DNA from: Planotetraspora kaengkrachanensis | Lineage (GTDB): Bacteria; Actinomycetota; Actinomycetes; Streptosporangiales; Streptosporangiaceae | Length of the DNA: 64,000 bases | Assembly: GCF_016862895.1 (NCBI RefSeq) | Contig: NZ_BONV01000018.1 | Coordinates: 62,001 to 126,000 of the forward strand | Direction of reading: 5' to 3' | Shown: one piece after another, positions 1 to 64,000 of the stretch | How positions within the stretch are numbered: position 1 is the first letter of the stretch | Layout: each line of letters starts with the position of its first letter | The notes under the pieces: model-generated | What the model was told of the DNA's origin: nothing | The model's database searches: none | What the model saw: only the letters and a program-made list of their open reading frames with translations | Program-made: the position numbers and the translations under genes

Positions 1-123
1 GCGGGCCATGGGGCCGCCGGTCCCGCCCGGCGGCCCTCCGGCCGCGGCCTGACCGGATCAGTGTGGAAAGCCGAGCACGACCGCATGCCGCCAGATCAGA
101 GCGCGAAACGGCACGCGATCGCT

Positions 124-942
124 TCAGGGCGCGAGGACGCGCGCGACCGCTTCCCGCAGTGACATCGCGGGACGGCCGAGCACCCGCGAAAGATCCTCCG
201 TCCGGGTCTCCAGCGCACCGGCCCGGACCTGCGCGTGGAGCCAGGCGAGCGGGCCCGCGACGGCGTCCGGGGCCTCCCGGTAGGCGACGGCGGTGCCGGA
301 CACCTCGGTCAGGGTCGCGGCGAGTTGCGGGTGAGTCCACAACGGCCCGGTGAGGTCATAGGCGCGCCCCACGTGGCCGTCCTCCGTGAGCACGTTCGCG
401 GCCGCCTCCGCCAGATCGGCGCGGAACGCGGTGTTGATTCCGCGGCCTCCGGTGGCGCCCGTCAGCTCTCCCGCCGCCACGGCGGCCCGCAGTCCCTCGT
501 TGATGAACGCCTCGCCGTAGAACGGGTTCCGCAACAGCGTGTACGGCAGGCCGCTGTCCACGATCGCTCTCTCGGTGGCGTGGTGCGCCTCGGCGACGCC
601 GGAATCGCTTGTGTCCGCGCCGAGGACGCTGGTGTAGGCGATCGCGCCCACGCCGGCGTCGCCGGCCGCCTTCACGGCGGCGAGATGCTGGGGGACACGG
701 CGGGCCGGGTCCAGCTCAGGTGAGGAGATCAGCAACAGCCGATCGGCCCCCTCGAAGGCGTCCCGCAGGCTCGCCAGGTCGTCGTAGTCGCCGCGTCGCA
801 CCAGGATGCCGCGATCTGCCAGATCCGACGCACGACCGGGATCACGGACCGCCGCGACGATCCGGCCGGGGGAGACGCGAGCGAGAAGATGGCCGACGAC
901 CAGCCGGCCGAGTGCGCCCGAGGCCGCGGACACAACGATCAT
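124..942 (-). CDS. SDR/NmrA-family NAD(P)-binding oxidoreductase
   Basis: A 272-residue atypical short-chain dehydrogenase of the NmrA/quinone-oxidoreductase type. The N-terminus MIVVSAASGALGRLVVGHLL carries the Rossmann dinucleotide-binding loop (GxxGxxG variant), followed by a basic turn AAVRDP that suggests NADP preference. The middle part LLISSPELD and IAYTSVLG is typical of the QorB-like group, whose members reduce quinones or act as redox sensors. I chose the ATG at 942 because the fold begins there; an in-frame GTG at 963 would add seven residues, and neither start has a clear ribosome-binding site. The gene is transcribed away from the secreted-protein pair and has no obvious operon partner in the window. 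Substrate unknown. Confidence 0.75.
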   Translation of the reverse strand: MIVVSAASGALGRLVVGHLLARVSPGRIVAAVRDPGRASDLADRGILVRRGDYDDLASLRDAFEGADRLLLISSPELDPARRVPQHLAAVKAAGDAGVGAIAYTSVLGADTSDSGVAEAHHATERAIVDSGLPYTLLRNPFYGEAFINEGLRAAVAAGELTGATGGRGINTAFRADLAEAAANVLTEDGHVGRAYDLTGPLWTHPQLAATLTEVSGTAVAYREAPDAVAGPLAWLHAQVRAGALETRTEDLSRVLGRPAMSLREAVARVLAP

Positions 943-1247
943 GGAGTCGTTCACGCGGCTCACCGTCGTACCGGCGAGGGGCCCGCGTCAACCGGATTTA
1001 CGCCGCCCACGTGCGCCTGGAATTCTCGTGCACCGATCCCTGCGTTTCCGCCAGAGGGGTTCTGAATATTTCCCCGAACGGTTGATCCGCGGACGAGCGC
1101 CATGGACAAAGAACGGGTAATCATCTGCGCCGCAGACCATTCGGCGGGGGACCGGCGCCCGATCGGAGGGTATGCAGGAGCACGTTACCCATGTCCACGC
1201 CGACAAGGCGACCACCAGCGAATGACGTGAGAGGCAGGTGCGCGACA
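943..1247. other. Intergenic region between divergent genes
   Basis: About 300 bases between the SDR gene (minus) and the first secreted protein gene (plus). It must hold both promoters, but I see no convincing -35/-10 pair, terminator, RNA gene or conserved ORF in it. Confidence 0.4.
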
Positions 1248-1610
1248 ATGCGTCGTCATCGTGCGGGAAGTTCATCCGCCGGCGTGGTCGTCGCCGCACG
1301 GCTGTTGGCACTGACCACGGCCGCCCTCACGCTTTCCGGATTCGTCGCCACGCCACAGGCGAGCGCGAACGGAGGAAAGGCCCGCCAGGGGTCACGGGTG
1401 TCCTTCTTCCCGAACGAACACGGCCCGGTCTGGAACCACAACCACGGACGGCACAACCAGAACGCACCGGCCATCAACAGCCCGACCACCGTCACCGGCG
1501 TGCAGCAGGTATCGAGCGTCAGCGAGAACACCAACACCCAGTCCGGCTTCTGCAAGGCGGGGACCAAGTTCTGCAAGATCTCCCAGAAGCTCTTCTTCCG
1601 CCGCCGATGA
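1248..1610 (+). CDS. Small secreted protein with a C-terminal Cys pair (paralog 1)
   Basis: A 120-residue exported protein of unknown function. The N-terminus has basic residues (MRRHR), a hydrophobic core (VVVAARLLALTTAALTLSGF) and an A-x-A-type cleavage site near ASA, so a Sec signal peptide is likely. The mature part is polar and rich in Asn, His, Ser and Thr. It ends with Cys102 and Cys109 and the run CKISQKLFF. The next gene ends its conserved part with a comparable Cys pair followed by CNITQK, so the two look like diverged paralogs. The ATG at 1248 has GAGG 11 bases upstream; an upstream ATG at 1191 would put 19 polar residues before the signal peptide. No known family recognised. Confidence 0.6.
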   Translation: MRRHRAGSSSAGVVVAARLLALTTAALTLSGFVATPQASANGGKARQGSRVSFFPNEHGPVWNHNHGRHNQNAPAINSPTTVTGVQQVSSVSENTNTQSGFCKAGTKFCKISQKLFFRRR

Positions 1611-1802
1611 AGGCGCCCATCGGGCTGGGACCGCATTCACCGGAGTGAATTGAATTTCCTGTCATTCTGCCGGCAATAATGCGGTAATAACGCGCGCATC
1701 CATCGCTGGAAACACGAGCGATCGCACGCCGCCACGTATGCTGACGACGGCTCCGGACGGCAGGAATTCCTGCCGGGACTCGGTCGATTCAGCGGGGGGA
1801 CG

Positions 1803-2288
1803 ATGATTTGCCAGCGGTACGGAAGGGCGTTCGGAAGAAAGACCGCCGCCGCGTACGTCGTCGCGGGTGTATCCGCCTCGGCTGTATTCATCGGCGCCAC
1901 GGCGCCTTTTCCCGCGATCGCGGCGGCCAAAGACCCCCGGCCGGCGCAGAAGACACAGGACCCCGGCCCCGAGGTCATGTCCGCCAAGAGTGCGAACGAA
2001 CTCAACGGCCGTCAGAACACGTCGACGACCACGACCTCGGGCGCCACGAGCGTGCAGAACGCGCTGTGCCGCAACGCCAGGATCTGCAACATCACCCAGA
2101 AAGTGGTCGTGATAGCCCCGACGCCGACGCCCATGCCGACGCCGACCGTGATCCCCGAGCCCGTGGTGACGCCCGAGCCGGTCGTCGTACTCGAGCCGGA
2201 GCCCGCTCCCGTCCTCGCCCCCGAGCCGGTAGAGCCGAGCGTGCTCAGCCTGGGATTGTTCCTCTACCTGTACGGCGGGACATGGTGA
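1803..2288 (+). CDS. Small secreted protein with Cys pair and Pro/Glu-rich tail (paralog 2)
   Basis: A 161-residue predicted exported protein. A basic start (MICQRYGRAFGRK) precedes a hydrophobic segment and an A-rich cleavage region near residue 41. The middle has an Asn/Thr/Ser-rich stretch (GRQNTSTTTTSG), then Cys89-x5-Cys95 in LCRNARICNITQK. This parallels the Cys-x6-Cys, K-I-S-Q-K ending of the preceding gene. A Pro/Glu/Val repeat tail (residues about 105-145, PTPTPMPTPT and EPVVTPEPVV) follows and may span the cell wall, with a short hydrophobic end. A G-rich ribosome-binding site lies just before the ATG. Function unknown; a surface or aerial-structure protein is only a guess. Confidence 0.6.
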   Translation: MICQRYGRAFGRKTAAAYVVAGVSASAVFIGATAPFPAIAAAKDPRPAQKTQDPGPEVMSAKSANELNGRQNTSTTTTSGATSVQNALCRNARICNITQKVVVIAPTPTPMPTPTVIPEPVVTPEPVVVLEPEPAPVLAPEPVEPSVLSLGLFLYLYGGTW

Positions 2289-2391
2289 CCTGACCCCGGC
2301 TTCTCCGGAAGACGGGACGGTCCCGGCAGCCCGTCCGATCAGGACGTGCCACCGGGACCTCAGAAAGGTTGCGGCGGGAGACGCGCGACGG

Positions 2392-3129
2392 TCAGACGCT
2401 CACGGCGGTCGGAACGCCGGCACGCCGGCCGAGGACACGGTCGGTCAGACCACCGAACAACAGGCCCAGCGTCCCCCACACCGTCAACTGGATGGCCAGG
2501 GAGGCCAGCCGGAAGCGCCACAACACGGTCGCCGAGAAGTCACCCGGAACCTCGTTCACCTCCGGCATCACCGCGTAGATGATCCCGATGATGACGGCGA
2601 AGACTCCCACGGCCGCCAGGGCGGCGTTCCAGCCACCGAGCCGCGGCGCCAGCCGACGGCCCGCGTACAGCGCGACCGCGGTCGTGAGCAGGCTCAGCAG
2701 GATCAGCGTGACGTACAGCGTGGTGCGGGACCCGATCGTGTCCTCGCTTCCCACCGCCGGCGGGTTGGGCGGGTACTTCAGGAACGGGACGACATAGATC
2801 ACGGCGAAGCCGACCAGGGCCACCAGCGCCGCGGTCGTCCGAGGCCGGAAATCCCCGATGCGGCCGTGTGCGAAGGCGAACGCGATGGAGAACAGCCCGC
2901 CGAAGGCCACGCCGTACACGACGAGTGCGGTGATCAGGCCGAAGGTCTCCTGGACGGTCCGGCTGAACACCTCGTGCTCGTGCACCTCGCCGGTCGCGGC
3001 CGCCTTGGCCTCCTCGAACGAGATGGCCAGAGCGACCTGGGGTTCGCCGAGGAACCACGCGACGACGTAGGCGAGCGCGGCCGCGGCGAGCCCGACGAGC
3101 ATGCCGCGGATCAGCAGAGTTCGCATCAT
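2392..3129 (-). CDS. cbtA: Cobalt transporter subunit CbtA
   Basis: A 245-residue polytopic membrane protein matching the CbtA family, the membrane partner in the CbtAB cobalt uptake system that feeds cobalamin synthesis. It shows a first membrane segment (MLVGLAAAALAYVVAWFLG), the family-typical HEHEVFSRTVQ stretch after it, and several more helices to the C-terminus. It lies 18 bases downstream of cbtB on the same strand and shares the upstream cobalamin riboswitch, which strongly supports the assignment. Two adjacent ATG codons (3129, 3126) could start it. Substrate specificity comes from family knowledge, not from this sequence. Confidence 0.88.
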   Translation of the reverse strand: MMRTLLIRGMLVGLAAAALAYVVAWFLGEPQVALAISFEEAKAAATGEVHEHEVFSRTVQETFGLITALVVYGVAFGGLFSIAFAFAHGRIGDFRPRTTAALVALVGFAVIYVVPFLKYPPNPPAVGSEDTIGSRTTLYVTLILLSLLTTAVALYAGRRLAPRLGGWNAALAAVGVFAVIIGIIYAVMPEVNEVPGDFSATVLWRFRLASLAIQLTVWGTLGLLFGGLTDRVLGRRAGVPTAVSV

Positions 3130-3147
3130 GAGAGCGAGCCCGGCCTG

Positions 3148-3360
3148 TCAGTGGCAGGGGAAGCCGAGAAGGTGACGTCCGTCGTGGACGAATTCGTGCA
3201 CGGTGCTGCCACTGATGATCGACGTGGCCCCCTGCTCGGCGCCGACGAAGTACAGCAGAGCCAGCCCGAGAACCGCGGCGAACACGGCCCAGGGAACGAT
3301 CTCGCGAACCGGGATGCGGAGCGGAACGGTCTTGCCAGAAGGAACGGCGACGTTGGCCAC
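3148..3360 (-). CDS. cbtB: Cobalt transporter subunit CbtB
   Basis: A 70-residue protein with one membrane helix (PWAVFAAVLGLALLYFVGA) and the C-terminal His-rich metal-binding signature of CbtB: H-x3-HDGRHLLGFPCH at residues about 54-70. Together with CbtA it is expected to take up cobalt. It starts at a GTG with the ribosome-binding site GAGAGGAG upstream, and its 5' leader is a cobalamin riboswitch ending about 35 bases before the start codon. High cobalamin should therefore shut the operon off. Confidence 0.9.
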   Translation of the reverse strand: MANVAVPSGKTVPLRIPVREIVPWAVFAAVLGLALLYFVGAEQGATSIISGSTVHEFVHDGRHLLGFPCH

Positions 3361-3394
3361 GGTCTTCTCCTCTCGGGGTCACGCGCCCCGACGA

Positions 3395-3555
3395 CGGAGG
3401 ACAACGGGTCAGTCTTCTGACTCCCGAGCGCCGCTCCTCCTTGACCGTTTCCGCCTGTCACAACGGTGGCCACACGGGGGAGGGACTCTCTCGGTCACAG
3501 TGGCGGGACCGTCCTGGGATCGCACCAGGTTCCTGCGCACCGTTGCCTCAATGTT
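3395..3555 (-). ncRNA. Cobalamin (B12) riboswitch upstream of cbtBA
   Basis: Read on the minus strand, the leader carries the landmarks of the AdoCbl/B12 riboswitch in order: GGAACCTGGTGCGATCCC, then the B12-box-like GTCCCGCCACTGTGA, and at the 3' side GAGTCAGAAGACTGACC. This element normally represses cobalt-uptake and cobalamin-synthesis genes when the vitamin is plentiful. It sits directly before cbtB and ends close to its ribosome-binding site, so translational control is plausible. Boundaries are approximate. Confidence 0.9.
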
Positions 3556-3677
3556 GATTTGTCCCCCAGAGACTCCCTCCCTCCTGCTTGTGACGTCAAG
3601 GCCAGTTTGAACATTGTTTTCCGGATCACACGGTCATCCATCCCCGGAGCCACCCTTCCGGCACGGTGACGGCGATG

Positions 3678-3683
3678 TAGTCT
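3678..3683 (+). promoter_or_regulatory. Probable -10 box for the trp leader / trpS transcript
   Basis: TAGTCT matches the actinomycete -10 pattern TAxxxT. It lies 8 bases before the leader-peptide ATG at 3691, so the transcript would begin at or within a base or two of that ATG, giving a leaderless leader peptide. The -35 region is weak. Confidence 0.4.
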
Positions 3684-3690
3684 GATCGTC

Positions 3691-3732
3691 ATGCATCGTC
3701 TGTCGTGTCCGAGTTGGTGGCGCTCCGCTTAG
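3691..3732 (+). CDS. trp leader peptide MHRLSCPSWWRSA
   Basis: A 13-codon ORF ending in TAG with two adjacent Trp codons (TGG TGG at 3715-3720) near its end, placed before a terminator hairpin and a tryptophanyl-tRNA synthetase gene. This is the arrangement of a ribosome-mediated attenuator: a ribosome short of charged tRNA-Trp stalls on the tandem Trp codons. The peptide itself is unlikely to have another role. There is no ribosome-binding site, which fits leaderless translation from a start site next to the ATG. Confidence 0.85.
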   Translation: MHRLSCPSWWRSA

Positions 3733-3793
3733 GAGCGGCCATCTCTCACGCACGACCCCGGGCCGTTCGGATGGACGGCCCTTCGTGTTTTCT
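3721..3793 (+). promoter_or_regulatory. Ribosome-mediated transcription attenuator of trpS
   Basis: Three mutually exclusive pairings can be drawn. Pause hairpin 1:2 is CGCTCC (3721-3726) with GGAGCG (3732-3737). Antiterminator 2:3 is GAGCGGCC (3733-3740) with GGCCGTTC (3761-3768), including one G-U pair. Terminator 3:4 is GGGCCGTTC (3760-3768) with GGACGGCCC (3773-3781), loop GGAT, followed by the T-rich run TTCGTGTTTTC. A ribosome stalled at the Trp codons covers segment 1 and frees 2 to pair with 3, allowing read-through into trpS. Confidence 0.85.
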
Positions 3794-3854
3794 GCCTGGA
3801 CGAGCGGTCGCCGTCAGAACCGGCCGTGACCCGTCTCGCCTTCAGGAGAACCAC

Positions 3855-4943
3855 ATGACCATCGACCTCGATGTCGACCATTCGTCCCCATCTGACGGAC
3901 TCTCCACAGTCCAGCGCCGCAGTGCCGTTCTGGAGGAGCTCGTCCACCGGGATCCCGGGCGGTTTCGCGTGCTCACCGGCGACCGCCCCACGGGCCGGCT
4001 GCACCTGGGGCACTACTTCGGCACCCTCCACAACCGGGTCCGCCTGCAGAACCTGGGCGTGGAGATGCTGGTGATCATCGCGGACTACCAGGTTCTGACC
4101 GATCGTGACGTCGCCGACCGCCTCACCGAACACGTCGAGGACCTGGTGCTCGATTACCTGGCGGTCGGCGTGGACCCGCAGCGGGCCACGATCTTCACCC
4201 ACAGCGCGATTCCGGCGCTCAACCAGTTGCTCCTGCCGTTCCTCAGCCTGATCACGGTCGCCGAACTCGGCCGCAACCCCACCGTCAAGGAGGAGATCGC
4301 CCAGTCGCAGCAGTCGTCCGTCAGCGGACTCATGTTCACCTATCCGGCACACCAGGCCGCCGACATCCTGTTCTGCAAGGCCAACCTGGTGCCGGTGGGG
4401 CAGGACCAGTTGCCGCACCTCGAGGTCACGCGCACCATCGCCCGCCGTTTCAACAGCCGCTACGGCGGCGGCCTCGAGATCTTCCCTGAGCCCGACGCCC
4501 TGTTGTCGGCGGCTCCGCTGCTGCTGGGAACCGACGGCACCAAGATGAGCAAGAGCCGCGGCAACGCCATCGTCCTCGCATCGAGCGCCGACGAGACCGC
4601 CAGGTCGATACGCAGCGCGAAGACCGACTCCCACCGGCACATCAGCTACGAGCCCGCCACGCGGCCCGAGGTGTCCAGCCTGGTCCTTCTGGCCGCGCTG
4701 TGCCTCGGCCGCGATCCCCGCCAGGTCGCCGAGGACCTCGGCGGCAGGGGAGCGGCGGCGTTGAAGGAGACGGTGACCGAGGCGGTCAACGCCTACCTGG
4801 CTCCCATCCGGGAGCGCCGCGCCCTGTACGCCCAGGACCGCGGCCACATCCGGAAGGTGCTGCGTGACGGCAACGAACGGGCCGCGGCCATCGCGAACAC
4901 GACCCTCACCGAAGTGAGGAGCACCATGAACGCCCTCTATTGA
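3855..4943 (+). CDS. trpS: Tryptophanyl-tRNA synthetase, auxiliary attenuator-controlled type
   Basis: A 362-residue class I tRNA synthetase that charges tRNA-Trp. The HIGH-like motif is HLGH at residues 50-53, within TGDRPTGRLHLGHYFG, and the KMSKS loop is exact at residues 230-234. The ATG at 3855 has an AGGAG site 6 bases upstream. An alternative upstream GTG overlaps the leader region and is not credible. The Trp leader peptide and attenuator directly before it mean expression rises when charged tRNA-Trp is scarce. In Streptomyces an auxiliary, indolmycin-resistant TrpRS is controlled in this way, so this is probably the second TrpRS rather than the housekeeping one (inference). Confidence 0.93.
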   Translation: MTIDLDVDHSSPSDGLSTVQRRSAVLEELVHRDPGRFRVLTGDRPTGRLHLGHYFGTLHNRVRLQNLGVEMLVIIADYQVLTDRDVADRLTEHVEDLVLDYLAVGVDPQRATIFTHSAIPALNQLLLPFLSLITVAELGRNPTVKEEIAQSQQSSVSGLMFTYPAHQAADILFCKANLVPVGQDQLPHLEVTRTIARRFNSRYGGGLEIFPEPDALLSAAPLLLGTDGTKMSKSRGNAIVLASSADETARSIRSAKTDSHRHISYEPATRPEVSSLVLLAALCLGRDPRQVAEDLGGRGAAALKETVTEAVNAYLAPIRERRALYAQDRGHIRKVLRDGNERAAAIANTTLTEVRSTMNALY

Positions 4944-4955
4944 AGGAGACACCGG

Positions 4956-5123
4956 ATGAGCCGTCCTCTCCTGCTCCTTGACGTGGACGGCCTTCTCCGC
5001 GGCCCAGCGCCCCTGCTCTCCCGAAATCCCGTACGACTTCGCGTGAGAGACGAAAAGGGGCCTGGGCTGCCATCCGGCGGTCACCCGAAGCCCCCTTCGG
5101 GAAACGGCTATCGCACCCTGTAA
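4956..5123 (+). pseudogene. Remnant of a HAD-like hydrolase gene (N-terminal fragment)
   Basis: Thirteen bases after the trpS stop an ORF with a good AAGGAG site starts MSRPLLLLDVDGLL, which is the N-terminal motif I (DxDG) of a common actinomycete HAD-like protein. The match fades after about 16 residues and the ORF ends after 55 codons, running into the 3' end of the convergent GNAT gene. A whole HAD protein would need roughly 180 residues or more. It looks like a gene truncated by a deletion whose start signals survive. Confidence 0.55.
5084..5101. terminator. Hairpin between convergent genes
   Basis: CCCGAAG and CTTCGGG form a perfect 7-bp stem with a 4-base loop near the 3' end of the GNAT gene and inside the HAD remnant. 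There is no strong T-run on either side, so its efficiency is uncertain. Confidence 0.4.
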
Positions 5124-5602
5124 AGCATCGTGTCCGCGTCCTCGAACCGCTCGACGACGGTGAATCCTTCGTCGGCGTACAGCCTGGCCGCGTGGTTCGC
5201 CCGCTCGACGCTGAGCGAGATTCGCTCGATCCCCGATTCGCCCGCGACACGGACGAGTTCGCGCAGCAGCGCCCGCCCGACCCCGCGTCCGCGCCATTGC
5301 GCACGCACACCGATCGTCAGCTCGGGCACGTCGTCCGCCACATATCCGTAGCCGGGATCGTCGGCCGGCAGTCGTCGCAACCATGCCGCTCCGCATGGCC
5401 GCCCGTCCCCGCTGACCGCGACGACGCCGAGGTCGCCGGGTCGCGGCCAGCCCGCGACATAGTGCGCGAAGGCGGGATTGGACAGAACCTGTTCGCGCGA
5501 TGAATCGCCCGTCGGCGACCAGTTCACCGCCTCCACCAACATGTCGATGAGAAAGTTCAGGTCAGCGGATTCAGCGGCACGAATGGCGTAGGGGGCCGGC
5601 AC
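5108..5602 (-). CDS. GNAT-family N-acetyltransferase
   Basis: A 164-residue GCN5-related acetyltransferase. The acetyl-CoA-binding motif A is clear (VRAQWRGRGVGRALLRELVR, residues about 107-126), followed by the ISLSVERANHAARLYADEGF motif typical of the C-terminal half. The start at GTG 5602 (VPAPYAIRAAES) was chosen because the GNAT fold begins there; upstream in-frame sequence reads like untranslated DNA. The ribosome-binding site is weak. The substrate cannot be predicted. Its 3' end overlaps the HAD remnant, consistent with a deletion between trpS and this gene. Confidence 0.8.
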   Translation of the reverse strand: MPAPYAIRAAESADLNFLIDMLVEAVNWSPTGDSSREQVLSNPAFAHYVAGWPRPGDLGVVAVSGDGRPCGAAWLRRLPADDPGYGYVADDVPELTIGVRAQWRGRGVGRALLRELVRVAGESGIERISLSVERANHAARLYADEGFTVVERFEDADTMLYRVR

Positions 5603-5944
5603 AAGGCCACCGTACCGACGTTCCACCCCCGCGGATCGACATCGGCAGACGCGTCGGGCCGCCCGACTGGTCGCCCGTTTCTCCACAGGTTGTGGACAAG
5701 AATGGAAGAGATATTCTCGACGATTCTCATCACGACTGGACTGGTCCAGTTCTGCGCCACCTTCCTGGGAGTGCCCGCAGCTCTGAAGGTTCGGGATCAT
5801 CGACGCCGGAAGCGCGGCGAATCGTGCGCTCATGCGTTCAGCCGTCCTGGCCCGACGCGACGTCATGCGAAGCGAGGGCGGTCGGTGGACGCCGAAAGAC
5901 AGATCGGCCACACTTGGTCCTCCCCAGAAAAGATGGAGGACCAA
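5603..5944. other. Intergenic region with a DnaA-box pair
   Basis: About 340 bases between the GNAT gene and a small membrane-protein gene. The only structured element I see is the inverted DnaA-box pair at 5679-5699. The in-frame ORF leading into the small gene reads like non-coding sequence. Confidence 0.4.
5679..5699. promoter_or_regulatory. Inverted DnaA-box pair far from oriC
   Basis: TTCTCCACA at 5679-5687 faces TGTGGACAA at 5691-5699; the latter is the exact reverse complement of the actinobacterial DnaA box TTGTCCACA. Together they form the palindrome TCCACA-GGT-TGTGGA. It lies 11 kb from oriC in intergenic DNA and could be a DnaA-titration or regulatory site (inference). Confidence 0.5.
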
Positions 5945-6115
5945 GTGGCGGGTCTCGGGTTGGCTGAGATCGTGATCGTCCTGGTGGTATGGGTCGTTCC
6001 CGCGGTGGCGTTCTTCTTCCTCATCTATTGGGCGATCCGGCTCGCGATCAGGCACGAGGGCAGGCGGGCGATGAGCGTACGCGAACCGCGGATCACGGAC
6101 GTGCGAGACCTCTGA
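5945..6115 (+). CDS. Small single-pass membrane protein
   Basis: A 56-residue protein starting at GTG (VAGLGLAEIVIVLVVWVVPA) with GGAGG at the right distance upstream. One long hydrophobic helix covers residues 6-30, followed by a basic region (RLAIRHEGRRA) and a short polar tail ending DVRDL. The positive charges after the helix favour an N-out, C-in topology. Similar small membrane proteins are common in actinomycetes; no function is known to me. An ATG twelve bases upstream is less well placed. Confidence 0.6.
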   Translation: MAGLGLAEIVIVLVVWVVPAVAFFFLIYWAIRLAIRHEGRRAMSVREPRITDVRDL

Positions 6116-6193
6116 GTCCGCTGTTCCATGCCGGGCGCCCATTTGCTCGAGCAGGGCGGAGTCGTGCCGGCAACGGCATCCGACATGAGAAAA

Positions 6194-6220
6194 GCCGCTC
6201 TCCGATGATCGGAGAACGGC
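6194..6220 (-). terminator. Rho-independent terminator after tRNA-Ile
   Basis: TCTCCGA (6199-6205) pairs with TCGGAGA (6209-6215) around a 3-base loop, and GCCG/CGGC extends the stem outside one mismatch. On the minus strand it is followed by a short T-run, 11 bases beyond the tRNA 3' end. Confidence 0.75.
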
Positions 6221-6230
6221 CGGTGAAGTG

Positions 6231-6307
6231 TGGTGGGGCTACCAGGACTTGAACCTGGGACCTCTTCCTTATCAGGGAAGCGCTCTAACCGTCTGAGCTA
6301 TAGCCCC
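6231..6307 (-). tRNA. tRNA-Ile (anticodon GAT), CCA encoded
   Basis: On the minus strand a full cloverleaf reads from GGGGCTATAGCTCAG (acceptor and D arm) through the anticodon loop CTGATAA, with anticodon GAT, to the T arm GGTTCAAGTCC and acceptor TAGCCCC, then A and an encoded CCA. It stands downstream of the DUF3566 gene, the usual actinobacterial place. The tRNA-Ala gene that often follows is absent here. Confidence 0.95.
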
Positions 6308-6480
6308 GCGTTTGCGGAAGGAACGTTACCGCATCCCGTATCAGGAGGCGAATCACGCCTGAACGAGGAAAAGCTTACCGTGTCCACACCGCTGCCGCGC
6401 CGTCCGGCGTCGCCTTCAGGCCGGCCCGGTGCGATTCGTACGGCTACCGCCCGCACAGAGGGCGGTAGCCGTACGGGTGG

Positions 6481-7664
6481 CTACTCGGCCTCGCTGAAGG
6501 TGACCTCGATGCCGCCGACGAACTCGGCGCACACGTTGTAGATCACCGCGCCGAGGGTGGACAGAGCGGTGATGAGCACGACGTTGATCGCGCCCAGCAG
6601 GCCCGCGTAGCCCAGGATGCGACCGGGGGCGAACCAGCTGCTGATGTCCAGGGTGCTCGCGGTCTTGGTGTCACCGGTGGTGAGCTGCGTGACGGCGTCC
6701 GTGATCGAGCTGAACACGCCGATCCCCGACAACACGCCGTACAGGATCGCCACCGCCACGAACAGGATGACGAAGCAGACGATCGAGATCACGAAGCTGA
6801 ACTTCATGGCCGACCACGGCTCGATCCGCCGCAACACGAGGTGGGCCTTGCGGGGGCCCTTGGCGTCGGACTTCTTCCCCTTGCCCTTGGGCGTGACGAT
6901 CGAGGCGTCCTTCGGCCGCTCGGCCATGCCGAAGGCGGACCCGCGAAGGGAGGCGTCCTGCGCCGGTCCGGCCGCCGCGGGAGCGACCGGCGAAGCGGCG
7001 GAGACAGGAGGCGGCGGAGACGGGGCTCCTGCCGCAGGGGTGACGCCGGGGCGGGAGCCGTCCCCAGGCGAAGGGGTCGGCCTCGGGAACGACGCCGTGG
7101 GGCCGGAGGACGCACTGGTCGCGGGCGGCATCGACGCCCCGGACCCGGGAGCGCCGCCCTTCGGCGCGGCTCCGGAGTCCGGCTTCCCACCGAACGGCTT
7201 GTCACCGCCGGGCCTGGACTTGCCGATCCCGGATCCCGGACCCGACGACGCGCCGGGCGTGGCCGACTCGTTCTTCACGGGCTTGGCCCCGGTGGACCCA
7301 CCTGCCGGGCCGCCGCGCTCGGCAGGAGAGGCGGCGGACGGTGTCGCGAGGGAGGGCTTGGCGAAGGGCGCGGTCTGGTCGGGAGCGGGCTGACGGTCGG
7401 CCGCCGGCTTCTCGCCGTCCTTGGACGACTGCTTCTTCCACGGTTGGTCGGCCGCGGAGGTGCGGATGCGCACAGTCGCGTTGTCGGAGTCGGACTCGGA
7501 CTTCCCAGCCGGAGTCACATCTTCTTTCTCGGACGCCACCTCGACGACGTTAGCGTCTTTGTCCACCCGCTCGGTAACGCCGTCCCTCATCGAGGACGAC
7601 GCCGGGCGGGCTCCCGGCGATTTTTTTCTGGCCGCACCGGTCGCCCGCGCTCCGCCGCTATCAC

Positions 7665-7668
<4 letters not shown>
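6481..7668 (-). CDS. DUF3566 transmembrane protein downstream of gyrA
   Basis: A 395-residue protein in two parts. Residues 1 to about 275 are low-complexity (Pro, Gly, Ser, Ala) and probably disordered and cytoplasmic. The last 120 residues form the DUF3566 domain, starting [19 protein letters not shown] and containing two strong membrane helices ([19 protein letters not shown] and [21 protein letters not shown]). The ATG overlaps the gyrA stop as ATGA, so translation is likely coupled. DUF3566 genes sit beside gyrA in most actinobacteria; a link with septation or membrane organisation has been suggested, but the role is not firmly known. The very long linker is longer than in many homologs. 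Confidence 0.9.
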
Positions 7669-10241
<2,573 letters not shown>

Positions 10242-10256
10242 GGAAAAGTCCTTTTA

Positions 10257-12534
<2,278 letters not shown>

Positions 12535-13059
12535 TCACCCGTAACTGTCCCCCGGGCCCTGACTCCCGTGGACCCGCAGGCCTCCCGTCGGCCGCGGTCC
12601 CACATTGGGCCCGTGCACTTTCACCCGCTTCACCGTGCCGTCGCCCAGCTCCTCGTTCAGCCTTCTGACCAGCGTAGACGCCAGAAGGCGGACCTGTGTG
12701 GCCCAGGCGGTCGAGTCCGCGGCCACCACGACCTCCCCGTCGGCGAAGGTCTCCGGAGTGGTGTGCCCGGCCAGTTCGGGCCCGACGATCTCCCGCCAGC
12801 GGCCGAAGACGCCGCCGACGGCGGCCGACTGCTCCCAGCCCCGGTCGGCCAGCAGGTCGCGGATGGCACGGCCGAAGAGCTGGGGGTCGCCCGCGTCCCG
12901 CTGAGGCGCACCCTTGCGGCGACGGGGTTCCGACCGGGGGAGTTGCCCGCGCTTCACGGCGTCGGCCTTGGCCTGGGCGAGTTTCTCCCTGGCCATCGCG
13001 GCGCCCCTGGCCGCGGCGCCTTCGGGAGACTGGTCCCCACCTGTGGACTCAGCGGACAC
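12535..13059 (-). CDS. DUF721 (DciA-like) protein
   Basis: A 174-residue protein of the DUF721 family found between recF and gyrB in actinobacteria. After a charged, disordered N-terminus ([18 protein letters not shown]) the conserved domain covers residues about 62-150, with [20 protein letters not shown] and [20 protein letters not shown], the pattern of DciA, the ancestral loader or operator of the replicative helicase DnaB. The GTG start at 13059 overlaps the end of recF by 11 bases, so translation is coupled. A DnaB partner role is family inference; dnaB lies in this window at 58.8 kb. Confidence 0.85.
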
Positions 13060-14260
13060 GCGAGACGCTCCCTTCGGTCACGTCGAACCGGGACCCAGCG
13101 AGCTGGGGCGGGACGTCCGCCGGCACCGCGGCCGTGATCAGGACCTGCTCGGCCGGGGCGACGATGTCGGTCAGCCGCCTGCGCCGCTGGTCGTCGAGCT
13201 CGGCGAAGACGTCGTCCAGGATCAGCACCGGGTCGCCGCCGTCCGAGCGCAGCAGGTCGTAGGCCGCCAGCCGCAGGGCCAGGGCGAACGACCACGATTC
13301 GCCGTGGCTCGCGTAGCCGCGCGCGGGCAGGTCGCCGAGGGTCAGCAGCAGATCGTCGCGGTGCGGCCCGACCAGGGTGACGCCTCGGTCCAGCTCCGCC
13401 TGCCGTACCTCGGCCAGGCCGGCCCGGAGCCGTGCGGCCAGATCCTCACGGTTTGTCCCCAGAGTGGCGACATCTGTGGACAACGTCTCGCCGGTGCGGT
13501 CCTCGTCGGCCGACCCCCGGTACTCGACGCCGGCCGGCGCGGAGTTCGGCGCGAGAGTGGCGTACGCCTTGGCCACGAGGGGACGCAGGGCTTCGACCAG
13601 GTCGAGCCGTCCGGCCAGGAGTTCGGCTCCGTGCCGTACGAGATGGGAGTCCCACACCTCGAGCGTGCTCATGACATCGCCGGCCCCGGCCGCCGCGAAG
13701 GCGGAGTCGTCGTCCTGCCTGCGGGATCCCCGCCGCCGGCCGGTACGGGTGGTCGCGGCCGTCCGCAGCAGGGCGTTGCGCTGCTTCAGCACCCGATCGT
13801 AGTCGGCGCGGACCCCGGCGAAGCGCGGGGCCCGGGCGACCAGCAGGTCGTCGAGGAACTTGCGGCGCTCGGACGGGTCCCCCTTGGAGAGGGCGAGATC
13901 CTCCGGCGCGAAGAGCACCGTCCGGAGCAGGCCGAGGGCCTCGCGCGGCCGCGGAACGGGGGAGCGGTTGACCCGCGCCCGGTTGGCCCGGCCGGGGTTG
14001 ATCTCCAGCTCGATCAGCGCCCGGCGGTCGTCCTTGACGACCACCGACCGGATGATCGCCCGCCCCGCGCCCTGCCGTACGAGCGGAGCGTCCGTCGCGA
14101 CACGGTGGCTGGAGTGCGTCGCGAGGTAGCCGACGGCTTCGATCAGATTGGTCTTCCCCTGCCCGTTGGGCCCGACGAAGGCCGTCGCCCCCGGTTCGAG
14201 ATCGAGCTCGACCGCGGGATACGACCGGAAGTCGGTGAGGGAGAGGCTGGCCACATGCAC
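13049..14260 (-). CDS. recF: DNA replication/repair protein RecF
   Basis: A 403-residue SMC-like ATPase that loads RecA at gapped DNA with RecO and RecR. It begins [14 protein letters not shown] and has Walker A GPNGQGKT (residues about 30-37), the ABC signature region near [11 protein letters not shown] to [15 protein letters not shown], and Walker [16 protein letters not shown] Gly/Arg-rich insertion ([12 protein letters not shown], residues about 170-181) is an elaboration in the coiled-coil arm. It lies in the usual dnaA-dnaN-gnd-recF order. Confidence 0.97.
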
Positions 14261-14339
14261 GCCGCAAGGCTACTAACGCCCAGGCGCCCGCGTCGTACGG
14301 CCGACGCGTTCGGTCCGGCCCGTCGACCGGACCCCGATG

Positions 14340-15284
14340 TCAGTGCTGGGCCTCACGCGGCGGGGCGACGTCGGCGCCGGGGGCGTCCGCGCCCTTGCCC
14401 TCCTGGCCTTCCGCCGAGGCGACCGCGTGCCCGCCGAACTGGTTGCGCAGCGCGGCGATCATCTTCATCGCGGGGGAGTCCGTCTGACGCGAGGTGAAAC
14501 GCGCGTAGAGGGCGGCCGTGATCGCGGGAAGCGGAACCGCGTGGTCCACAGCCGCCTGCACCGTCCACCGGCCTTCGCCGGAGTCCTCCGCGTATCCCTT
14601 GAGCTCGGACAGGTCCGGGTCCTCCTCCAGGGCCCGCACCATGAGGTCGAGCAGCCAGGAGCGGATGACCGTGCCGTGGCGCCAGCTCGCGAACGCTCCG
14701 GGGACGTCGGTGACGACGTCGCTGGCCTCCAGCAACTCCCAGCCCTCGGCGAAGGCCTGCATCATGCCGTACTCGATGCCGTTGTGGACCATCTTCGCGA
14801 AGTGGCCGGCGCCGACCGGGCCGGCGTGGACGAACCCGTCGGGACCCTCCGGCTGGAGCGTGCCGAAGATCGGGTCGAGCCGCCGCACGTACTCGGCGTC
14901 GCCGCCGACCATCAGGGCATAGCCGTTCTGCAGTCCCCAGATGCCGCCGCTGACCCCGACGTCGACGAAGCCGATGCCCTTCTCCGTGAGGTCGGCGGCG
15001 TGCTGCTGGTCGTCCTTGTAGTGCGAGTTGCCGCCGTCGATGACGACGTCACCGGGGGCGAGCAGGTCGCGCAGCTGGTCGATCGTGGCCCGGGTGGGCT
15101 CGCCCGCGGGCACCATCACCCACACGGCACGGGGTGCCTCGAGCCTGTCCACGAGGTCGGCGAGACTGCCGACGTCGCTGACAGCGGGATCGCGGTCGTA
15201 CCCGACCACGTCGTGACCGCCGCGGCGAAGCCGCTCGGCCATGTTCCCGCCCATCTTGCCAAGACCGATCATGCCGATCTGCAT
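14340..15284 (-). CDS. gnd: 6-phosphogluconate dehydrogenase, decarboxylating (short GndA type)
   Basis: A 314-residue oxidoreductase that converts 6-phosphogluconate to ribulose 5-phosphate. The Rossmann motif GMIGLGKMGGNM starts at residue 4, followed by DGGNSHYKDD, GVSGGIWGLQNGYALMVGG and the catalytic-Lys segment HFAKMVHNGIEYGMMQAFAEG. It belongs to the short, about 300-residue class that often prefers NAD. The ATG at 15284 has a purine-rich site upstream and gives the standard MQIGMIGLG start; a GTG at 15293 is also possible. The insertion of gnd between dnaN and recF is typical of actinomycetes. Confidence 0.95.
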   Translation of the reverse strand: MQIGMIGLGKMGGNMAERLRRGGHDVVGYDRDPAVSDVGSLADLVDRLEAPRAVWVMVPAGEPTRATIDQLRDLLAPGDVVIDGGNSHYKDDQQHAADLTEKGIGFVDVGVSGGIWGLQNGYALMVGGDAEYVRRLDPIFGTLQPEGPDGFVHAGPVGAGHFAKMVHNGIEYGMMQAFAEGWELLEASDVVTDVPGAFASWRHGTVIRSWLLDLMVRALEEDPDLSELKGYAEDSGEGRWTVQAAVDHAVPLPAITAALYARFTSRQTDSPAMKMIAALRNQFGGHAVASAEGQEGKGADAPGADVAPPREAQH

Positions 15285-15377
15285 GTGAGCCACCCCTTAG
15301 CCCTCGCGGATCCAACGCGAGGTCGTCTACCTGTAAAGAGCCCCTCGTATCGGCCCCGGTAGATGGTACGCCCCGGG

Positions 15378-16517
15378 TCAGCTGGACAGTCGGATGGGCA
15401 TGATGAGGTAGCGATAGTCCTGGATTTCCCCATCTTCCACAGGTTTTCCCCCAGTGAGGATGGCGGGCTTGGTCGACGTCGTGAACTGCAGGCGCGCGAC
15501 GTCGGAGTCGATCGCGCCGAGCCCCTCCAGCAGGAACTGGTGGTTGAAGGCGATGTTGATCTCGTCGCCCTCGAACTCGACCGGCAGCGCCTCCACCGCC
15601 TGGGCCTCGTCACCGCTGCCCGCCTCCAGGATGACCTCCTCGCCGCGGAAGGCCAGCCGTACGGGGGTGTTGCGCTCGGCCACCAGCGCGACGCGCTTGA
15701 CGGCCTCCACGAAGGCGGCTGTGGACAAGTCCGCGCGTGCGGAGAACTGGGTCGGCAGCAGCGAGCGGTACTTGGGGAACTCGGGATCGAGCAGACGCGT
15801 CGTGGTCCGCCGGCCGGAACTGGAGAAGCCGATCATGCCCTCGCCGGTGCCGCCCGAGGAGCTGAGCGCGATCTCGACCTGAGCGCCGGTGGCGCCGAGC
15901 GCCTTGGCCGTGTCGGCCAGGGTCCGTCCGGGCACCATGGCGATCGCCTGGAAGTCGGGCTGCTCGGGTTGCCACTTCAGTTCGCGTACGGCCAGGCGGT
16001 AGCGGTCGGTGGCGGCGAGGGTGACCGTGTCGCCCTCGATCTCCATCCGGACGCCGGTGAGCATCGGCAGGGTGTCGTCCTTGCCCGCGGCGACGGCGAC
16101 CTGGCCGACGGCCGAGGCGAAGACGTCGCTGCCGATCCGCCCGGCGGCGGGGGGCATCGCCGGGAGGGACGGATAGTCCTCCACCGGCATGGTCAGCAGG
16201 GTGAAGCGTGCGCTTCCACAGGTGACGACCGCCTTGGCACCGTCGACGACGAAGTCGACCGGCTGAGCGGGCAGCGCCCTGGTGATCTCGGCGAGGAGCT
16301 TGCCCGACACGAGCACCACACCGGGCTCGCCGACCTGTGGGTCGAGGGTCACCTCCGCAGAGACCTCGTAGTCGAAGCCGGAGAGCTTGAGTTGCTGCTC
16401 CTCCGTGACCTCGAGCCTCATGCCCGCCAGCACCGGCACCGAGGGCCGGGCCGGAAGGCTGCGTGCGGTCCACGCCACGGCCTCGGCGAGCACGTCGCGA
16501 TCGATCCGGAACATCAC
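15378..16517 (-). CDS. dnaN: DNA polymerase III beta sliding clamp
   Basis: A 379-residue clamp that tethers DNA polymerase III to DNA. Three homologous clamp domains are apparent; the N-terminus FRIDRDVLAEAVAWTARSLP and the ending MPIRLSS (usual MPMRL) are diagnostic. A GTG (16517) followed by an ATG (16514) can start it; AGGAGG lies 9 bases before the GTG. It is the first gene of the leftward origin-proximal block and faces away from oriC. Confidence 0.97.
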   Translation of the reverse strand: MMFRIDRDVLAEAVAWTARSLPARPSVPVLAGMRLEVTEEQQLKLSGFDYEVSAEVTLDPQVGEPGVVLVSGKLLAEITRALPAQPVDFVVDGAKAVVTCGSARFTLLTMPVEDYPSLPAMPPAAGRIGSDVFASAVGQVAVAAGKDDTLPMLTGVRMEIEGDTVTLAATDRYRLAVRELKWQPEQPDFQAIAMVPGRTLADTAKALGATGAQVEIALSSSGGTGEGMIGFSSSGRRTTTRLLDPEFPKYRSLLPTQFSARADLSTAAFVEAVKRVALVAERNTPVRLAFRGEEVILEAGSGDEAQAVEALPVEFEGDEINIAFNHQFLLEGLGAIDSDVARLQFTTSTKPAILTGGKPVEDGEIQDYRYLIMPIRLSS

Positions 16518-17043
16518 GGGGATCAGCCTCCTGGGTTTCGCTGCATCGTCAAGTGTGCACTCTCTGAGCTCCTGGCTCCTCCAGAAACCCCTTCTATGGT
16601 TCTTGAGTTCTTAGGAGAGAGATATATAGGTCTTCTCATTAGGGGCCGTGGATATGTGGATGTCGAGCATGTTCGCAGGTCAGCACCAAGGTTTAATCCA
16701 CTGCGGGTGTGGGCGAGAGGTGCATGCGAACCCCGTCGCTGTGGGGGACGACGGCTTCCCCACAGGGGTTCCCCAGTCGAGGACCGGTTCGTCCACGAGT
16801 TACCCACGGGGTTTCCACCGGTTGTCCACGGGGTGGAAGGGGCCGTCGAGAGGGCCGGAAGCGTCCGCGCACAGGGCGTCCCCAAGTCGTCCACGAGTGG
16901 TCCCCAGCCCGTCCCCAGGATTTCCCCACATCTGTCCCCACCTCTTAATGGCCTGTTTCGGCTATCCGACGGGCCGGTGACGGCCGGAAGGCGTCGCGGG
17001 CACGTGCAGGGTTTGATCCACAGCGATATCCACAGGCTGTGCA
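16518..17043. other. oriC: Chromosomal replication origin oriC
   Basis: A 526-base non-coding region between dnaN and dnaA holding many DnaA-box-like 9-mers. Examples are TTCCCCACA (16756-16764, 16922-16930), TTACCCACG (16800-16808), TTGTCCACG (16822-16830), TCGTCCACG (16789-16797, 16887-16895), TGATCCACA (17014-17022) and ATATCCACA (17026-17034). The dnaN-proximal part, about 16594-16642, is AT-rich for this genome (GATATATAGG) and is the likely unwinding element. None of these boxes is the perfect TTGTCCACA; perfect copies lie upstream of dnaA and dnaB. Position, box density and gene order together identify the origin. Confidence 0.9.
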
Positions 17044-18663
17044 TCACGCGTTGCGTGCGCGCTGCTTCACCCGGGTCGTGAGCTCGTTGACCTGGTTGTA
17101 CATCGAGCGCCGTTCCGCCATGAGCGAGCGGATCTTACGCTCCGCGTGCATCACCGTGGTGTGGTCGCGGCCGCCGAACTGCTGCCCGATCTTCGGGAGG
17201 GACAGGTCGGTGAGCTCGCGGGCCAGGTACATGGCGATCTGCCGGGCGGTGACTAACGCACGCGACCGCGAACTGCCGCACAGGTCGTCGAGCGACACCC
17301 CGAAGTACTCGGCGGTCGTCGACATGATGAGGGAGATCGTGATCTCGGGGCTGGCGTCCTCGGTGATGAGGTCCTTGAGGACGACCTCGGCCAGCTGGAT
17401 GTCCACAGACTGCCGGTTGAGGCTCGCGAACGCGGTGACCCGGATGAGGGCGCCCTCGAGCTCGCGGATGTTGGTGGCGATGCGGCTGGCGATGTACTCG
17501 AGCACGTCGGGAGGAGCGGCCAGCCCCTCCTGGATGGCCTTCTTCCTGAGGATCGCGATGCGCGTCTCCAGCTCGGGCGGCTGGACGTCGGTGATCAGGC
17601 CCCACTCGAAGCGGTTGCGAAGGCGGTCCTCCAGCGTGACGAGCTGCTTGGGCGCCCGGTCGCTGGAGATCACGATCTGCTTGCTGGCGTTGTGGAGGGT
17701 GTTGAAGGTGTGGAAGAACTCCTCCTGCGTCTGTTCCTTGCCCTCCAGGAACTGGATGTCGTCCACCAGCAGGATGTCCACGGCCCGATAACGCGAGCGG
17801 AACCCGTCGGCCTTGTGGTCGCGGATCGAGTTGATGAAGTCGTTGGTGAACTCCTCGGAGCTCACGTATCTCACCCGGGCGCCGTCATAGAGGCTCTGGG
17901 CGTAGTGGCCGATCGCGTGCAGCAGGTGGGTCTTGCCCAGCCCGGAGTCCCCGTAGATGAACAGAGGGTTGTACGCCTTGGCCGGCGTCTCCGCGACGGC
18001 GACCGCCGCGGCGTGGGCGAAGCGGTTGCTCGCGCCGATGACGAAGGTCTCGAAGGTGTACTTCGCGTTGAGCCGCGCCGGTTCGCTGCTGGTCCTGGAG
18101 CCCCGGCTGTCCCACCGGTTCTGCACAGGCTCGGGCTTGGGCGCCGGGGGCGGCTCGGGGGAGTAGGCGGGAGCCGGCTGTGGATACTGCTGCGACCCGT
18201 ACGGCTCCTCCACGGGCGTGGGGCCGTCCTGGCCGTAGGAGGAGAAACCCTGCTGCTGTGGACGAGGCTGTGGATAGTCGGTGGACGGGCCGAGCGGCTC
18301 GGGCCGATGCTGCCTGCCGTACCCGGGCTGCGGCTGTCCACCGTGGGGATAACCCTGATCTTGCGGCTGGGGATAGACGTCGTGCTGGGCCACCGTGCTG
18401 GAGGCCGCGCCGGCGTCGACCATGACCGCGATCCGCACCGGACGGCCGAGCTCCTGGGAGAGCGCGTGGGCGATCAGCGGCCGCAGCCGAACCTCGAGGA
18501 CTTCCTTCGCGAAGTCGTTCGGGGCGGCTAGCAGGATCGTGTCGTTGATGAGGCCGGACGGCTGGGTCATCTGGAGGAACGCACGCTGTTGTCCCGAAAC
18601 GCCCTCATCGAGAAGGGTTCCGAGCGCCCGAGACCATACAGCGTTGAGGTCGACGCCTTCCAT
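17044..18663 (-). CDS. dnaA: Chromosomal replication initiator DnaA
   Basis: A 539-residue initiator. Domain I covers residues 1 to about 85. A long Pro/Gln/Tyr-rich domain II linker follows (residues about 110-190), as is usual in actinomycetes. The AAA+ domain III has Walker A GDSGLGKT near residue 238 and Walker [13 protein letters not shown]. Domain IV carries the DNA-binding signature [16 protein letters not shown] near the end. The ATG at 18663 follows a G-rich site. It binds the DnaA boxes in the flanking oriC and in its own upstream region. Confidence 0.98.
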
Positions 18664-18765
18664 GGCTCCGCCCCTCCCTCCTTTTCGCGGCCCCCGCTCG
18701 CACCGCGATCGATTCCACTCCAGCCCGGCCCGGGATGGCCCGGCGGTGATTCAGCCCCCGTTAGC

Positions 18766-18918
18766 TGATCCACATGAGATCCACATGTTGTGCACAGTCT
18801 GTGCGATGTTTCCCGGGCGCATTCACGGTGACAGAGGGAAAGGCCGGAGGGTTGACAGTAGTGGCGGAGCAACATGCGTTCAAGACGTTGTCCACAAGCG
18901 TAGTGGGCTGTGGACGCC
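18766..18918. promoter_or_regulatory. DnaA boxes upstream of dnaA
   Basis: The 590-base gap between dnaA and rpmH holds TGATCCACA (18766-18774), AGATCCACA (18777-18785), TTGTGCACA (18788-18796), a perfect TTGTCCACA (18889-18897) and CTGTGGACG (18910-18918). These suggest autoregulation of dnaA by DnaA or an accessory part of the origin. I see no ORF of credible quality in the gap. Confidence 0.65.
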
Positions 18919-19105
18919 TGACGTACGCGCTTGTTGGTTCCGGTGTGGCGGAGCATCTCCGGCCTTGTTGAGCGAAGTCGAGCAAGGTCGTTTCTCGGCC
19001 TCGGTGGCCTGCGCGCCCACATGATCGGATTCGTGGGGACGTGTCCGAAGATGGCGAACGACGGTGCGCGAGTGATTTCGAGCGGGATAGAGTGGCCGGT
19101 CGGGT

Positions 19106-19135
19106 TTGACCTGGCGTGGGGTCGCCACGTAACGT
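19106..19135 (+). promoter_or_regulatory. Promoter of rpmH
   Basis: TTGACC and TAACGT are separated by 18 bases, a good match to the major actinomycete sigma-70 promoter, about 120 bases before the rpmH start. It should drive rpmH and possibly rnpA and the following genes. Confidence 0.65.
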
Positions 19136-19254
19136 GTGGCGGTCGGCTAATCACGTGACGGCTATTTCGCATGCCCACGCTATGACGAGCCGTACCCTTG
19201 GAATGTCCCGCGCCCGCAAACCTTGCGTGCGTATCTGAGCTTGGGAGCCCACTC

Positions 19255-19392
19255 GTGAGCAAGCGTACGTATCAGCCGAACAACCGTCGCCGCGCGAAGA
19301 CCCACGGCTTCCGGCTGCGCATGCGCACCCGCGCCGGCCGCGCGATCCTGGCCAGCCGGCGCCGTAAGGGCCGCGCCGAGCTGACCGTCTGA
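19255..19392 (+). CDS. rpmH: 50S ribosomal protein L34
   Basis: A 45-residue, very basic protein starting [20 protein letters not shown], with the L34 signature and the ending GRAELTV. The GTG at 19255 has GGGAG 8 bases upstream. It is the first gene rightward of dnaA, as in nearly all bacteria. L34 binds 23S rRNA in the large subunit. Confidence 0.97.
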
Positions 19393-19408
19393 CGACCAGA
19401 CGCCCGCC

Positions 19409-19440
19409 GTCGCCCGCCGTTCGTTCCGTCGGCGGGCGAC
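19409..19440 (+). terminator. Hairpin between rpmH and rnpA
   Basis: GTCGCCCGCCG (19409-19419) and CGGCGGGCGAC (19430-19440) form a perfect 11-bp GC-rich stem with a 10-base loop. No T-run follows, so it may act as a partial terminator or a processing/stability element separating rpmH and rnpA expression. Confidence 0.5.
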
Positions 19441-19463
19441 AGCCGTAGTTGAAGGAACATGCG

Positions 19464-19841
19464 GTGCTGCCGTCCGCGTCTCGGATGCGACGAGGTGACC
19501 AGTTCGCCGACGCGATACGCCGCGGGCGACGCGCCGGCCGTCCGACGCTGGTCGCGCATTTCTCTCTGCGCGAAACCGACGAACCACCCGTGGTGGGCTT
19601 CGTCGTGAGCAAGGCGGTCGGGGGCGCGGTGATCAGGAACCAGGTCAAGCGCAGGCTCAGACACCTGATGCGGGACCGTGTAGCGCGGCTCCCGCGAGGT
19701 AGCCTGCTTGTGGTACGCGCCAATCCACCGGCCGCGTCCGCGCGAAGCGAGAATCTGGCCGCCGAACTCGACGTCGCGCTGGATCGTTTACTCCGGCGGC
19801 GGGGGTCCGAGTCCCGGACCCTGACGGATGGACGGTCATGA
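19464..19841 (+). CDS. rnpA: Ribonuclease P protein component
   Basis: A 125-residue basic protein that helps RNase P RNA cut tRNA 5' leaders. It has the start [20 protein letters not shown] and the signature [23 protein letters not shown] (RNR motif). I chose GTG 19464, with AAGGA 7-8 bases upstream; a TTG at 19449 would add five residues. It overlaps yidD by four bases (ATGA). Confidence 0.95.
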
Positions 19842-20161
19842 CAGTGGAGCAGCCGATTCCGGAATCCGGAATCGCGGTGACGGGCACGGAGCCGGAAGGC
19901 GCGCCGGGCCCGGTCGCTCGAGTTCTGCTTGTCCCGATCCGGTTCTACCGGGCCTTCATCAGCCCGATGCTCGGCCCGCGCTGCCGGTTCGAGCCGTCCT
20001 GCAGCGCCTACGGCCTCGAGGCGATCACCGTTCACGGGGCGCTTCGCGGGATATGGCTGACCGTCAGGCGTATCGGGCGCTGCCACCCGTTCCATCCTGG
20101 AGGATTCGACCCGGTGCCCCCACCCCGAGTCCGGTCTCACGACGAAACGCAAGGGAGCTAG
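19838..20161 (+). CDS. yidD: Membrane protein insertion efficiency factor YidD
   Basis: A 107-residue protein with the YidD core [29 protein letters not shown] and [15 protein letters not shown], containing the family's conserved Cys residues. It assists YidC-dependent membrane insertion. The ATG overlaps the rnpA stop and yidC follows four bases after its stop, so the three are translated as a unit. The first 20 residues are a non-conserved extension. Confidence 0.95.
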
Positions 20162-20165
20162 CTCG

Positions 20166-21119
20166 GTGGAGCTGCCATTCCTGAATCCGCTATACACGGC
20201 GGTGGCCTGGGTGATCACCCAGATCCATGCCGGGTACAGCCTTTTCATCCCCTCTGACAACGGGTTCAACTGGGCGCTCACCATCATCACGCTCACCGTG
20301 CTGATGCGCCTGCTCATCTTCCCCCTCTTCATGAAGCAGATGCGCTCGTCGAGGAAGATGCAGGAGCTCGCCCCCAAGGTCCAAGAGCTGCGCAAGAAGT
20401 ACAAGAACGACAAGCAGCGCATGAACCAGGAGGTCATGGCCCTCTACCAGGGCGCCGGGGCCAATCCCCTGGGCGGCTGTCTTCCGGTCGTCGCGCAGTT
20501 CCCGATCTTCATCTCGATGTTCACCGTGCTCCGGGCCATCGCGGAGGATCGTCCGTCCTTCGGCATGACGCGCGAGCTGGTGGACAGCGCCCGTGCGGCG
20601 CACATCCTGGGCGCTCCGCTGCCGGCGACCTTCTTCACCGGCGCCAGTGAGATCACGAAGTTCGGCGCCGACCCGGTGATCACCAAGATCGTGCTCGCCG
20701 TCTTCGTCGCGATCAGCTCGGGCACGACGTTCCTCACCGTCCGGCAGAGCGTGACGCGCTCGATGGCGCAGATGCCGGACAACCCGATGGCTCAGCAGCA
20801 GAAGATCCTGATGTACATCTCGCCGCTGTTCGCCATCTTCAGCCTGAACTTCCCGCTCGGCTTGATTCTTTACTGGGTGACGACCAACCTGTGGACACTC
20901 AGCCAGCAGCACTGGTTCTACAGTCGCCATCCCATGCCGGTCGTCGATGAGAAGGGCAACATGGTGACGCCCCCGCCGACCAACGGCATCTTCACGAAGT
21001 TGGTGGGCAAGCCGAAGGCCGCGTCTGAGCCGCCACCGGCGGCGCCAGAGCCTAAGATCGTCCGTCAGCAGCCCACGCGCCAGCCCAGGAGCAAGCGCAC
21101 CGGCAGCAAGAAGCCGTAG
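20166..21119 (+). CDS. yidC: Membrane protein insertase YidC
   Basis: A 317-residue Oxa1/YidC-family insertase without the large periplasmic domain of proteobacteria. A first membrane helix (LYTAVAWVITQIHAGYSLFI) precedes the conserved region around WALTIITLTVLMRLLIFPLF, whose Arg is the hydrophilic-groove residue. More helices follow, ending with FPLGLILYWVTTNLWTLSQQ, then a Lys/Pro/Arg-rich tail. It starts at GTG 20166 with GGGAG upstream. No lipobox, so it is not a lipoprotein-type YidC. Confidence 0.96.
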   Translation: MELPFLNPLYTAVAWVITQIHAGYSLFIPSDNGFNWALTIITLTVLMRLLIFPLFMKQMRSSRKMQELAPKVQELRKKYKNDKQRMNQEVMALYQGAGANPLGGCLPVVAQFPIFISMFTVLRAIAEDRPSFGMTRELVDSARAAHILGAPLPATFFTGASEITKFGADPVITKIVLAVFVAISSGTTFLTVRQSVTRSMAQMPDNPMAQQQKILMYISPLFAIFSLNFPLGLILYWVTTNLWTLSQQHWFYSRHPMPVVDEKGNMVTPPPTNGIFTKLVGKPKAASEPPPAAPEPKIVRQQPTRQPRSKRTGSKKP

Positions 21120-21138
21120 CAGAAAGAGAGTCCCGGAC

Positions 21139-21633
21139 GTGACCGAAGCTGAGGACAGCCCGAAGCCTGCTCCCGACGTCGAGGCGTTGGAGCAGGAGGG
21201 TGAGATCGCGGCCGACTATCTCGAGGGCCTGCTCGACATCGCCGACATCGACGGCGACATCGACATGGACGTCGAAGGCGATCGTGCGGTGGTGTCGATC
21301 GTCGACATCAAAGGCATCGACCTGACGGGTCCCTCCGGTGAGGTGCTCGAGGCGCTCCAGGAGCTCACCCGCCTCGCGGTGCACCGGCAGACCGGTGAGC
21401 GCTCGCGGCTCATGCTCGACGTCGGCCGCTACCGGGAGCGCCGCAGGGTCGAACTCACCAAAATCGGCTCTGCTGCGGCCAGCGACGTGAAGCGCAGCGG
21501 CGAGCCCAAGGCGCTGCAGCCGATGACGCCGTTCGAGCGGAAGATCGTGCACGATGCGGTCGCCGCGGCCGGGCTCAGGAGCGAGTCGGAGGGCGAGGAG
21601 CCGCGTCGTTTCGTGGTCGTCCTCCCCGTCTGA
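21139..21633 (+). CDS. jag: Jag/KhpB-type RNA-binding protein (KH-R3H)
   Basis: A 164-residue protein with an acidic start, a KH-like domain (residues about 25-95: DYLEGLLDIADIDGDIDMDV, RTGERSRLMLDVGRYRERR-like stretch) and a C-terminal R3H domain (LQPMTPFERKIVHDAVA to PRRFVVVLP). Related KhpB/EloR proteins bind RNA with KhpA and regulate cell elongation. It follows yidC by 19 bases; a strong terminator lies just after it. Confidence 0.93.
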   Translation: MTEAEDSPKPAPDVEALEQEGEIAADYLEGLLDIADIDGDIDMDVEGDRAVVSIVDIKGIDLTGPSGEVLEALQELTRLAVHRQTGERSRLMLDVGRYRERRRVELTKIGSAAASDVKRSGEPKALQPMTPFERKIVHDAVAAAGLRSESEGEEPRRFVVVLPV

Positions 21634-21650
21634 TCTCTCCTTGTACGGAA

Positions 21651-21682
21651 GCCGCCGGACTCCTTGGAGCCGGCGGCTTTTT
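21651..21682 (+). terminator. Rho-independent terminator after jag
   Basis: GCCGCCGG pairs with CCGGCGGC, with an inner TCC/GGA continuing the stem, followed by TTTTT. It ends the rpmH-to-jag transcription unit before rsmG. Confidence 0.9.
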
Positions 21683-21836
21683 CGTGTCCACGGGTTCTTC
21701 CGTTGACAGGCGGGATCGCGGGGGGCAACGCGCCTACTGGGCCCCTCGTGGCAGGGCATGATTTGTCAGACACGACCTTCAGGTTCGTGCGGGGATGGGC
21801 CACTACCCTGGCCCGAGAGTGTTCGCGAATGAGTGA

Positions 21837-22529
21837 GTGATGACGGAGAGCAACGAGCTGCCCGAGGCGCCGGCCATGGCGGCGGAGGTTTTCACCGGTG
21901 ACGCGCTGGACCGGGCACGGCTCTTCGCAGAGCTGCTCGCGGGGCCGGGCGTCGTTCGGGGCCTGCTCGGGCCCCGTGAGATTCCGCGCATATGGGAGCG
22001 TCACCTGCTCAACTGCGCCGTCGTCGCCGAAGCGATTCCGCAGGACGCTCGGGTCGTCGACATCGGCTCGGGGGCGGGTCTGCCGGGCCTGGTCCTGTCC
22101 ATCGTTCGGCCGGACATCCAGATGACGTTGCTTGATCCGCTTTTGCGGCGAACCGTCTTTCTGTCCGAGGCGGTCGAGGCGCTGGATCTCGGCAACGCGG
22201 AGGTGGTGCGTGGCCGCGCGGAGGAGCTTGTCGGCAAACGCACCTTCGACGTGGCGACGGCTCGTGCCGTCGCCCCCCTCGACCGGTTGCTCGAGTGGTC
22301 GCTGCCGCTTCTCCGTGAGGACGGGCAGCTGCTGGCGATGAAGGGGGAGCGGGCGGTCGAGGAACTCGAAGCGGCCAGATCCCAATTGAAGTCTTCCGGA
22401 GCGCGTTCCGCCGAGCTTGTTACGGTGGGGCGCGGTAGGGTCGAGCCGCCCACCACTCTCGTTCGCGTTGTCGCGGGAGCATCCCCCGAGCCGAGTGGAC
22501 GTGGTGCACGGCGGAGACGGAAGAGGTGA
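21837..22529 (+). CDS. rsmG: 16S rRNA (guanine-N7) methyltransferase RsmG
   Basis: A 230-residue AdoMet-dependent enzyme that methylates G527 of 16S rRNA (E. coli numbering); its loss gives low-level streptomycin resistance. RERHLLNC-type sequence (IWERHLLNCAVVAEAIP) is followed by the AdoMet motif VVDIGSGAGLPGLVLS, then ARAVAPLDRLLEW. GTG 21837 and ATG 21840 are alternative starts; the ribosome-binding site is weak. A basic tail (GRGARRRRKR) ends it. Confidence 0.95.
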   Translation: MMTESNELPEAPAMAAEVFTGDALDRARLFAELLAGPGVVRGLLGPREIPRIWERHLLNCAVVAEAIPQDARVVDIGSGAGLPGLVLSIVRPDIQMTLLDPLLRRTVFLSEAVEALDLGNAEVVRGRAEELVGKRTFDVATARAVAPLDRLLEWSLPLLREDGQLLAMKGERAVEELEAARSQLKSSGARSAELVTVGRGRVEPPTTLVRVVAGASPEPSGRGARRRRKR

Positions 22530-22669
22530 TCGTCTTGCTGGATGCGGCAGCGGGCCTGGGTTGGCCGACGACTCCGGTCGCCCTACCCTGGGAGGTCGCG
22601 ACAGCAAGCCGGCCGTCGGGGCTTGGCTGGCCTCGATTTTCCGTTTCGCAGGTCGAAAGGACGGCGACC

Positions 22670-23611
22670 GTGTCCCAGACCCCCCTTCAACCTGGCGATT
22701 CACCGTTGGTACGAGAGGCATTGAGCTCCGTGGTTTCACGTGAAACAGCCGCACCCCCTCTGGTGGCTGAATCTACTGTCGGTTACTCGGCCCGCCGTGA
22801 CGGGGACTGGCCTCGGCCTCCCCGTTGCCGGGTACTGACCGTGGCGAACCAGAAGGGCGGAGTTGGCAAGACCACCACGTCCGTCAACCTCGCCGCGGCG
22901 CTGTCCATGCACGGGCAGCGGGTCCTCGTCGTCGACCTGGACCCACAGGGAAACGCCTCGACCGCTCTCGCGACGGACCATAGGGCCGGAACGCCTTCGG
23001 TGTACCAGGTGCTGGTGGACGACCTGTCGCTCGCGTCGATCGTGAAGCCGGTGCCGGACATGCCCGGGCTCTTCTGCGCGCCCGCCACGCTGGACCTGGC
23101 GGGCGCCGAGATCGAACTCGTCCCCATGGTGGGCAGGGAGACGCGTCTCAAGCGTGCTCTCAGCAGCTTCGACTCGATGGAGTTCGACTACATCTTCATC
23201 GACTGCCCGCCATCCCTCGGCCTGCTCACGGTGAACGCGATGGCGGCGGCGCAGGAAGTGCTCATTCCGATCCAGTGTGAGTACTACGCGCTGGAAGGGC
23301 TCAGCCAGCTCCTGCAGAACGTCGAGCTCGTGCGCGTTCACCTGAACCAGACGCTCGCGCTGTCGACGATCCTCCTCACGATGTACGACGGCCGCACGCG
23401 ACTCGCCTCGCAGGTCGCGGATGAGGTGCGTTCCCACTTCGGCGACACGGTTCTCAGCTCGGTGATCCCGCGCAGCGTCCGCGTGTCGGAGGCGCCGAGC
23501 TACGGACAGTCGGTCATGACCTACGACCCGGGTTCGAGTGGCGCGATGGCGTACATGGAGGCCGCTCGGGAGATCGCCTATCGGGCGGCCACGGTCGCCG
23601 GCGCCTCGTAG
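22670..23611 (+). CDS. parA: Chromosome partitioning ATPase ParA
   Basis: A 313-residue ParA/Soj ATPase that moves ParB-bound origins. After a variable N-terminus the deviant Walker A KGGVGKTTT starts at residue 62, then VVDLDPQGNAST and the Walker B region YIFIDCPPSLGLLTVNA. GTG 22670 has AAGGA 8 bases upstream. A parS site (22733-22746) is embedded in the 5' end and encodes SRET, so ParB can bind within the parA gene. The ORF is open further upstream, into the end of rsmG, but that part is not conserved. Confidence 0.96.
   Translation: MSQTPLQPGDSPLVREALSSVVSRETAAPPLVAESTVGYSARRDGDWPRPPRCRVLTVANQKGGVGKTTTSVNLAAALSMHGQRVLVVDLDPQGNASTALATDHRAGTPSVYQVLVDDLSLASIVKPVPDMPGLFCAPATLDLAGAEIELVPMVGRETRLKRALSSFDSMEFDYIFIDCPPSLGLLTVNAMAAAQEVLIPIQCEYYALEGLSQLLQNVELVRVHLNQTLALSTILLTMYDGRTRLASQVADEVRSHFGDTVLSSVIPRSVRVSEAPSYGQSVMTYDPGSSGAMAYMEAAREIAYRAATVAGAS
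22733..22746. promoter_or_regulatory. parS: parS site inside the parA reading frame
   Basis: A perfect GTTTCACGTGAAAC palindrome, the actinobacterial ParB-binding site. It lies 64 bases inside parA and is translated as part of VVSRETA. Confidence 0.95.
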
Positions 23612-23689
23612 GTCGACGCTCCCGGGTCCGCCTGATTGAGTCATGCGAAGGCTCGGCTGCCAGACCTTCATCACCCCGCTGTCTTCGTC

Positions 23690-23734
23690 GGCCGGAGGCC
23701 TCCTTTCCAGGAGGATCCTCCGGCCCTTCTTTTT
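23690..23734 (+). terminator. Strong terminator after parA
   Basis: GGCCGGAGG (23690-23698) and CCTCCGGCC (23717-23725) pair perfectly, with an inner CTCCT/AGGAG stem, and are followed by CTTCTTTTT. It separates parA from parB, which is unusual for an operon that is normally contiguous. Confidence 0.88.
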
Positions 23735-24150
23735 GCGTGGCGGGCTCCGTGTGGCGGGCTCCGTGGGCCTGGGCCGGGTGTCCGGGCCGGGTGTGGGCCG
23801 TGCGCCTGGGCCCTGTGGCGGAACTGCGCCAGCCGGAACGCGTTGGGGGAGAGTGCGATCTCTCGCCGACGGACGATGGGCGGCGGCGTGAGCGGGTTTC
23901 TGGGGCAGGCGTCGCGACGGGCCGGGGAGAGTTTTCCCAGGGGGTGACCGACACCGGCGGCGATCCAGGAACCCTCGTCGATCGTCCGGGCCGACGTCGG
24001 ACGCGGAGCTGTCTTGCCGCCAAGCCAGTGTCTGTGCGCCGATGCTCATGCGGGGGTCCATGCGGCGGTAACCTCTCGTGGTGTATGCGTAAGTGCCCAG
24101 TGGTCTCGGCCGCTGGGCACAGCCTTCTGTGCGGTGCGTAAGGAGCAGCG
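23735..24150. other. Non-coding gap before parB with 5'-UTR hairpin
   Basis: About 420 bases without a credible gene. GTGCCCAG (24093-24100) and CTGGGCAC (24113-24120) form an 8-bp hairpin ending 20 bases before the parB ribosome-binding site. It could be a leader structure or protein site. The parB promoter must lie in this gap, but no clear -35/-10 pair was found. Confidence 0.5.
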
Positions 24151-25110
24151 GTGACTCAGCAGCGTCGGGGACTGGGCAAGGGGCTCGGGGCTCTGATCCC
24201 CACGGGTCCGATCGTCGATCCAGCGGTCGCGGTGAGTGCTCCCGCTGAGGAATCGATGGACTCGGGGTTGAAGCCCGTCGAGGGGGCCTACTTCCAGGAG
24301 ATCCCGGTCGCGTCGATCTCTCCCAACCCCCGCCAGCCGCGTGACGTCTTCGATGACGAGCGTCTCGAGGAGCTGTCCGCCTCCATCAAGGAGGTCGGCC
24401 TCCTGCAGCCCGTCGTCGTGCGTGCGATGGGTGGCGGCGAGTTCGAGCTCATCATGGGGGAGCGGCGCTGGCGAGCCTCGAAGCTCGCCGGCTTCGAGAC
24501 CATCCCTGCCATCGTCCGCAGCACGCAGGACGACGAGATGTTGCGCGAGGCGCTCATCGAGAACCTCCAGCGCGAGCAGCTCAACTCGCTGGAAGAGGCG
24601 GCGGCCTATCAGCAACTGCTTGACGACTTCGGCGCCACCCACGAGGTGCTGGCGCGGAAGGTCGGCCGCTCGCGTTCGCACATCACCAACACCTTGCGCC
24701 TGCTGAACCTGCCGCCGAACGTTCAGGTGCGCCTGGCGGCCGGCGTGATCAGCGCGGGGCACGCCCGCGCGTTGTTGTCGCTGAACGACCCGGCCGCCCA
24801 GGAGCGACTTGCCGGGCGGATCGTTGCGGAAGGGCTGTCCGTCCGGACGGTCGAGGAGATCGTGGCGTTGGGAGATGCCACCTCGGGACCGGCTCCCCGC
24901 CAGCCGAAGCGGAAGCAGCCGACCGCCCCGGCGCTCCGCCATCTGGCCGACCGGCTCTCGGACCATTTCGACACCAAGGTGCGAGTCGACCTCGGCCAGC
25001 GAAAGGGAAAGATCGTGGTGGAGTTCTCCACGATCGACGACCTCGAGCGCATCATCGGCACGATGGCCCCTGACGCGAGCAACGCGATGCGAGGGCTCGC
25101 CCCCGAGTAG
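24151..25110 (+). CDS. parB: Chromosome partitioning protein ParB
   Basis: A 319-residue CTP-dependent DNA clamp that loads at parS and spreads. It starts [16 protein letters not shown] (the ParA-interacting N-terminal motif). Box regions [26 protein letters not shown] and [10 protein letters not shown] cover the CTP-binding domain. The helix-turn-helix [17 protein letters not shown] reads parS, and a C-terminal dimerisation domain closes it. GTG 24151 has AGGAG 7 bases upstream. Three parS sites follow directly. Confidence 0.97.
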
Positions 25111-25120
25111 ACGGCCCCCT

Positions 25121-25134
25121 GTTTCACGTGAAAC
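25121..25134. promoter_or_regulatory. parS: parS site
   Basis: A perfect GTTTCACGTGAAAC palindrome 10 bases after the parB stop codon. Confidence 0.97.
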
Positions 25135-25170
25135 AGAGGTTCGCCGACCATTCCCTGCTCCGCCGTCGAT

Positions 25171-25184
25171 GTTTCACGTGAAAC
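25171..25184. promoter_or_regulatory. parS: parS site
   Basis: A perfect GTTTCACGTGAAAC palindrome in the parB-ddl intergenic region, 50 bases from the previous site. Confidence 0.97.
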
Positions 25185-25272
25185 GGCGGGCAGGCGAACC
25201 AGATGTCGCCTGCCATGCCGTACGGACTGGGGGGCCGCGGGGGAGTCGGTCACCACGAGGCGGTAGACGCGT

Positions 25273-25286
25273 GTTTCACGTGAAAC
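25273..25286. promoter_or_regulatory. parS: parS site
   Basis: A perfect GTTTCACGTGAAAC palindrome 10 bases from the end of ddl, the third of the cluster after parB and the fourth in the window. Confidence 0.97.
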
Positions 25287-25296
25287 GCTGAGGGGG

Positions 25297-26247
25297 TCAG
25301 CCGCGGCGAGCGGCGACTTCGAGCAGACCCTTGCAGAGTGCGCCGAGATCCCGGCCTGCCGCCTCGGCGGCCATCGGCAGCAACGAGGTCTCGGTCATGC
25401 CGGGTGCGACGTTGACTTCAAGGAAGTACGGCCGACCGGCGGCGTCGACGATGAGGTCGGTGCGGGAGACGTCGCGGAGGCCGAGGGCGGTGTGGGCGGC
25501 AACGGCCATCGCCGTGCACGCCTGGGTCGCCTCCTCGGACAGTCGTGCGGGGGCGAAGAACTCCGTGTGGCCGGCCGTGTAGCGGGCCGCGTAGTCGTAA
25601 ACCCCTTCGTCGGGCACGATTTCCACCGGAGGCAGTGCGATCGGGCCGTCGCCGAGGTCGACCACGGACACCGCGACCTCAACGCCCGTGATGTATTTCT
25701 CAATCAGGGCCGTGTCACCGTACGCGAAGCACCCGACCATGGCGGCGGGCAACTCGTCGGCGCTGCGCACGATGGAGGCGCCGAGGGCCGAGCCGCCGCG
25801 TGACGGCTTGACGAACAACGGGAGCCCGAGGTTTTCCACGATCCGCGCGAGTACGGCCGTCGCGCCCAGGTCGTGGAACGTCTCCTTGGGCAGTGAGATC
25901 GAGTCGGGGGTGTTCAGTCCCCAGGACCGCACGACCGCCTTGGCCGTCGGCTTGTCGAAGGCGACCCGGCACGCGTCCGGAGTCGCCCCGACGTACGGAA
26001 CGCCGAGCAGTTCGAGGACGGACCGGATGGCGCCGTCCTCGCCCGCACCCCCGTGGAGTGTCACGAACGCCGCGTTCGGCGGATCGGCCAACACGGCAGG
26101 CACGAGCGAGGCGTCGGTGTCGCGGGTCTCGACGTCGACACCCGCCGCGCGCAACACGTCGGCGACCCGGCGCCCGGAACGGATGGACACCTCACGCTCG
26201 TAGGAAAGGCCGCCCGCCAGAACGAGCACGTGGCCGAGATCGCTCAT
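25297..26247 (-). CDS. D-alanine-D-alanine ligase family ATP-grasp enzyme
   Basis: A 316-residue ATP-grasp ligase. LVLAGGLSYEREVSIRSG is the N-terminal D-Ala-binding motif, PLFVKPSRGGSALGAS the ATP-grasp loop, and FLEVNVAPGMTETSLLP the Mg-binding end. It would make D-Ala-D-Ala for peptidoglycan. The ATG at 26247 has GGGAGG five bases upstream; the ORF extends 23 codons further without conservation. Actinomycetes usually have another Ddl elsewhere, next to murF-type genes, so this ori-linked copy may be an additional ligase; I leave the symbol open. Confidence 0.9.
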   Translation of the reverse strand: MSDLGHVLVLAGGLSYEREVSIRSGRRVADVLRAAGVDVETRDTDASLVPAVLADPPNAAFVTLHGGAGEDGAIRSVLELLGVPYVGATPDACRVAFDKPTAKAVVRSWGLNTPDSISLPKETFHDLGATAVLARIVENLGLPLFVKPSRGGSALGASIVRSADELPAAMVGCFAYGDTALIEKYITGVEVAVSVVDLGDGPIALPPVEIVPDEGVYDYAARYTAGHTEFFAPARLSEEATQACTAMAVAAHTALGLRDVSRTDLIVDAAGRPYFLEVNVAPGMTETSLLPMAAEAAGRDLGALCKGLLEVAARRG

Positions 26248-26406
26248 GCCGGCCTCCCAGGGCGCGACCCGGCGTTCGCGGGCCGCGGTTCGAACCGCGG
26301 AAGGGGCAGGGAGCATTCAGGCATCGTTGGCTTGCGCACGGAGAGGGCCTTTCTCTCGCGTAGAGGTCCTGTAGGGTCGGCCCGATCAGGCTAGCCCCAC
26401 CGGACC

Positions 26407-27732
26407 TCAGGCGAGATCGGGGCCGGGCGTGTCGATCCCGGCGTGCCACCGGGCGGTTCCCGTGCCGAACGTGTCGCGCAGCTGCAGTTCCTGCTCGATC
26501 ACACCGGCCAGCCGGCGCACGCCTTCGCGGATGCGGTCGGGCTGGGGGTAGCAGTACGACAGACGCATGTGCTGGGCGCCGCCGCCGTCGGAGTAGAAGC
26601 CGGTTCCCGGGACGAACGCAACCCGCTCGGCGACCGCGCGCGGCAACAACGCCTTGGAATCGAGTCCCTCGGGCAGGGTCATCCAGACGAAGAAGCCCCC
26701 GGACGGACGCGTCCACGAGCAACCGGCCGGCATGAAGACCTCGAGTGAGTTGAGCATCGCGTCCCGCCGCTCGCGGTACAGCTCCCGGAAGGTCTTGATC
26801 TGCTCGCGCCAGGGCTGGGTCGCGAGATATTGCCCGACGGCGAGCTGCGTGAAAGTCGAGTGCGACAACACCGCCGATTCCATAGCTAGGACGAGCTTGT
26901 CGCGGATCGCGTGCGGTGCCAGGGCCCAGCCGACGCGGAAACCCGGCGCCAGGGTCTTGGAGAAGGAGCCGAGATAGACGACGCCGTCGGGATCGTCGGC
27001 CCGCAACGCGCGCAGCGGCTCCCCGTCGAAACCGAGCAGTCCGTACGGGTTGTCCTCGACCACCAGGACGCCCGCCCGCTGACAGATCTCGAGCACCTGG
27101 CGGCGGCGGACCTCGTTGAGCGTGACGCCGGCCGGGTTCTGGAAGGTGGGGATCGTGTAGAGGAACTTGACGCGGTTTCCCGCAGTCTGCAGGGCGTAGA
27201 TGGTCTGCGCGAGCGACTCGGGGATGAGTCCCTCGTCGTCCATCGCGACGTGCACGACCTTGGCCTGGTACGCGCTGAACGTCCCGAGCGCGCCCACGTA
27301 GGAGGGGCCTTCGGCCAGAACGACGTCACCCGGGTCGATGAAGATCCGGGTGATCAGGTCGAGGGCCTGTTGGGAGCCCACCGTGACGACGACGTCGTCC
27401 GCGCCGGCCTCGATGCCCTCCATCCGCATGACCTCGCAGATCTGCTCGCGCAGATCGGGGTCTCCCTGGCCCGAGCCGTACTGCAGGGCGACCGGGCCGC
27501 GTTTGGCGACGAGGTCGGCGACGAGCTCGCCGACGACGTCGAGGGGGAGTGCCGTGACGTACGGCATGCCGCCGGCGAGCGAGACCACCTCGGGCCTCGA
27601 CGCGACGGCGAAGAGAGCTCGGACCTCGGAGGCGACCATCCCGGTTGCGCGCGCGGCGTACCGGTCGACGTAGGCGTCAATTCGCGACCCTTGGGCCGCG
27701 CTCATTCGACCGTGATCGAGTTCATGGGTCAC
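26407..27732 (-). CDS. PLP-dependent class I/II aminotransferase
   Basis: A 441-residue fold-type I aminotransferase similar to 2-aminoadipate/LysN-type and MocR-catalytic-domain enzymes. The core shows VVVTVGSQQALDLITRIF, the NPAGVTL substrate loop, VVEDNPYGLLGFDG, and the PLP-lysine motif SFSKTLAPGFRVGWALAP. GTG 27732 has GGAGG six bases upstream. It faces ddl's start across 160 bases and is divergent from the GNAT gene. The amino-acid substrate cannot be told from sequence alone. Confidence 0.88.
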   Translation of the reverse strand: MTHELDHGRMSAAQGSRIDAYVDRYAARATGMVASEVRALFAVASRPEVVSLAGGMPYVTALPLDVVGELVADLVAKRGPVALQYGSGQGDPDLREQICEVMRMEGIEAGADDVVVTVGSQQALDLITRIFIDPGDVVLAEGPSYVGALGTFSAYQAKVVHVAMDDEGLIPESLAQTIYALQTAGNRVKFLYTIPTFQNPAGVTLNEVRRRQVLEICQRAGVLVVEDNPYGLLGFDGEPLRALRADDPDGVVYLGSFSKTLAPGFRVGWALAPHAIRDKLVLAMESAVLSHSTFTQLAVGQYLATQPWREQIKTFRELYRERRDAMLNSLEVFMPAGCSWTRPSGGFFVWMTLPEGLDSKALLPRAVAERVAFVPGTGFYSDGGGAQHMRLSYCYPQPDRIREGVRRLAGVIEQELQLRDTFGTGTARWHAGIDTPGPDLA

Positions 27733-27874
27733 GGTCCACCTCCGATCACGTAGCCGAGAAATCCAGAGTACGGTAGCGCGCCACGCCGATCACAGCAGGC
27801 CCTTGACCATCAAGGGCTCTCGACCTTGCCTCGTCCATGCCGCCCGCGGACGCCTTCCGCCGTCGTGGTCACGG

Positions 27875-27905
27875 CCCCGGAACCCCGTGAAAACAGGGGC
27901 CGGGG
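27875..27905. other. GC-rich hairpin in the aminotransferase-GNAT divergent region
   Basis: CCCCGG-AA-CCCC and GGGG-CCGGGG surround the 9-base loop GTGAAAACA, about 115 bases before the GNAT gene. It could be a 5' leader stem or remain untranscribed; the 287-base region otherwise shows only weak promoter-like sequence (TACGAT near 27946). Confidence 0.3.
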
Positions 27906-28019
27906 GAACGTTGTGGCGTCCGGCCTGCACCCCGTGTCCCTGGGTTACGATGCCAGCTGGAGACGCCGTATTCGCGCGCTTTTCCTGGCAACACTCCTGG
28001 GCGGGGATTGGGGCAACAC

Positions 28020-28637
28020 GTGTCGCGTCGGCTGGCCAACGTCACCCTCGACAATCTTGACGACCTGCCACGCCGGTGCCGGCAGTGCGTTTTCTGGGAG
28101 CTTGACCCCGTCGGCGGGGAGCGTGCCGTACAGGCCGGAGACCCGGGCCTGGAGAAGGAGGCGTGGATCTCCGGAACGCTCCTGGACTGGGGGAGCTGCG
28201 GGAAGATCGTGTACGTCGACGGCGTGGCCGCGGGATTCGTGCTCTACGCGCCGCCGCTCTATGTGCCCCGTTCGATCGCCTTCCCGACGTCGCCCGTCAG
28301 CTCCGACGCCGTGTTGCTCATGACGGCGCACATCATCCCCGAGTTCTCCGGGGGAGGGCTCGGGCGGATGCTCGTCCAGGGAGTGGCCAAGGATCTGACG
28401 CGCCGGGGAGTGCGGGCGATCGAGGCGTTCGGAGACCTGAAGTGGGAGCAGCCGAGCTGCCTCATGCCAGCCGAATACCTGCTTTCGGTTGGTTTTAAAA
28501 CAGTTCGCCCGCATTTGCGTTTCCCGCGGCTCCGGCTGGAGCTCAAGACGGCCGTCTCCTGGCGTGAGGACGTCGAGGTGGCCCTGGAACGCCTTCTTGG
28601 ATCAATGAGCCCGGAACGGGCCCTCCGGCCCGTCTGA
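28020..28637 (+). CDS. GNAT-family acetyltransferase found near parAB
   Basis: A 205-residue protein whose relatives commonly sit close to parAB in actinomycetes. The conserved start is LANVTLDNLDDLPRRCRQC, with VFWELDP after it. The acetyl-CoA motif is HIIPEFSGGGLGRMLVQGVA (residues about 104-123), followed by a family-specific WEQPSCLMPAEYLLSVGFK. I chose GTG 28020; a TTG at 28008 is equally open. Substrate unknown. Confidence 0.82.
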   Translation: MSRRLANVTLDNLDDLPRRCRQCVFWELDPVGGERAVQAGDPGLEKEAWISGTLLDWGSCGKIVYVDGVAAGFVLYAPPLYVPRSIAFPTSPVSSDAVLLMTAHIIPEFSGGGLGRMLVQGVAKDLTRRGVRAIEAFGDLKWEQPSCLMPAEYLLSVGFKTVRPHLRFPRLRLELKTAVSWREDVEVALERLLGSMSPERALRPV

Positions 28638-28721
28638 GGCGATCTCAGGCCGTCGGCACTCTCCCGAACCGTCCCGCGAGGCCCCGTCGCGCCGCGAACC
28701 CGCGTGCCGCGGATCTCCCGC

Positions 28722-28800
28722 GCTGAGAATCAGGCGCTGAGAATCGGGTGCGCCCGCGAAGGCACGGCGCCCGCGAAGGCACGGCGCCCGCGAAGCCACG
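28722..28800. repeat. Short tandem repeats between convergent genes
   Basis: Two imperfect copies of CGCTGAGAATCAGG are followed by three head-to-tail copies of a 17-base unit (GCGCCCGCGAAGGCACG at 28750-28766 and 28767-28783; the third, 28784-28800, has one change). They lie in the gap between the GNAT gene and trxA, before the terminator. Confidence 0.8.
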
Positions 28801-28838
28801 GCGCGCCCCTGGACTCATGACGCGGCCAAACGCGAAAA

Positions 28839-28864
28839 CCCCCCGCGCCGACGGCAGCGGGGGG
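28839..28864. terminator. Bidirectional terminator between GNAT gene and trxA
   Basis: CCCCCCGC and GCGGGGGG form an 8-bp stem with a 10-base loop. AAAA lies before it and CTTTCT after it, so it can terminate both the GNAT transcript (+) and the trxB-trxA transcript (-). Confidence 0.85.
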
Positions 28865-28926
28865 CTTTCTGTGGGTGTGTTCCGCCGGAAGGCGGTGGTA
28901 CGGCTCACGCCGCAGGGGGCAGATCG

Positions 28927-29250
28927 TCAGATGATGCCCTCGAGCTCGCGGAGCAGCATCGCCTTCGGCTTGGCGCCGATGATCTGCTTCACGACCTCTC
29001 CACCCTTGTAGACGTTCAGCGTCGGGATCTGGAGCACGCCGTAGTCGCGCGGAGTCGCCGGGTTCTCGTCGATGTTGAGCTTGACCACGGTCAGCTTCTC
29101 GGCGTTCTCGCTTGCGATCTCCTCGAGGATCGGGGCGACCTGGCGGCAGGGACCGCACCACTCGGCCCAGAAGTCCACGATGACCGGCTTGTCACTCTTG
29201 AGGACCTCGGCATCGAAGGTGCCGTCGGTCACGCTCTTGATGGCGCCCAA
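28927..29250 (-). CDS. trxA: Thioredoxin
   Basis: A 107-residue thioredoxin with the active site WCGPC in [18 protein letters not shown] and the cis-Pro segment [13 protein letters not shown]. It reduces protein disulfides using electrons from TrxB, encoded 64 bases upstream. The TTG at 29250 is chosen because GGGGAGAG lies six bases before it; longer ORF extensions read into trxB in another frame. Confidence 0.96.
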
Positions 29251-29314
29251 GGTATCTCTCCCCTTGATCTGTGTGGTCGGTGTAACCGCGGAGCCTGCCC
29301 GCGCATTCCCGGCG

Positions 29315-30244
29315 TCAGCTGTGGTCGGCGAGCCAGCGCTCGGCGTCGAGGGATGCGGCGCACCCCGTGCCCGCCGCGGTGACGGCCTGCCGATAGGTGT
29401 GGTCGACGACGTCGCCCGCCGCGAACACCCCGTCGAGGTTGGTCCTCGTCGTTGGGGCGTCGACCAGGATGTAACCCTCGTCGTCCAGATCGATCTGCCC
29501 CCGGACCAGATCCGTCCGCGGATCATGCCCGATGGCGATGAAAAGGCCCGACGCGGGAAGCTCGGTCTCCTCGCCGGTCTTCCGGTTCCGGACGCGAACG
29601 CCCGAGACGCGTGTTTCGCCGAGGATGTCCACGACCTCGCTGTCCCAGACGAAGCGGATCTTCTCGTTGGCGAACGCCCGGTCCTGCATGATCCTGCTGG
29701 CGCGCAGCTCGCCACGCCGGTGGACGATGGTCACCGACTTGGCGAAGCGGGTCAGGAAGGTCGCCTCCTCCATCGCGGTGTCGCCTCCGCCGACGACCAC
29801 GATGTCCTGGTCGCGGAAGAAGAACCCGTCACAGGTGGCACACCAGGACACGCCGCGGCCGGACAGGCGCTTCTCGTTCGGCAGCCCCAGCTCGCGGTAG
29901 CCCGACCCGGTCGCGAGGATGACCGACTTCGCGTAGAAGGTGTCGGTGTGCGTCTTGACGACCTTGGGATTGGCCGCCAGGTCCACCTCGACGACGTCGT
30001 CGGCCACGAGTTCGGCGCCGAACCTCTCCGCCTGCTTGCGCAGGTTGTCCATCAGGTCGGGCCCCATGATCCCGTCGGGGAAGCCGGGGAAGTTCTCCAC
30101 ATCGGTGGTGTTCATGAGGGCGCCGCCGGCGGTGACCGACCCCTCAAACACGAGCGGCTTGAGATCGGCTCGCGCCGAGTAGACGGCCGCCGTGTAGCCG
30201 GCAGGGCCCGACCCTATGATGATCACGTTACGGACGTCGCTCAA
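29315..30244 (-). CDS. trxB: Thioredoxin reductase
   Basis: A 309-residue FAD/NADPH enzyme that reduces thioredoxin. It shows the FAD motif [17 protein letters not shown], the redox-active pair in WCATCDG, the NADPH motif [15 protein letters not shown] and the C-terminal FAD motif [13 protein letters not shown] 30244 ([10 protein letters not shown]) has GGGAAGG eight bases upstream; the ATG at 30271 lacks a site, so I prefer the shorter protein. It follows sigM, the usual order. Confidence 0.96.
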
Positions 30245-30409
30245 CGGATTCGCCTTCCCGGTGCTGTTCATGCAGTGGCGTCAACAGATCCTAGGTCTTC
30301 CGGATTCCCGCCACCGTCACCACGGGCTCGACGCTCCATCGACGGTGCCGATGCCACTGATTCTGCCCTGTGGGGCGGCACCGGCATATGGGCGTGGCCC
30401 GACTCGGCC

Positions 30410-31039
30410 TCAGCAGGCCCTCGCGACCTTCGGCCCTCTGCCCAGCCCCGGCCGGCCTCGCAGATGAGAGAGCATCGGGACGAGCTTGGCCCGTCCCCGG
30501 GAGCAGCGGCTCTTGACCGTCCCCGCCGGTACGTCGAGCACGGTGGCCGCGTCCTCCACCGAGTACCCCATCATGTCGACCAGCACCAGAGCCGCCCGCT
30601 GGTCGGTGGGTAGGCGTTTGAGCGCCGCCTCGATCTCCATCGCGATCTCGTGCTCGTCCGTCTGGTCGGCCAGCGAGACCTCCCGGTCGGCGGCCTCGAT
30701 GAGCTCGGCCTCGGCGAGGGGCCGTACGGGCTTGCGGCGCATCCGGTCGAGACAGGCGTTGACCACGATGCGGCGTAGCCACGTGGTGACCGCGGCCTCG
30801 CCGCGGAAGCTCTCCGCCTTGCGGTAGGCGGAGACGAAGGCGTCCTGTACGGCGTCGGCCGCCTCGTCGGGGTCGCCCAGCGTCCGCAGGGCGACCACCC
30901 AGAGGCGTTCACGATGGCGTTCGACGATCTCGCGGAACGCGTCGGGGTCGCCGTTCAGGTGACTACTCAGAAGTTCGGCATCCGTCGCCGCCGGGCGCGT
31001 GGTGGGCTCAGCGAGTGGGGGATCTTCTGAGTAGGTCAC
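30410..31039 (-). CDS. sigM: ECF RNA polymerase sigma factor SigM
   Basis: A 209-residue extracytoplasmic-function sigma factor. Region 2 is clear (FREIVERHRERLWVVALRTL, DAVQDAFVSAYRKAESFRGE) and so is region 4 (LPTDQRAALVLVDMMGYSVE, GTVKSRCSRGRAKL). It begins nine bases after the pseudokinase stop, so the two are coupled. Position between the MurJ cluster and trxBA matches SigM of mycobacteria and streptomycetes. The anti-sigma gene found next to sigM in M. tuberculosis is not present: only about 165 bases separate sigM from trxB. Confidence 0.93.
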   Translation of the reverse strand: MTYSEDPPLAEPTTRPAATDAELLSSHLNGDPDAFREIVERHRERLWVVALRTLGDPDEAADAVQDAFVSAYRKAESFRGEAAVTTWLRRIVVNACLDRMRRKPVRPLAEAELIEAADREVSLADQTDEHEIAMEIEAALKRLPTDQRAALVLVDMMGYSVEDAATVLDVPAGTVKSRCSRGRAKLVPMLSHLRGRPGLGRGPKVARAC

Positions 31040-31047
31040 ATACCCTG

Positions 31048-32553
31048 CTATGCGGATGCGGAGGAATGGACCAGTATGTCATAAATTGTCCCGCGATACT
31101 TGCCTTGGTAGGCAGGTAGTCGCGTGAACCAGACCAGGACGTACTGGCCGGTCACGGCCTTGCTCGGGGCAAGCGTGACATCTCCGGAGGCGTTGGCGTT
31201 CTTGGCCACCGTCTTTAGCGAGGACAGATCGGCGGAGTCGCCGACCTTTAACTCCACGCCGGTTCCGCCGGCGTCCGGCAGCGAGATGTCGACGTTGGCG
31301 ATCGGCATCGGCTTGCCCATGTCGAGGATCAGGCCGACGCCCGACTTGAGCCGGCCCAGTTCGGCGCTGTTGTAGGTGTCGGTGTGCCAGTCTGTCGACG
31401 ACTTGCCGTCGATCGCCGCGTCCGCGTACTCGGGGTTCTCCTGCTTGTCGTCACCCAGAGGGTCGAAGCCCGTGGCGCTGACCGGCTTGACGGTGACCGG
31501 CTTGGCCGACGGCGAGGAGGACGTGGGGCTGCTGCTGTTGTTGTGCGTCACCGGTGGGGTGTTGCCCAGATTCTTGCCCACGGTCCAGGCCCCCAGGCCG
31601 ACCGCGGCCATGACGAGCACCACGATGATCGTCAGAAGGACCTTGCTCGCGGCCCCGGTCTGCGGACGCTGGCTGTGTTGCGGACCCTGTACGGGCGGCT
31701 GCGCCGAAGGCGTGGGCCACGGGTCCATCGTCTCCGGGGCCTCGGAGCGCAGGTTCAGCGAGGGCGGCGCGGAGGAGATCGGCGCGGGTGTCGGCCGCGG
31801 CACCTCGGACAGCGCCTCCGCGACCTCCGCGGGGGTGGTGAGCGGCGGCTGACCCCGGCGGGGTTCGTGGAGGAGTATCCGGCAGGTGATGGCGTCGAGA
31901 TAGCCCGGCACGCCGGCGGTCACCTGGCGCGGCGTGCACAGCCTCCCGTAGTCGAGGGGGGCAGGCGGGAGCCCTCCGTCCATGTCGCCCGGCCAGTGGC
32001 CGGTCAGGGCGGCGTACAGCAGCCGTCCGAGCCCCTCGGTGTCCTCCCGGACCGGATCCTCGCTCGACAGGCCGAGGATCGCGGCGTCGACCGCGACACC
32101 CAGCAGTTTGACGGTGCCGCCACTCGTCCAGACGAGGCGGCTGGGCGTCAGGTGGAGATGCGTGAGCCCGGCGGCGTGGGAGTGGGCGAGCGCCTCGGCG
32201 GCCTCGGCGACCAGCGACGCGCCGCGCTCCGGCTCGATCGGCCGGCTGGTCAGCAGGTCGAGGAGAGACTCGCCGCTGACCCACTCGCTGACCACGTAGG
32301 CCGTGCCGTCCTGGTCGGCGGCGTCGAACACCTGGGTGAGGCGCGGGTCGGTCAGACGGCTGGCCGCGCGGGCGGCCAGCACCACCTCTTCGACCCGGGG
32401 GAATTCGGGACTGAACGTGTGGACGGCGACCGGCCGGGCGAGGATCTCGTCAATGGCCTTCCAGAGCGTCGCACCGCCGAATTCGGTGACCCTGTCCTCC
32501 AGCCGGAATCGATTCGCCAGCCGGGTCCCTGGTTCGACTGCGGACATACTCAT
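31048..32553 (-). CDS. MurJ-associated membrane pseudokinase
   Basis: A 501-residue protein corresponding to the C-terminal part of mycobacterial MviN (Rv3910). Residues 10-260 are kinase-like (RFRLEDRVTEFGGATLWKAI), but the catalytic loop reads HLHLTPSRLV instead of HRDxxxxN and no DFG is present, so it should be inactive. A membrane helix follows (LLTIIVVLVMAAVGLGAWTV, about 310-330). The extracellular C-terminal domain (residues about 360-500: DGKSSTDWHTDTYNSAELG) resembles a discoidin/carbohydrate-binding fold. In mycobacteria the pseudokinase, when phosphorylated by PknB, binds FhaA to restrain peptidoglycan synthesis. Here it is a separate gene downstream of murJ. Confidence 0.88.
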   Translation of the reverse strand: MSMSAVEPGTRLANRFRLEDRVTEFGGATLWKAIDEILARPVAVHTFSPEFPRVEEVVLAARAASRLTDPRLTQVFDAADQDGTAYVVSEWVSGESLLDLLTSRPIEPERGASLVAEAAEALAHSHAAGLTHLHLTPSRLVWTSGGTVKLLGVAVDAAILGLSSEDPVREDTEGLGRLLYAALTGHWPGDMDGGLPPAPLDYGRLCTPRQVTAGVPGYLDAITCRILLHEPRRGQPPLTTPAEVAEALSEVPRPTPAPISSAPPSLNLRSEAPETMDPWPTPSAQPPVQGPQHSQRPQTGAASKVLLTIIVVLVMAAVGLGAWTVGKNLGNTPPVTHNNSSSPTSSSPSAKPVTVKPVSATGFDPLGDDKQENPEYADAAIDGKSSTDWHTDTYNSAELGRLKSGVGLILDMGKPMPIANVDISLPDAGGTGVELKVGDSADLSSLKTVAKNANASGDVTLAPSKAVTGQYVLVWFTRLPAYQGKYRGTIYDILVHSSASA

Positions 32554-32754
32554 AGGGCCGCCTCAATCCGCGGCTCATCGGCCTGCATCAGCCGATGCCG
32601 GGTGGTTTCGCCCACGCCTTCCCGCTTCCGCTCGCCGGTCGAACTCTAGGCGCACCATGCTAGTGCCGTGCCGGTCCTGCCCGCCTTCCCGATCGAAGAG
32701 GTCTGAATCGGACTTTTGGTCAAGCCTCTACCGTTCGGTCACTCTTGAGGACTC

Positions 32755-34353
32755 TTACCGTCCTACCCGGCTAGTAACGAGTCCAATGATGGAGCTCACT
32801 TCGGTGACCCGCATCCGATGGGCGGCCAGCAGGTAGAGCAGCAGGCCGAAGCCGCCGCCGGCCGCCAGAATGATCGCGGAGCTGAGTGCGGTGATCGGGG
32901 TGATCTCCCTGGTCAGCCAGAGGACGGCGAGGGCCACGACGGCCGCGGGGATCGCCGCGACGTACATCCGGGAAAGTCCCGAGGCGACCGCCCGGCCGCC
33001 GAGACCGCGGATCCTCCTGCTTGCCATCAGCCAGGCGATGCCGCTGCCGATCACGTACGTCAATGTGAACGCGAAGGCCAGACCGATCACGATGTACCGA
33101 GCAGGAAGGGTGAAATACGCAATCAGGCTCAAAGTCGCATTTATTGCGACATTTACCGCAGCGATAAGCGCAGGGGTCTTGGTGTCACCGAAGCTGTAGA
33201 AGACCCGGAGCAGAAGCTGGAAGATCGAGAACGGCACGAGCGCCAGCCCGAAGACCTGCAGCACGTTGCCGATGTAGAGCGCGTTCTCCGGGGTCATGTT
33301 GCCCCAGGAGAAGATCAGCGTGGTGACGGCGGGGCCCAGGACCATCAGCAGCAGCCCGGACGGCACGATCACCGACGACACCAGGCGCACTCCGGAGCCG
33401 AACTCCGTCCGGGCCGCGTCGAACTCCCCGTCCGCGACGTACCGGCTCATCCGGGGGAGCATCGCGGTGATCACCGACACCGCGATGATCCCGTACGGCA
33501 GCTGGAACAGCTGGAACGCGTAGGAGTAGGCGCTGTTGCCGGCGCCGGGGGCGCGGTCGCCCGCGCCGGTGGCGAGCTTGGTGGTGACCCAGAAGCCGAA
33601 CTGGGTGATGCCGACGTACGCGAAGGTCCACACGGCCGTGCGCGCGGTCTCACCCAGTCCCGTGTCGCGCAACCCGAGGCGGGGCCGGAACCGGAAGCCG
33701 GCCCGGTGCAGTGCCACGACCAGCACGAACGACTGGACCACGATGCCCGCCGTCGTGCCGACGCCGAGCAGGGTGAGGTCATCGCCGCTGACCGTGTCGA
33801 TGTCGGACGTTCCGACGGCCAGGTAGCCGATCCCCACTCCGATCACCACGAGGTTGTTGAGCACCGGCGCCCACATGGGGGCCGCGAACCTGTCCCGGGT
33901 GTTCAGGATGGCGCCGGCCATGGCTCCGATCCCGAAGAAGGCGATCTGCGGAAGGATGTACCTGGCGAGCGTGCTCGCCACCTCGATCTTGTGCGCCGAC
34001 CAGTTGGACGCCGTGTAGAGCTCCATGATCGGCTGGGCGAGCAACACGCCGATGGCCGCGATCAGCGTGAGCACCACGATCGCGAGCGTCATCAGCCGCT
34101 GCTCGAACGCCCGCCCGCCGTCCGCGTCCCGCTTCTTCGCCCGGACGATCATCGGGACGATCACGCTGCTCAGCACGCCGCCGATCAGCAGGTCGAACAG
34201 GATGAAGGGGATCTGGTACGCGGCGTTGTACGCGTCACCGAGCGCGAAGGTCCCGATGGCCGCCGCGAGCACCGCCGTACGCAGGAAGCCGGTCAGCCGG
34301 GAGACCATCGTGCCCGCCGCCATGATCGCGCTGGCTCGGAGCATCCTGCTCAT
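32755..34353 (-). CDS. murJ: Lipid II flippase MurJ
   Basis: A 532-residue MOP-superfamily transporter that flips lipid II to the outer leaflet. The start MLRASAIMAAGTMVSRLTGFLRT is diagnostic, followed by about 14 predicted membrane helices, with LYTASNW and SWGNMTPENALYIGNVLQVF typical of the family. Residues such as the Arg in SRLTGFLR are those used for lipid II binding in other MurJ proteins. The ATG at 34353 has AAGGA upstream. It lies between the DUF6049 gene and the pseudokinase. Confidence 0.95.
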   Translation of the reverse strand: MSRMLRASAIMAAGTMVSRLTGFLRTAVLAAAIGTFALGDAYNAAYQIPFILFDLLIGGVLSSVIVPMIVRAKKRDADGGRAFEQRLMTLAIVVLTLIAAIGVLLAQPIMELYTASNWSAHKIEVASTLARYILPQIAFFGIGAMAGAILNTRDRFAAPMWAPVLNNLVVIGVGIGYLAVGTSDIDTVSGDDLTLLGVGTTAGIVVQSFVLVVALHRAGFRFRPRLGLRDTGLGETARTAVWTFAYVGITQFGFWVTTKLATGAGDRAPGAGNSAYSYAFQLFQLPYGIIAVSVITAMLPRMSRYVADGEFDAARTEFGSGVRLVSSVIVPSGLLLMVLGPAVTTLIFSWGNMTPENALYIGNVLQVFGLALVPFSIFQLLLRVFYSFGDTKTPALIAAVNVAINATLSLIAYFTLPARYIVIGLAFAFTLTYVIGSGIAWLMASRRIRGLGGRAVASGLSRMYVAAIPAAVVALAVLWLTREITPITALSSAIILAAGGGFGLLLYLLAAHRMRVTEVSSIIGLVTSRVGR

Positions 34354-34437
34354 AGTTTTCCTTCGACTCGGCGGCTCGTTCGGCCGCGTACGTGCGCGGG
34401 GCGGTCCTGACGCCCTCTTCCTGGGAGTCTCGCAGAG

Positions 34438-36651
34438 CTACGTCGGCGGCGACTCTCGCTGGTCGCCCGGGACGACCTGGGCCGCTCCGGGCGTGGGCAC
34501 GGGCTCCGGCTCGGGGGGCGTCTCCGGACTGAACGGGAAGGACTTGCGCGACCGGCGGCGGAGGATCCGCATCACCACGGCGGCCAGCATGATCGTGAGC
34601 GCTGCTCCGACGATGACCAGTGCGATGCCGGTGTAGCCGGTGGCGCGGACGGTGACGTGAACGGCGTCGCCGTAGCGTTTGCCCTCGCTTGTCAGGAGCT
34701 GGATGGCGATGGTCGCCTCGCCGCCGCCCTCCGGCACGATCACCGGCACGTTCTCGAGGCGGGTGCGCGCCTTGAGTATCTGGATCTGCTCGGACAGGTA
34801 GACCCCGCCGGGGACGTCGATCCCCAGCCTCTTCGGATCGTCCGAGGTGACCTGAATCCTTATGGTGATGGCCTGGTCGAGGCCGTTGGAGACGCTCACC
34901 GGGACCTGGCCGTTCGACCCCGCCACCGCGCGCGGTGTGTCGGTCACCTGCACGTCGTTCATGCGGTCGTCGATGGCCTTCTCCACCTGCGCGGCGAAGG
35001 CCGCGGCCCGCTTGGAGTCCCCGCGCCAGGACGACGAGGTCAGCCTGAGGATCGCGTCGTGGAAGAGCTGGGTGTGCGTCTCGGTCACCGTGGCGGCCGC
35101 GTCGGTCTTCTGGCTGAGCCTGCGGATGGTGGCCAGGTAGGACTTCCCCAGTTCTGCCTGTCGGTCGCGGTCGGTGTAGACGATGTCGGACCTGTGTACC
35201 TGGGCCTTGGTCAGCTTGATCGAGCCGAGCGTGGTCATCTGCAACCACGGAGCCGCCGCGGCGCTCTTGAGAAGCGCGGTCACGAACTTGGGGTCGGGGT
35301 TCCACAGTTCCGCGGGGGGCGCCGCGACGATCGTCCTCGCGGACTGAGCCCCCTTGGCCCCCTGAGCGCCTCCCTGCGTGCCCACGAGGGTCCCCTGGGA
35401 CTGAGCGCCGGGCTGCTCGAACGCGATCATCGCGGTCTCGGCGATGAAGCGCTGCCGGGCGAGCAGCGCGCTCCCCGGAGCCGAGACGTCGCCGCCGAGG
35501 ATCTGGCTCAGCGTCGGATCGGACACGATCGCCTTGAGGGGTCCGGACACGGTGTCCAGGCGTGACGCGGCGTCCGGGGTGGTCGTGACGGGCGGGTCGG
35601 GCGGCAGGGTGTCGCCGGAGAGCAGCAGCGACTTCACCCCGGCCGTGGCGAGCTCGTCGACCGCGTCGCGGTCCGTGGCACCGCCTGAAGGCCACACGAC
35701 CGAGGCGGGCACCTCACGGCCGAGTTGCGCCGTTGCCGCCGCCGCGCCCCTCTGGATCGCGGCCACGGCCGGCGCGTCCAGCCCGTTGTGGACGAGAGCG
35801 GTGACGTCCGGATCCCCGTACGGCGTGGCGATCACGGGCTTGTCCGCGAGAGCCGTGCGAACGGCCTCGAACCACTGGGCCGCGGCCGCGTCCGGAGCCT
35901 TGTGGTCGTCCTTGTCGCCCTTCTCCACGGTGTACGGCCCGGCCGACGACTTGCGGGCGTCGTCGAGCACCGCGGGGTCGAGGAACCACGTCACGGTCTT
36001 GCTCGTGCTTTGGGCCAGCTGGAGCAGTTTCGCCAGGCGGCCCGAGGAGATCGACGTGTGGAGGTCGTCGTCCATGAACGTCGTGTCGTCGGCGCGGTGG
36101 GGCCGGTCGACGAGGGGCAGGGCGACCGCCAGCTTGATCTTCGGGGTCTGCTGACCCTGCGGAACATAGGTCAGGAACGTGCGATCGATGGCGATCTGCT
36201 GGCCCGTGTTGCCGTCGAGCACCTCGATGCCGAACGGGTAGACCCCTGCCGCGTTCATGCCGAGTTCCAGCGGAGTCACGCTGAACTGGAACGCCAGCTT
36301 GCCCGACTGGTCGAGCTGCGCGTACTGCACCTTGGTGTTGTACGACGTGGTGGCCGTCTGGCCGGCGGCGAACCGCGCCATGTCGGCACGGGCACGGAAC
36401 GGCTGCCCGGGCGAGTAGTGGACGCGGATGCGTACAGGGGCCATCGGGGAGCCGGTCACCGTGCCCGAGATCAGGATGGGGGTGGTCGGCTCGCGCGGCA
36501 CGTCAGGAGTGATCCCCCCCACCAGGAGCGGGGCGGCGGGAGCAGCAGTCTTGCCCAGACCTCGGGGAGCCGCGTCAGCCGTACCGGCCATGCTCGGGGG
36601 GACGAGCAGGGCAGTGGTCAGCAGGGTGAGTAGGGCGGCCTTACGGATCAT
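34438..36651 (-). CDS. DUF6049 envelope protein upstream of murJ
   Basis: A 737-residue protein with a signal peptide (MIRKAALLTLLTTALLVPPS, cleavage after ADA), a large extracytoplasmic part and one C-terminal membrane helix (TGIALVIVGAALTIMLAAVV) with a short Pro-rich cytoplasmic tail. The ectodomain opens with repeated Ig-like beta segments and a glycosidase-like stretch (KTVTWFLDPAVLDDARK). It matches the DUF6049 proteins (Rv3909 in M. tuberculosis) always found beside murJ, so a role in wall synthesis is likely, but its biochemistry is unknown. Confidence 0.88.
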   Translation of the reverse strand: MIRKAALLTLLTTALLVPPSMAGTADAAPRGLGKTAAPAAPLLVGGITPDVPREPTTPILISGTVTGSPMAPVRIRVHYSPGQPFRARADMARFAAGQTATTSYNTKVQYAQLDQSGKLAFQFSVTPLELGMNAAGVYPFGIEVLDGNTGQQIAIDRTFLTYVPQGQQTPKIKLAVALPLVDRPHRADDTTFMDDDLHTSISSGRLAKLLQLAQSTSKTVTWFLDPAVLDDARKSSAGPYTVEKGDKDDHKAPDAAAAQWFEAVRTALADKPVIATPYGDPDVTALVHNGLDAPAVAAIQRGAAAATAQLGREVPASVVWPSGGATDRDAVDELATAGVKSLLLSGDTLPPDPPVTTTPDAASRLDTVSGPLKAIVSDPTLSQILGGDVSAPGSALLARQRFIAETAMIAFEQPGAQSQGTLVGTQGGAQGAKGAQSARTIVAAPPAELWNPDPKFVTALLKSAAAAPWLQMTTLGSIKLTKAQVHRSDIVYTDRDRQAELGKSYLATIRRLSQKTDAAATVTETHTQLFHDAILRLTSSSWRGDSKRAAAFAAQVEKAIDDRMNDVQVTDTPRAVAGSNGQVPVSVSNGLDQAITIRIQVTSDDPKRLGIDVPGGVYLSEQIQILKARTRLENVPVIVPEGGGEATIAIQLLTSEGKRYGDAVHVTVRATGYTGIALVIVGAALTIMLAAVVMRILRRRSRKSFPFSPETPPEPEPVPTPGAAQVVPGDQRESPPT

Positions 36652-36697
36652 GTGCGGGCCTGCATTGGGGTTCGGCGCACGCCCAGAATGCTATGGC

Positions 36698-37234
36698 CTA
36701 AGCCGTACTCATTGGGCTGGCCAGGCTTGCCAGACCGCGTCGTCTCGCCGTCGTGAGGTCGACGGGCTTGCCGGACATCAGGTCCAAAAGGTGAAAAGCA
36801 CGTAGTCGTAGGGCTGTGGATCGTTCCCCGGTGGCCGTGATCACAGGCTCATCGGGATCCAGGTTGTCGATGAGGCGCTGGTCGATCAGAACGGCCAGAT
36901 GGTCGGGAAGCAGGAGCGGGCAGACCAGGCCGTCGGCGTAGTCGGTCGCGGAATTCACCACGAAGGCGGAGGCGGGAACCACGCGCCTGGCGCGGAAGAG
37001 GGCTCCGACGGCCTTGGCCTTGGGCGGGGTGTCGACGGCGCCGACCACGGCCACCGGATCCCTGCCGTCCTGGTAGGAGACCTCGAAGACCCGGACGCTC
37101 ACGCAGGTCGCGGCCTCGACCCCGAGGACCTCGGGAAGCTCCTGCGAGGACGTCAATGCACGAGGAAGCCGTACGATCTCATGGTGGATCTGATGGGCGA
37201 GGAGCCAGCGGTGAATCGCGAGAGCGTCTTTCAT
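36698..37234 (-). CDS. YbaK/EbsC-family aminoacyl-tRNA deacylase-like protein
   Basis: A 178-residue protein of the YbaK/ProRS-editing superfamily, members of which hydrolyse mischarged tRNAs. It begins MKDALAIHRWLLAHQIHHEI, with the fold's mixed core (VRVFEVSYQDGRDPVAVVGA, AFVVNSATDYADGLVCPLLL). ATG 37234 has AGGAGC eight bases upstream. It is divergent from cca, and both deal with tRNA. The invariant Lys of YbaK is hard to assign here, so activity is uncertain. Confidence 0.75.
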   Translation of the reverse strand: MKDALAIHRWLLAHQIHHEIVRLPRALTSSQELPEVLGVEAATCVSVRVFEVSYQDGRDPVAVVGAVDTPPKAKAVGALFRARRVVPASAFVVNSATDYADGLVCPLLLPDHLAVLIDQRLIDNLDPDEPVITATGERSTALRLRAFHLLDLMSGKPVDLTTARRRGLASLASPMSTA

Positions 37235-37278
37235 CTCTGAGCTCCTTGCTTCGTCCAACGCCCCCGAACTGACCGTAG

Positions 37279-37321
37279 CCTGGTGATTGCTAGGTGTGTA
37301 TCTCCCCTAGGTGACACCAGG
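37279..37321. promoter_or_regulatory. Divergent ybaK-cca intergenic region with inverted repeat
   Basis: CCTGGTG (37279-37285) and CACCAGG (37315-37321) face each other, and a direct repeat CTAGGTG occurs twice between them. It may be an operator shared by the divergent pair; no regulator is suggested. Confidence 0.3.
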
Positions 37322-37367
37322 ATGCGGCGGGGGAGAATCGTTCCGTGACCGAAGGACCTACCCAGCC

Positions 37368-38813
37368 TTGTCCGTTTCAAATCTGAGCGACCGTCAGCAG
37401 AGAGCCGTGGACGACCTGTTCAGGCGCATCGCCCCCGTCGCCGACGAGCTCGGTGAGCTGTTCGCGGCCCGTGGGCACGAGCTGGCCCTCGTCGGCGGCT
37501 CCGTTCGCGACGTCCTGCTCGGCCGAGTCGGCCACGATCTCGATCTGACCACGGACGCCAGGCCCGAACGCGTGCTCGAGATCGTCAGGGACTGGGCGGA
37601 CGCCGTCTGGACGATCGGGATCGACTTCGGCACGGTCGGCGTCCGCAAGGCCGGCTGGCAGCTGGAGATCACGACCTATCGCAGCGAGTCGTACGACCCG
37701 GCGTCCCGCAAGCCCGAGGTTTCGTACGGCGACACGCTGGACGGCGACCTCCGCCGCCGGGACTTCGCGGTCAACGCGATGGCGGTCCGGGTGCCGAGCC
37801 ACGAGTTCGTCGACCCGTTCGGCGGGCTGCCCGACCTGGCGGCGAAGGTGCTCCGCACGCCGGGGGCGCCGGAGGAGTCGTTCGACGACGATCCGCTGCG
37901 GATGCTCCGCGCGGCCCGGTTCGCCTCCCAACTCGGTTTCTCTGTGGATCCGAAGGCCGTCGAGGCGATGACGGCCATGGCCGGCCGGATCGAGATCGTG
38001 TCGGCCGAGCGCATCCGCGAAGAGCTGGACAAGCTGATCTGCGGGGCCGGGCCGAGAGAAGGCCTGGCCATGCTGGTGGACACGGGCCTCGCGGCCCACG
38101 TCCTGCCCGAACTGCCCAAGCTCCGGCTGGAGATCGACGAGCACCACCGGCACAAGGACGTCTACGAGCACACGCTGATCGTGCTGGAGCAGGCGGTGGA
38201 GCTGGAGACCTCGGGTCCCGATCGGGTGCTGCGGTGGGCGGCGCTCCTCCACGACGTCGGCAAGCCCAAGACCAGGCGCAACGAGCCCGGAGGCCGCGTC
38301 TCCTTCCACCACCACGAGGTGGTCGGCGCCCAGATGGCCAAAAAGCGGCTGAGCGAGCTCAAGTTCCCCAAGGACGTCGTGGCCGACGTGTCACGGCTCG
38401 TCGAGCTCCACCTGCGCTTCCACGGGTACGGCTCGGGGGAGTGGACGGACAGCGCGGTGCGCCGGTACGTCCGCGACGCCGGACATCTGCTGGAACGCCT
38501 GCACAAGCTCACCCGGGCCGACTGCACGACCCGCAACAAGCGGAAGGCGGCCGCCCTCTCCCAGACGTACGACCAGCTGGAGGAGCGGATCTCCCGGCTG
38601 GCCGAGGAGGAGGAGCTGGCCAAGATCCGGCCGGAGCTCGACGGCAACGAGATCCAGGAGATTCTCGGGCTGGCTCCCGGTCCGCTGATCGGCCAGGCCT
38701 ACAAGCACATGCTGGACATCCGCATGGACGAAGGCATGATCGGCAAGGAGGCCGCCAAGGAGGCCCTCCTGAAATGGGCCCACTCCCAAGGCTTCCCCCC
38801 ACCCTCGGCGTGA
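37368..38813 (+). CDS. cca: CCA tRNA nucleotidyltransferase
   Basis: A 481-residue class II nucleotidyltransferase that adds or repairs the CCA end of tRNA. Motif A is LVGGSVRDVLLGRVGHDLDLTT; RRRDFAVNAMA and DDPLRMLRAARFASQLGF follow. A C-terminal HD domain (LLHDVGKPKTRR) covers residues about 270-400. I use TTG 37368; a GTG at 37311 is open but unsupported. The stop codon TGA lies inside the first core of the adjacent 53-bp repeat array. Confidence 0.94.
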   Translation: MSVSNLSDRQQRAVDDLFRRIAPVADELGELFAARGHELALVGGSVRDVLLGRVGHDLDLTTDARPERVLEIVRDWADAVWTIGIDFGTVGVRKAGWQLEITTYRSESYDPASRKPEVSYGDTLDGDLRRRDFAVNAMAVRVPSHEFVDPFGGLPDLAAKVLRTPGAPEESFDDDPLRMLRAARFASQLGFSVDPKAVEAMTAMAGRIEIVSAERIREELDKLICGAGPREGLAMLVDTGLAAHVLPELPKLRLEIDEHHRHKDVYEHTLIVLEQAVELETSGPDRVLRWAALLHDVGKPKTRRNEPGGRVSFHHHEVVGAQMAKKRLSELKFPKDVVADVSRLVELHLRFHGYGSGEWTDSAVRRYVRDAGHLLERLHKLTRADCTTRNKRKAAALSQTYDQLEERISRLAEEEELAKIRPELDGNEIQEILGLAPGPLIGQAYKHMLDIRMDEGMIGKEAAKEALLKWAHSQGFPPPSA

Positions 38814-39109
38814 TCATGCACAGGCTCGGGGAGAGGGCCGCTGACCAGCCCCAACCCTGGGCGTGATCATGCACGGGTTCGGTCAAGTGACCGTTGAGCA
38901 GGTACGACGCGAGTCGTGATCATGCACAAACTCGTGATGAAGGCGTCCGACCTGGGTGGTCGCCATTCGTGATCATGCAGACGCCGGGCGGTGCATGATC
39001 ACGAAATGTGTAACCGCAGGTAAACGATGCGATTGCCGAATCTGCGCATGATCACAAACATGGTTGGCGCAGGTCAGTGGACATGCTCAAGAGGCTGTGC
39101 ATGATCACG
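38809..39109. repeat. 53-bp inward-facing repeat array 1 (4 forward + 3 reverse units)
   Basis: Core CGTGATCATGCA occurs at 38809, 38862, 38915 and 38968, each exactly 53 bases apart. The reverse complement TGCATGATCACG (or a one/two-base variant) occurs at 38992, 39045 and 39098, again 53 apart. Cores 4 and 5 are separated by 12 bases and form a perfect 12-bp stem. The 41 bases after each core are not random: TCGG near unit positions 18-21 and ACCTGC near 36-41 recur. The first core contains the stop codon of cca. The array fills the cca-bioA gap; there is no gene in it. Confidence 0.93.
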
Positions 39110-39136
39110 GTCCAGGGGGGGCTCTAGGGTGGGGGG

Positions 39137-40420
39137 ATGAACGAGGGGGAGATCCTCCGGCTGGATGAGGACCATGTGTGGCACCCGTACGCGGCCGTGC
39201 CGTCCGCGGTGCCCGTCCATGCCGTCCGCCGCGCGGAGGGCGTGCGACTGACCCTGGCCGATGGTCGGGAGCTCGTCGACGGCATGTCGTCCTGGTGGGC
39301 GGCGATCCACGGGTACAACCACCCCCGGCTCAACGCGGCGGTACGCGATCAGCTCGACGACATGGCCCACGTCATGTTCGGCGGCCTCACCCACGAGCCC
39401 GCCGTCCGGCTGGCCGCGACGCTGGCCGGGATGACGGGCCTCGACCGGGTGTTCCTCGCCGATTCCGGCTCGGTGGCCGTCGAGGTGGCCGTCAAGATGG
39501 CCTTCCAGTACGCGTCGGCCACCGGCCGCACCGGCCGTTCGAAGCTGCTCACCGTCCGCGGCGGCTACCACGGCGACACGTTCGGGGCGATGTCGGTCTG
39601 CGACCCGGTCAACGGCATGCACCATCTCTTCTCCGGCCTGCTGCCGCAGCACGTGTTCGCGCCGATCCCTCCCGGCGAGTACGGCCTCCGCCCGGGACAG
39701 GACACGCACGCCCGGCCCGATCCGGGGTATCTCGGCGAACTGGCGGCCCTTGTCGCGACGCACGCGCACGAACTGGCCGCGATCATCGTCGAGCCGGTCG
39801 TCCAGGGCGCCGGCGGCATGCGTTTCTACGACCCCGCCTATCTCCGCCGGCTTCGTGAGCTCGCCGACGAGCACGACATCCTGCTCATCGCCGACGAGAT
39901 CGCCACCGGCTTCGGCCGGACGGGCGAGATGTTCGGTTGCGACCACGCGGGGATCCGGCCGGACATCATGTGCGTCGGCAAGGCTCTGACCGGCGGTTAC
40001 ATGACGCTGGCAGCGACCCTGTGCACCGAGGAGGTCGCCGAGGGCATCGGCGTCCTGATGCACGGGCCCACCTACATGGGCAACCCGCTCGCGACCGCCG
40101 TGGCGGGCGCCTCACTCGAACTGCTCGCCGAGCGGCCGTGGCGGGAGGAGACCAAGCGCATCGAGGCCGGTCTCCTCGACGGCCTGGCGGAAGCCGTACG
40201 CATGCCCGGTGTGCGGGACGTTCGCGTTCTGGGCGCGATCGGGGTCATCGAGACGGTCGATCCCGTTGATGTCGCGAAAATTCAGGACATCGTGATGAGC
40301 CAGGGTATCTGGCTCAGGCCGTTCGGGCGCCTGATCTACACCATGCCCCCGTACGCCTGCGGGCCCGAGGAGATCGAGATGATCGCCGAGGCCATGGTGG
40401 CCGCCGCCGCGAGCCTGTGA
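39137..40420 (+). CDS. bioA: Adenosylmethionine-8-amino-7-oxononanoate aminotransferase
   Basis: A 427-residue class III aminotransferase that makes 7,8-diaminopelargonate in biotin synthesis, using AdoMet as amino donor. WHPYAAVP at the start, [14 protein letters not shown], the [16 protein letters not shown] region and the PLP-lysine at about residue 282 ([16 protein letters not shown]) are BioA-specific. The ATG follows a G-rich site. bioB, bioD and bioF are not in the window. Confidence 0.95.
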
Positions 40421-40530
40421 CGCCGTGAGGCCGCGCGCCTGTGACACCCCGACCCACTGACGGCCTGACTCTGTGACCGCGGCCCCCGTGACGCCGCGAG
40501 CGATGCCGCGAACGCACGGGAGCCGGCGAG

Positions 40531-41832
40531 TCAGTCTGTGGCGACGGCGGGCTCGCGGCCGGCGCCCGTGCCGGAGACGGTGATCCGGTAGATCAGGGCG
40601 CCCACCAGATACCCGAGACCGATGACGATCAGCACGACGAACGACTTGCCGTTCGCCGGGAGGAGCAGCGCGGCGATCCCGGCGCCGAGCACGGTCATGC
40701 CGTTGAAGAGCATGTCGTAGATCGAGAAGACCCGGCCCAGGTAGACCTCGCCGATCTCGCGCTGGACCACGGTGTCGGCGCAGATCTTCACACTCTGCCC
40801 GGCCACGCCGAGCACGAACGCGGCGATGTTGAGGCCCACCTCGCTGAAGGTGGAGCACAGCAGGAATCCCAGTACGCCGCAGGTGACGAGCATCAAGGGA
40901 ATCCACGTCTCGATGCGGTACCGCTGGGTGGCCCAGGGCGTGATCGGCACGGCGAAGAAGAAGCCGGCGCCCGACGAGGCCAGCACGATCGTGATGCCGC
41001 GCAGCGCCACGTCGGGATCGGTGGTGAAGTAATAGCGGTACAGCATGACCACCATCGCGGTCAGCATGCCGTACAGCAGGCGGTGGGTGGCCATGCCGCC
41101 GAGAGCGGCGGCCGCTCCCTTCCGGTGCGCGATGTGCCGCGCGCCGTCGACGAGCCCGCTGACGACGTTCCGTACGGCCTCGCGCACCTGGGGGAGTGAG
41201 GGGTCGTAGGTGGGACCGAGCAGGGACCTGCTCATCGTCCGCGCGATCAGCGCGCTCAGGCCGAAGATGACCCCCGAGGTCACCAGCAGGAGAGCCGTGC
41301 CGCCGGTGCCGGCGCCGAACAGCACTCGCAGCACGAATCCGGCACCCGCGCCGACGAAGGTCACGACGGTGCCGGACGTGGGGGTGACCGCGTTGGCCGT
41401 CACGAGCCGTTCCTTGGAGACCACGTGGGGGAGGGCGGCGCTGAGGGCCGAGAGGAAGAAGCGGTTCACGCCGAGCACACCGAGAGCCGCGGCGTAGAAG
41501 ACCACGTCGGACGCCCCGCCGGCCACGAGGGCGGCCGCCACGATGAGCAGGCTCCCGCGCACGATCGGCGCGATGACCAGGATCTGCCGCCTCGACCAGC
41601 GGTCGATGAGCACCCCGACGAAGGGCCCGAGAACGCTGTACGGCAACAGCAGCACGGCGAATCCCGCGGCGATCTCGGCTGCGGTGGCCTGCCGCTCGGG
41701 ACTGAAGAAGGCGTAGCCCCCGACCGTGAACTGGAAGATCCCGTCTGAGAACTGGGAGACCAGGCGGGTGCCGAAAAGACGGCGGAAGTTCTGGCCCTGC
41801 AAAACCACGCGCAGGTCGGAGACAAATGACAC
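40531..41832 (-). CDS. MFS transporter
   Basis: A 433-residue major-facilitator protein with about 12 membrane helices. It starts FRRLFGTRLVSQFSDGIFQF, and the loop between helices 2 and 3 reads GVLIDRWSRRQILV, the MFS signature. Actinomycete homologs near idi/bioA are annotated as general exporters; the substrate is unknown. GTG 41832 is the start. It is convergent with bioA and divergent from idi. Confidence 0.85.
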   Translation of the reverse strand: MSFVSDLRVVLQGQNFRRLFGTRLVSQFSDGIFQFTVGGYAFFSPERQATAAEIAAGFAVLLLPYSVLGPFVGVLIDRWSRRQILVIAPIVRGSLLIVAAALVAGGASDVVFYAAALGVLGVNRFFLSALSAALPHVVSKERLVTANAVTPTSGTVVTFVGAGAGFVLRVLFGAGTGGTALLLVTSGVIFGLSALIARTMSRSLLGPTYDPSLPQVREAVRNVVSGLVDGARHIAHRKGAAAALGGMATHRLLYGMLTAMVVMLYRYYFTTDPDVALRGITIVLASSGAGFFFAVPITPWATQRYRIETWIPLMLVTCGVLGFLLCSTFSEVGLNIAAFVLGVAGQSVKICADTVVQREIGEVYLGRVFSIYDMLFNGMTVLGAGIAALLLPANGKSFVVLIVIGLGYLVGALIYRITVSGTGAGREPAVATD

Positions 41833-41941
41833 GGCGACAGCCTACGCGGGTAGATCAGTCACGCCATCAGGGTCATCCCTGACCGGCTCCCGATCGCGCG
41901 TCGGCCTGCCGGAACGCACATGATCACGTACTCTCTGTTTC

Positions 41942-42523
41942 GTGACCTATGACGAACACGTCGTGCTGGTCGATGGCGAGGGAAACCAGATCGGCACAGC
42001 TCCCAAGTCCACGGTTCACGGCGTCGCGACACCTCTGCATCTCGCGTTCTCGAGTTATGTCTTCGACAGACAGGCCCGTGTGCTGCTGTCCAGGCGGGCG
42101 GATCACAAGATCACCTGGCCTGGCGAGTGGACCAACAGTTGCTGCGGCCACCCGTTGCCCGGTGAGGCGTTGGAGTCCGCGGTGATCCGCAGGCTCGACT
42201 TCGAGCTCGGGCTGCACGTCGACTCGATCGATCTGCTGCTGCCCCGCTTCTCCTACCAGGCCGTCATGGGCAACGGGATCATGGAACACGAGCTCTGCCC
42301 GGTCTACCGGGTGATCGTGTCCGCCGACGCCGTGCCGAACGCCGAGGAGGTCGGGGCGATCCGGTGGGTTCCGTGGAAGGAGTTCGCCGACGAGGTGCTC
42401 AGCGGGGAGACGCCGATCTCTCCCTGGGCGCGGGAACAGGTGCCGCTCCTCGTCGCACTCGGCCCGGATCCGCTCAACTGGCCCACAGCCGACCCGGAGA
42501 ACCTGCCGCCCGCGGCCCGCTGA
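41942..42523 (+). CDS. idi: Isopentenyl-diphosphate delta-isomerase, type I
   Basis: A 193-residue Nudix-fold isomerase interconverting IPP and DMAPP. TWPGEWTNSCCGHP holds the catalytic Cys (Cys68), and GIMEHELCPVY the metal-binding and catalytic Glu residues. The GTG at 41942 has no ribosome-binding site, but TACTCT (41929-41934) is a -10 candidate that would make the mRNA leaderless. It supplies precursors for polyprenyl carriers or isoprenoids. Confidence 0.95.
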   Translation: MTYDEHVVLVDGEGNQIGTAPKSTVHGVATPLHLAFSSYVFDRQARVLLSRRADHKITWPGEWTNSCCGHPLPGEALESAVIRRLDFELGLHVDSIDLLLPRFSYQAVMGNGIMEHELCPVYRVIVSADAVPNAEEVGAIRWVPWKEFADEVLSGETPISPWAREQVPLLVALGPDPLNWPTADPENLPPAAR

Positions 42524-42601
42524 CGCCCGCACGCTGAGAAACATGCCCGCTGAAAAGGCGTTCGTCCGCTGAGAAGGCGCCCGACCACTTCGCCTGTACG
42601 G

Positions 42602-42639
42602 CAAGATGCCCCGGCTCGCCGTTGAGCCGGGGCATCTTG
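42602..42639. terminator. Bidirectional terminator hairpin between idi and ino1
   Basis: CAAGATGCCCCGGCTC and GAGCCGGGGCATCTTG form a perfect 16-bp stem with the loop GCCGTT, between convergent genes. There is no long T-run, but the stem itself is very strong. Confidence 0.85.
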
Positions 42640-42661
42640 TGATCAGGAGAGCCGCGTGTCT

Positions 42662-43741
42662 CTACCGCTCCACCTGGCCGCGGATGAACTGCTCGACGGC
42701 CTCACGGGCAGCGTCGTCGGAGTACTGCTCCGGCGGCGACTTCATGAAGTAGGAGGACGGCGACAGCAGCGGGCCGCCGATCCCGCGGTCCAGGGCGATC
42801 TTCGCCGCGCGCACCGCGTCGATGATGATGCCGGCGGAGTTGGGCGAGTCCCAGACCTCGAGCTTGTACTCCAGGTTGAGCGGGGTGTCGCCGAAGGACC
42901 GGCCCTCCAGGCGGACGTAGGCCCACTTGCGGTCGTCGAGCCACGGCACGTGGTCGGACGGGCCGATGTGGACGTCGGCCTTGGCCATCTCGTGCGGGAT
43001 CTGCGAGGTGACGGACTGCGTCTTGGAGATCTTCTTGGACTGGAGGCGCTTGCGCTCCAGCATGTTCATGAAGTCCATGTTGCCGCCGAAGTTGAGCTGG
43101 TAGGTGCGCAGCAGCTCGACGCCGCGGTCCTCGAACAACTTGGCCAGCACGCGGTGGGTGATGGTGGCGCCCACCTGGGACTTGATGTCGTCGCCCACGA
43201 TCGGGACGCCGGCCTCGGTGAACTTCGCGGCCCACTCGGGGTCGGATGCGATGAACACGGGGAGTGCGTTGACGAAGGCCACGCGGGCGTCGATGGCGCA
43301 CTGCGCGTAGAAGCGGTCGGCCTCCTCGGAACCCACGGGCAGGTAGGAGACGAGCACGTCGACCTGGGCGTCCTTGAGGGCCTGGACGACGTCGACCGGC
43401 TTCTCGTCGGACTCCTCGATGATCTCGCGGTAGTACTCGCCGAGACCGTCGAACGTGGGCCCGCGCTGCACGGTCACACCGAGCGGCGGCACATCGGTGA
43501 TCTTGATCGTGTTGTTCTCGGAGGCGACGATGGCCTCGGAGAGGTCGCGACCGACCTTCTTCGCGTCCACGTCGAAGGCCGCCACGAACTCGACGTCTCC
43601 CACGTGGTAGTCGCCGAACCGCACGTGCATCAGGCCCGGCACACGGGTGCTCGGATCTGCGTCCCTGTAGTAGTGAACACCTTGGACGAGCGACGCGGCG
43701 CAGTTACCCACACCAACGATGGCTACGCGCACCGAACCCAT
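42662..43741 (-). CDS. ino1: Myo-inositol-1-phosphate synthase
   Basis: A 359-residue NAD-dependent synthase converting glucose 6-phosphate to inositol 1-phosphate, for phosphatidylinositol and mycothiol. It starts [18 protein letters not shown] (NAD-binding) and contains [27 protein letters not shown] and [19 protein letters not shown] 43741 has AAGGAG upstream. It lies 25 bases downstream of the padR-like gene on the same strand, as in M. tuberculosis Rv0046c-Rv0047c. Confidence 0.96.
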
Positions 43742-43766
43742 CGCACCTGCTCCTTTACCTTTTGTC

Positions 43767-44423
43767 TTACTTATCTGATTCGGGCCTTTCGGCCCTCTCT
43801 GAGGCTTCCTGTAGCGCCTGTTGCTGATCGGAATCGGCGGCGCCCTCCTCTTCGGCACGCGGGGTCGCGGTGCTTCGCCGTTCTGAATCGATCAGCTCGT
43901 TCAGCCAGCGGACCTCGCGCTCGACCGACTCCAGCCCATGGCGCTGAAGTTCGAGGGTGTAACTGTCCAGCCGTTCCCTGGTCCGGGCGAGAGCCGTACG
44001 GACACCCTCAAGGCGCTCCTCCAGGCGGCTGCGGCGGCCCTCGAGGATGCGAAGTCGCACCTCCGCCTCTGTGTGGCGGAAGAACGCGAAGTGGATGCCG
44101 AAGCTCTCGTCCTCCCAGGCGGAGGGGCCCGCCTGGGTCAACAGCTCCTGAAGTCGTTCCTTGCCTTCGGCGGTCAGCTTGTAGACGATCTTCGATCTGC
44201 GGCCGAGAACCGTCTCCGCCGGCGGCTCCTCCTCGACGATGAGCCCGTCGTTGAGCAGTCCGCGCAGGCAGGGGTACAGCGATCCGTACGAGAAGGCGCG
44301 GAACATCCCGAGCAGGGTGTTGAGCCGTTTGCGCAGCTCGTACCCGTGCAGGGGAGTTTCGTGCAGTGATCCCAGGACGGCGAGCTCCAGCACACCTCCA
44401 CGAGAGCCCGTCACTGGATCCAC
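43767..44423 (-). CDS. PadR-family transcriptional regulator
   Basis: A 218-residue PadR-like repressor. The winged helix is [23 protein letters not shown], then [18 protein letters not shown] and [20 protein letters not shown] long coiled-coil C-terminal region (residues about 115-185) serves dimerisation, and the tail is acidic. A palindrome upstream (44439-44459) of the PadR type suggests autoregulation. It precedes ino1 and probably controls it. Confidence 0.9.
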
Positions 44424-44438
44424 CCCCTGTGTCCGACC

Positions 44439-44459
44439 GATGTATCGAACCGATACATC
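44439..44459. promoter_or_regulatory. PadR-type operator
   Basis: GATGTATCG and CGATACATC are perfect 9-base arms around AAC, in the ATGTAT/ATACAT pattern of PadR operators, 16 bases upstream of the padR-like start. Confidence 0.8.
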
Positions 44460-44540
44460 CGCAGGATACGTCGGCGCGTCATATCACGCAACGGATGAAT
44501 GGTTGGGCAAGCTTCAGCAAACAGTCGTAATCTGGGTCAC

Positions 44541-44924
44541 ATGTGGTCACAGCGGGCGGTCGTGGACTACGGCCTCGCACGGCGGGCGACGATTCAGTCG
44601 ATCCGCTCCGGCCACATGGAGGCACGGGACGTCTGCGACGCCCATCCCTATCTGCTGCGCGCCGCGCGGTTCCACGGAGAGCCGACGGAACGTGTCTGCC
44701 CCATCTGCGAGCACCGGAAAGTGACCAACGTCACTTACGTTTACGGGGACGAATTAGGACGCCTGGCCGGACGCGTCAAGGCGACGGCAGATCTTGCCGA
44801 TATGGCCCAGGAATACGGGGAATTCCGGGTCTACGTGGTCGAGGTCTGTCAAGGTTGTTCTTGGAACCATCTGGCGGTCTCGTTCGTGCTCGGTACAGGC
44901 GATCCCCCGGGCCCATGCCTATAA
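44541..44924 (+). CDS. DUF5318 family protein
   Basis: A 127-residue protein starting MWSQRAVVDYGLARRATIQS with a CPICEHRK and a later CQGC motif, which could form a zinc ribbon. It matches DUF5318 (Rv0049), which always stands before ponA in actinobacteria. No ribosome-binding site is obvious, so the message may be leaderless. Function unknown; conservation with ponA hints at an envelope or division link. Confidence 0.82.
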   Translation: MWSQRAVVDYGLARRATIQSIRSGHMEARDVCDAHPYLLRAARFHGEPTERVCPICEHRKVTNVTYVYGDELGRLAGRVKATADLADMAQEYGEFRVYVVEVCQGCSWNHLAVSFVLGTGDPPGPCL

Positions 44925-45005
44925 GGGCGACTTTCAGCTCCAAGAGGTACGCTCACCGGCCTGTCGACCCGATGTCGGCGATTCCCCCAAACTTAACGAG
45001 GACGC

Positions 45006-47981
45006 GTGACTTACAGCAGCTACGGCCAAGAGGAACCTTCGGGCTCCGGCGGATCGCCCCGCCCTGGGCGTCGCCGCCGTTCGCCCGGCCAGTACGGGGA
45101 CAACCGTGACACGGCCCGCGGTGCGCAGCCCCAGCCAGGGCCAGGCCGACCCAATGCCCCACAGCAGCCGCCTCCCGCGGCTCCACGGCCGGCGCGGCCC
45201 AGTGCCCCGGCCGATCCTCGCCGCAGCCAGGCCGCGTTCGAGGACACGGCCTCGATGGGAGCGATGCAGCCGCCGTCCGGCGGCCGCCGCCCCGACCAGC
45301 GCCAGCCCGGCCCCGGCCGTGACCCGCGACAGGCCGCGGGCCCTGGTGGCCCTCGCGGCGGCGCGCCCGGCGCTCCCGCAGGCCCTGGCGTTCCCGCCGG
45401 TCCCGGTGGCGCGATGGTCCCCGCAGGGCCCGGAAGGCCCGGACGCCCCGGTGGTCCGGGAGTCCCCGGCGGCGAACGCACCCAGGCCATGGCGGCGGAC
45501 GCCCCCGGCATGCGCAGAGGGCCGGACGGCGAAGGAACTCAGGCGATGTCGGCAGGAGGCCGCCGCAGAGCGGGCGGGCCTGGCAGGCGTCGCATCGGTC
45601 CCGGAGGCCCTGGTGGCCCCGACGGTCCTGGCGGCCCCGGTGGCCGCGGCCCCCGCGACCCGTTCGACGACGATGACGACGACAAGCCGCGCAACTGGAA
45701 GCGGTTCATCCCCAACTGGAAGATCGTCGTAGCCGGCTTCACGATCCTGGCCGCCGGCGTCTTCGGCATGATCGCGGTCGCCTACGCGAACACCCCGCTG
45801 CCCACGGGCACGCAGGAGCAGGCGATCGCGCAGGGCAGCAGCATCTACTATTCCGACAACAAGACGCTGATCGCCCGCGTGGGCACCGCCCGCGAGGTCA
45901 TAACACTCAAAGACGTGCCGCAGCACGTCCAGGACGCGGTCGTCTCGATCGAGAACAAGACGTTCTGGCAGGACTCCGGAATCTCCGTCCCCGGAATGGC
46001 GCGGTCGGTCTGGATGACGGCGACGGGCCAGCAGTTGCAGGGCGCGTCCACGATCACCCAGCAGATGGCCCGTAACTACTACGACGGCCTCAGCCAGGAC
46101 GTGTCGATCAAGCGCAAGCTCAAGGAAATCTTCGTCGCGGTCAAGCTCAACAAGTCGATGGACAAGGACAAGATCCTTGAGCAGTACCTCAACACGGTGC
46201 CCTTCGGCCGCGCCTACGGCATCCAGGCGGCCGCCAAGGCCTACTTCAAGAAGACCGCCAAGCAACTGACCCCGGCGGAGGGCGCCTATCTGGCCGCCCG
46301 CATCCAGACGCCCGCCCTCGACGCCGACTCACCCCAACTCCAGAGTCGGTTCAAGGACGTCATCAACGCCATGGCGGCCTACGCGCCCGACAAGTACGGC
46401 AACCTTCCGGCGACTGCGAAGTTCCCCAAGGCGATCAAGGCGGAGACCAGCGAGGACTACAGCGGCTCCAAGGGCTACATGATCATCCAGGTGCTCCAGG
46501 AACTGAAGCAGCGGGGGATCACGCCAGACCAGGTGCGGAGCCAGGGCTACAGGATCGTCTCGACGTTCGACAGGAAGCTCATGTCGGCGGCGAGGAAGGC
46601 GGTCGTGAACCAGACCAAGCACATGGACAATGACTTCCATGCCGGGCTGGCGGCGGTCGACCCCAAGACCGGGCGCGTCGTCGCCTTCTACGGCGGCGAC
46701 GACTACGAGAACGACCCGTGGAACGAGCCGTTCGACTCCCGGAAGCAGGCGGCCTCGGCCTTCAAGCCCTACGTCCTGGCGGCGTGGCTCGACGCCGGAT
46801 ACAGCCTCAACAGCTGGGTGCCCGGCAAGGAGACGGTGCCGAAGGAGCTTCCCGGCACCACGAAGATCTCGAACGCCGAGACCATGCCGAGTTCGATCTC
46901 CGTCACGGACGCCACCTCTCACTCGATCAACACGGCCTTCGCCTCGATGGCCTTCAAGTTGCCCGGTCAGCTCGGCGACCTCAGGTCGCTGGCCGAGCAG
47001 GCGGGCATCAGCAAGGAGGCCATCGACGAGGACGCGGAGGGCGTCAACGGCGAGCACGGTCACGGCTACCAGCTCGCCATCGGCAGCGTCGGCGTCACGC
47101 CGGTGGAGCAGGCCGCGGGTTACTCGATCTTCGCCAACGCGGGCAAGCACGCCGACTACCACGTCGTGAAGTCCATCACCCTGGGCAAGCTGACCGTGCT
47201 GCCCGAGTTGAAGACGACACGGCAGGTCATCTCCCCCGAGGCCGCGGCCGACGCCACGTCTGCGATGGAGGAGGTCCTCAAGAACGGTACGGCCGCGGGC
47301 AAGGGCATCGGCCGTCCGGCCGCCGGCAAGACGGGTACGAACAACGACGAGAAGGAAGCCTGGTTCGTCGGCTACACCCCGCAGATCGTCACGGCGGTCG
47401 GGATGTACCGCGAGGAGTGCCGGACGAAGAAGGGCAAGGTCATTCAGCCGAAGTACTCGAACTGCCCTGAGGACGACGGCAAGAAGAACAGCAAGTACGG
47501 TCCGGACAACAAGTACAGCAGGCCGTACGAGGTGTCGCTGGGCTTCGAGGGTGCCGGTCCGCCCACCGACATCTGGCGCGCCTTCATGACGGCGGCGCTG
47601 CAGAACAAGCCGGTCGAGCAGTTCCCGCAGAAGGCCGGCATCGGCTCGCCTGAGGACATCGTGCCCAGCCCGCCGCCCCCGCCGCCGCCGGACGACCACC
47701 AGGGCCAGGACTGCAAGCCGTGGGACAACAAGCCCCAGTGCCAGGGTCAGGGTGGCAACCAGGGCCAGCAGTGCCAGCCGAACGACAACAGGCCGGAGTG
47801 CCAGGGTCAGGGTGGCAACCAGCAGCAGTGCCAGCCGAACGACAACCGCCCGCAGTGCCAGGGGCAGGTGCCGACCGACCCGAACCAGCCGACTGACCCG
47901 AACCAGCCGACTGACCCGAACCAGCCGAACAATCCTGTGACGACCCAGTCAGAGGCCGTCCGGCGGTTCACAGGTCGATGA
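45006..47981 (+). CDS. ponA: Class A penicillin-binding protein (bifunctional PBP1)
   Basis: A 991-residue glycosyltransferase/transpeptidase. Residues 1-230 are a Pro/Gly/Arg-rich cytoplasmic tail. A membrane helix lies near 238-262. The GT51 domain holds the catalytic Glu at about 316 in SIENKTFWQDSGI; the family usually has Asp after this Glu and His where Asp is seen here. The transpeptidase has SxxK Ser584 (SAFK), SxN Ser640-Ile-Asn642 and KTG at 775. The C-terminal tail (residues about 880-990) is Pro-rich, then carries Cys/Gln/Asn repeats (CQPNDNRP, CQGQGGNQ) and a triple TDPNQP. GTG 45006 has GAGGA upstream. Confidence 0.96.
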   Translation: MTYSSYGQEEPSGSGGSPRPGRRRRSPGQYGDNRDTARGAQPQPGPGRPNAPQQPPPAAPRPARPSAPADPRRSQAAFEDTASMGAMQPPSGGRRPDQRQPGPGRDPRQAAGPGGPRGGAPGAPAGPGVPAGPGGAMVPAGPGRPGRPGGPGVPGGERTQAMAADAPGMRRGPDGEGTQAMSAGGRRRAGGPGRRRIGPGGPGGPDGPGGPGGRGPRDPFDDDDDDKPRNWKRFIPNWKIVVAGFTILAAGVFGMIAVAYANTPLPTGTQEQAIAQGSSIYYSDNKTLIARVGTAREVITLKDVPQHVQDAVVSIENKTFWQDSGISVPGMARSVWMTATGQQLQGASTITQQMARNYYDGLSQDVSIKRKLKEIFVAVKLNKSMDKDKILEQYLNTVPFGRAYGIQAAAKAYFKKTAKQLTPAEGAYLAARIQTPALDADSPQLQSRFKDVINAMAAYAPDKYGNLPATAKFPKAIKAETSEDYSGSKGYMIIQVLQELKQRGITPDQVRSQGYRIVSTFDRKLMSAARKAVVNQTKHMDNDFHAGLAAVDPKTGRVVAFYGGDDYENDPWNEPFDSRKQAASAFKPYVLAAWLDAGYSLNSWVPGKETVPKELPGTTKISNAETMPSSISVTDATSHSINTAFASMAFKLPGQLGDLRSLAEQAGISKEAIDEDAEGVNGEHGHGYQLAIGSVGVTPVEQAAGYSIFANAGKHADYHVVKSITLGKLTVLPELKTTRQVISPEAAADATSAMEEVLKNGTAAGKGIGRPAAGKTGTNNDEKEAWFVGYTPQIVTAVGMYREECRTKKGKVIQPKYSNCPEDDGKKNSKYGPDNKYSRPYEVSLGFEGAGPPTDIWRAFMTAALQNKPVEQFPQKAGIGSPEDIVPSPPPPPPPDDHQGQDCKPWDNKPQCQGQGGNQGQQCQPNDNRPECQGQGGNQQQCQPNDNRPQCQGQVPTDPNQPTDPNQPTDPNQPNNPVTTQSEAVRRFTGR

Positions 47982-48128
47982 CCTCAGGCGCCGGGACCGG
48001 ATGAAGTCGGTCCCGGCGCCGCGGCGTCTGTCAGAGCGGCTCCGAGTGCGCCGCCCTATGGCGCCGACGCGGAAATCTTGTGCCGGTGGTGTCGCGGACC
48101 TCGTGCGTTGAGTGATGCAATACCCACC

Positions 48129-49526
48129 ATGACTACCCCGACCGCGAACGCTTCCAGCCCCGTGCCGGGGGTCGCCCAGCGGGCAGTGCCGTACCTGCCG
48201 CTGGGGCTCATCGCGGGCCTCGGCGCCGTGCTCGCCTTCCTGTGGAAGTCCCCCTGCCGGTTCGGGGGCGCCTGGAACACCGGGGTCGGCCAGTACACCA
48301 ACTTCTGCTACACGGACATCTATCCGCTCTGGTGGGCCGAGCACCTCAACGAGGGGAAGATCCCCTACGTCGACTATCCGGTCGAGTACCCGGTCGGCAT
48401 CGGCGGGATCATGGAGCTGGCCCGGCGCCTCGCGCACGGCGACGGCCTGGCGTTCTACGACATCACCGTCGTCCTCATGGGCATCTCACTGGTCGTCGGC
48501 GTCCTGATCATGGCCGCGCTGGCCGGGCCGGCCCGCCGGTGGGACGCGCTGTGGTACGCCATCGGCCCCGCGGTCATCCTCTGCGCCTACATCAACTGGG
48601 ACCTGGCCGCCGGCGCGCTCGCTCTCGGAGGTCTTCTGGCCTGGGCCCGGGAGAGGCAGTACCTCGCGGGAGTGCTGCTCGCCCTGGCAGTCGCCACCAA
48701 GTTCTACCCGTTGATGTTCTTCGGAGCGCTGTTCCTGCTCACGGTCAGGACGGCCAAGTGGATCCCGTTCCTGAAGACGGCCGGGGCCGCGGCGGGCACG
48801 TGGCTGCTCGTCAACGTGCCCATCATGCTGATCAGCTTCGACGGCTGGAAGCGGTTCTACTCGTTCAGCAGCGAACGCGGCGCCGACTGGGGCGGCCTGT
48901 GGTTCTTCTTCCAGCACAAGGACTGGGGCGTCCTCGCGGATCCGGATCTGCTGAACAGGATGGCGGTGGGCGCGCTGGCCCTGCTCCTGCTCGGGGTGGC
49001 CGCGCTCGCGCTCTTCGCGCCGCGCAGGCCCCGGCTGATGCAGCTGTGCTTCCTCGCGCTCGCCGCTTTCATGATCACCAACAAGGTCTGGTCGCCGCAG
49101 TACGTGTTGTGGCTGGTGCCGTTCGCGGTGCTGGCCAGGCCCAAGTGGGGTGCGCTGGCTGCCTGGCAGATCGCCGAGTGCTGGTACTTCTTCTCGATCT
49201 GGCTCTATCTCGTCTCCCAGGACCCCGAGCATGCGAACCTCGGCATCGGGGACACTCCGTACTTCCTGTCGATGTGGGCGAGGGCGCTCACGATCGCCGT
49301 GCTGATGGCCCTGGTGGTCAGGGACGTTCTGCGGCCGGAGTCGGACGTCGTCCGCAGGGACGGGGCGGACGACCCGTCCGGTGGGGTCTACGACGGCACT
49401 CCCGATCGTTTCGTCCTGCCTGCGCGGCTCGTGACCTCGTCCGTACGGCCGGCCGCGTCGGCATGGGCGCCGCGTGTGGATCGGAGCGCGGCCCCGGGAG
49501 AGAGCGGGGCTGCGCACCCTCTGTAG
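48129..49526 (+). CDS. GT87/DUF2029-like polyprenyl-phosphate mannosyltransferase
   Basis: A 465-residue membrane protein with about 10-12 helices, matching the DUF2029/GT-C family (Rv0051) that follows ponA. NFCYTDIYPLWWAEHLNEGK holds the acidic residue of the first extracytoplasmic loop used by GT-C enzymes, and YVDYPVEYPVGIGG follows. ATG 48129 (MTTPTANAS) is the likely start; no ribosome-binding site is clear. Family members transfer mannose from a polyprenol donor outside the membrane. Confidence 0.82.
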   Translation: MTTPTANASSPVPGVAQRAVPYLPLGLIAGLGAVLAFLWKSPCRFGGAWNTGVGQYTNFCYTDIYPLWWAEHLNEGKIPYVDYPVEYPVGIGGIMELARRLAHGDGLAFYDITVVLMGISLVVGVLIMAALAGPARRWDALWYAIGPAVILCAYINWDLAAGALALGGLLAWARERQYLAGVLLALAVATKFYPLMFFGALFLLTVRTAKWIPFLKTAGAAAGTWLLVNVPIMLISFDGWKRFYSFSSERGADWGGLWFFFQHKDWGVLADPDLLNRMAVGALALLLLGVAALALFAPRRPRLMQLCFLALAAFMITNKVWSPQYVLWLVPFAVLARPKWGALAAWQIAECWYFFSIWLYLVSQDPEHANLGIGDTPYFLSMWARALTIAVLMALVVRDVLRPESDVVRRDGADDPSGGVYDGTPDRFVLPARLVTSSVRPAASAWAPRVDRSAAPGESGAAHPL

Positions 49527-49541
49527 CCTTTCGATTACCGA

Positions 49542-50807
49542 ATGGCTCTTGATCGGATGCCGGAGGTAGGGCGTCAGGTGCGAAGCGGTCTCCCGTGGCG
49601 GGTGCTGACCGTCTGGGTGGTGACCCGGGCGGTCCTCCTGCTCGCCGTCACCCAGGTCATCCCCATCGGCCATGCCGGGCATTTCGAGAACGACGTCGCG
49701 CTCTATCGGGACTGGTCGCAGACCCTGCTCGCCGGGCACTTCCCGGCCGGTGACGACAAATGGCAGTACCCACCGCTCGCGGCCCTGCCATTGGTGGTCC
49801 CCCACCTGCTGCCGTGGGCCTACCATCTCGACTTCTATCTCGTCGCGCTGCTGTGCGACCTGGGGATCCTGCTCCTCCTGTGGAGGTTCGCCCAGCGGGT
49901 GGGCGGCGGCCGTACCGGGCTGTGGGCCTGGACCGTGGGTGCGGCGCTCCTCGGACCGCTGCTGCTCTCGCGGTACGACCTGTCGGTGACGCTCGTGGCG
50001 GTCATGGCGCTGACCGCGTCGGCGGACCCCGTCGTCCGGGGGTCGCTGATCGGAGTCGGCCTCGTCGTCAAGGTGTGGCCGATCGCGCTGCTCGCGGGGC
50101 TTCGGCGCGGGCGTGAGGTCCTCGCCGGCGCCGGATCCGCGCTCGCCGTCGCCGCCGTGGGCTGCGGGGTGGCCGTCCTGCTGATGCCGCACGCCCTCGA
50201 CTTCCTCGCGGCCCAGGAGGGCAGGGGCCTGCAGATCGAGTCTCCGGCTGCGACCCCGTTCGCGCTCGCGCGGGCGCTCGGCTGGTGGGACGGCTACACC
50301 AACTATCAGCACGGCGCGATGGAGGCGGTCGGGCCCGGTGTCGCCACGGCCGAGCTGCTGGCCCTGTTCGCGACGCCTGCGGCTTTCGCGTTGCTGGCCG
50401 TGTGGTGGGTGCGGGCGCGGCCGGACGCCGGGACCTACTACGACGCGGCGCTCACCGCGGTGCTGTTCCTCGTGGTCACCAGCAGGGTGCTCTCACCGCA
50501 GTACATGACCTGGGTGGCCGGTGTCGCGGCGGTCGTCCTGACCGTACGGCCCGGCGGCCGCGGCGCGGGGCAGCGGCCGGTCGCATGGCTGGTCCTGTTC
50601 GCCACCCTGCTGACGGGGATCATGTATCCGTGGTTGGAACAGGACTACAGCTGGACGGGTGACCTGCCGGGAACGCTCGTGCTCGCCGCCCGCAACCTCG
50701 TCCTGGTCGTCGCCGCGATCGTGTCCTTCGTCCGGCTGTGGCGGAGCACCATGCGTCCCAGGTGGGAGTCGGGGAGCCCCCGCCGTTTCGCCGTTCCGAC
50801 CGTGTGA
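49542..50807 (+). CDS. Second GT87/DUF2029-like mannosyltransferase
   Basis: A 421-residue GT-C membrane protein. The first loop contains FENDVALYRDWSQTLLAGHF and the next WQYPPLAALPLVVPHLLPW, with the Asp and Tyr-Pro-Pro pattern seen in the preceding gene. About ten helices follow. It starts at ATG 49542, 15 bases after the previous stop, so the two are probably an operon and act in one glycan pathway. Acceptor unknown. Confidence 0.8.
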   Translation: MALDRMPEVGRQVRSGLPWRVLTVWVVTRAVLLLAVTQVIPIGHAGHFENDVALYRDWSQTLLAGHFPAGDDKWQYPPLAALPLVVPHLLPWAYHLDFYLVALLCDLGILLLLWRFAQRVGGGRTGLWAWTVGAALLGPLLLSRYDLSVTLVAVMALTASADPVVRGSLIGVGLVVKVWPIALLAGLRRGREVLAGAGSALAVAAVGCGVAVLLMPHALDFLAAQEGRGLQIESPAATPFALARALGWWDGYTNYQHGAMEAVGPGVATAELLALFATPAAFALLAVWWVRARPDAGTYYDAALTAVLFLVVTSRVLSPQYMTWVAGVAAVVLTVRPGGRGAGQRPVAWLVLFATLLTGIMYPWLEQDYSWTGDLPGTLVLAARNLVLVVAAIVSFVRLWRSTMRPRWESGSPRRFAVPTV

Positions 50808-50878
50808 GCACTGTGACGGGCCGGCTGCGTGGGAGACCCGGATACCCGGGTCCCGCCGGCCGTCAATCCAGAGATTGG

Positions 50879-50893
50879 TCCACAGGCTGTGGA
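50879..50893. promoter_or_regulatory. DnaA-box-like palindrome between convergent genes
   Basis: TCCACAG-G-CTGTGGA is a perfect inverted pair of DnaA-box halves, followed by TATCC, near the end of the nfo gene. A near match, TCCACAGGCTGTG, occurs at the dnaA-proximal end of oriC. Confidence 0.45.
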
Positions 50894-50898
50894 TATCC

Positions 50899-51693
50899 CT
50901 AGAGGTGCTTGCGGAGGAAGGCGATGTCGTCGGCCTGGCCCTCAGCCGGCGTCTCCACCACGATCGGCGCCCCTGCGGCGCGGCACACGGCGAGGATCGC
51001 CTCCGGTTCGATCTGGCCGCTGCCGAGGTTGGCGTGCCGGTCGGCCCCCGAGTCGAACGCGTCGCGCGAGTCGTTGCAGTGCACGAGGTCGATGCGGCCG
51101 GTGATGGCCATCACCCGGTCCACGATGCCGAGCAGTTCCTCGCCGCCGGCGTGGAAGTGGCAGGTGTCGAGGCAGAAGCCGACGACCGAAGGGTCGGGCG
51201 CCCCCGACGTGACCGCGTCCCAGAGGCGGGCGATCCGGTCGAGCTTGCGGGCCATCGCGTTGCCGCCGCCCGCCGTGTTCTCGATGAGCACGGGGATGGG
51301 GCACTCCATGCGCTCGAACACCTTGCGCCAGTTGTCGAAACCGGTCTGCGGGTCGTCCGTCGCGTTCACGTGCCCGCCGTGCACGATCAGGCCCTTTGCC
51401 CCGATCGACGCCGCGGCCTTGAGCTGGCCGTCCAGGAGCTTCCTGCTGGGAATCCGGATCCGGTTGTTGGCCGTCGCGACGTTGATCACGTAAGGCGCGT
51501 GGACGTAGACGTCCACGTCGGAGTCGCGGATGGCGTCGGCCGAGTCGGGGATGACCGGGCCCTTCCATCCCTGGGGGTCGCCGAGGAAGAACTGGACCAC
51601 GTCAGCTGATCGGGAGGCCGCGTGCGCCAGGGGATCGTCCTGGTCGACGTGGGCCCCGATTCGCAGGGGCAGATCGCCGTGATGCGTTTCCAT
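50899..51693 (-). CDS. nfo: Endonuclease IV (deoxyribonuclease IV)
   Basis: A 264-residue TIM-barrel enzyme of the AP endonuclease 2 superfamily that cuts DNA at abasic sites. It shows LRIGAHVDQDDPL, VHAPYVINVATANNRIR, the zinc ligands in IVHGGHVN, IENTAGGG, CLDTCHFHAGG, LVHCNDS and VETPAEG. ATG 51693 has GGAGG seven bases upstream. It is convergent with the GT87 pair. Confidence 0.93.
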   Translation of the reverse strand: METHHGDLPLRIGAHVDQDDPLAHAASRSADVVQFFLGDPQGWKGPVIPDSADAIRDSDVDVYVHAPYVINVATANNRIRIPSRKLLDGQLKAAASIGAKGLIVHGGHVNATDDPQTGFDNWRKVFERMECPIPVLIENTAGGGNAMARKLDRIARLWDAVTSGAPDPSVVGFCLDTCHFHAGGEELLGIVDRVMAITGRIDLVHCNDSRDAFDSGADRHANLGSGQIEPEAILAVCRAAGAPIVVETPAEGQADDIAFLRKHL

Positions 51694-51870
51694 CCGGTTC
51701 CTCCATCAACTCGCGTGCCGCTCGCCGGGTAATCCGCAAGCAACAGGACTCAAAAAGGAAAGTGCCGAACCCTAGACGTCTTCCAAGAGCGTTTCAAGGG
51801 GGCACACCCGGGCAGTCGCACTGTCGCACGCGCCCTGCGACCCGCGCGCCGATGATACAAGGAGACGAGC

Positions 51871-52050
51871 ATGCGATATCGGCTGGGAAGCTTCCTCTTA
51901 CTCATCTACATCCTGGTCGGCCTCTACGTGGCGTGGGTGCACGACTACCTCACCCCCACCCTGCTGAGGCAGATCGCCCAGGCCCTGCTCGCGATCTTCC
52001 TGTGGTTCCTCATCCTCCTCGGTGTCGACCTGCACATCGGCGGAGGGTGA
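51871..52050 (+). CDS. Small membrane protein (59 residues)
   Basis: Starts MRYRLGSFLLLIYILVGLYV with AAGGAG six bases upstream of the ATG. It has two hydrophobic segments (LLLIYILVGLYVAWV and ALLAIFLWFLILLGV) joined by HDYLTPTLLRQ and ends HIGGG. A two-helix hairpin protein of unknown role. The strong ribosome-binding site and clean hydrophobic pattern argue that it is a real gene. Confidence 0.72.
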   Translation: MRYRLGSFLLLIYILVGLYVAWVHDYLTPTLLRQIAQALLAIFLWFLILLGVDLHIGGG

Positions 52051-52115
52051 CGGCGGACGTCGTCGAACGCCGGGCCCCGGACCTGCACCGGGGCCCGGTG
52101 CGTACCTCGACCCGA

Positions 52116-52454
52116 TCAGGGGCCGGGTACGAAGCCTCCGTGGTAGATGCCCAGGGCGACCCCGACGAAGGACGCCACGACACCCACGATGATGAGGCTG
52201 CGCTGGGCGGTCGTCGCCGAGATGTACTGGGTGTAAAGGCCGCCGAGGAATCCGAGCGCGCCCGCCCACGAGGCGATCATGTGCGCCCGCACGATGAAAC
52301 CCGTGACGAACGCCAGGATGCCGATCAGCAGGGTCGCCACCGTCAGGACGTTCTCCGCCGGGTGCCTGGCCCCATCGGTGTTGAGTGTGAACCTGCCGGG
52401 TGCGCGTCCGGCGGCGTGACCGGCGGGGCCAAGAACGTTTCGCATCGAGGCCAC
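52116..52454 (-). CDS. Small membrane protein with three hydrophobic segments
   Basis: A 112-residue protein. After a polar start (MASMRNVLGPAGHAAGRAPG) come VLTVATLLIGILAFVTGFIV, MIASWAGALGFLGGLYTQYI and SLIIVGVVASFVGVALGIYH. GTG 52454 follows GGAGAGGG; an ATG at 52445 is also possible. It resembles small actinobacterial integral proteins near rpsF. Function unknown. Confidence 0.72.
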   Translation of the reverse strand: MASMRNVLGPAGHAAGRAPGRFTLNTDGARHPAENVLTVATLLIGILAFVTGFIVRAHMIASWAGALGFLGGLYTQYISATTAQRSLIIVGVVASFVGVALGIYHGGFVPGP

Positions 52455-52508
52455 CCCCTCTCCTCCCTCCAGTTTGCCGCGCGTGGCGGGGTACGGCCAG
52501 GTGCCTGG

Positions 52509-52596
52509 TAGCCTTGTTCGGCTGCGTCTGATATGGGGCCGGGATCACTCCGGGCCTCGCGCAGCGTCCTCCTGTCACGGCAAGGCGTCGTGACCG
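52509..52596 (+). promoter_or_regulatory. rpsF operon promoter and leader, possible S6:S18 site
   Basis: TAGCCT (52509-52514) is a -10 candidate. In the leader, GTCACG (52574-52579) and CGTGAC (52589-52594) form a hairpin directly followed by CG, so that CCG spans the stem end. Ribosomal S6:S18 leaders use a hairpin with an adjacent CCG for autoregulation. The match is suggestive only. Confidence 0.35.
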
Positions 52597-52624
52597 CAAG
52601 AGTCCAGAGGAGGTTGGATTCCAC

Positions 52625-52915
52625 ATGCGTCGTTACGAGATGATGGTCATTCTCGACCCGTCCCTCGATGAGCGCACCGTGCAGCCCTCGATCGACCAGT
52701 TCCTCACCGTCGTGCGCAACGACGGCGGAAGCGTCGAGAAGGTCGACGTCTGGGGACGTCGCCGGCTGTCCTACGACATCGCCAAGAAGTCCGAGGGCAT
52801 CTACGCCGTCGTCGACCTCACCGCGGAGCCCGCCACGGTCAAGGAGCTGGACCGTCAGCTCAACCTGAACGAGGGCATCCTCCGCACCAAGGTCATCCGC
52901 CCCGAGCTTCACTGA
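52625..52915 (+). CDS. rpsF: 30S ribosomal protein S6
   Basis: A 96-residue small-subunit protein. [20 protein letters not shown] and [20 protein letters not shown] are S6 motifs; it pairs with S18 on 16S rRNA. ATG 52625 has AGGAGG upstream. First gene of the rpsF-ssb-rpsR-rplI operon. Confidence 0.97.
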
Positions 52916-53008
52916 CCAGTGACGCGAAGCCCGGCGGTTTGTCGGGCGAGAGCCGTACTCTGAGGCCCTGAAGGCTCGGCCGGCGGGATAGGAAGGCGAA
53001 AGCGACCG

Positions 53009-53569
53009 ATGGCAGCAGGCGACACCACGATCACCATTGTCGGCAATCTTGTCGACGATCCGGAGCTGCGCTTCACCCCGACGGGGCAAGCCGTGGCCCG
53101 ATTCCGCATCGCATCCACTCCGAGGTTCCTCGACAGGCAGACCAACGAGTGGAAGGACGGCGAAGGCCTGTTCCTGACCTGCAACGTGTGGCGGCAGGCG
53201 GCGGAGAACGTCGCCGAGAGCCTGCAGCGCGGCATGCGGGTCATCGTGCAGGGACGGCTGCGCCAACGGTCGTATGAGACCAAGGAAGGCGAGAAGCGCA
53301 CGGTCTACGAGGTCGAGGTCGACGAGGTCGGCCCCTCGCTGCGCAACGCCACCGCCAAGGTGAACAAGACCACCCGCCAGGGCGGTCAGGGTGGTGGTGG
53401 CGGCGGCTTCGGCGGCGGCCCCGGGGGCGACCCGTGGGCGTCCGCCTCCCCGTCGCCTCAGGGCGGCGGCGGCTTCAACCAGGGCGGCCAAGGCGGCCAG
53501 GGTGGCGGCTTCGGTGGAGGCGGCGGCGGAGGCTTCGGCGGCGACTTCAGCGACGAACCGCCCTTCTGA
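53009..53569 (+). CDS. ssb: Single-stranded DNA-binding protein
   Basis: A 186-residue SSB. The OB fold covers residues 1-115 ([40 protein letters not shown]). The C-terminal half is Gly-rich, and the acidic tip DFSDEPPF is the partner-binding tail. It lies between rpsF and rpsR. Confidence 0.96.
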
Positions 53570-53661
53570 CCCTCACCTGATCTCGCGTTTCCCGTCACAA
53601 CACCACAAGTAATCCGACCGACCATTCCCGCATCATGCGGGGCTCTGAAAGGAGCACCACG

Positions 53662-53898
53662 ATGGCGAAGCCGGCACTGCGCAAGCCGAAGAAGAAGGTT
53701 TGCCTGTTCTGCCACGACAAGATCTCCTACGTCGACTACAAGGACACGGCGCTGCTGCGGAAGTTCATCTCCGACCGCGGCAAGATCCGTGCTCGCCGGG
53801 TGACGGGCAACTGCACCCAGCACCAGCGCGACGTGGCCACCGCTATCAAGAACGCTCGTGAGATGGCACTGCTGCCGTACACGAGCACCGCGCGCTAA
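53662..53898 (+). CDS. rpsR: 30S ribosomal protein S18
   Basis: A 78-residue basic protein, [20 protein letters not shown], then [20 protein letters not shown]. It keeps CxxC plus a later Cys (GNCTQHQR), so it is a zinc-binding (C+) form of S18. ATG 53662 has AAAGGAG upstream; the ORF is open nine codons further but those are not conserved. Confidence 0.97.
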
Positions 53899-53915
53899 GA
53901 AAGGAGTCTCAGGAC

Positions 53916-54362
53916 ATGAAGCTCATTCTCACCACTGAGGTCTCCGGTCTCGGCACCCCTGGCGACATCGTCGAGGTCAAGGACGGCTACGGCCGCAACT
54001 ACCTCATCCCGCGTGGTTTCGCGATCCGCTGGACGCGTGGCGCCGAGTCCCAGATCGCCTCGATCAAGAAGGCGCGCGACGCGCGCGAGATCCGCGACCT
54101 GGGCACCGCCAAGGAGGTCGCCGGCCAGCTCGGCGCGCTCAAGGTGAAGCTCAAGACCCGTGCGGGCGAGTCCGGCCGGCTCTTCGGCTCGGTGACGACG
54201 GGCGACATCGCCGATGCGGTCAAGGCCGCGGGCGGCCCGCTGCTCGACCGTCGCCGCATCGAGATCGGCAACGCGATCAAGAGCCTGGGCACCCACCGGG
54301 TCAGCGTCAAGCTGCACCCCGAGGTGGCCGCCACGGTCGAGGTCGAGATCATCGCCGGCTAG
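53916..54362 (+). CDS. rplI: 50S ribosomal protein L9
   Basis: A 148-residue two-domain protein starting MKLILTTEVSGLGTPGDIVE and including GYGRNYLIPRGFAI, the L9 signature, then the long connecting helix. ATG 53916 has AAAGGAG upstream. Last gene of the operon, before a strong terminator. Confidence 0.97.
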   Translation: MKLILTTEVSGLGTPGDIVEVKDGYGRNYLIPRGFAIRWTRGAESQIASIKKARDAREIRDLGTAKEVAGQLGALKVKLKTRAGESGRLFGSVTTGDIADAVKAAGGPLLDRRRIEIGNAIKSLGTHRVSVKLHPEVAATVEVEIIAG

Positions 54363-54380
54363 ACCGGCAGCGGTTACACG

Positions 54381-54414
54381 AAGACCCCTTCCCGGTCGCG
54401 GGAGGGGGTCTTTT
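54381..54414 (+). terminator. Rho-independent terminator after rplI
   Basis: AAGACCCC and GGGGTCTT, with inner TCCCG/CGGGA, form a long stem around GTCG, and the T-run (TTTT) overlaps the end of the stem. Confidence 0.92.
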
Positions 54415-54540
54415 CGTGTCCCGGGGGTTGTCGTCAGGTGGTGACAATTCCCCCTAGGTAAAGCAGGGCACTACGGAACGCTAGTATCTTCCCAGTCAAT
54501 TTCGCGGATTTCGTGGAAGATCATGCTGGTGGAGGCTGGA

Positions 54541-55413
54541 ATGCGCCGTACTTCGAAGTTGCTGGCTTTCGGTGTGCTGGCGCTGGCGGCGGCCGCGTGC
54601 GCACCGGCGAACGACACCTCCACGGCGAGCCCGGGTTCCGCCAGCCCGGCGGCCTCCGCCACCTGCGCGAAGGACCAGCTGCCGCTGACCACGGCGGGCA
54701 AGCTCACGATCGGCACCGACAAGCCCGCCTTCGAGCCCTGGTTCAAGAACGACGATCCGTCCAACGGGCAGGGCTTCGAGAGCGCCGTGGCCTACGCGGT
54801 GGCCCAGAAGCTCGGCTTCACGAAGGACGAGGTCACCTGGGCGGTCGTGCCGTTCGACTCCTCGTTCGCGCCGGGGCCGAAGAAGTTCGACTTCGACGTC
54901 AACCAGATCTCCATCTCGCCCGAGCGACAGAAGGCCGTCGACTTCAGCCAGGGCTACTACACGGTCAAGCAGGCCGTCGTCGCCCTCGACGGCTCCAAGT
55001 TCGCCGGCGCCACGACCCTGGCCGAGCTCAAGGACGCCAAGATCGGCGTGCAGGCCGGGACCACCTCGCTGCAGGCAGTCCAGCAGGTCGTCCAGCCGGC
55101 CACCGACCCGAGCGTCTACAACCAGCAGATCGACGCGATCAGCGCGCTGAAGAACAAGCAGATCGACGCCATCGTGGTGGATCTGCCGACCGGGTTCTAC
55201 GTGACCGCGGCCCAGGTGGAGAACTCCAAGATCGTCGGCCAGTTCGCGGCGACGGGCGAGACGCCGGAGGAGTTCGGCCTGCTGCTGCAGAAGGGCAGCG
55301 GCCTGACCTCCTGCGTGGACAAGGCCGTCGGTGACCTCAAGGCGTCCGGCGAACTGGCCGCCATCGAGAGCCAGTGGCTGACCGGCAGCGCCGGCGCGCC
55401 GGAGCTGAAGTGA
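54541..55413 (+). CDS. Polar amino-acid ABC transporter substrate-binding lipoprotein
   Basis: A 290-residue family 3 solute-binding protein. Lipoprotein signal MRRTSKLLAFGVLALAAAAC with the lipid-modified Cys at 20. The binding domain starts GKLTIGTDKPAFEPWF and includes GFESAVAYAVAQKLGF and FDVNQISISPERQKAVDFSQ, typical of glutamine/glutamate-type binding proteins. ATG 54541 has GGAGG six bases upstream; TAGTAT (54482-54487) is a -10 candidate. First gene of a three-gene operon. Confidence 0.93.
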   Translation: MRRTSKLLAFGVLALAAAACAPANDTSTASPGSASPAASATCAKDQLPLTTAGKLTIGTDKPAFEPWFKNDDPSNGQGFESAVAYAVAQKLGFTKDEVTWAVVPFDSSFAPGPKKFDFDVNQISISPERQKAVDFSQGYYTVKQAVVALDGSKFAGATTLAELKDAKIGVQAGTTSLQAVQQVVQPATDPSVYNQQIDAISALKNKQIDAIVVDLPTGFYVTAAQVENSKIVGQFAATGETPEEFGLLLQKGSGLTSCVDKAVGDLKASGELAAIESQWLTGSAGAPELK

Positions 55414-56384
55414 CCGGAGGAGAGGCGTCCCCGGGCGCTCCCACCCCCTCCGACGATTCGGCCGCGTCCGCCGCTCCTGACGCCTCCGGGCATCCGGCGG
55501 CTCCCGCTGCGGCTTCCGCCGTACATGCGGCTCCGGCCGAATGGACGAAGAGCGATCGGCAGATTCGCCGGGAGGCCGATCTTCGACGGCAGGCCAGGCG
55601 ATCGACGTCGGTCGCCACCGCGTCCACCATCGTGGTCGCCGTCTTGGTCGTCGCGCTGGTCACCGCTTCCCCCGGGTGGCCGCGCGTGCGGGAGACGTTC
55701 TTCAACCCATCGCAGTTCGTCGACGCGTTTCCCGACGTGTGGCGAGGGTTCCTGCTCAACGTCAAGATCTTCTTGATCGCGGAGCCGCTGATCCTGATCG
55801 TCGGTCTGGTCGTCGCGCTCGTGCGGACCCTGCGGTCGCCGGTGTTCTTCCCGCTCAGGGCGGCCGCCGTCTTCTACACCGATGTCTTTCGCGGCATTCC
55901 GACCATTCTGCTGATCTACCTGGTCGGCTTCGGCATCCCCGCGCTGGCGTTGCAGGGTGCGCCGAGCGACCCGGTCACGCTCGGCATCATCGCGCTCGTG
56001 CTGTCCTACGGCGCCTATGTCGCCGAGGTGTTCCGTTCGGGAATCGAGTCCGTCCATCCCAGCCAGCGGGCCGCCGCGCGTTCGCTGGCGCTCAGTCACG
56101 GGCAGACGATGCGGTACGTCGTCGTTCCCCAGGCCGTCCGCCGGGTGATTCCGCCGCTGCTCAACGACTTCGTCTCGCTGCAGAAGGACACCGCACTCGT
56201 GGCCGTCCTCGGCCCGCTCGAGGCGCTGCGCCAGGCATCGATCCATGCCTCCTCGACGTTCAACTACACGCCTTACCTGTGCGCGGCGCTGTTGTTCATC
56301 GCGCTCACCGTGCCCATGGCCCGGCTCACCGACCATCTCGCCGCGCGTACGACCCGACGCCAGATGGCGGGAGGACACCTGTGA
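55410..56384 (+). CDS. Polar amino-acid ABC transporter permease
   Basis: A 324-residue HisM/GlnP-type permease. An Ala/Pro-rich N-terminal extension and a charged segment (residues 1 to about 70) precede the first helix. The membrane domain shows GFLLNVKIFLIAEPLILIVG, FRGIPTILLIYLVGFGIPAL and the EAA loop (AARSLALSHGQTMRYVVVPQ). The GTG overlaps the stop of the upstream gene. A single permease gene implies a homodimer. Confidence 0.93.
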   Translation: MTGGEASPGAPTPSDDSAASAAPDASGHPAAPAAASAVHAAPAEWTKSDRQIRREADLRRQARRSTSVATASTIVVAVLVVALVTASPGWPRVRETFFNPSQFVDAFPDVWRGFLLNVKIFLIAEPLILIVGLVVALVRTLRSPVFFPLRAAAVFYTDVFRGIPTILLIYLVGFGIPALALQGAPSDPVTLGIIALVLSYGAYVAEVFRSGIESVHPSQRAAARSLALSHGQTMRYVVVPQAVRRVIPPLLNDFVSLQKDTALVAVLGPLEALRQASIHASSTFNYTPYLCAALLFIALTVPMARLTDHLAARTTRRQMAGGHL

Positions 56385-57124
56385 GCCTGCTGACCGTCGA
56401 AGACGTGTGGAAGAACTACCACCACCACAGTGTGCTGCGCGGGATCGATCTCGAGGTGGCTCCGCACGAGGTGGTCTGCCTGATCGGGGCCTCCGGTTCG
56501 GGGAAGTCGACGCTCCTGCGCTGCGTCAACCTGCTGGAGTCGATCGACGACGGGGCGATCCACCTCGACGGCACGGAGATCACGGACGTGCGGACCGACC
56601 CGGACGACGTCCGCAAGCGGATCGGCATGGTCTTCCAGTCCTACAACCTGTTCCCGCACATGACCGTGCTGGACAACGTCACGCTGGCACCGCGCAAGGT
56701 GCACCGAGTCCGTCCGGATCAGGCTGAGGCAGAGGCGAGAGAGTTGCTCGCCCGCTTCGGCCTCGCGGACAAGGCCGGCGAGTATCCCGACCGGCTCTCC
56801 GGGGGACAGCAGCAGCGGGTCGCCATCGTCCGGTCGCTGGCCACCCAGCCGCGGTTGCTCCTGCTCGACGAGGTCACCTCAGCGCTCGACCCGACGCTGG
56901 TGACGGAGGTGCTGTCCGTCATCCGCGAACTCAAGGACGCGGGCATGACGATGATCATCGCGACCCATGAGATGGGTTTCGCCCGGGACATCGCCGACGC
57001 GGTCTGCTTCCTCGAAGGCGGGGTGTTGCTGGAGCACGGATCGCCCGAGCAGATCTTCACCGCTCCGGAGCACCCTCGCACGCGAGAGTTCCTGCAGCGG
57101 GTGCTCGAGGCCGGCCGGCTGTGA
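56381..57124 (+). CDS. Polar amino-acid ABC transporter ATP-binding protein
   Basis: A 247-residue ATPase. Walker A GASGSGKST, Q-loop MVFQSYNLFPHMTVLDN, signature RLSGGQQQRVAIVRSLA, Walker B LLLLDEVTSALDP and the H-loop His in TMIIATHEMGF. It belongs to the glutamine-type (GlnQ) subfamily. The GTG start overlaps the permease stop (GTGA) and GGGAGGA lies upstream. Confidence 0.95.
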   Translation: MSLLTVEDVWKNYHHHSVLRGIDLEVAPHEVVCLIGASGSGKSTLLRCVNLLESIDDGAIHLDGTEITDVRTDPDDVRKRIGMVFQSYNLFPHMTVLDNVTLAPRKVHRVRPDQAEAEARELLARFGLADKAGEYPDRLSGGQQQRVAIVRSLATQPRLLLLDEVTSALDPTLVTEVLSVIRELKDAGMTMIIATHEMGFARDIADAVCFLEGGVLLEHGSPEQIFTAPEHPRTREFLQRVLEAGRL

Positions 57125-57135
57125 CCACTCGCTGA

Positions 57136-58461
57136 TCAGGCTCCGGTCACCATCCAGGCCGTGCCGTACGCGCGGACGCTCAGGGTGATCATGCGCGCGA
57201 CCATCCATGCCCCGAGCGCGAGCCACAGCGCGAGAAGGCTTCCGGCGAAGGCGGCGAACGGCAGGTAGGCGAGTGTGGACAACAGCGACGCCCAGGCGAG
57301 ATAGCGCCGGTCGCCGGCTCCGATCAGCACGCCGTCCAGGACGAAGACGATGCCCGCGACGGGCTGGAACAGCGCCACGGGCCACAATGCCGTCATCAGC
57401 TGTGCGGCCACCGCGGCGTCCGCGTCGAACAGCCCCGGGATGACAGGCCGTGCCAGGAGCACCACGATGCCGAACACGACGCCGGAGGCGACGCCCCACA
57501 TGACCATGCGTTTCGTGGCCGACCTGGTGGCCGCGACGTCTCCCGCCCCGAGGGATCGGCCGGTGATGGCCTGGCCCGCGATGGCGATGGCGTCGAGGGA
57601 GAACGCCAGGAACGTCCACAGCCGCGCGGCGATGGTGTGGGCCTCGATCTGGGCCTCGCCCATCCTCGTTGCGAGCGATGTCGCGACGAGCAACACGAGT
57701 TGGAGGCATGCCGTACGGATGACGAGGGCGACGCCCGCGGCGCCCGCGGCTCGCATGCCGGGCAGGTCGGGCCGCAGTGAGGCGCCGTGCCGACGCGCCG
57801 CCCGCACGACGAGCGTGAGATAGATCGCGGCGGACAGGGTCTGCGCGACCACCGTCCCCCACGCGGATCCCGCGATCCCCCAGCCCAGGCCCAGGACGAA
57901 CCAGAAGTTCAGCAGGCCGTTGAGCACGAACGAACCGACGGACACCATGAGCGGCGTCCTGGTGTCCTGCATGCCGCGCAACACGCCAGTGCCCGCGAGG
58001 ACGATCAGCATGCCGGGGACGCCCAGCAGGCTGACCCGCATGAACGTGACGGCCAGCGCGGCGAGATCCCCCGTCGCTCCGAACAGGTGTACGATAAATG
58101 GTGCAAGAGGCCAGCAGGCCACGCTGATCGCCACACCGATGGCGGCCGCCAGCCATATGCCGTCGACGCCCTGGCGCATCGCCCGCCGCAGGTCGCCCGC
58201 CCCGAGTTGCCGGGCCACGGCGGCGGTGGTGGCGTACGCGAGGAAAACGCACAGGCCCACGAGGGCGGTGAGGGCCGCGCTGGCGACACCGAGGGCGCCG
58301 AGAGCCGGATCGGGAAGGTGGCCGACGATGATCGAATCGGTGAGCAGGAACAGCGGTTCGGCCACGAGTGCCCCGAACGCCGGGACGGCCAGCCGCAGGA
58401 TCTCCCTGTCGTGGACTCGGCCCTGCCGGATGTTCCGGCCCATTCCGGTCGTAAGTGGCAT
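57136..58461 (-). CDS. MATE-family efflux transporter (DinF type)
   Basis: A 441-residue MATE protein with about 12 membrane helices in two halves. It starts with EILRLAVPAFGALVAEPLFL, followed by LTDSIIVGHLP, the helix 1-2 signature of the DinF subfamily. The second half repeats the pattern (RSLGAGDVAATRSATKRMVM). It exports cationic drugs or metabolites in relatives; substrate unknown. ATG 58461 is preferred over 58443. It is convergent with the ABC operon. Confidence 0.88.
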   Translation of the reverse strand: MPLTTGMGRNIRQGRVHDREILRLAVPAFGALVAEPLFLLTDSIIVGHLPDPALGALGVASAALTALVGLCVFLAYATTAAVARQLGAGDLRRAMRQGVDGIWLAAAIGVAISVACWPLAPFIVHLFGATGDLAALAVTFMRVSLLGVPGMLIVLAGTGVLRGMQDTRTPLMVSVGSFVLNGLLNFWFVLGLGWGIAGSAWGTVVAQTLSAAIYLTLVVRAARRHGASLRPDLPGMRAAGAAGVALVIRTACLQLVLLVATSLATRMGEAQIEAHTIAARLWTFLAFSLDAIAIAGQAITGRSLGAGDVAATRSATKRMVMWGVASGVVFGIVVLLARPVIPGLFDADAAVAAQLMTALWPVALFQPVAGIVFVLDGVLIGAGDRRYLAWASLLSTLAYLPFAAFAGSLLALWLALGAWMVARMITLSVRAYGTAWMVTGA

Positions 58462-58525
58462 GAGCCTATTTTGCAACTTACTGGCGTATGCCCAATCGGT
58501 ATCGGCCTCTGGGGCGGACTTTCTT

Positions 58526-58666
58526 TTCTCCACAGCCGGTGGACATCAAGGTCCCTGGTCAGCGGGGGTCCACACCGGAGAGATCGTGCTCGTCCACAGG
58601 CTTGTCCCCAGGGTTCCCACATCTGACCAGCAGAGATCGCACAGGTTGTCCACAACCTTGTCGACA
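58526..58666. promoter_or_regulatory. DnaA-box cluster upstream of dnaB
   Basis: The gap before dnaB holds TTCTCCACA (58526-58534), CGTCCACAG (58591-58599), TTGTCCCCA (58602-58610), a perfect TTGTCCACA (58646-58654) and TTGTCGACA (58658-58666). This density is above chance for intergenic DNA and suggests that DnaA regulates dnaB or is titrated here (inference). Confidence 0.55.
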
Positions 58667-58755
58667 GGTCGAGTTGCCGTCGGACGGCCGGGGCCGGGAA
58701 ACTGTCGGACTCGGCCACTACAACTTGGGGATGGTGGGGCCGCTGGGTAGGGGGT

Positions 58756-60129
58756 GTGAGAGTGAGCGTGATCGACTTCCCGGGCGGTCCCGGGGATTCG
58801 GACTCGACGTTCGAGCGGACCCCGCCGAACAACATCGAGGCCGAGCAGTCCGTGCTCGGCGGCATGTTGTTGTCGAAGGACGCCATCGCCGACGTCGTCG
58901 AGGTGCTGCGTTCCGACGACTTCTACCGGCCGGCCCATCAGATCATCTTCGACGTCATCATCGACCTCTACGGCCGTGGAGAGCCCGCGGACTCCGTCAC
59001 GGTCCTCGACGACCTGCTCAAGCGGGGTGAGGTCGCCCGGGTCGGCGGCGGCGCCTACCTGCACACGCTGACCGCGATCGTCCCCACGGCGGCCAACGCC
59101 GGCTACTACGCCAAGATCGTGCGCGAGCAGGCCGTGCTCCGGCGCCTGATCGAGGCCGGCACCAGGATCGCCTCCTACGGGTACGGCGGGCAGGGCGAGG
59201 AGGTCGACGACCTCGTCGATCGCGCCCAGGCCGAGATCTACAAGGTCACCGAGCGCCGCACGTCGGAGGATTACCTCCCGCTTTCGGAGATCATGCCCGC
59301 CGCGCTCGACGAGATCGAGGCGATCGGCAGCCGCGGTGGCCAGATGGTCGGCGTCCCCACCGGCTTTCAGGACCTCGACGCCCTGACGAACGGCCTGCAC
59401 CCCGGCCAGATGATCGTCGTGGCGGCTCGACCCGCCATCGGCAAGTCGACGCTGGGGTTGGACTTCGCGCGGTCCGCGGCGATCAAGAACGGCTTGACCA
59501 CCGTCATCTTCTCGCTGGAAATGTCGCGCAACGAGATCACGATGCGACTACTCTCCGCCGAGGCCCGGGTCGCGCTGCACACCATGCGCTCCGGAATGAT
59601 GAGCGACGACGACTGGACCCGGATGGCCAGGCGGATGGGCGAGGTCGCCGAGGCGCCCCTGTTCATCGACGACTCCCCGAACATGTCGATGATGGAGATC
59701 CGGGCCAAGTGCCGTCGGCTCAAGCAGCGCAACGATCTCCGCTTCGTGATCGTCGACTATCTCCAGCTGATGAGCTCGCCCAAGAGGACCGAAAGCCGCC
59801 AGCAGGAGGTCTCGGAGTTGTCGCGTGCCCTCAAGCTGCTCGCCAAGGAGCTCGAGGTCCCGGTCATCGCGATCTCACAGCTCAACCGTGGTCCCGAGCA
59901 ACGCACCGACAAGCGGCCCCAGGTGTCCGACCTGCGTGAGTCCGGGTCCATCGAGCAGGACGCGGACATGGTCATCCTGCTGCACAGGGAAGACGCCTAC
60001 GAGCGCGAGTCCCCTCGGGCCGGAGAAGCCGACCTGATCGTGGCCAAGCACCGTAACGGCCCCACGGCCACGGTCACGGTCGCCTTCCAGGGTCACTACA
60101 GCCGTTTCGTCGACATGGCCACCCACTGA
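58756..60129 (+). CDS. dnaB: Replicative DNA helicase DnaB
   Basis: A 457-residue hexameric helicase. The N-terminal domain starts at PPNNIEAEQSVLGGMLLSKD, and the linker at about residue 175. The RecA-like domain has Walker A ARPAIGKST (residues about 223-231), Walker B FVIVDYLQLM and the beta-hairpin region PVIAISQLNRGPEQR. No intein is present. GTG 58756 is used; GTG 58762 is an alternative. Confidence 0.97.
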   Translation: MRVSVIDFPGGPGDSDSTFERTPPNNIEAEQSVLGGMLLSKDAIADVVEVLRSDDFYRPAHQIIFDVIIDLYGRGEPADSVTVLDDLLKRGEVARVGGGAYLHTLTAIVPTAANAGYYAKIVREQAVLRRLIEAGTRIASYGYGGQGEEVDDLVDRAQAEIYKVTERRTSEDYLPLSEIMPAALDEIEAIGSRGGQMVGVPTGFQDLDALTNGLHPGQMIVVAARPAIGKSTLGLDFARSAAIKNGLTTVIFSLEMSRNEITMRLLSAEARVALHTMRSGMMSDDDWTRMARRMGEVAEAPLFIDDSPNMSMMEIRAKCRRLKQRNDLRFVIVDYLQLMSSPKRTESRQQEVSELSRALKLLAKELEVPVIAISQLNRGPEQRTDKRPQVSDLRESGSIEQDADMVILLHREDAYERESPRAGEADLIVAKHRNGPTATVTVAFQGHYSRFVDMATH

Positions 60130-60259
60130 CCGAAGCGTCGGCGACCGGCCCATGCGCCGCATCTGATCGGCTCGCGCGAGCCGGCGGACGGCCTTCGCGG
60201 GCCGGACACTCCGGTTGTCGGTGCCGGTGAAGATGACCATGAAGCAAACTCCGGCGCAT

Positions 60260-60286
60260 CCGTAAGACATATATCCGACATTACGG
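60260..60286. promoter_or_regulatory. Inverted repeat upstream of the DUF2637 gene
   Basis: CCGTAA (60260-60265) and TTACGG (60281-60286) are separated by 15 bases of AT-rich sequence (GACATATATCCGACA), 18 bases before the GTG start. It could be an operator or a chance repeat. Confidence 0.3.
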
Positions 60287-60304
60287 CGTGGCACCATCGT
60301 CCCC

Positions 60305-61249
60305 GTGAGCATCACAGGGCACACCTACAGCATCGGCGATCGCCTCATCCGCGTCTCCATGACGGTCGTGGTCCTGGGAGTGGCCGCGGTGGCCGGGTGG
60401 GTCAGCTACTGGCACGCCGTCGCCGTCATCGAGCGCTACGGCGCCGAGGACGAGCTGTCGGCACACCTGGTCCCGGTCACCGTCGACGGCATGATCTACG
60501 CCAGTTCGATGGTGTTGTTGTGGTGCGCCCGCTATCAGCTGAAGGTGCCCGCGCTCGCCCGGTGGGCGCTCGCCCTCGGGATCGCCGCCACGCTCGCGGC
60601 GAACGTCCTGCATGGAATCGAGCGCGGTGCGCTCGCGGCGGCGCTGGCGGCCTGGCCGGCGATCGCCCTCGTGATCGCCTATGAGCTCACGATGTGGGTG
60701 ATCCGATCGGGCCGGGAGGTGGCAGAGCGCGCGGCCGTCACGACGGAGGAGCCGGTCGCGATGCCGGACGCCCTGGCCGATGTCCCGGGTCCGGAGGACG
60801 TGGGCGAGCGGCCGGTCGTGGGCGATCGGGAGCTCGTCGGCAGGGGCGGGCTCGCGGGTCAGGCCAGGCGGGCATTCGCCGCGAGCCTCACGGACACCTC
60901 GGCGGTGCAGGATCGGGTGTCCGATCGTGCCGATCGGATTGAGCGGGCGGATCGCGTTGAGCCGACCGATCGGGTTGAGCCGGCCGATCGGGTTGAGCGG
61001 GCCGATCGCACCTCGGTTCGTGAGCACATGCCTTCCGCGATCGGGCCCTGGGATGAGCGACCCCTTCGGCAGGGCCAGGCCGTACCGGAAGAAGAGCAGA
61101 CGAGCGGCGATCGCCGTGCACAGGTGGCCGCCCTGCTCGCGCAGGATCCACAGATGACCGGTGCGGCGATCGGCCGTGCGCTCGGCATGTCCGAGCCGCA
61201 CGGGCGCAGGTTGCGCAGAGAGGTCCTCAACGAGGGCAAGGACGGCTGA
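60305..61249 (+). CDS. DUF2637 membrane protein with repeat region and HTH-like C-terminus
   Basis: A 314-residue protein. Residues 20-140 carry four predicted membrane helices (VVVLGVAAVAGWVSYWHAVA, VDGMIYASSMVLLWCARY) and match DUF2637, best known from actinomycete integrative elements and plasmid spread proteins. A polar stretch follows with an 18-base repeated motif encoding DRVEPA/DRVERA (residues about 210-233). The C-terminal 50 residues (RAQVAALLAQDPQMTGAAIG, ALGMSEPHGRRLRREVL) look like a helix-turn-helix. GTG 60305 has no ribosome-binding site. Function unknown; the location beside dnaB is chromosomal. Confidence 0.75.
   Translation: MSITGHTYSIGDRLIRVSMTVVVLGVAAVAGWVSYWHAVAVIERYGAEDELSAHLVPVTVDGMIYASSMVLLWCARYQLKVPALARWALALGIAATLAANVLHGIERGALAAALAAWPAIALVIAYELTMWVIRSGREVAERAAVTTEEPVAMPDALADVPGPEDVGERPVVGDRELVGRGGLAGQARRAFAASLTDTSAVQDRVSDRADRIERADRVEPTDRVEPADRVERADRTSVREHMPSAIGPWDERPLRQGQAVPEEEQTSGDRRAQVAALLAQDPQMTGAAIGRALGMSEPHGRRLRREVLNEGKDG
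60932..61003 (+). repeat. 18-bp in-frame tandem repeat (4 copies)
   Basis: Four consecutive copies of a unit like GATCGGGTTGAGCCGGCC, each with 2-4 differences, encoding D-R-(I/V)-E-(R/P)-(A/T). Length variation between strains is likely. Confidence 0.9.
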
Positions 61250-61250
61250 A

Positions 61251-61982
61251 TCAGGGCACCGGGCGGTAGTGCGTCGTGACCCGGCCGTCATCGAGCAGGT
61301 GGATGGCGATGGCCGGCGGGAGGGTGAGGTCGACGGGCGGGAGCGCTTCGGTCTCGAAGGGCAGCAGTCCCGTGTTGACCACGCCCGGTGCGACGAGGAG
61401 CGGCAGTCCGGCGAACGTGGTGGCGGCGGCCGTGTGCGCGTGCCCGGCGAGCACCGCCACGACGTGATCGTGCCGCCCCAGCACCCTGGCGAGCCGCTCC
61501 GGCTCATGGAGCCTGATGTCGTCGACGTAGGGGATGCCGAGTTCCGCGGCCGGGTGGTGCATGCCGACGAATGCGGGCACACCGGGAGTGGCGCTCAGCA
61601 CGCCGTCGAGCCAGTCGAGCGTCTCGTCGTCGAGCCGGCCGTCCGGACGGCCCGGGATGCTGGAGTCGCACAGCGCAATCGTGGCTTCGTCGAGGTTGAG
61701 CGCCTGGTTCGCCGGCTGGTCTCCGTCGAGGCCGAGCAGGACCTTGCGCAGGTTGCCGCGCGAGTCGTGGTTGCCGGGACACAGGACGAGGGGGACGTCA
61801 CTCTTGATCAGCTCTCGCACGATCTCGTACTCCTCGACCGCGCCGTTGTCCGCGATGTCCCCCGTGAGCAGGATCGCGTCGGGGCGCAACGCCTTGGCAT
61901 AGTCGAGCGCGCGGGCCGCCCGCGTGGTGCTCCGTTCGGATCCGTCGACGTGGATGTCACTCACATGGGCGAGCACGAGCAT
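61251..61982 (-). CDS. Metallophosphoesterase (CpdA/Icc-like)
   Basis: A 243-residue calcineurin-fold hydrolase with all five motifs: D-x-H in LAHVSDIHVDG, GDIAD, GNHDSRG, H in GMHHPAAEL and GHAH at about 178-181. Class III phosphodiesterases of this type act on cyclic nucleotides, but broad activity is common. ATG 61982 has GGAGG eight bases upstream. Convergent with the DUF2637 gene, one base apart. Confidence 0.9.
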   Translation of the reverse strand: MLVLAHVSDIHVDGSERSTTRAARALDYAKALRPDAILLTGDIADNGAVEEYEIVRELIKSDVPLVLCPGNHDSRGNLRKVLLGLDGDQPANQALNLDEATIALCDSSIPGRPDGRLDDETLDWLDGVLSATPGVPAFVGMHHPAAELGIPYVDDIRLHEPERLARVLGRHDHVVAVLAGHAHTAAATTFAGLPLLVAPGVVNTGLLPFETEALPPVDLTLPPAIAIHLLDDGRVTTHYRPVP

Positions 61983-62017
61983 GAGGGGTACCTCCGCGGA
62001 TCGGTCCCCTCAGCGTC

Positions 62018-62485
62018 TCACGAGTTCGGCCGGGCGCCGGAGGCCGCCGTACCCGACAACCGCTCGGCCAGGATCCGTGCGCGGGCAAGTTGCACCTTGC
62101 GCGCCTGTCCGGCGGCGAACCCGGCGAGGATCCACGGGGCCGTCAGGTCCAGCCGGTCGTGCACCCGCGTGCCCGTGCCGTCCGCCTCGAGGTCGAAGCG
62201 GTAGGCCATCCGGATGCCCCCGGGGCTGCGCACCTCACCGTGGACCGACAGGCCGTCGGTGTGGAGGGTGACCCTGATGTGGTTGTCGTAGGTGATCACT
62301 CCCAGGAACCGGAACCGTTCGACGTCCGTGTATCTGATGACCCCCGGTTCAGAGCGATCCACGTCGCTGACGGCGACCACGAGAGGGGACAGGCCGATGT
62401 AGTTCTCGGGAGTGGTCAGGTGCTCGAACACCTTCTCCGGCGCGGCCTCCACGTGAAATTCGTGGGTCAGCACCCTGTGCGACAC
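62018..62485 (-). CDS. SRPBCC-family protein (polyketide cyclase/START-like)
   Basis: A 155-residue START-like fold protein: EFHVEAAPEKVFEHLTTPEN at the start, a central GVIRYTDVERFRFLGVITYD sheet region and a C-terminal helix (APWILAGFAAGQARKVQLAR). Such proteins bind hydrophobic ligands. GTG 62485 has AGGAGG five bases upstream. Ligand unknown. Confidence 0.8.
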   Translation of the reverse strand: MSHRVLTHEFHVEAAPEKVFEHLTTPENYIGLSPLVVAVSDVDRSEPGVIRYTDVERFRFLGVITYDNHIRVTLHTDGLSVHGEVRSPGGIRMAYRFDLEADGTGTRVHDRLDLTAPWILAGFAAGQARKVQLARARILAERLSGTAASGARPNS

Positions 62486-62558
62486 TCGGCCTCCTGGCTA
62501 AGCGTGATATGTCATGAAAATTGTGACAGACCGCTTCTTCCGGGGAAGCGCGAGATGA

Positions 62559-63350
62559 TCACAAAGGGGTGTCGCGCAGGAAGGCCGCCGTGTCCGGATC
62601 GGCGGGGAAGAACGACTCGATCGCGAGCTCGGCGACCGTGACGTCGAGCGGGGTGCCGAACGTCGCGACGACGCTGAAGAACGACAACTCCCGGTCCCCG
62701 GCCCTGACGCGCAGCGGGACGAGGATGTCGCCCGGGCCGGGAAGTTCGACCACGGGCTCGGGCTGATCGCAGGGATAGCCGAGCAACTCCGCGTACAGCT
62801 CGCCCAGTTCGGGATCGGCCGTCTGGGTGATCTGCCGCCTGAGCCGTCCGAGCAGGTGCGCCCGCCATTCGCCCAGGTTGACGATGTTCGGGGCGAGCCC
62901 GTCGGGATGCAGGCTCGCCCGCAGGACGTTCCCGAGCAGGTCGGGGTCGATGCCTTCGGTGAGCCGTCCGATGCCGTCGTTGGCGTCGACGAGGTTCCAG
63001 CCCCGGTCCACCACGACGGCGGGGTATGGCTCGTGCGCTGTGAGCAGTTGGCGGATCGCCGCGCAGACGGCGGCCATGTGCGGAGAGTCGAGGGGCGATT
63101 CCGTGTACACCGGTGCGTAGCCGGCGGCCAGCAACAGGTGGTTGCGCTCACGCAGGGGGAGGGACAGGTGCTCGCCGAGGTGCAGCACCATGTCGCGGCT
63201 GGGCTTGGCGCGGCCGGTCTCCAGGAAGCTGACGTGCCGGGTGGAGATCTCCGCCTGGAGTGAGAGCTCGAGCTGGCTCAGCCGCCGGTGTTCCCGCCAT
63301 TGGCGGAGGAGTTCGCCGAACGGCCGCTGGTGAAGCTGCGTCGCGGTCAC
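62559..63350 (-). CDS. XRE-family regulator with MmyB-like ligand-binding domain
   Basis: A 263-residue regulator. The N-terminal helix-turn-helix (residues 10-70) reads FGELLRQWREHRRLSQLELS and then ISTRHVSFLETGRAKPSRDM, characteristic of the MmyB-like group. The rest (NHLLLAAGYAPVYTESPLDS, PAVVVDRGWNLVDAN) is the MmyB-type PAS-like domain that binds fatty-acid-like ligands in structural work. GTG 63350 is the likely start. A TTACCT/AGGTAA palindrome upstream could be its operator. Confidence 0.88.
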   Translation of the reverse strand: MTATQLHQRPFGELLRQWREHRRLSQLELSLQAEISTRHVSFLETGRAKPSRDMVLHLGEHLSLPLRERNHLLLAAGYAPVYTESPLDSPHMAAVCAAIRQLLTAHEPYPAVVVDRGWNLVDANDGIGRLTEGIDPDLLGNVLRASLHPDGLAPNIVNLGEWRAHLLGRLRRQITQTADPELGELYAELLGYPCDQPEPVVELPGPGDILVPLRVRAGDRELSFFSVVATFGTPLDVTVAELAIESFFPADPDTAAFLRDTPL

Positions 63351-63387
63351 GCCCCAGACGCTATCCGCACTCCCGTCCCCCCATCGA

Positions 63388-63402
63388 TTACCTCCCAGGT
63401 AA
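63388..63402. promoter_or_regulatory. Palindrome upstream of the XRE regulator
   Basis: TTACCT-CCC-AGGTAA is a perfect 6-base inverted repeat 38 bases before the GTG start, a good position for an autoregulatory operator. Confidence 0.55.
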
Positions 63403-63419
63403 CCCCAAGCAACCCCTCG

Positions 63420-63773
63420 CGTGATCATGCACAGGTTCGGGGTTGTCGCCTCTCACCTGCTCGTCCCTCCGGCGTGATCATGTAAAGACTCGGTGCTGCC
63501 GCCTTTCACCTGCAGCGATCCTCACCGTGATCATGCACACATTCGGGTCTCTGGCCTCTCACGTGCGACGACCTCGCCCGTGATCATGCATAGGGCGCAC
63601 CGTGCATGATCACGGACGAGGTTGTCGCAGGTCGTCGGCCATTCTCCAGAGCCTGTGCATGATCACGAAATGGATCGACGCAGCTCAGCCGGGCAATCGC
63701 CGAATCTCTGCATGATCACACCAAGGGGATGGGCAGGTCGGGCACCCTGCTCCCGAACTTGTGCATGATCACG
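63420..63773. repeat. 53-bp inward-facing repeat array 2 (4 forward + 4 reverse units)
   Basis: Forward cores CGTGATCATGCA start at 63420, 63473 (one change), 63526 and 63579. Reverse cores TGCATGATCACG start at 63603, 63656, 63709 (one change) and 63762. All neighbouring starts are 53 bases apart except the central pair, whose cores are separated by 12 bases, exactly as in array 1. Within the 41-base parts TCGG and ACCTGC recur at the same unit positions. The array fills the gap between the XRE regulator and the ABC permease gene. Confidence 0.95.
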
Positions 63774-63795
63774 CCGGGCGCAAGGGGGGGGGGGC

Positions 63796-64000
63796 TCATT
63801 GCCAGCGGAACGTACGGGTGGCAGCGATTACCGCGACCACGGCCCATCCGGCCATCACGGCCAGGTGCAGGGCCGACGGCGTGTGCCCGCCCAGCGTGCC
63901 GACGAGTCCCTGACCGAACGCGCCTGTCGGCGTGAAGTCGCTCACCCGCCGCAGCGCCTCGGGCATGAGGTCCCGCGGCAGCCACATGCCGGCGAAGAAC
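63796..64000 (-). CDS. ABC-2 type transporter permease, C-terminal part (runs off the window)
   Basis: The final 67 codons of a gene entering from beyond the right edge. FFAGMWLPRDLMPEALRRVS and FTPTGAFGQGLVG are the pattern before the last helix of ABC-2 exporter permeases (often of drug type), and a last membrane helix (LAVMAGWAVVAVIAATRTF) ends the protein with RWQ. The partner ATPase would lie outside the window. Confidence 0.72.
   Translation of the reverse strand, partial: FFAGMWLPRDLMPEALRRVSDFTPTGAFGQGLVGTLGGHTPSALHLAVMAGWAVVAVIAATRTFRWQ

Follow-up and report, generated by a model that had tools for sequence, protein, structure and literature searches.

A complete trp-type ribosome-mediated attenuator occupies positions 3691-3791 of the stretch of DNA that we analyzed, the 64,000-nucleotide window G000:C18:62001-126000 of an 8.77-Mb Planotetraspora genome (Streptosporangiaceae), and lies upstream of a second trpS gene at 3855-4943. 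Its anatomy and its conservation among relatives make it very probable that a classical, ribosome-mediated transcription attenuator of the trp type controls this auxiliary tryptophanyl-tRNA synthetase (TrpRS). The attenuator and trpS are both on the + strand. Direct reading of the sequence, backed by relatives and shuffles, gives a probably leaderless leader peptide, MHRLSCPSWWRSA, of 13 codons at 3691-3732, running from ATG at 3691 to the stop TAG at 3730-3732. Control codons of the regulated amino acid lie near that stop, as tandem Trp codons TGG (3715-3720; codons 9 and 10 of 13), and relatives share them. No Shine-Dalgarno sequence was seen before the leader when the sequence was read directly; a -10-like box, TAGTCT (3678-3683), stands 7 nt before the ATG.

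Three helices can be drawn downstream of the leader start, each excluding the others. Segment 1 (3716-3726) forms the 5' arm of helix 1:2, with 11 pairs and one bulge, and segment 2 (3732-3743) forms its 3' arm. Within segment 2, positions 3733-3740 double as the 5' arm of an eight-pair antiterminator 2:3 with 3761-3768. Segment 3 (3760-3768) supplies both the 3' arm of 2:3 and the 5' arm of the nine-pair terminator 3:4, whose 3' arm is segment 4 (3773-3781), followed by an imperfect T-rich tail, TTCGTGTTTT (3782-3791). The site thus has an intrinsic terminator with a U-run, broken in the window and longer in many rows of the alignment described below. The first-pass annotation, made from the window alone, had read the site as a tryptophan attenuator with a 13-codon leader, tandem Trp codons, alternative 1:2, 2:3 and 3:4 pairings, an eight-pair antiterminator and a nine-pair terminator; direct reading recovers each of these parts, and the anatomy together with the comparison across relatives supports the reading as a whole. 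By direct reading, trpS has its own Shine-Dalgarno-like AGGAGA (3844-3849), and its 362-aa product is TrpRS-II-like (GDRPTG, ADYQ), matching TIGR00233 at 239.3 bits (cut-off 176.75).

These elements are rare by chance. The fold of 3691-3800 has z = -3.5, and none of 200 shuffles was equally stable; a mechanical scan independently recovered the terminator (mean 0.3 in shuffles). A tandem-Trp mini-ORF of 8-25 codons arose in 143 of 20,000 dinucleotide shuffles of 3560-3860, and one with TAnnnT 5-8 nt ahead in just 1 of 20,000. Both strands of the 64 kb together hold four tandem-Trp mini-ORFs, and the box is present only at the 3691 leader. A promoter scan detected no sigma-70 promoter at the attenuator, and a -35 box is not enriched among relatives (6 of 55 rows against 5.2 expected). 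No Rfam family matched the site at gathering scores, and relaxing the threshold added just two matches of chance level, so that a T-box or known riboswitch there is unsupported.

With TrpS protein similarity alone as the query, we collected 64 loci, 59 actinobacterial (L007-L065) and five from other phyla (L066-L070). In 57 of the 59 actinobacterial relatives, a Trp leader is present whose start codon follows TAnnnT at a distance of 6-7 nt; neither L032 nor L054 showed a leader within the 700 nt or less covered. Among rows picked without regard to the box, 55 of 55 (53 distinct loci, window included) have TAnnnT 6 or 7 nt upstream of an in-frame start codon, either ATG or GTG, and the box shifts with that codon across leaders of 12, 13, 14, and 17 codons. 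The spacing holds in 57 of 59 relatives, whatever the length of the leader, which makes it very probable that the ribosome reads the peptide from a leaderless mRNA. The window itself has the -10 box at a distance within the 5-7 nt range and lacks a Shine-Dalgarno sequence; in S. lividans, the box averages 6.3 nt from the start site, as the available part of PMC8079986 gives it. Leaderless translation of the peptide had also been proposed in the first-pass annotation, and the comparison of relatives bears it out; the TAGTCT noted there is present, at a spacing of 7 bases rather than the eight claimed.

A separate draw of genomes gave a similar result. Of 394 genomes drawn in a survey of the class, 46 carry the enzyme (E <= 1e-70), and 45 of these, window included, have a full upstream stretch. 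Tandem-Trp leaders preceded by NAnnnT at 6-7 nt occur in 38 of the 45 upstream regions (34 with TAnnnT); the reverse strand has 0, and single-base shuffles average 0.0. L115 and L116 have leaders with a single or split Trp codon, and at a contig end in G161 a leader is visible in part, by eye. The survey total is 41 of 46, with no leader found in G140, G234, G241, G364, or G092; in G092, segments 2-4 are recognizable and the leader is gone.

Outside the Actinobacteria, four of the five loci lack a leader by the box test, and L066 has one leader match with a poor box, 536 nt away and without tandem Trp. In L067 (Nitrospiraceae bacterium), a mini-ORF with three Trp codons, MTFWWHWTATTNS, at about 2599-2640, precedes a 40%-identical trpS by about 400 nt and has no TAnnnT box at 6-7 nt. 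We took the leader-like matches of L066 and L067 as probably due to chance. Several natural variants were seen among the actinobacterial relatives. L008 (P. phitsanulokensis, 2835-2876) has its first Trp codon changed to CGG (SRWRSA), so that a single control codon is left; L062 (Saccharopolyspora spinosa NRRL 18395, 2926-2989) keeps the leader and segment 2, lacks segments 3-4, has its first possible trpS start, a GTG, 21 nt past the leader stop, and looks like a natural terminator deletion. Streptomyces sp. A1277, which has the attenuated copy L013, carries a second gene of this TrpRS type, L032; a Trp leader was not found in the 700 nt upstream of its match. Variants of these kinds (one Trp codon, lost terminator, lost leader) could be used to test the mechanism.

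To follow the helices across relatives, we aligned the window with 55 of the 59 relatives (alignment A1), the rows being chosen to have a terminator. A1 leaves out L032 and L054 (no leader), L056 (a leader of another form, MTPRRSWWWLPPQP), L062 (no terminator), and the duplicates L004 and L006; its rows start 8 codons before the Trp pair, so that leaders of 14 or 17 codons are clipped. TGGTGG is present in 55 of the 56 rows, the exception being L008 (CGGTGG). Over the 55 distinct rows, standard pairs are kept at 97.5% in 1:2, 98.4% in 2:3, and 99.6% in 3:4, compared with 38.0-63.8%, 28.4-62.3%, and 24.8-64.8%, respectively, when the arms are slid by 1-3 columns. Compensatory support is good for 1:2 and 2:3 and weak for 3:4. 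Helix 1:2 has four pairs changed on both sides, and none of 500 shuffles reached any of five measures. Helix 2:3 has two such pairs, as do its slides by -3 and +3, and shuffles reached two of its measures (9 and 161 of 500). For 3:4, shuffles reached every measure (12 to 500 of 500): its one pair changed on both sides was matched by 18 of 500 shuffles and exceeded by the slide of -3, which shows two, and its covariation score of 0.073 compares with 0.082 for the slide of +3. Since this helix hardly varies, the case for 3:4 rests on conservation and the terminator scan. Segment 2 is near-invariant across rows, as would be explained by its pairing with both segments 1 and 3, and L038 and L048 show concerted changes in segments 1, 2, and 3, with WWRS becoming WWPS.

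A covariance model of the attenuator (R1), searched over the 394 genomes at E <= 0.001, matched 41 of them, 12 above 66 bits. Eleven of these 12 precede a TrpS of this type. The remaining one (L081, also L149, in G165) is a well-kept attenuator ahead of a TrpRS gene to which tblastn gives only two separate matches, both in one frame; this gene may be a pseudogene with an internal deletion. The window scored 104.9 bits, second in the class search, a score flattered by the window's own presence among the model sequences. Weaker matches comprise another trpS of the present type (L088), three TrpRS genes that stand closer to the housekeeping type (L086, L092, and L095), anthranilate synthase-like genes, an apparent tRNA, and apparent chance matches. 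Those before anthranilate synthase-like genes have leaders such as MHTPSTRSWWPAS and were mostly judged by eye: a longer piece of L089 matched Chorismate_bind and GATase, and N-terminal pieces of trpE-like genes gave no family match.

Constrained folding gave both alternative structures. If segment 1 is masked and synthesis has only just completed segment 3, 2:3 forms (-15.6); with a ribosome at the stop, 3:4 forms (-18.0). On the full RNA with segment 1 hidden, the 3:4 fold (-22.4) is stabler than the 2:3 fold (-15.6), and therefore the switch must work by order of synthesis; as bare helices, 3:4 and 2:3 have values of -18.0 and -13.7. In the mechanism that we propose, transcription would begin at or next to the leader ATG, and therefore a ribosome would load on the leaderless 5' end. 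When Trp-tRNA is ample, it would reach the TAG at 3730-3732, where its leading edge, at about 3742, would cover segment 2 and let terminator 3:4 form. When Trp-tRNA is scarce, e.g., under inhibition of the housekeeping TrpRS, stalling of the ribosome on codons 9-10 would leave segment 2 (3733-3740) free, 2:3 would form once segment 3 is made, and the terminator would be pre-empted, so that trpS is transcribed. If the leader is untranslated, 1:2 should form and transcription end. The switch would then raise a spare TrpRS when charged tryptophan tRNA is in short supply, and we infer for the enzyme a role as a drug-tolerant or emergency backup.

The window fold also extends 1:2 outward. Its outer 5' arm (3702-3713), spanning roughly leader codons 4-8, has its partner in the spacer past segment 2, with 3702-3708 pairing to 3750-3756 and 3711-3713 to 3745-3747. 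In a swap test on 19 dissimilar leaders, own partners gave -12.2 kcal/mol against -10.7 kcal/mol for swapped ones, and 109 of 20,000 permutations were as low. Support for this pairing is weak because swapped partners beat own partners in several rows, e.g., L025, L042, L047, and L065. Pairing of leader codons with the spacer, rather than a function of the peptide, may explain why the peptide is conserved.

Other readings of the region were weighed against transcription attenuation. The hairpin could be real and control mainly translational or by reinitiation, a ribosome on the leader opening or reloading on the trpS start; leader peptides that boost reinitiation have been proposed for bacteria, Actinobacteria included, in the accessible part of PMC4833913. 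Here, however, 122 nt and a strong hairpin separate the leader stop from the trpS ATG, trpS has its own Shine-Dalgarno-like site, and segment 4 is kept in all 56 rows of A1 (rows that were chosen to have a terminator), and we give this explanation a very small chance. Equally improbable to our minds is a decayed attenuator whose parts are kept by descent while the promoter or terminator is dead in this species. The imperfect U-tract, the lack of a -35 box, and the broken versions in relatives (one Trp codon in L008, no terminator in L062, no leader in G092) would suit decay, but the window retains every pair and both Trp codons, and its R1 score ranks second in the class even if membership in the model flatters it.

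Least credible of all is that trpS starts at an in-frame GTG at 3705, giving a 412-aa protein of which part of the supposed leader would be coding sequence. The frame is indeed open from 3705 to 4943, yet the length of the corresponding open frame varies from 371 to 421 aa among five Planotetraspora genomes, the region holds conserved RNA helices, and a Shine-Dalgarno-like site precedes 3855. We retain ribosome-mediated transcription attenuation as the best reading of the site.

To place the enzyme itself, we compared it with solved structures and with other TrpRS sequences. The nearest solved chains are 1yi8 and 2a4m (TrpRS II), which we take to be from Deinococcus radiodurans; this best solved relative shares with the window enzyme both GDRPTG and the Gln discussed next. 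TrpRS II has a role in nitration together with NO synthase, according to the available text of PMC9437257. All 21 [DE]RPTG rows have Gln where the housekeeping enzyme and L095 have His, a position that we matched by eye to His43 of B. stearothermophilus TrpRS. In the latter enzyme, H43N gives indolmycin resistance, as stated in the portion of PMC4899734 at hand. The window enzyme may plausibly be indolmycin resistant.

In a tree that leaves out L060 and L063 (broken or short translations), one branch (100/100) sets the 21 [DE]RPTG rows apart, and another (98/93) does so for three TrpRS1-like rows, where a long-branch warning applies; residue signatures agree with this split. The window enzyme (GDRPTG, Gln) does not fall in the clade of Streptomyces TrpRS1, for which L095 (leader MTSRMCIQCWWAA, SGVKPTG, His), chosen by its leader, stands in. 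We count L095 with the Streptomyces TrpRS1 line, since its relatives in genus g36, which by our guess is Streptomyces, have leaders like MTTRTCTQLWRAA (L164), close to S. lividans MMTRTCTQLWRAA; TrpRS1-type leaders in g36 also resemble MTTRTCTQLWWAA. A DNA pattern made from the S. lividans trpL2 peptide matched none of 150 g36 genomes. A protein search then recovered TrpRS1-type genes, with strong matches to residues 1-70 of L095 in 39 of 61 g36 genomes. Among 30 L095-type loci of g36, the start was not found in 7; the remaining 23 include 21 with a Trp leader. The TrpRS-II-like line thus appears to lie apart from the TrpRS1-type enzymes, which seem to have leaderless attenuators of their own. 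We take the TrpRS1-type enzymes to be the indolmycin-resistant line of Streptomyces. SGR_3809 of S. griseus is an indolmycin-resistant TrpRS, as the accessible part of PMC6804068 reports.

The first-pass annotation had called the window trpS auxiliary and suggested looking for another in the genome; a second trpS, 32% identical, is indeed present at G000:C29, with no such leader in 700 nt. More widely, another TrpRS accompanies this enzyme in 41 of the 46 genomes of the class survey (39 by family search, plus G092 and G364, which have two TrpRS and no leader), and hence a housekeeping TrpRS is generally present beside it. In five genomes the family search found a single TrpRS; a leader is present in two (G161, partial at the contig end, and G267) and lacking in three (G140, G234, and G241). 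Within family f26, perhaps Nocardioidaceae by our guess, the enzyme occurs in 11 of 149 genomes and is the sole TrpRS in 10, none of which has a Trp leader within 700 nt; in the f26 genome G549 (8% contamination), there are two TrpRS, and a leader is present. The leader-lacking L117, L122, and L154 group together in the tree (89/83, a branch not starred), and for that reason the absence in f26 may reflect one loss. A rule that a sole TrpRS lacks the attenuator is only partly supported by these counts. Exceptions aside, the copy-number pattern fits an auxiliary role of the attenuated copies.

Control of this kind has precedents. Auxiliary, indolmycin-resistant TrpRS1 of Streptomyces is reportedly the subject of work by Kitabatake in 2002 and by Vecchione and Sello in 2009 and 2010, the last of which, by its title, is said to concern an attenuation mechanism for an auxiliary antibiotic-resistant TrpRS in Streptomyces. 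A 2015 paper reportedly treats Trp attenuators in Actinobacteria. Attenuators of the trp operon or trpE in Actinobacteria, like trpL of E. coli, share the tandem Trp codons and the 1:2, 2:3, 3:4 logic; they control biosynthesis, whereas that of the window would control a synthetase, and the paired sequences differ. The S. lividans leader trpL2 presumably precedes TrpRS1. As described in the accessible part of PMC8079986, trpL2 (MMTRTCTQLWRAA) is a short leaderless Trp leader with hairpins downstream, for which a uridine-rich stretch was not found, and leaderless Trp leaders were reported there from RNA-seq, so that the leaderless feature was already known. On that account, the S. lividans trpL2-trpS pair and the window share an auxiliary trpS, a leaderless Trp leader, and downstream hairpins. 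Seliverstov 2005 (PMC1262725), in the text available, predicted trpS attenuators in some Streptomyces, including a classical one before the second trpS (trpS2) of S. avermitilis, as in the window; that same portion mentions neither leaderless starts nor the TrpRS clade.

The control had been likened in the first-pass annotation to that of the indolmycin-resistant TrpRS of Streptomyces. The likeness holds as an analogy and fails as orthology, because TrpRS1-type enzymes form a different clade and the Streptomyces precedent is not the same gene line. Our literature search, which lay outside most subscription journals, found no attenuator paper tied to the TrpRS-II-like clade. The type of switch is thus known, and what the sequences add is the line of enzyme, how deeply the system is conserved, and its pattern of loss. 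They indicate that leaderless Trp attenuation acts on two distinct actinobacterial lineages of TrpRS where each is a second copy. Strains with the inducible enzyme may tolerate tryptophan-analogue antibiotics.

A broader proposal can be put forward tentatively, with the balance somewhat against it. The TrpRS-II-like enzyme and the leaderless Trp attenuator may have travelled jointly through the Actinomycetes as an emergency module, with the attenuator dropped where the enzyme is the sole TrpRS. Pairing of leader codons with the spacer beyond segment 2 might further make loading at the leaderless start part of the switch, such that, with no timely ribosome, a long 1:2 hairpin forms and the gene is off.

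Other elements were seen nearby in the window. Divergent to the attenuator, a cobalamin riboswitch (RF00174, 49 bits) lies on the - strand at 3390-3557, and thus two RNA switches stand back to back in about 400 bases. Downstream of the riboswitch, on the same strand, are a 70-aa CbtB-like ORF, recognized by eye (3148-3360), and a CbtA match (PF09490, 1.2e-75) within 2392-3360. On the + strand, 1191-1610 and 1803-2288 encode adjacent small proteins that match no Pfam family, resemble each other in C-terminal pattern, and look like paralogues.
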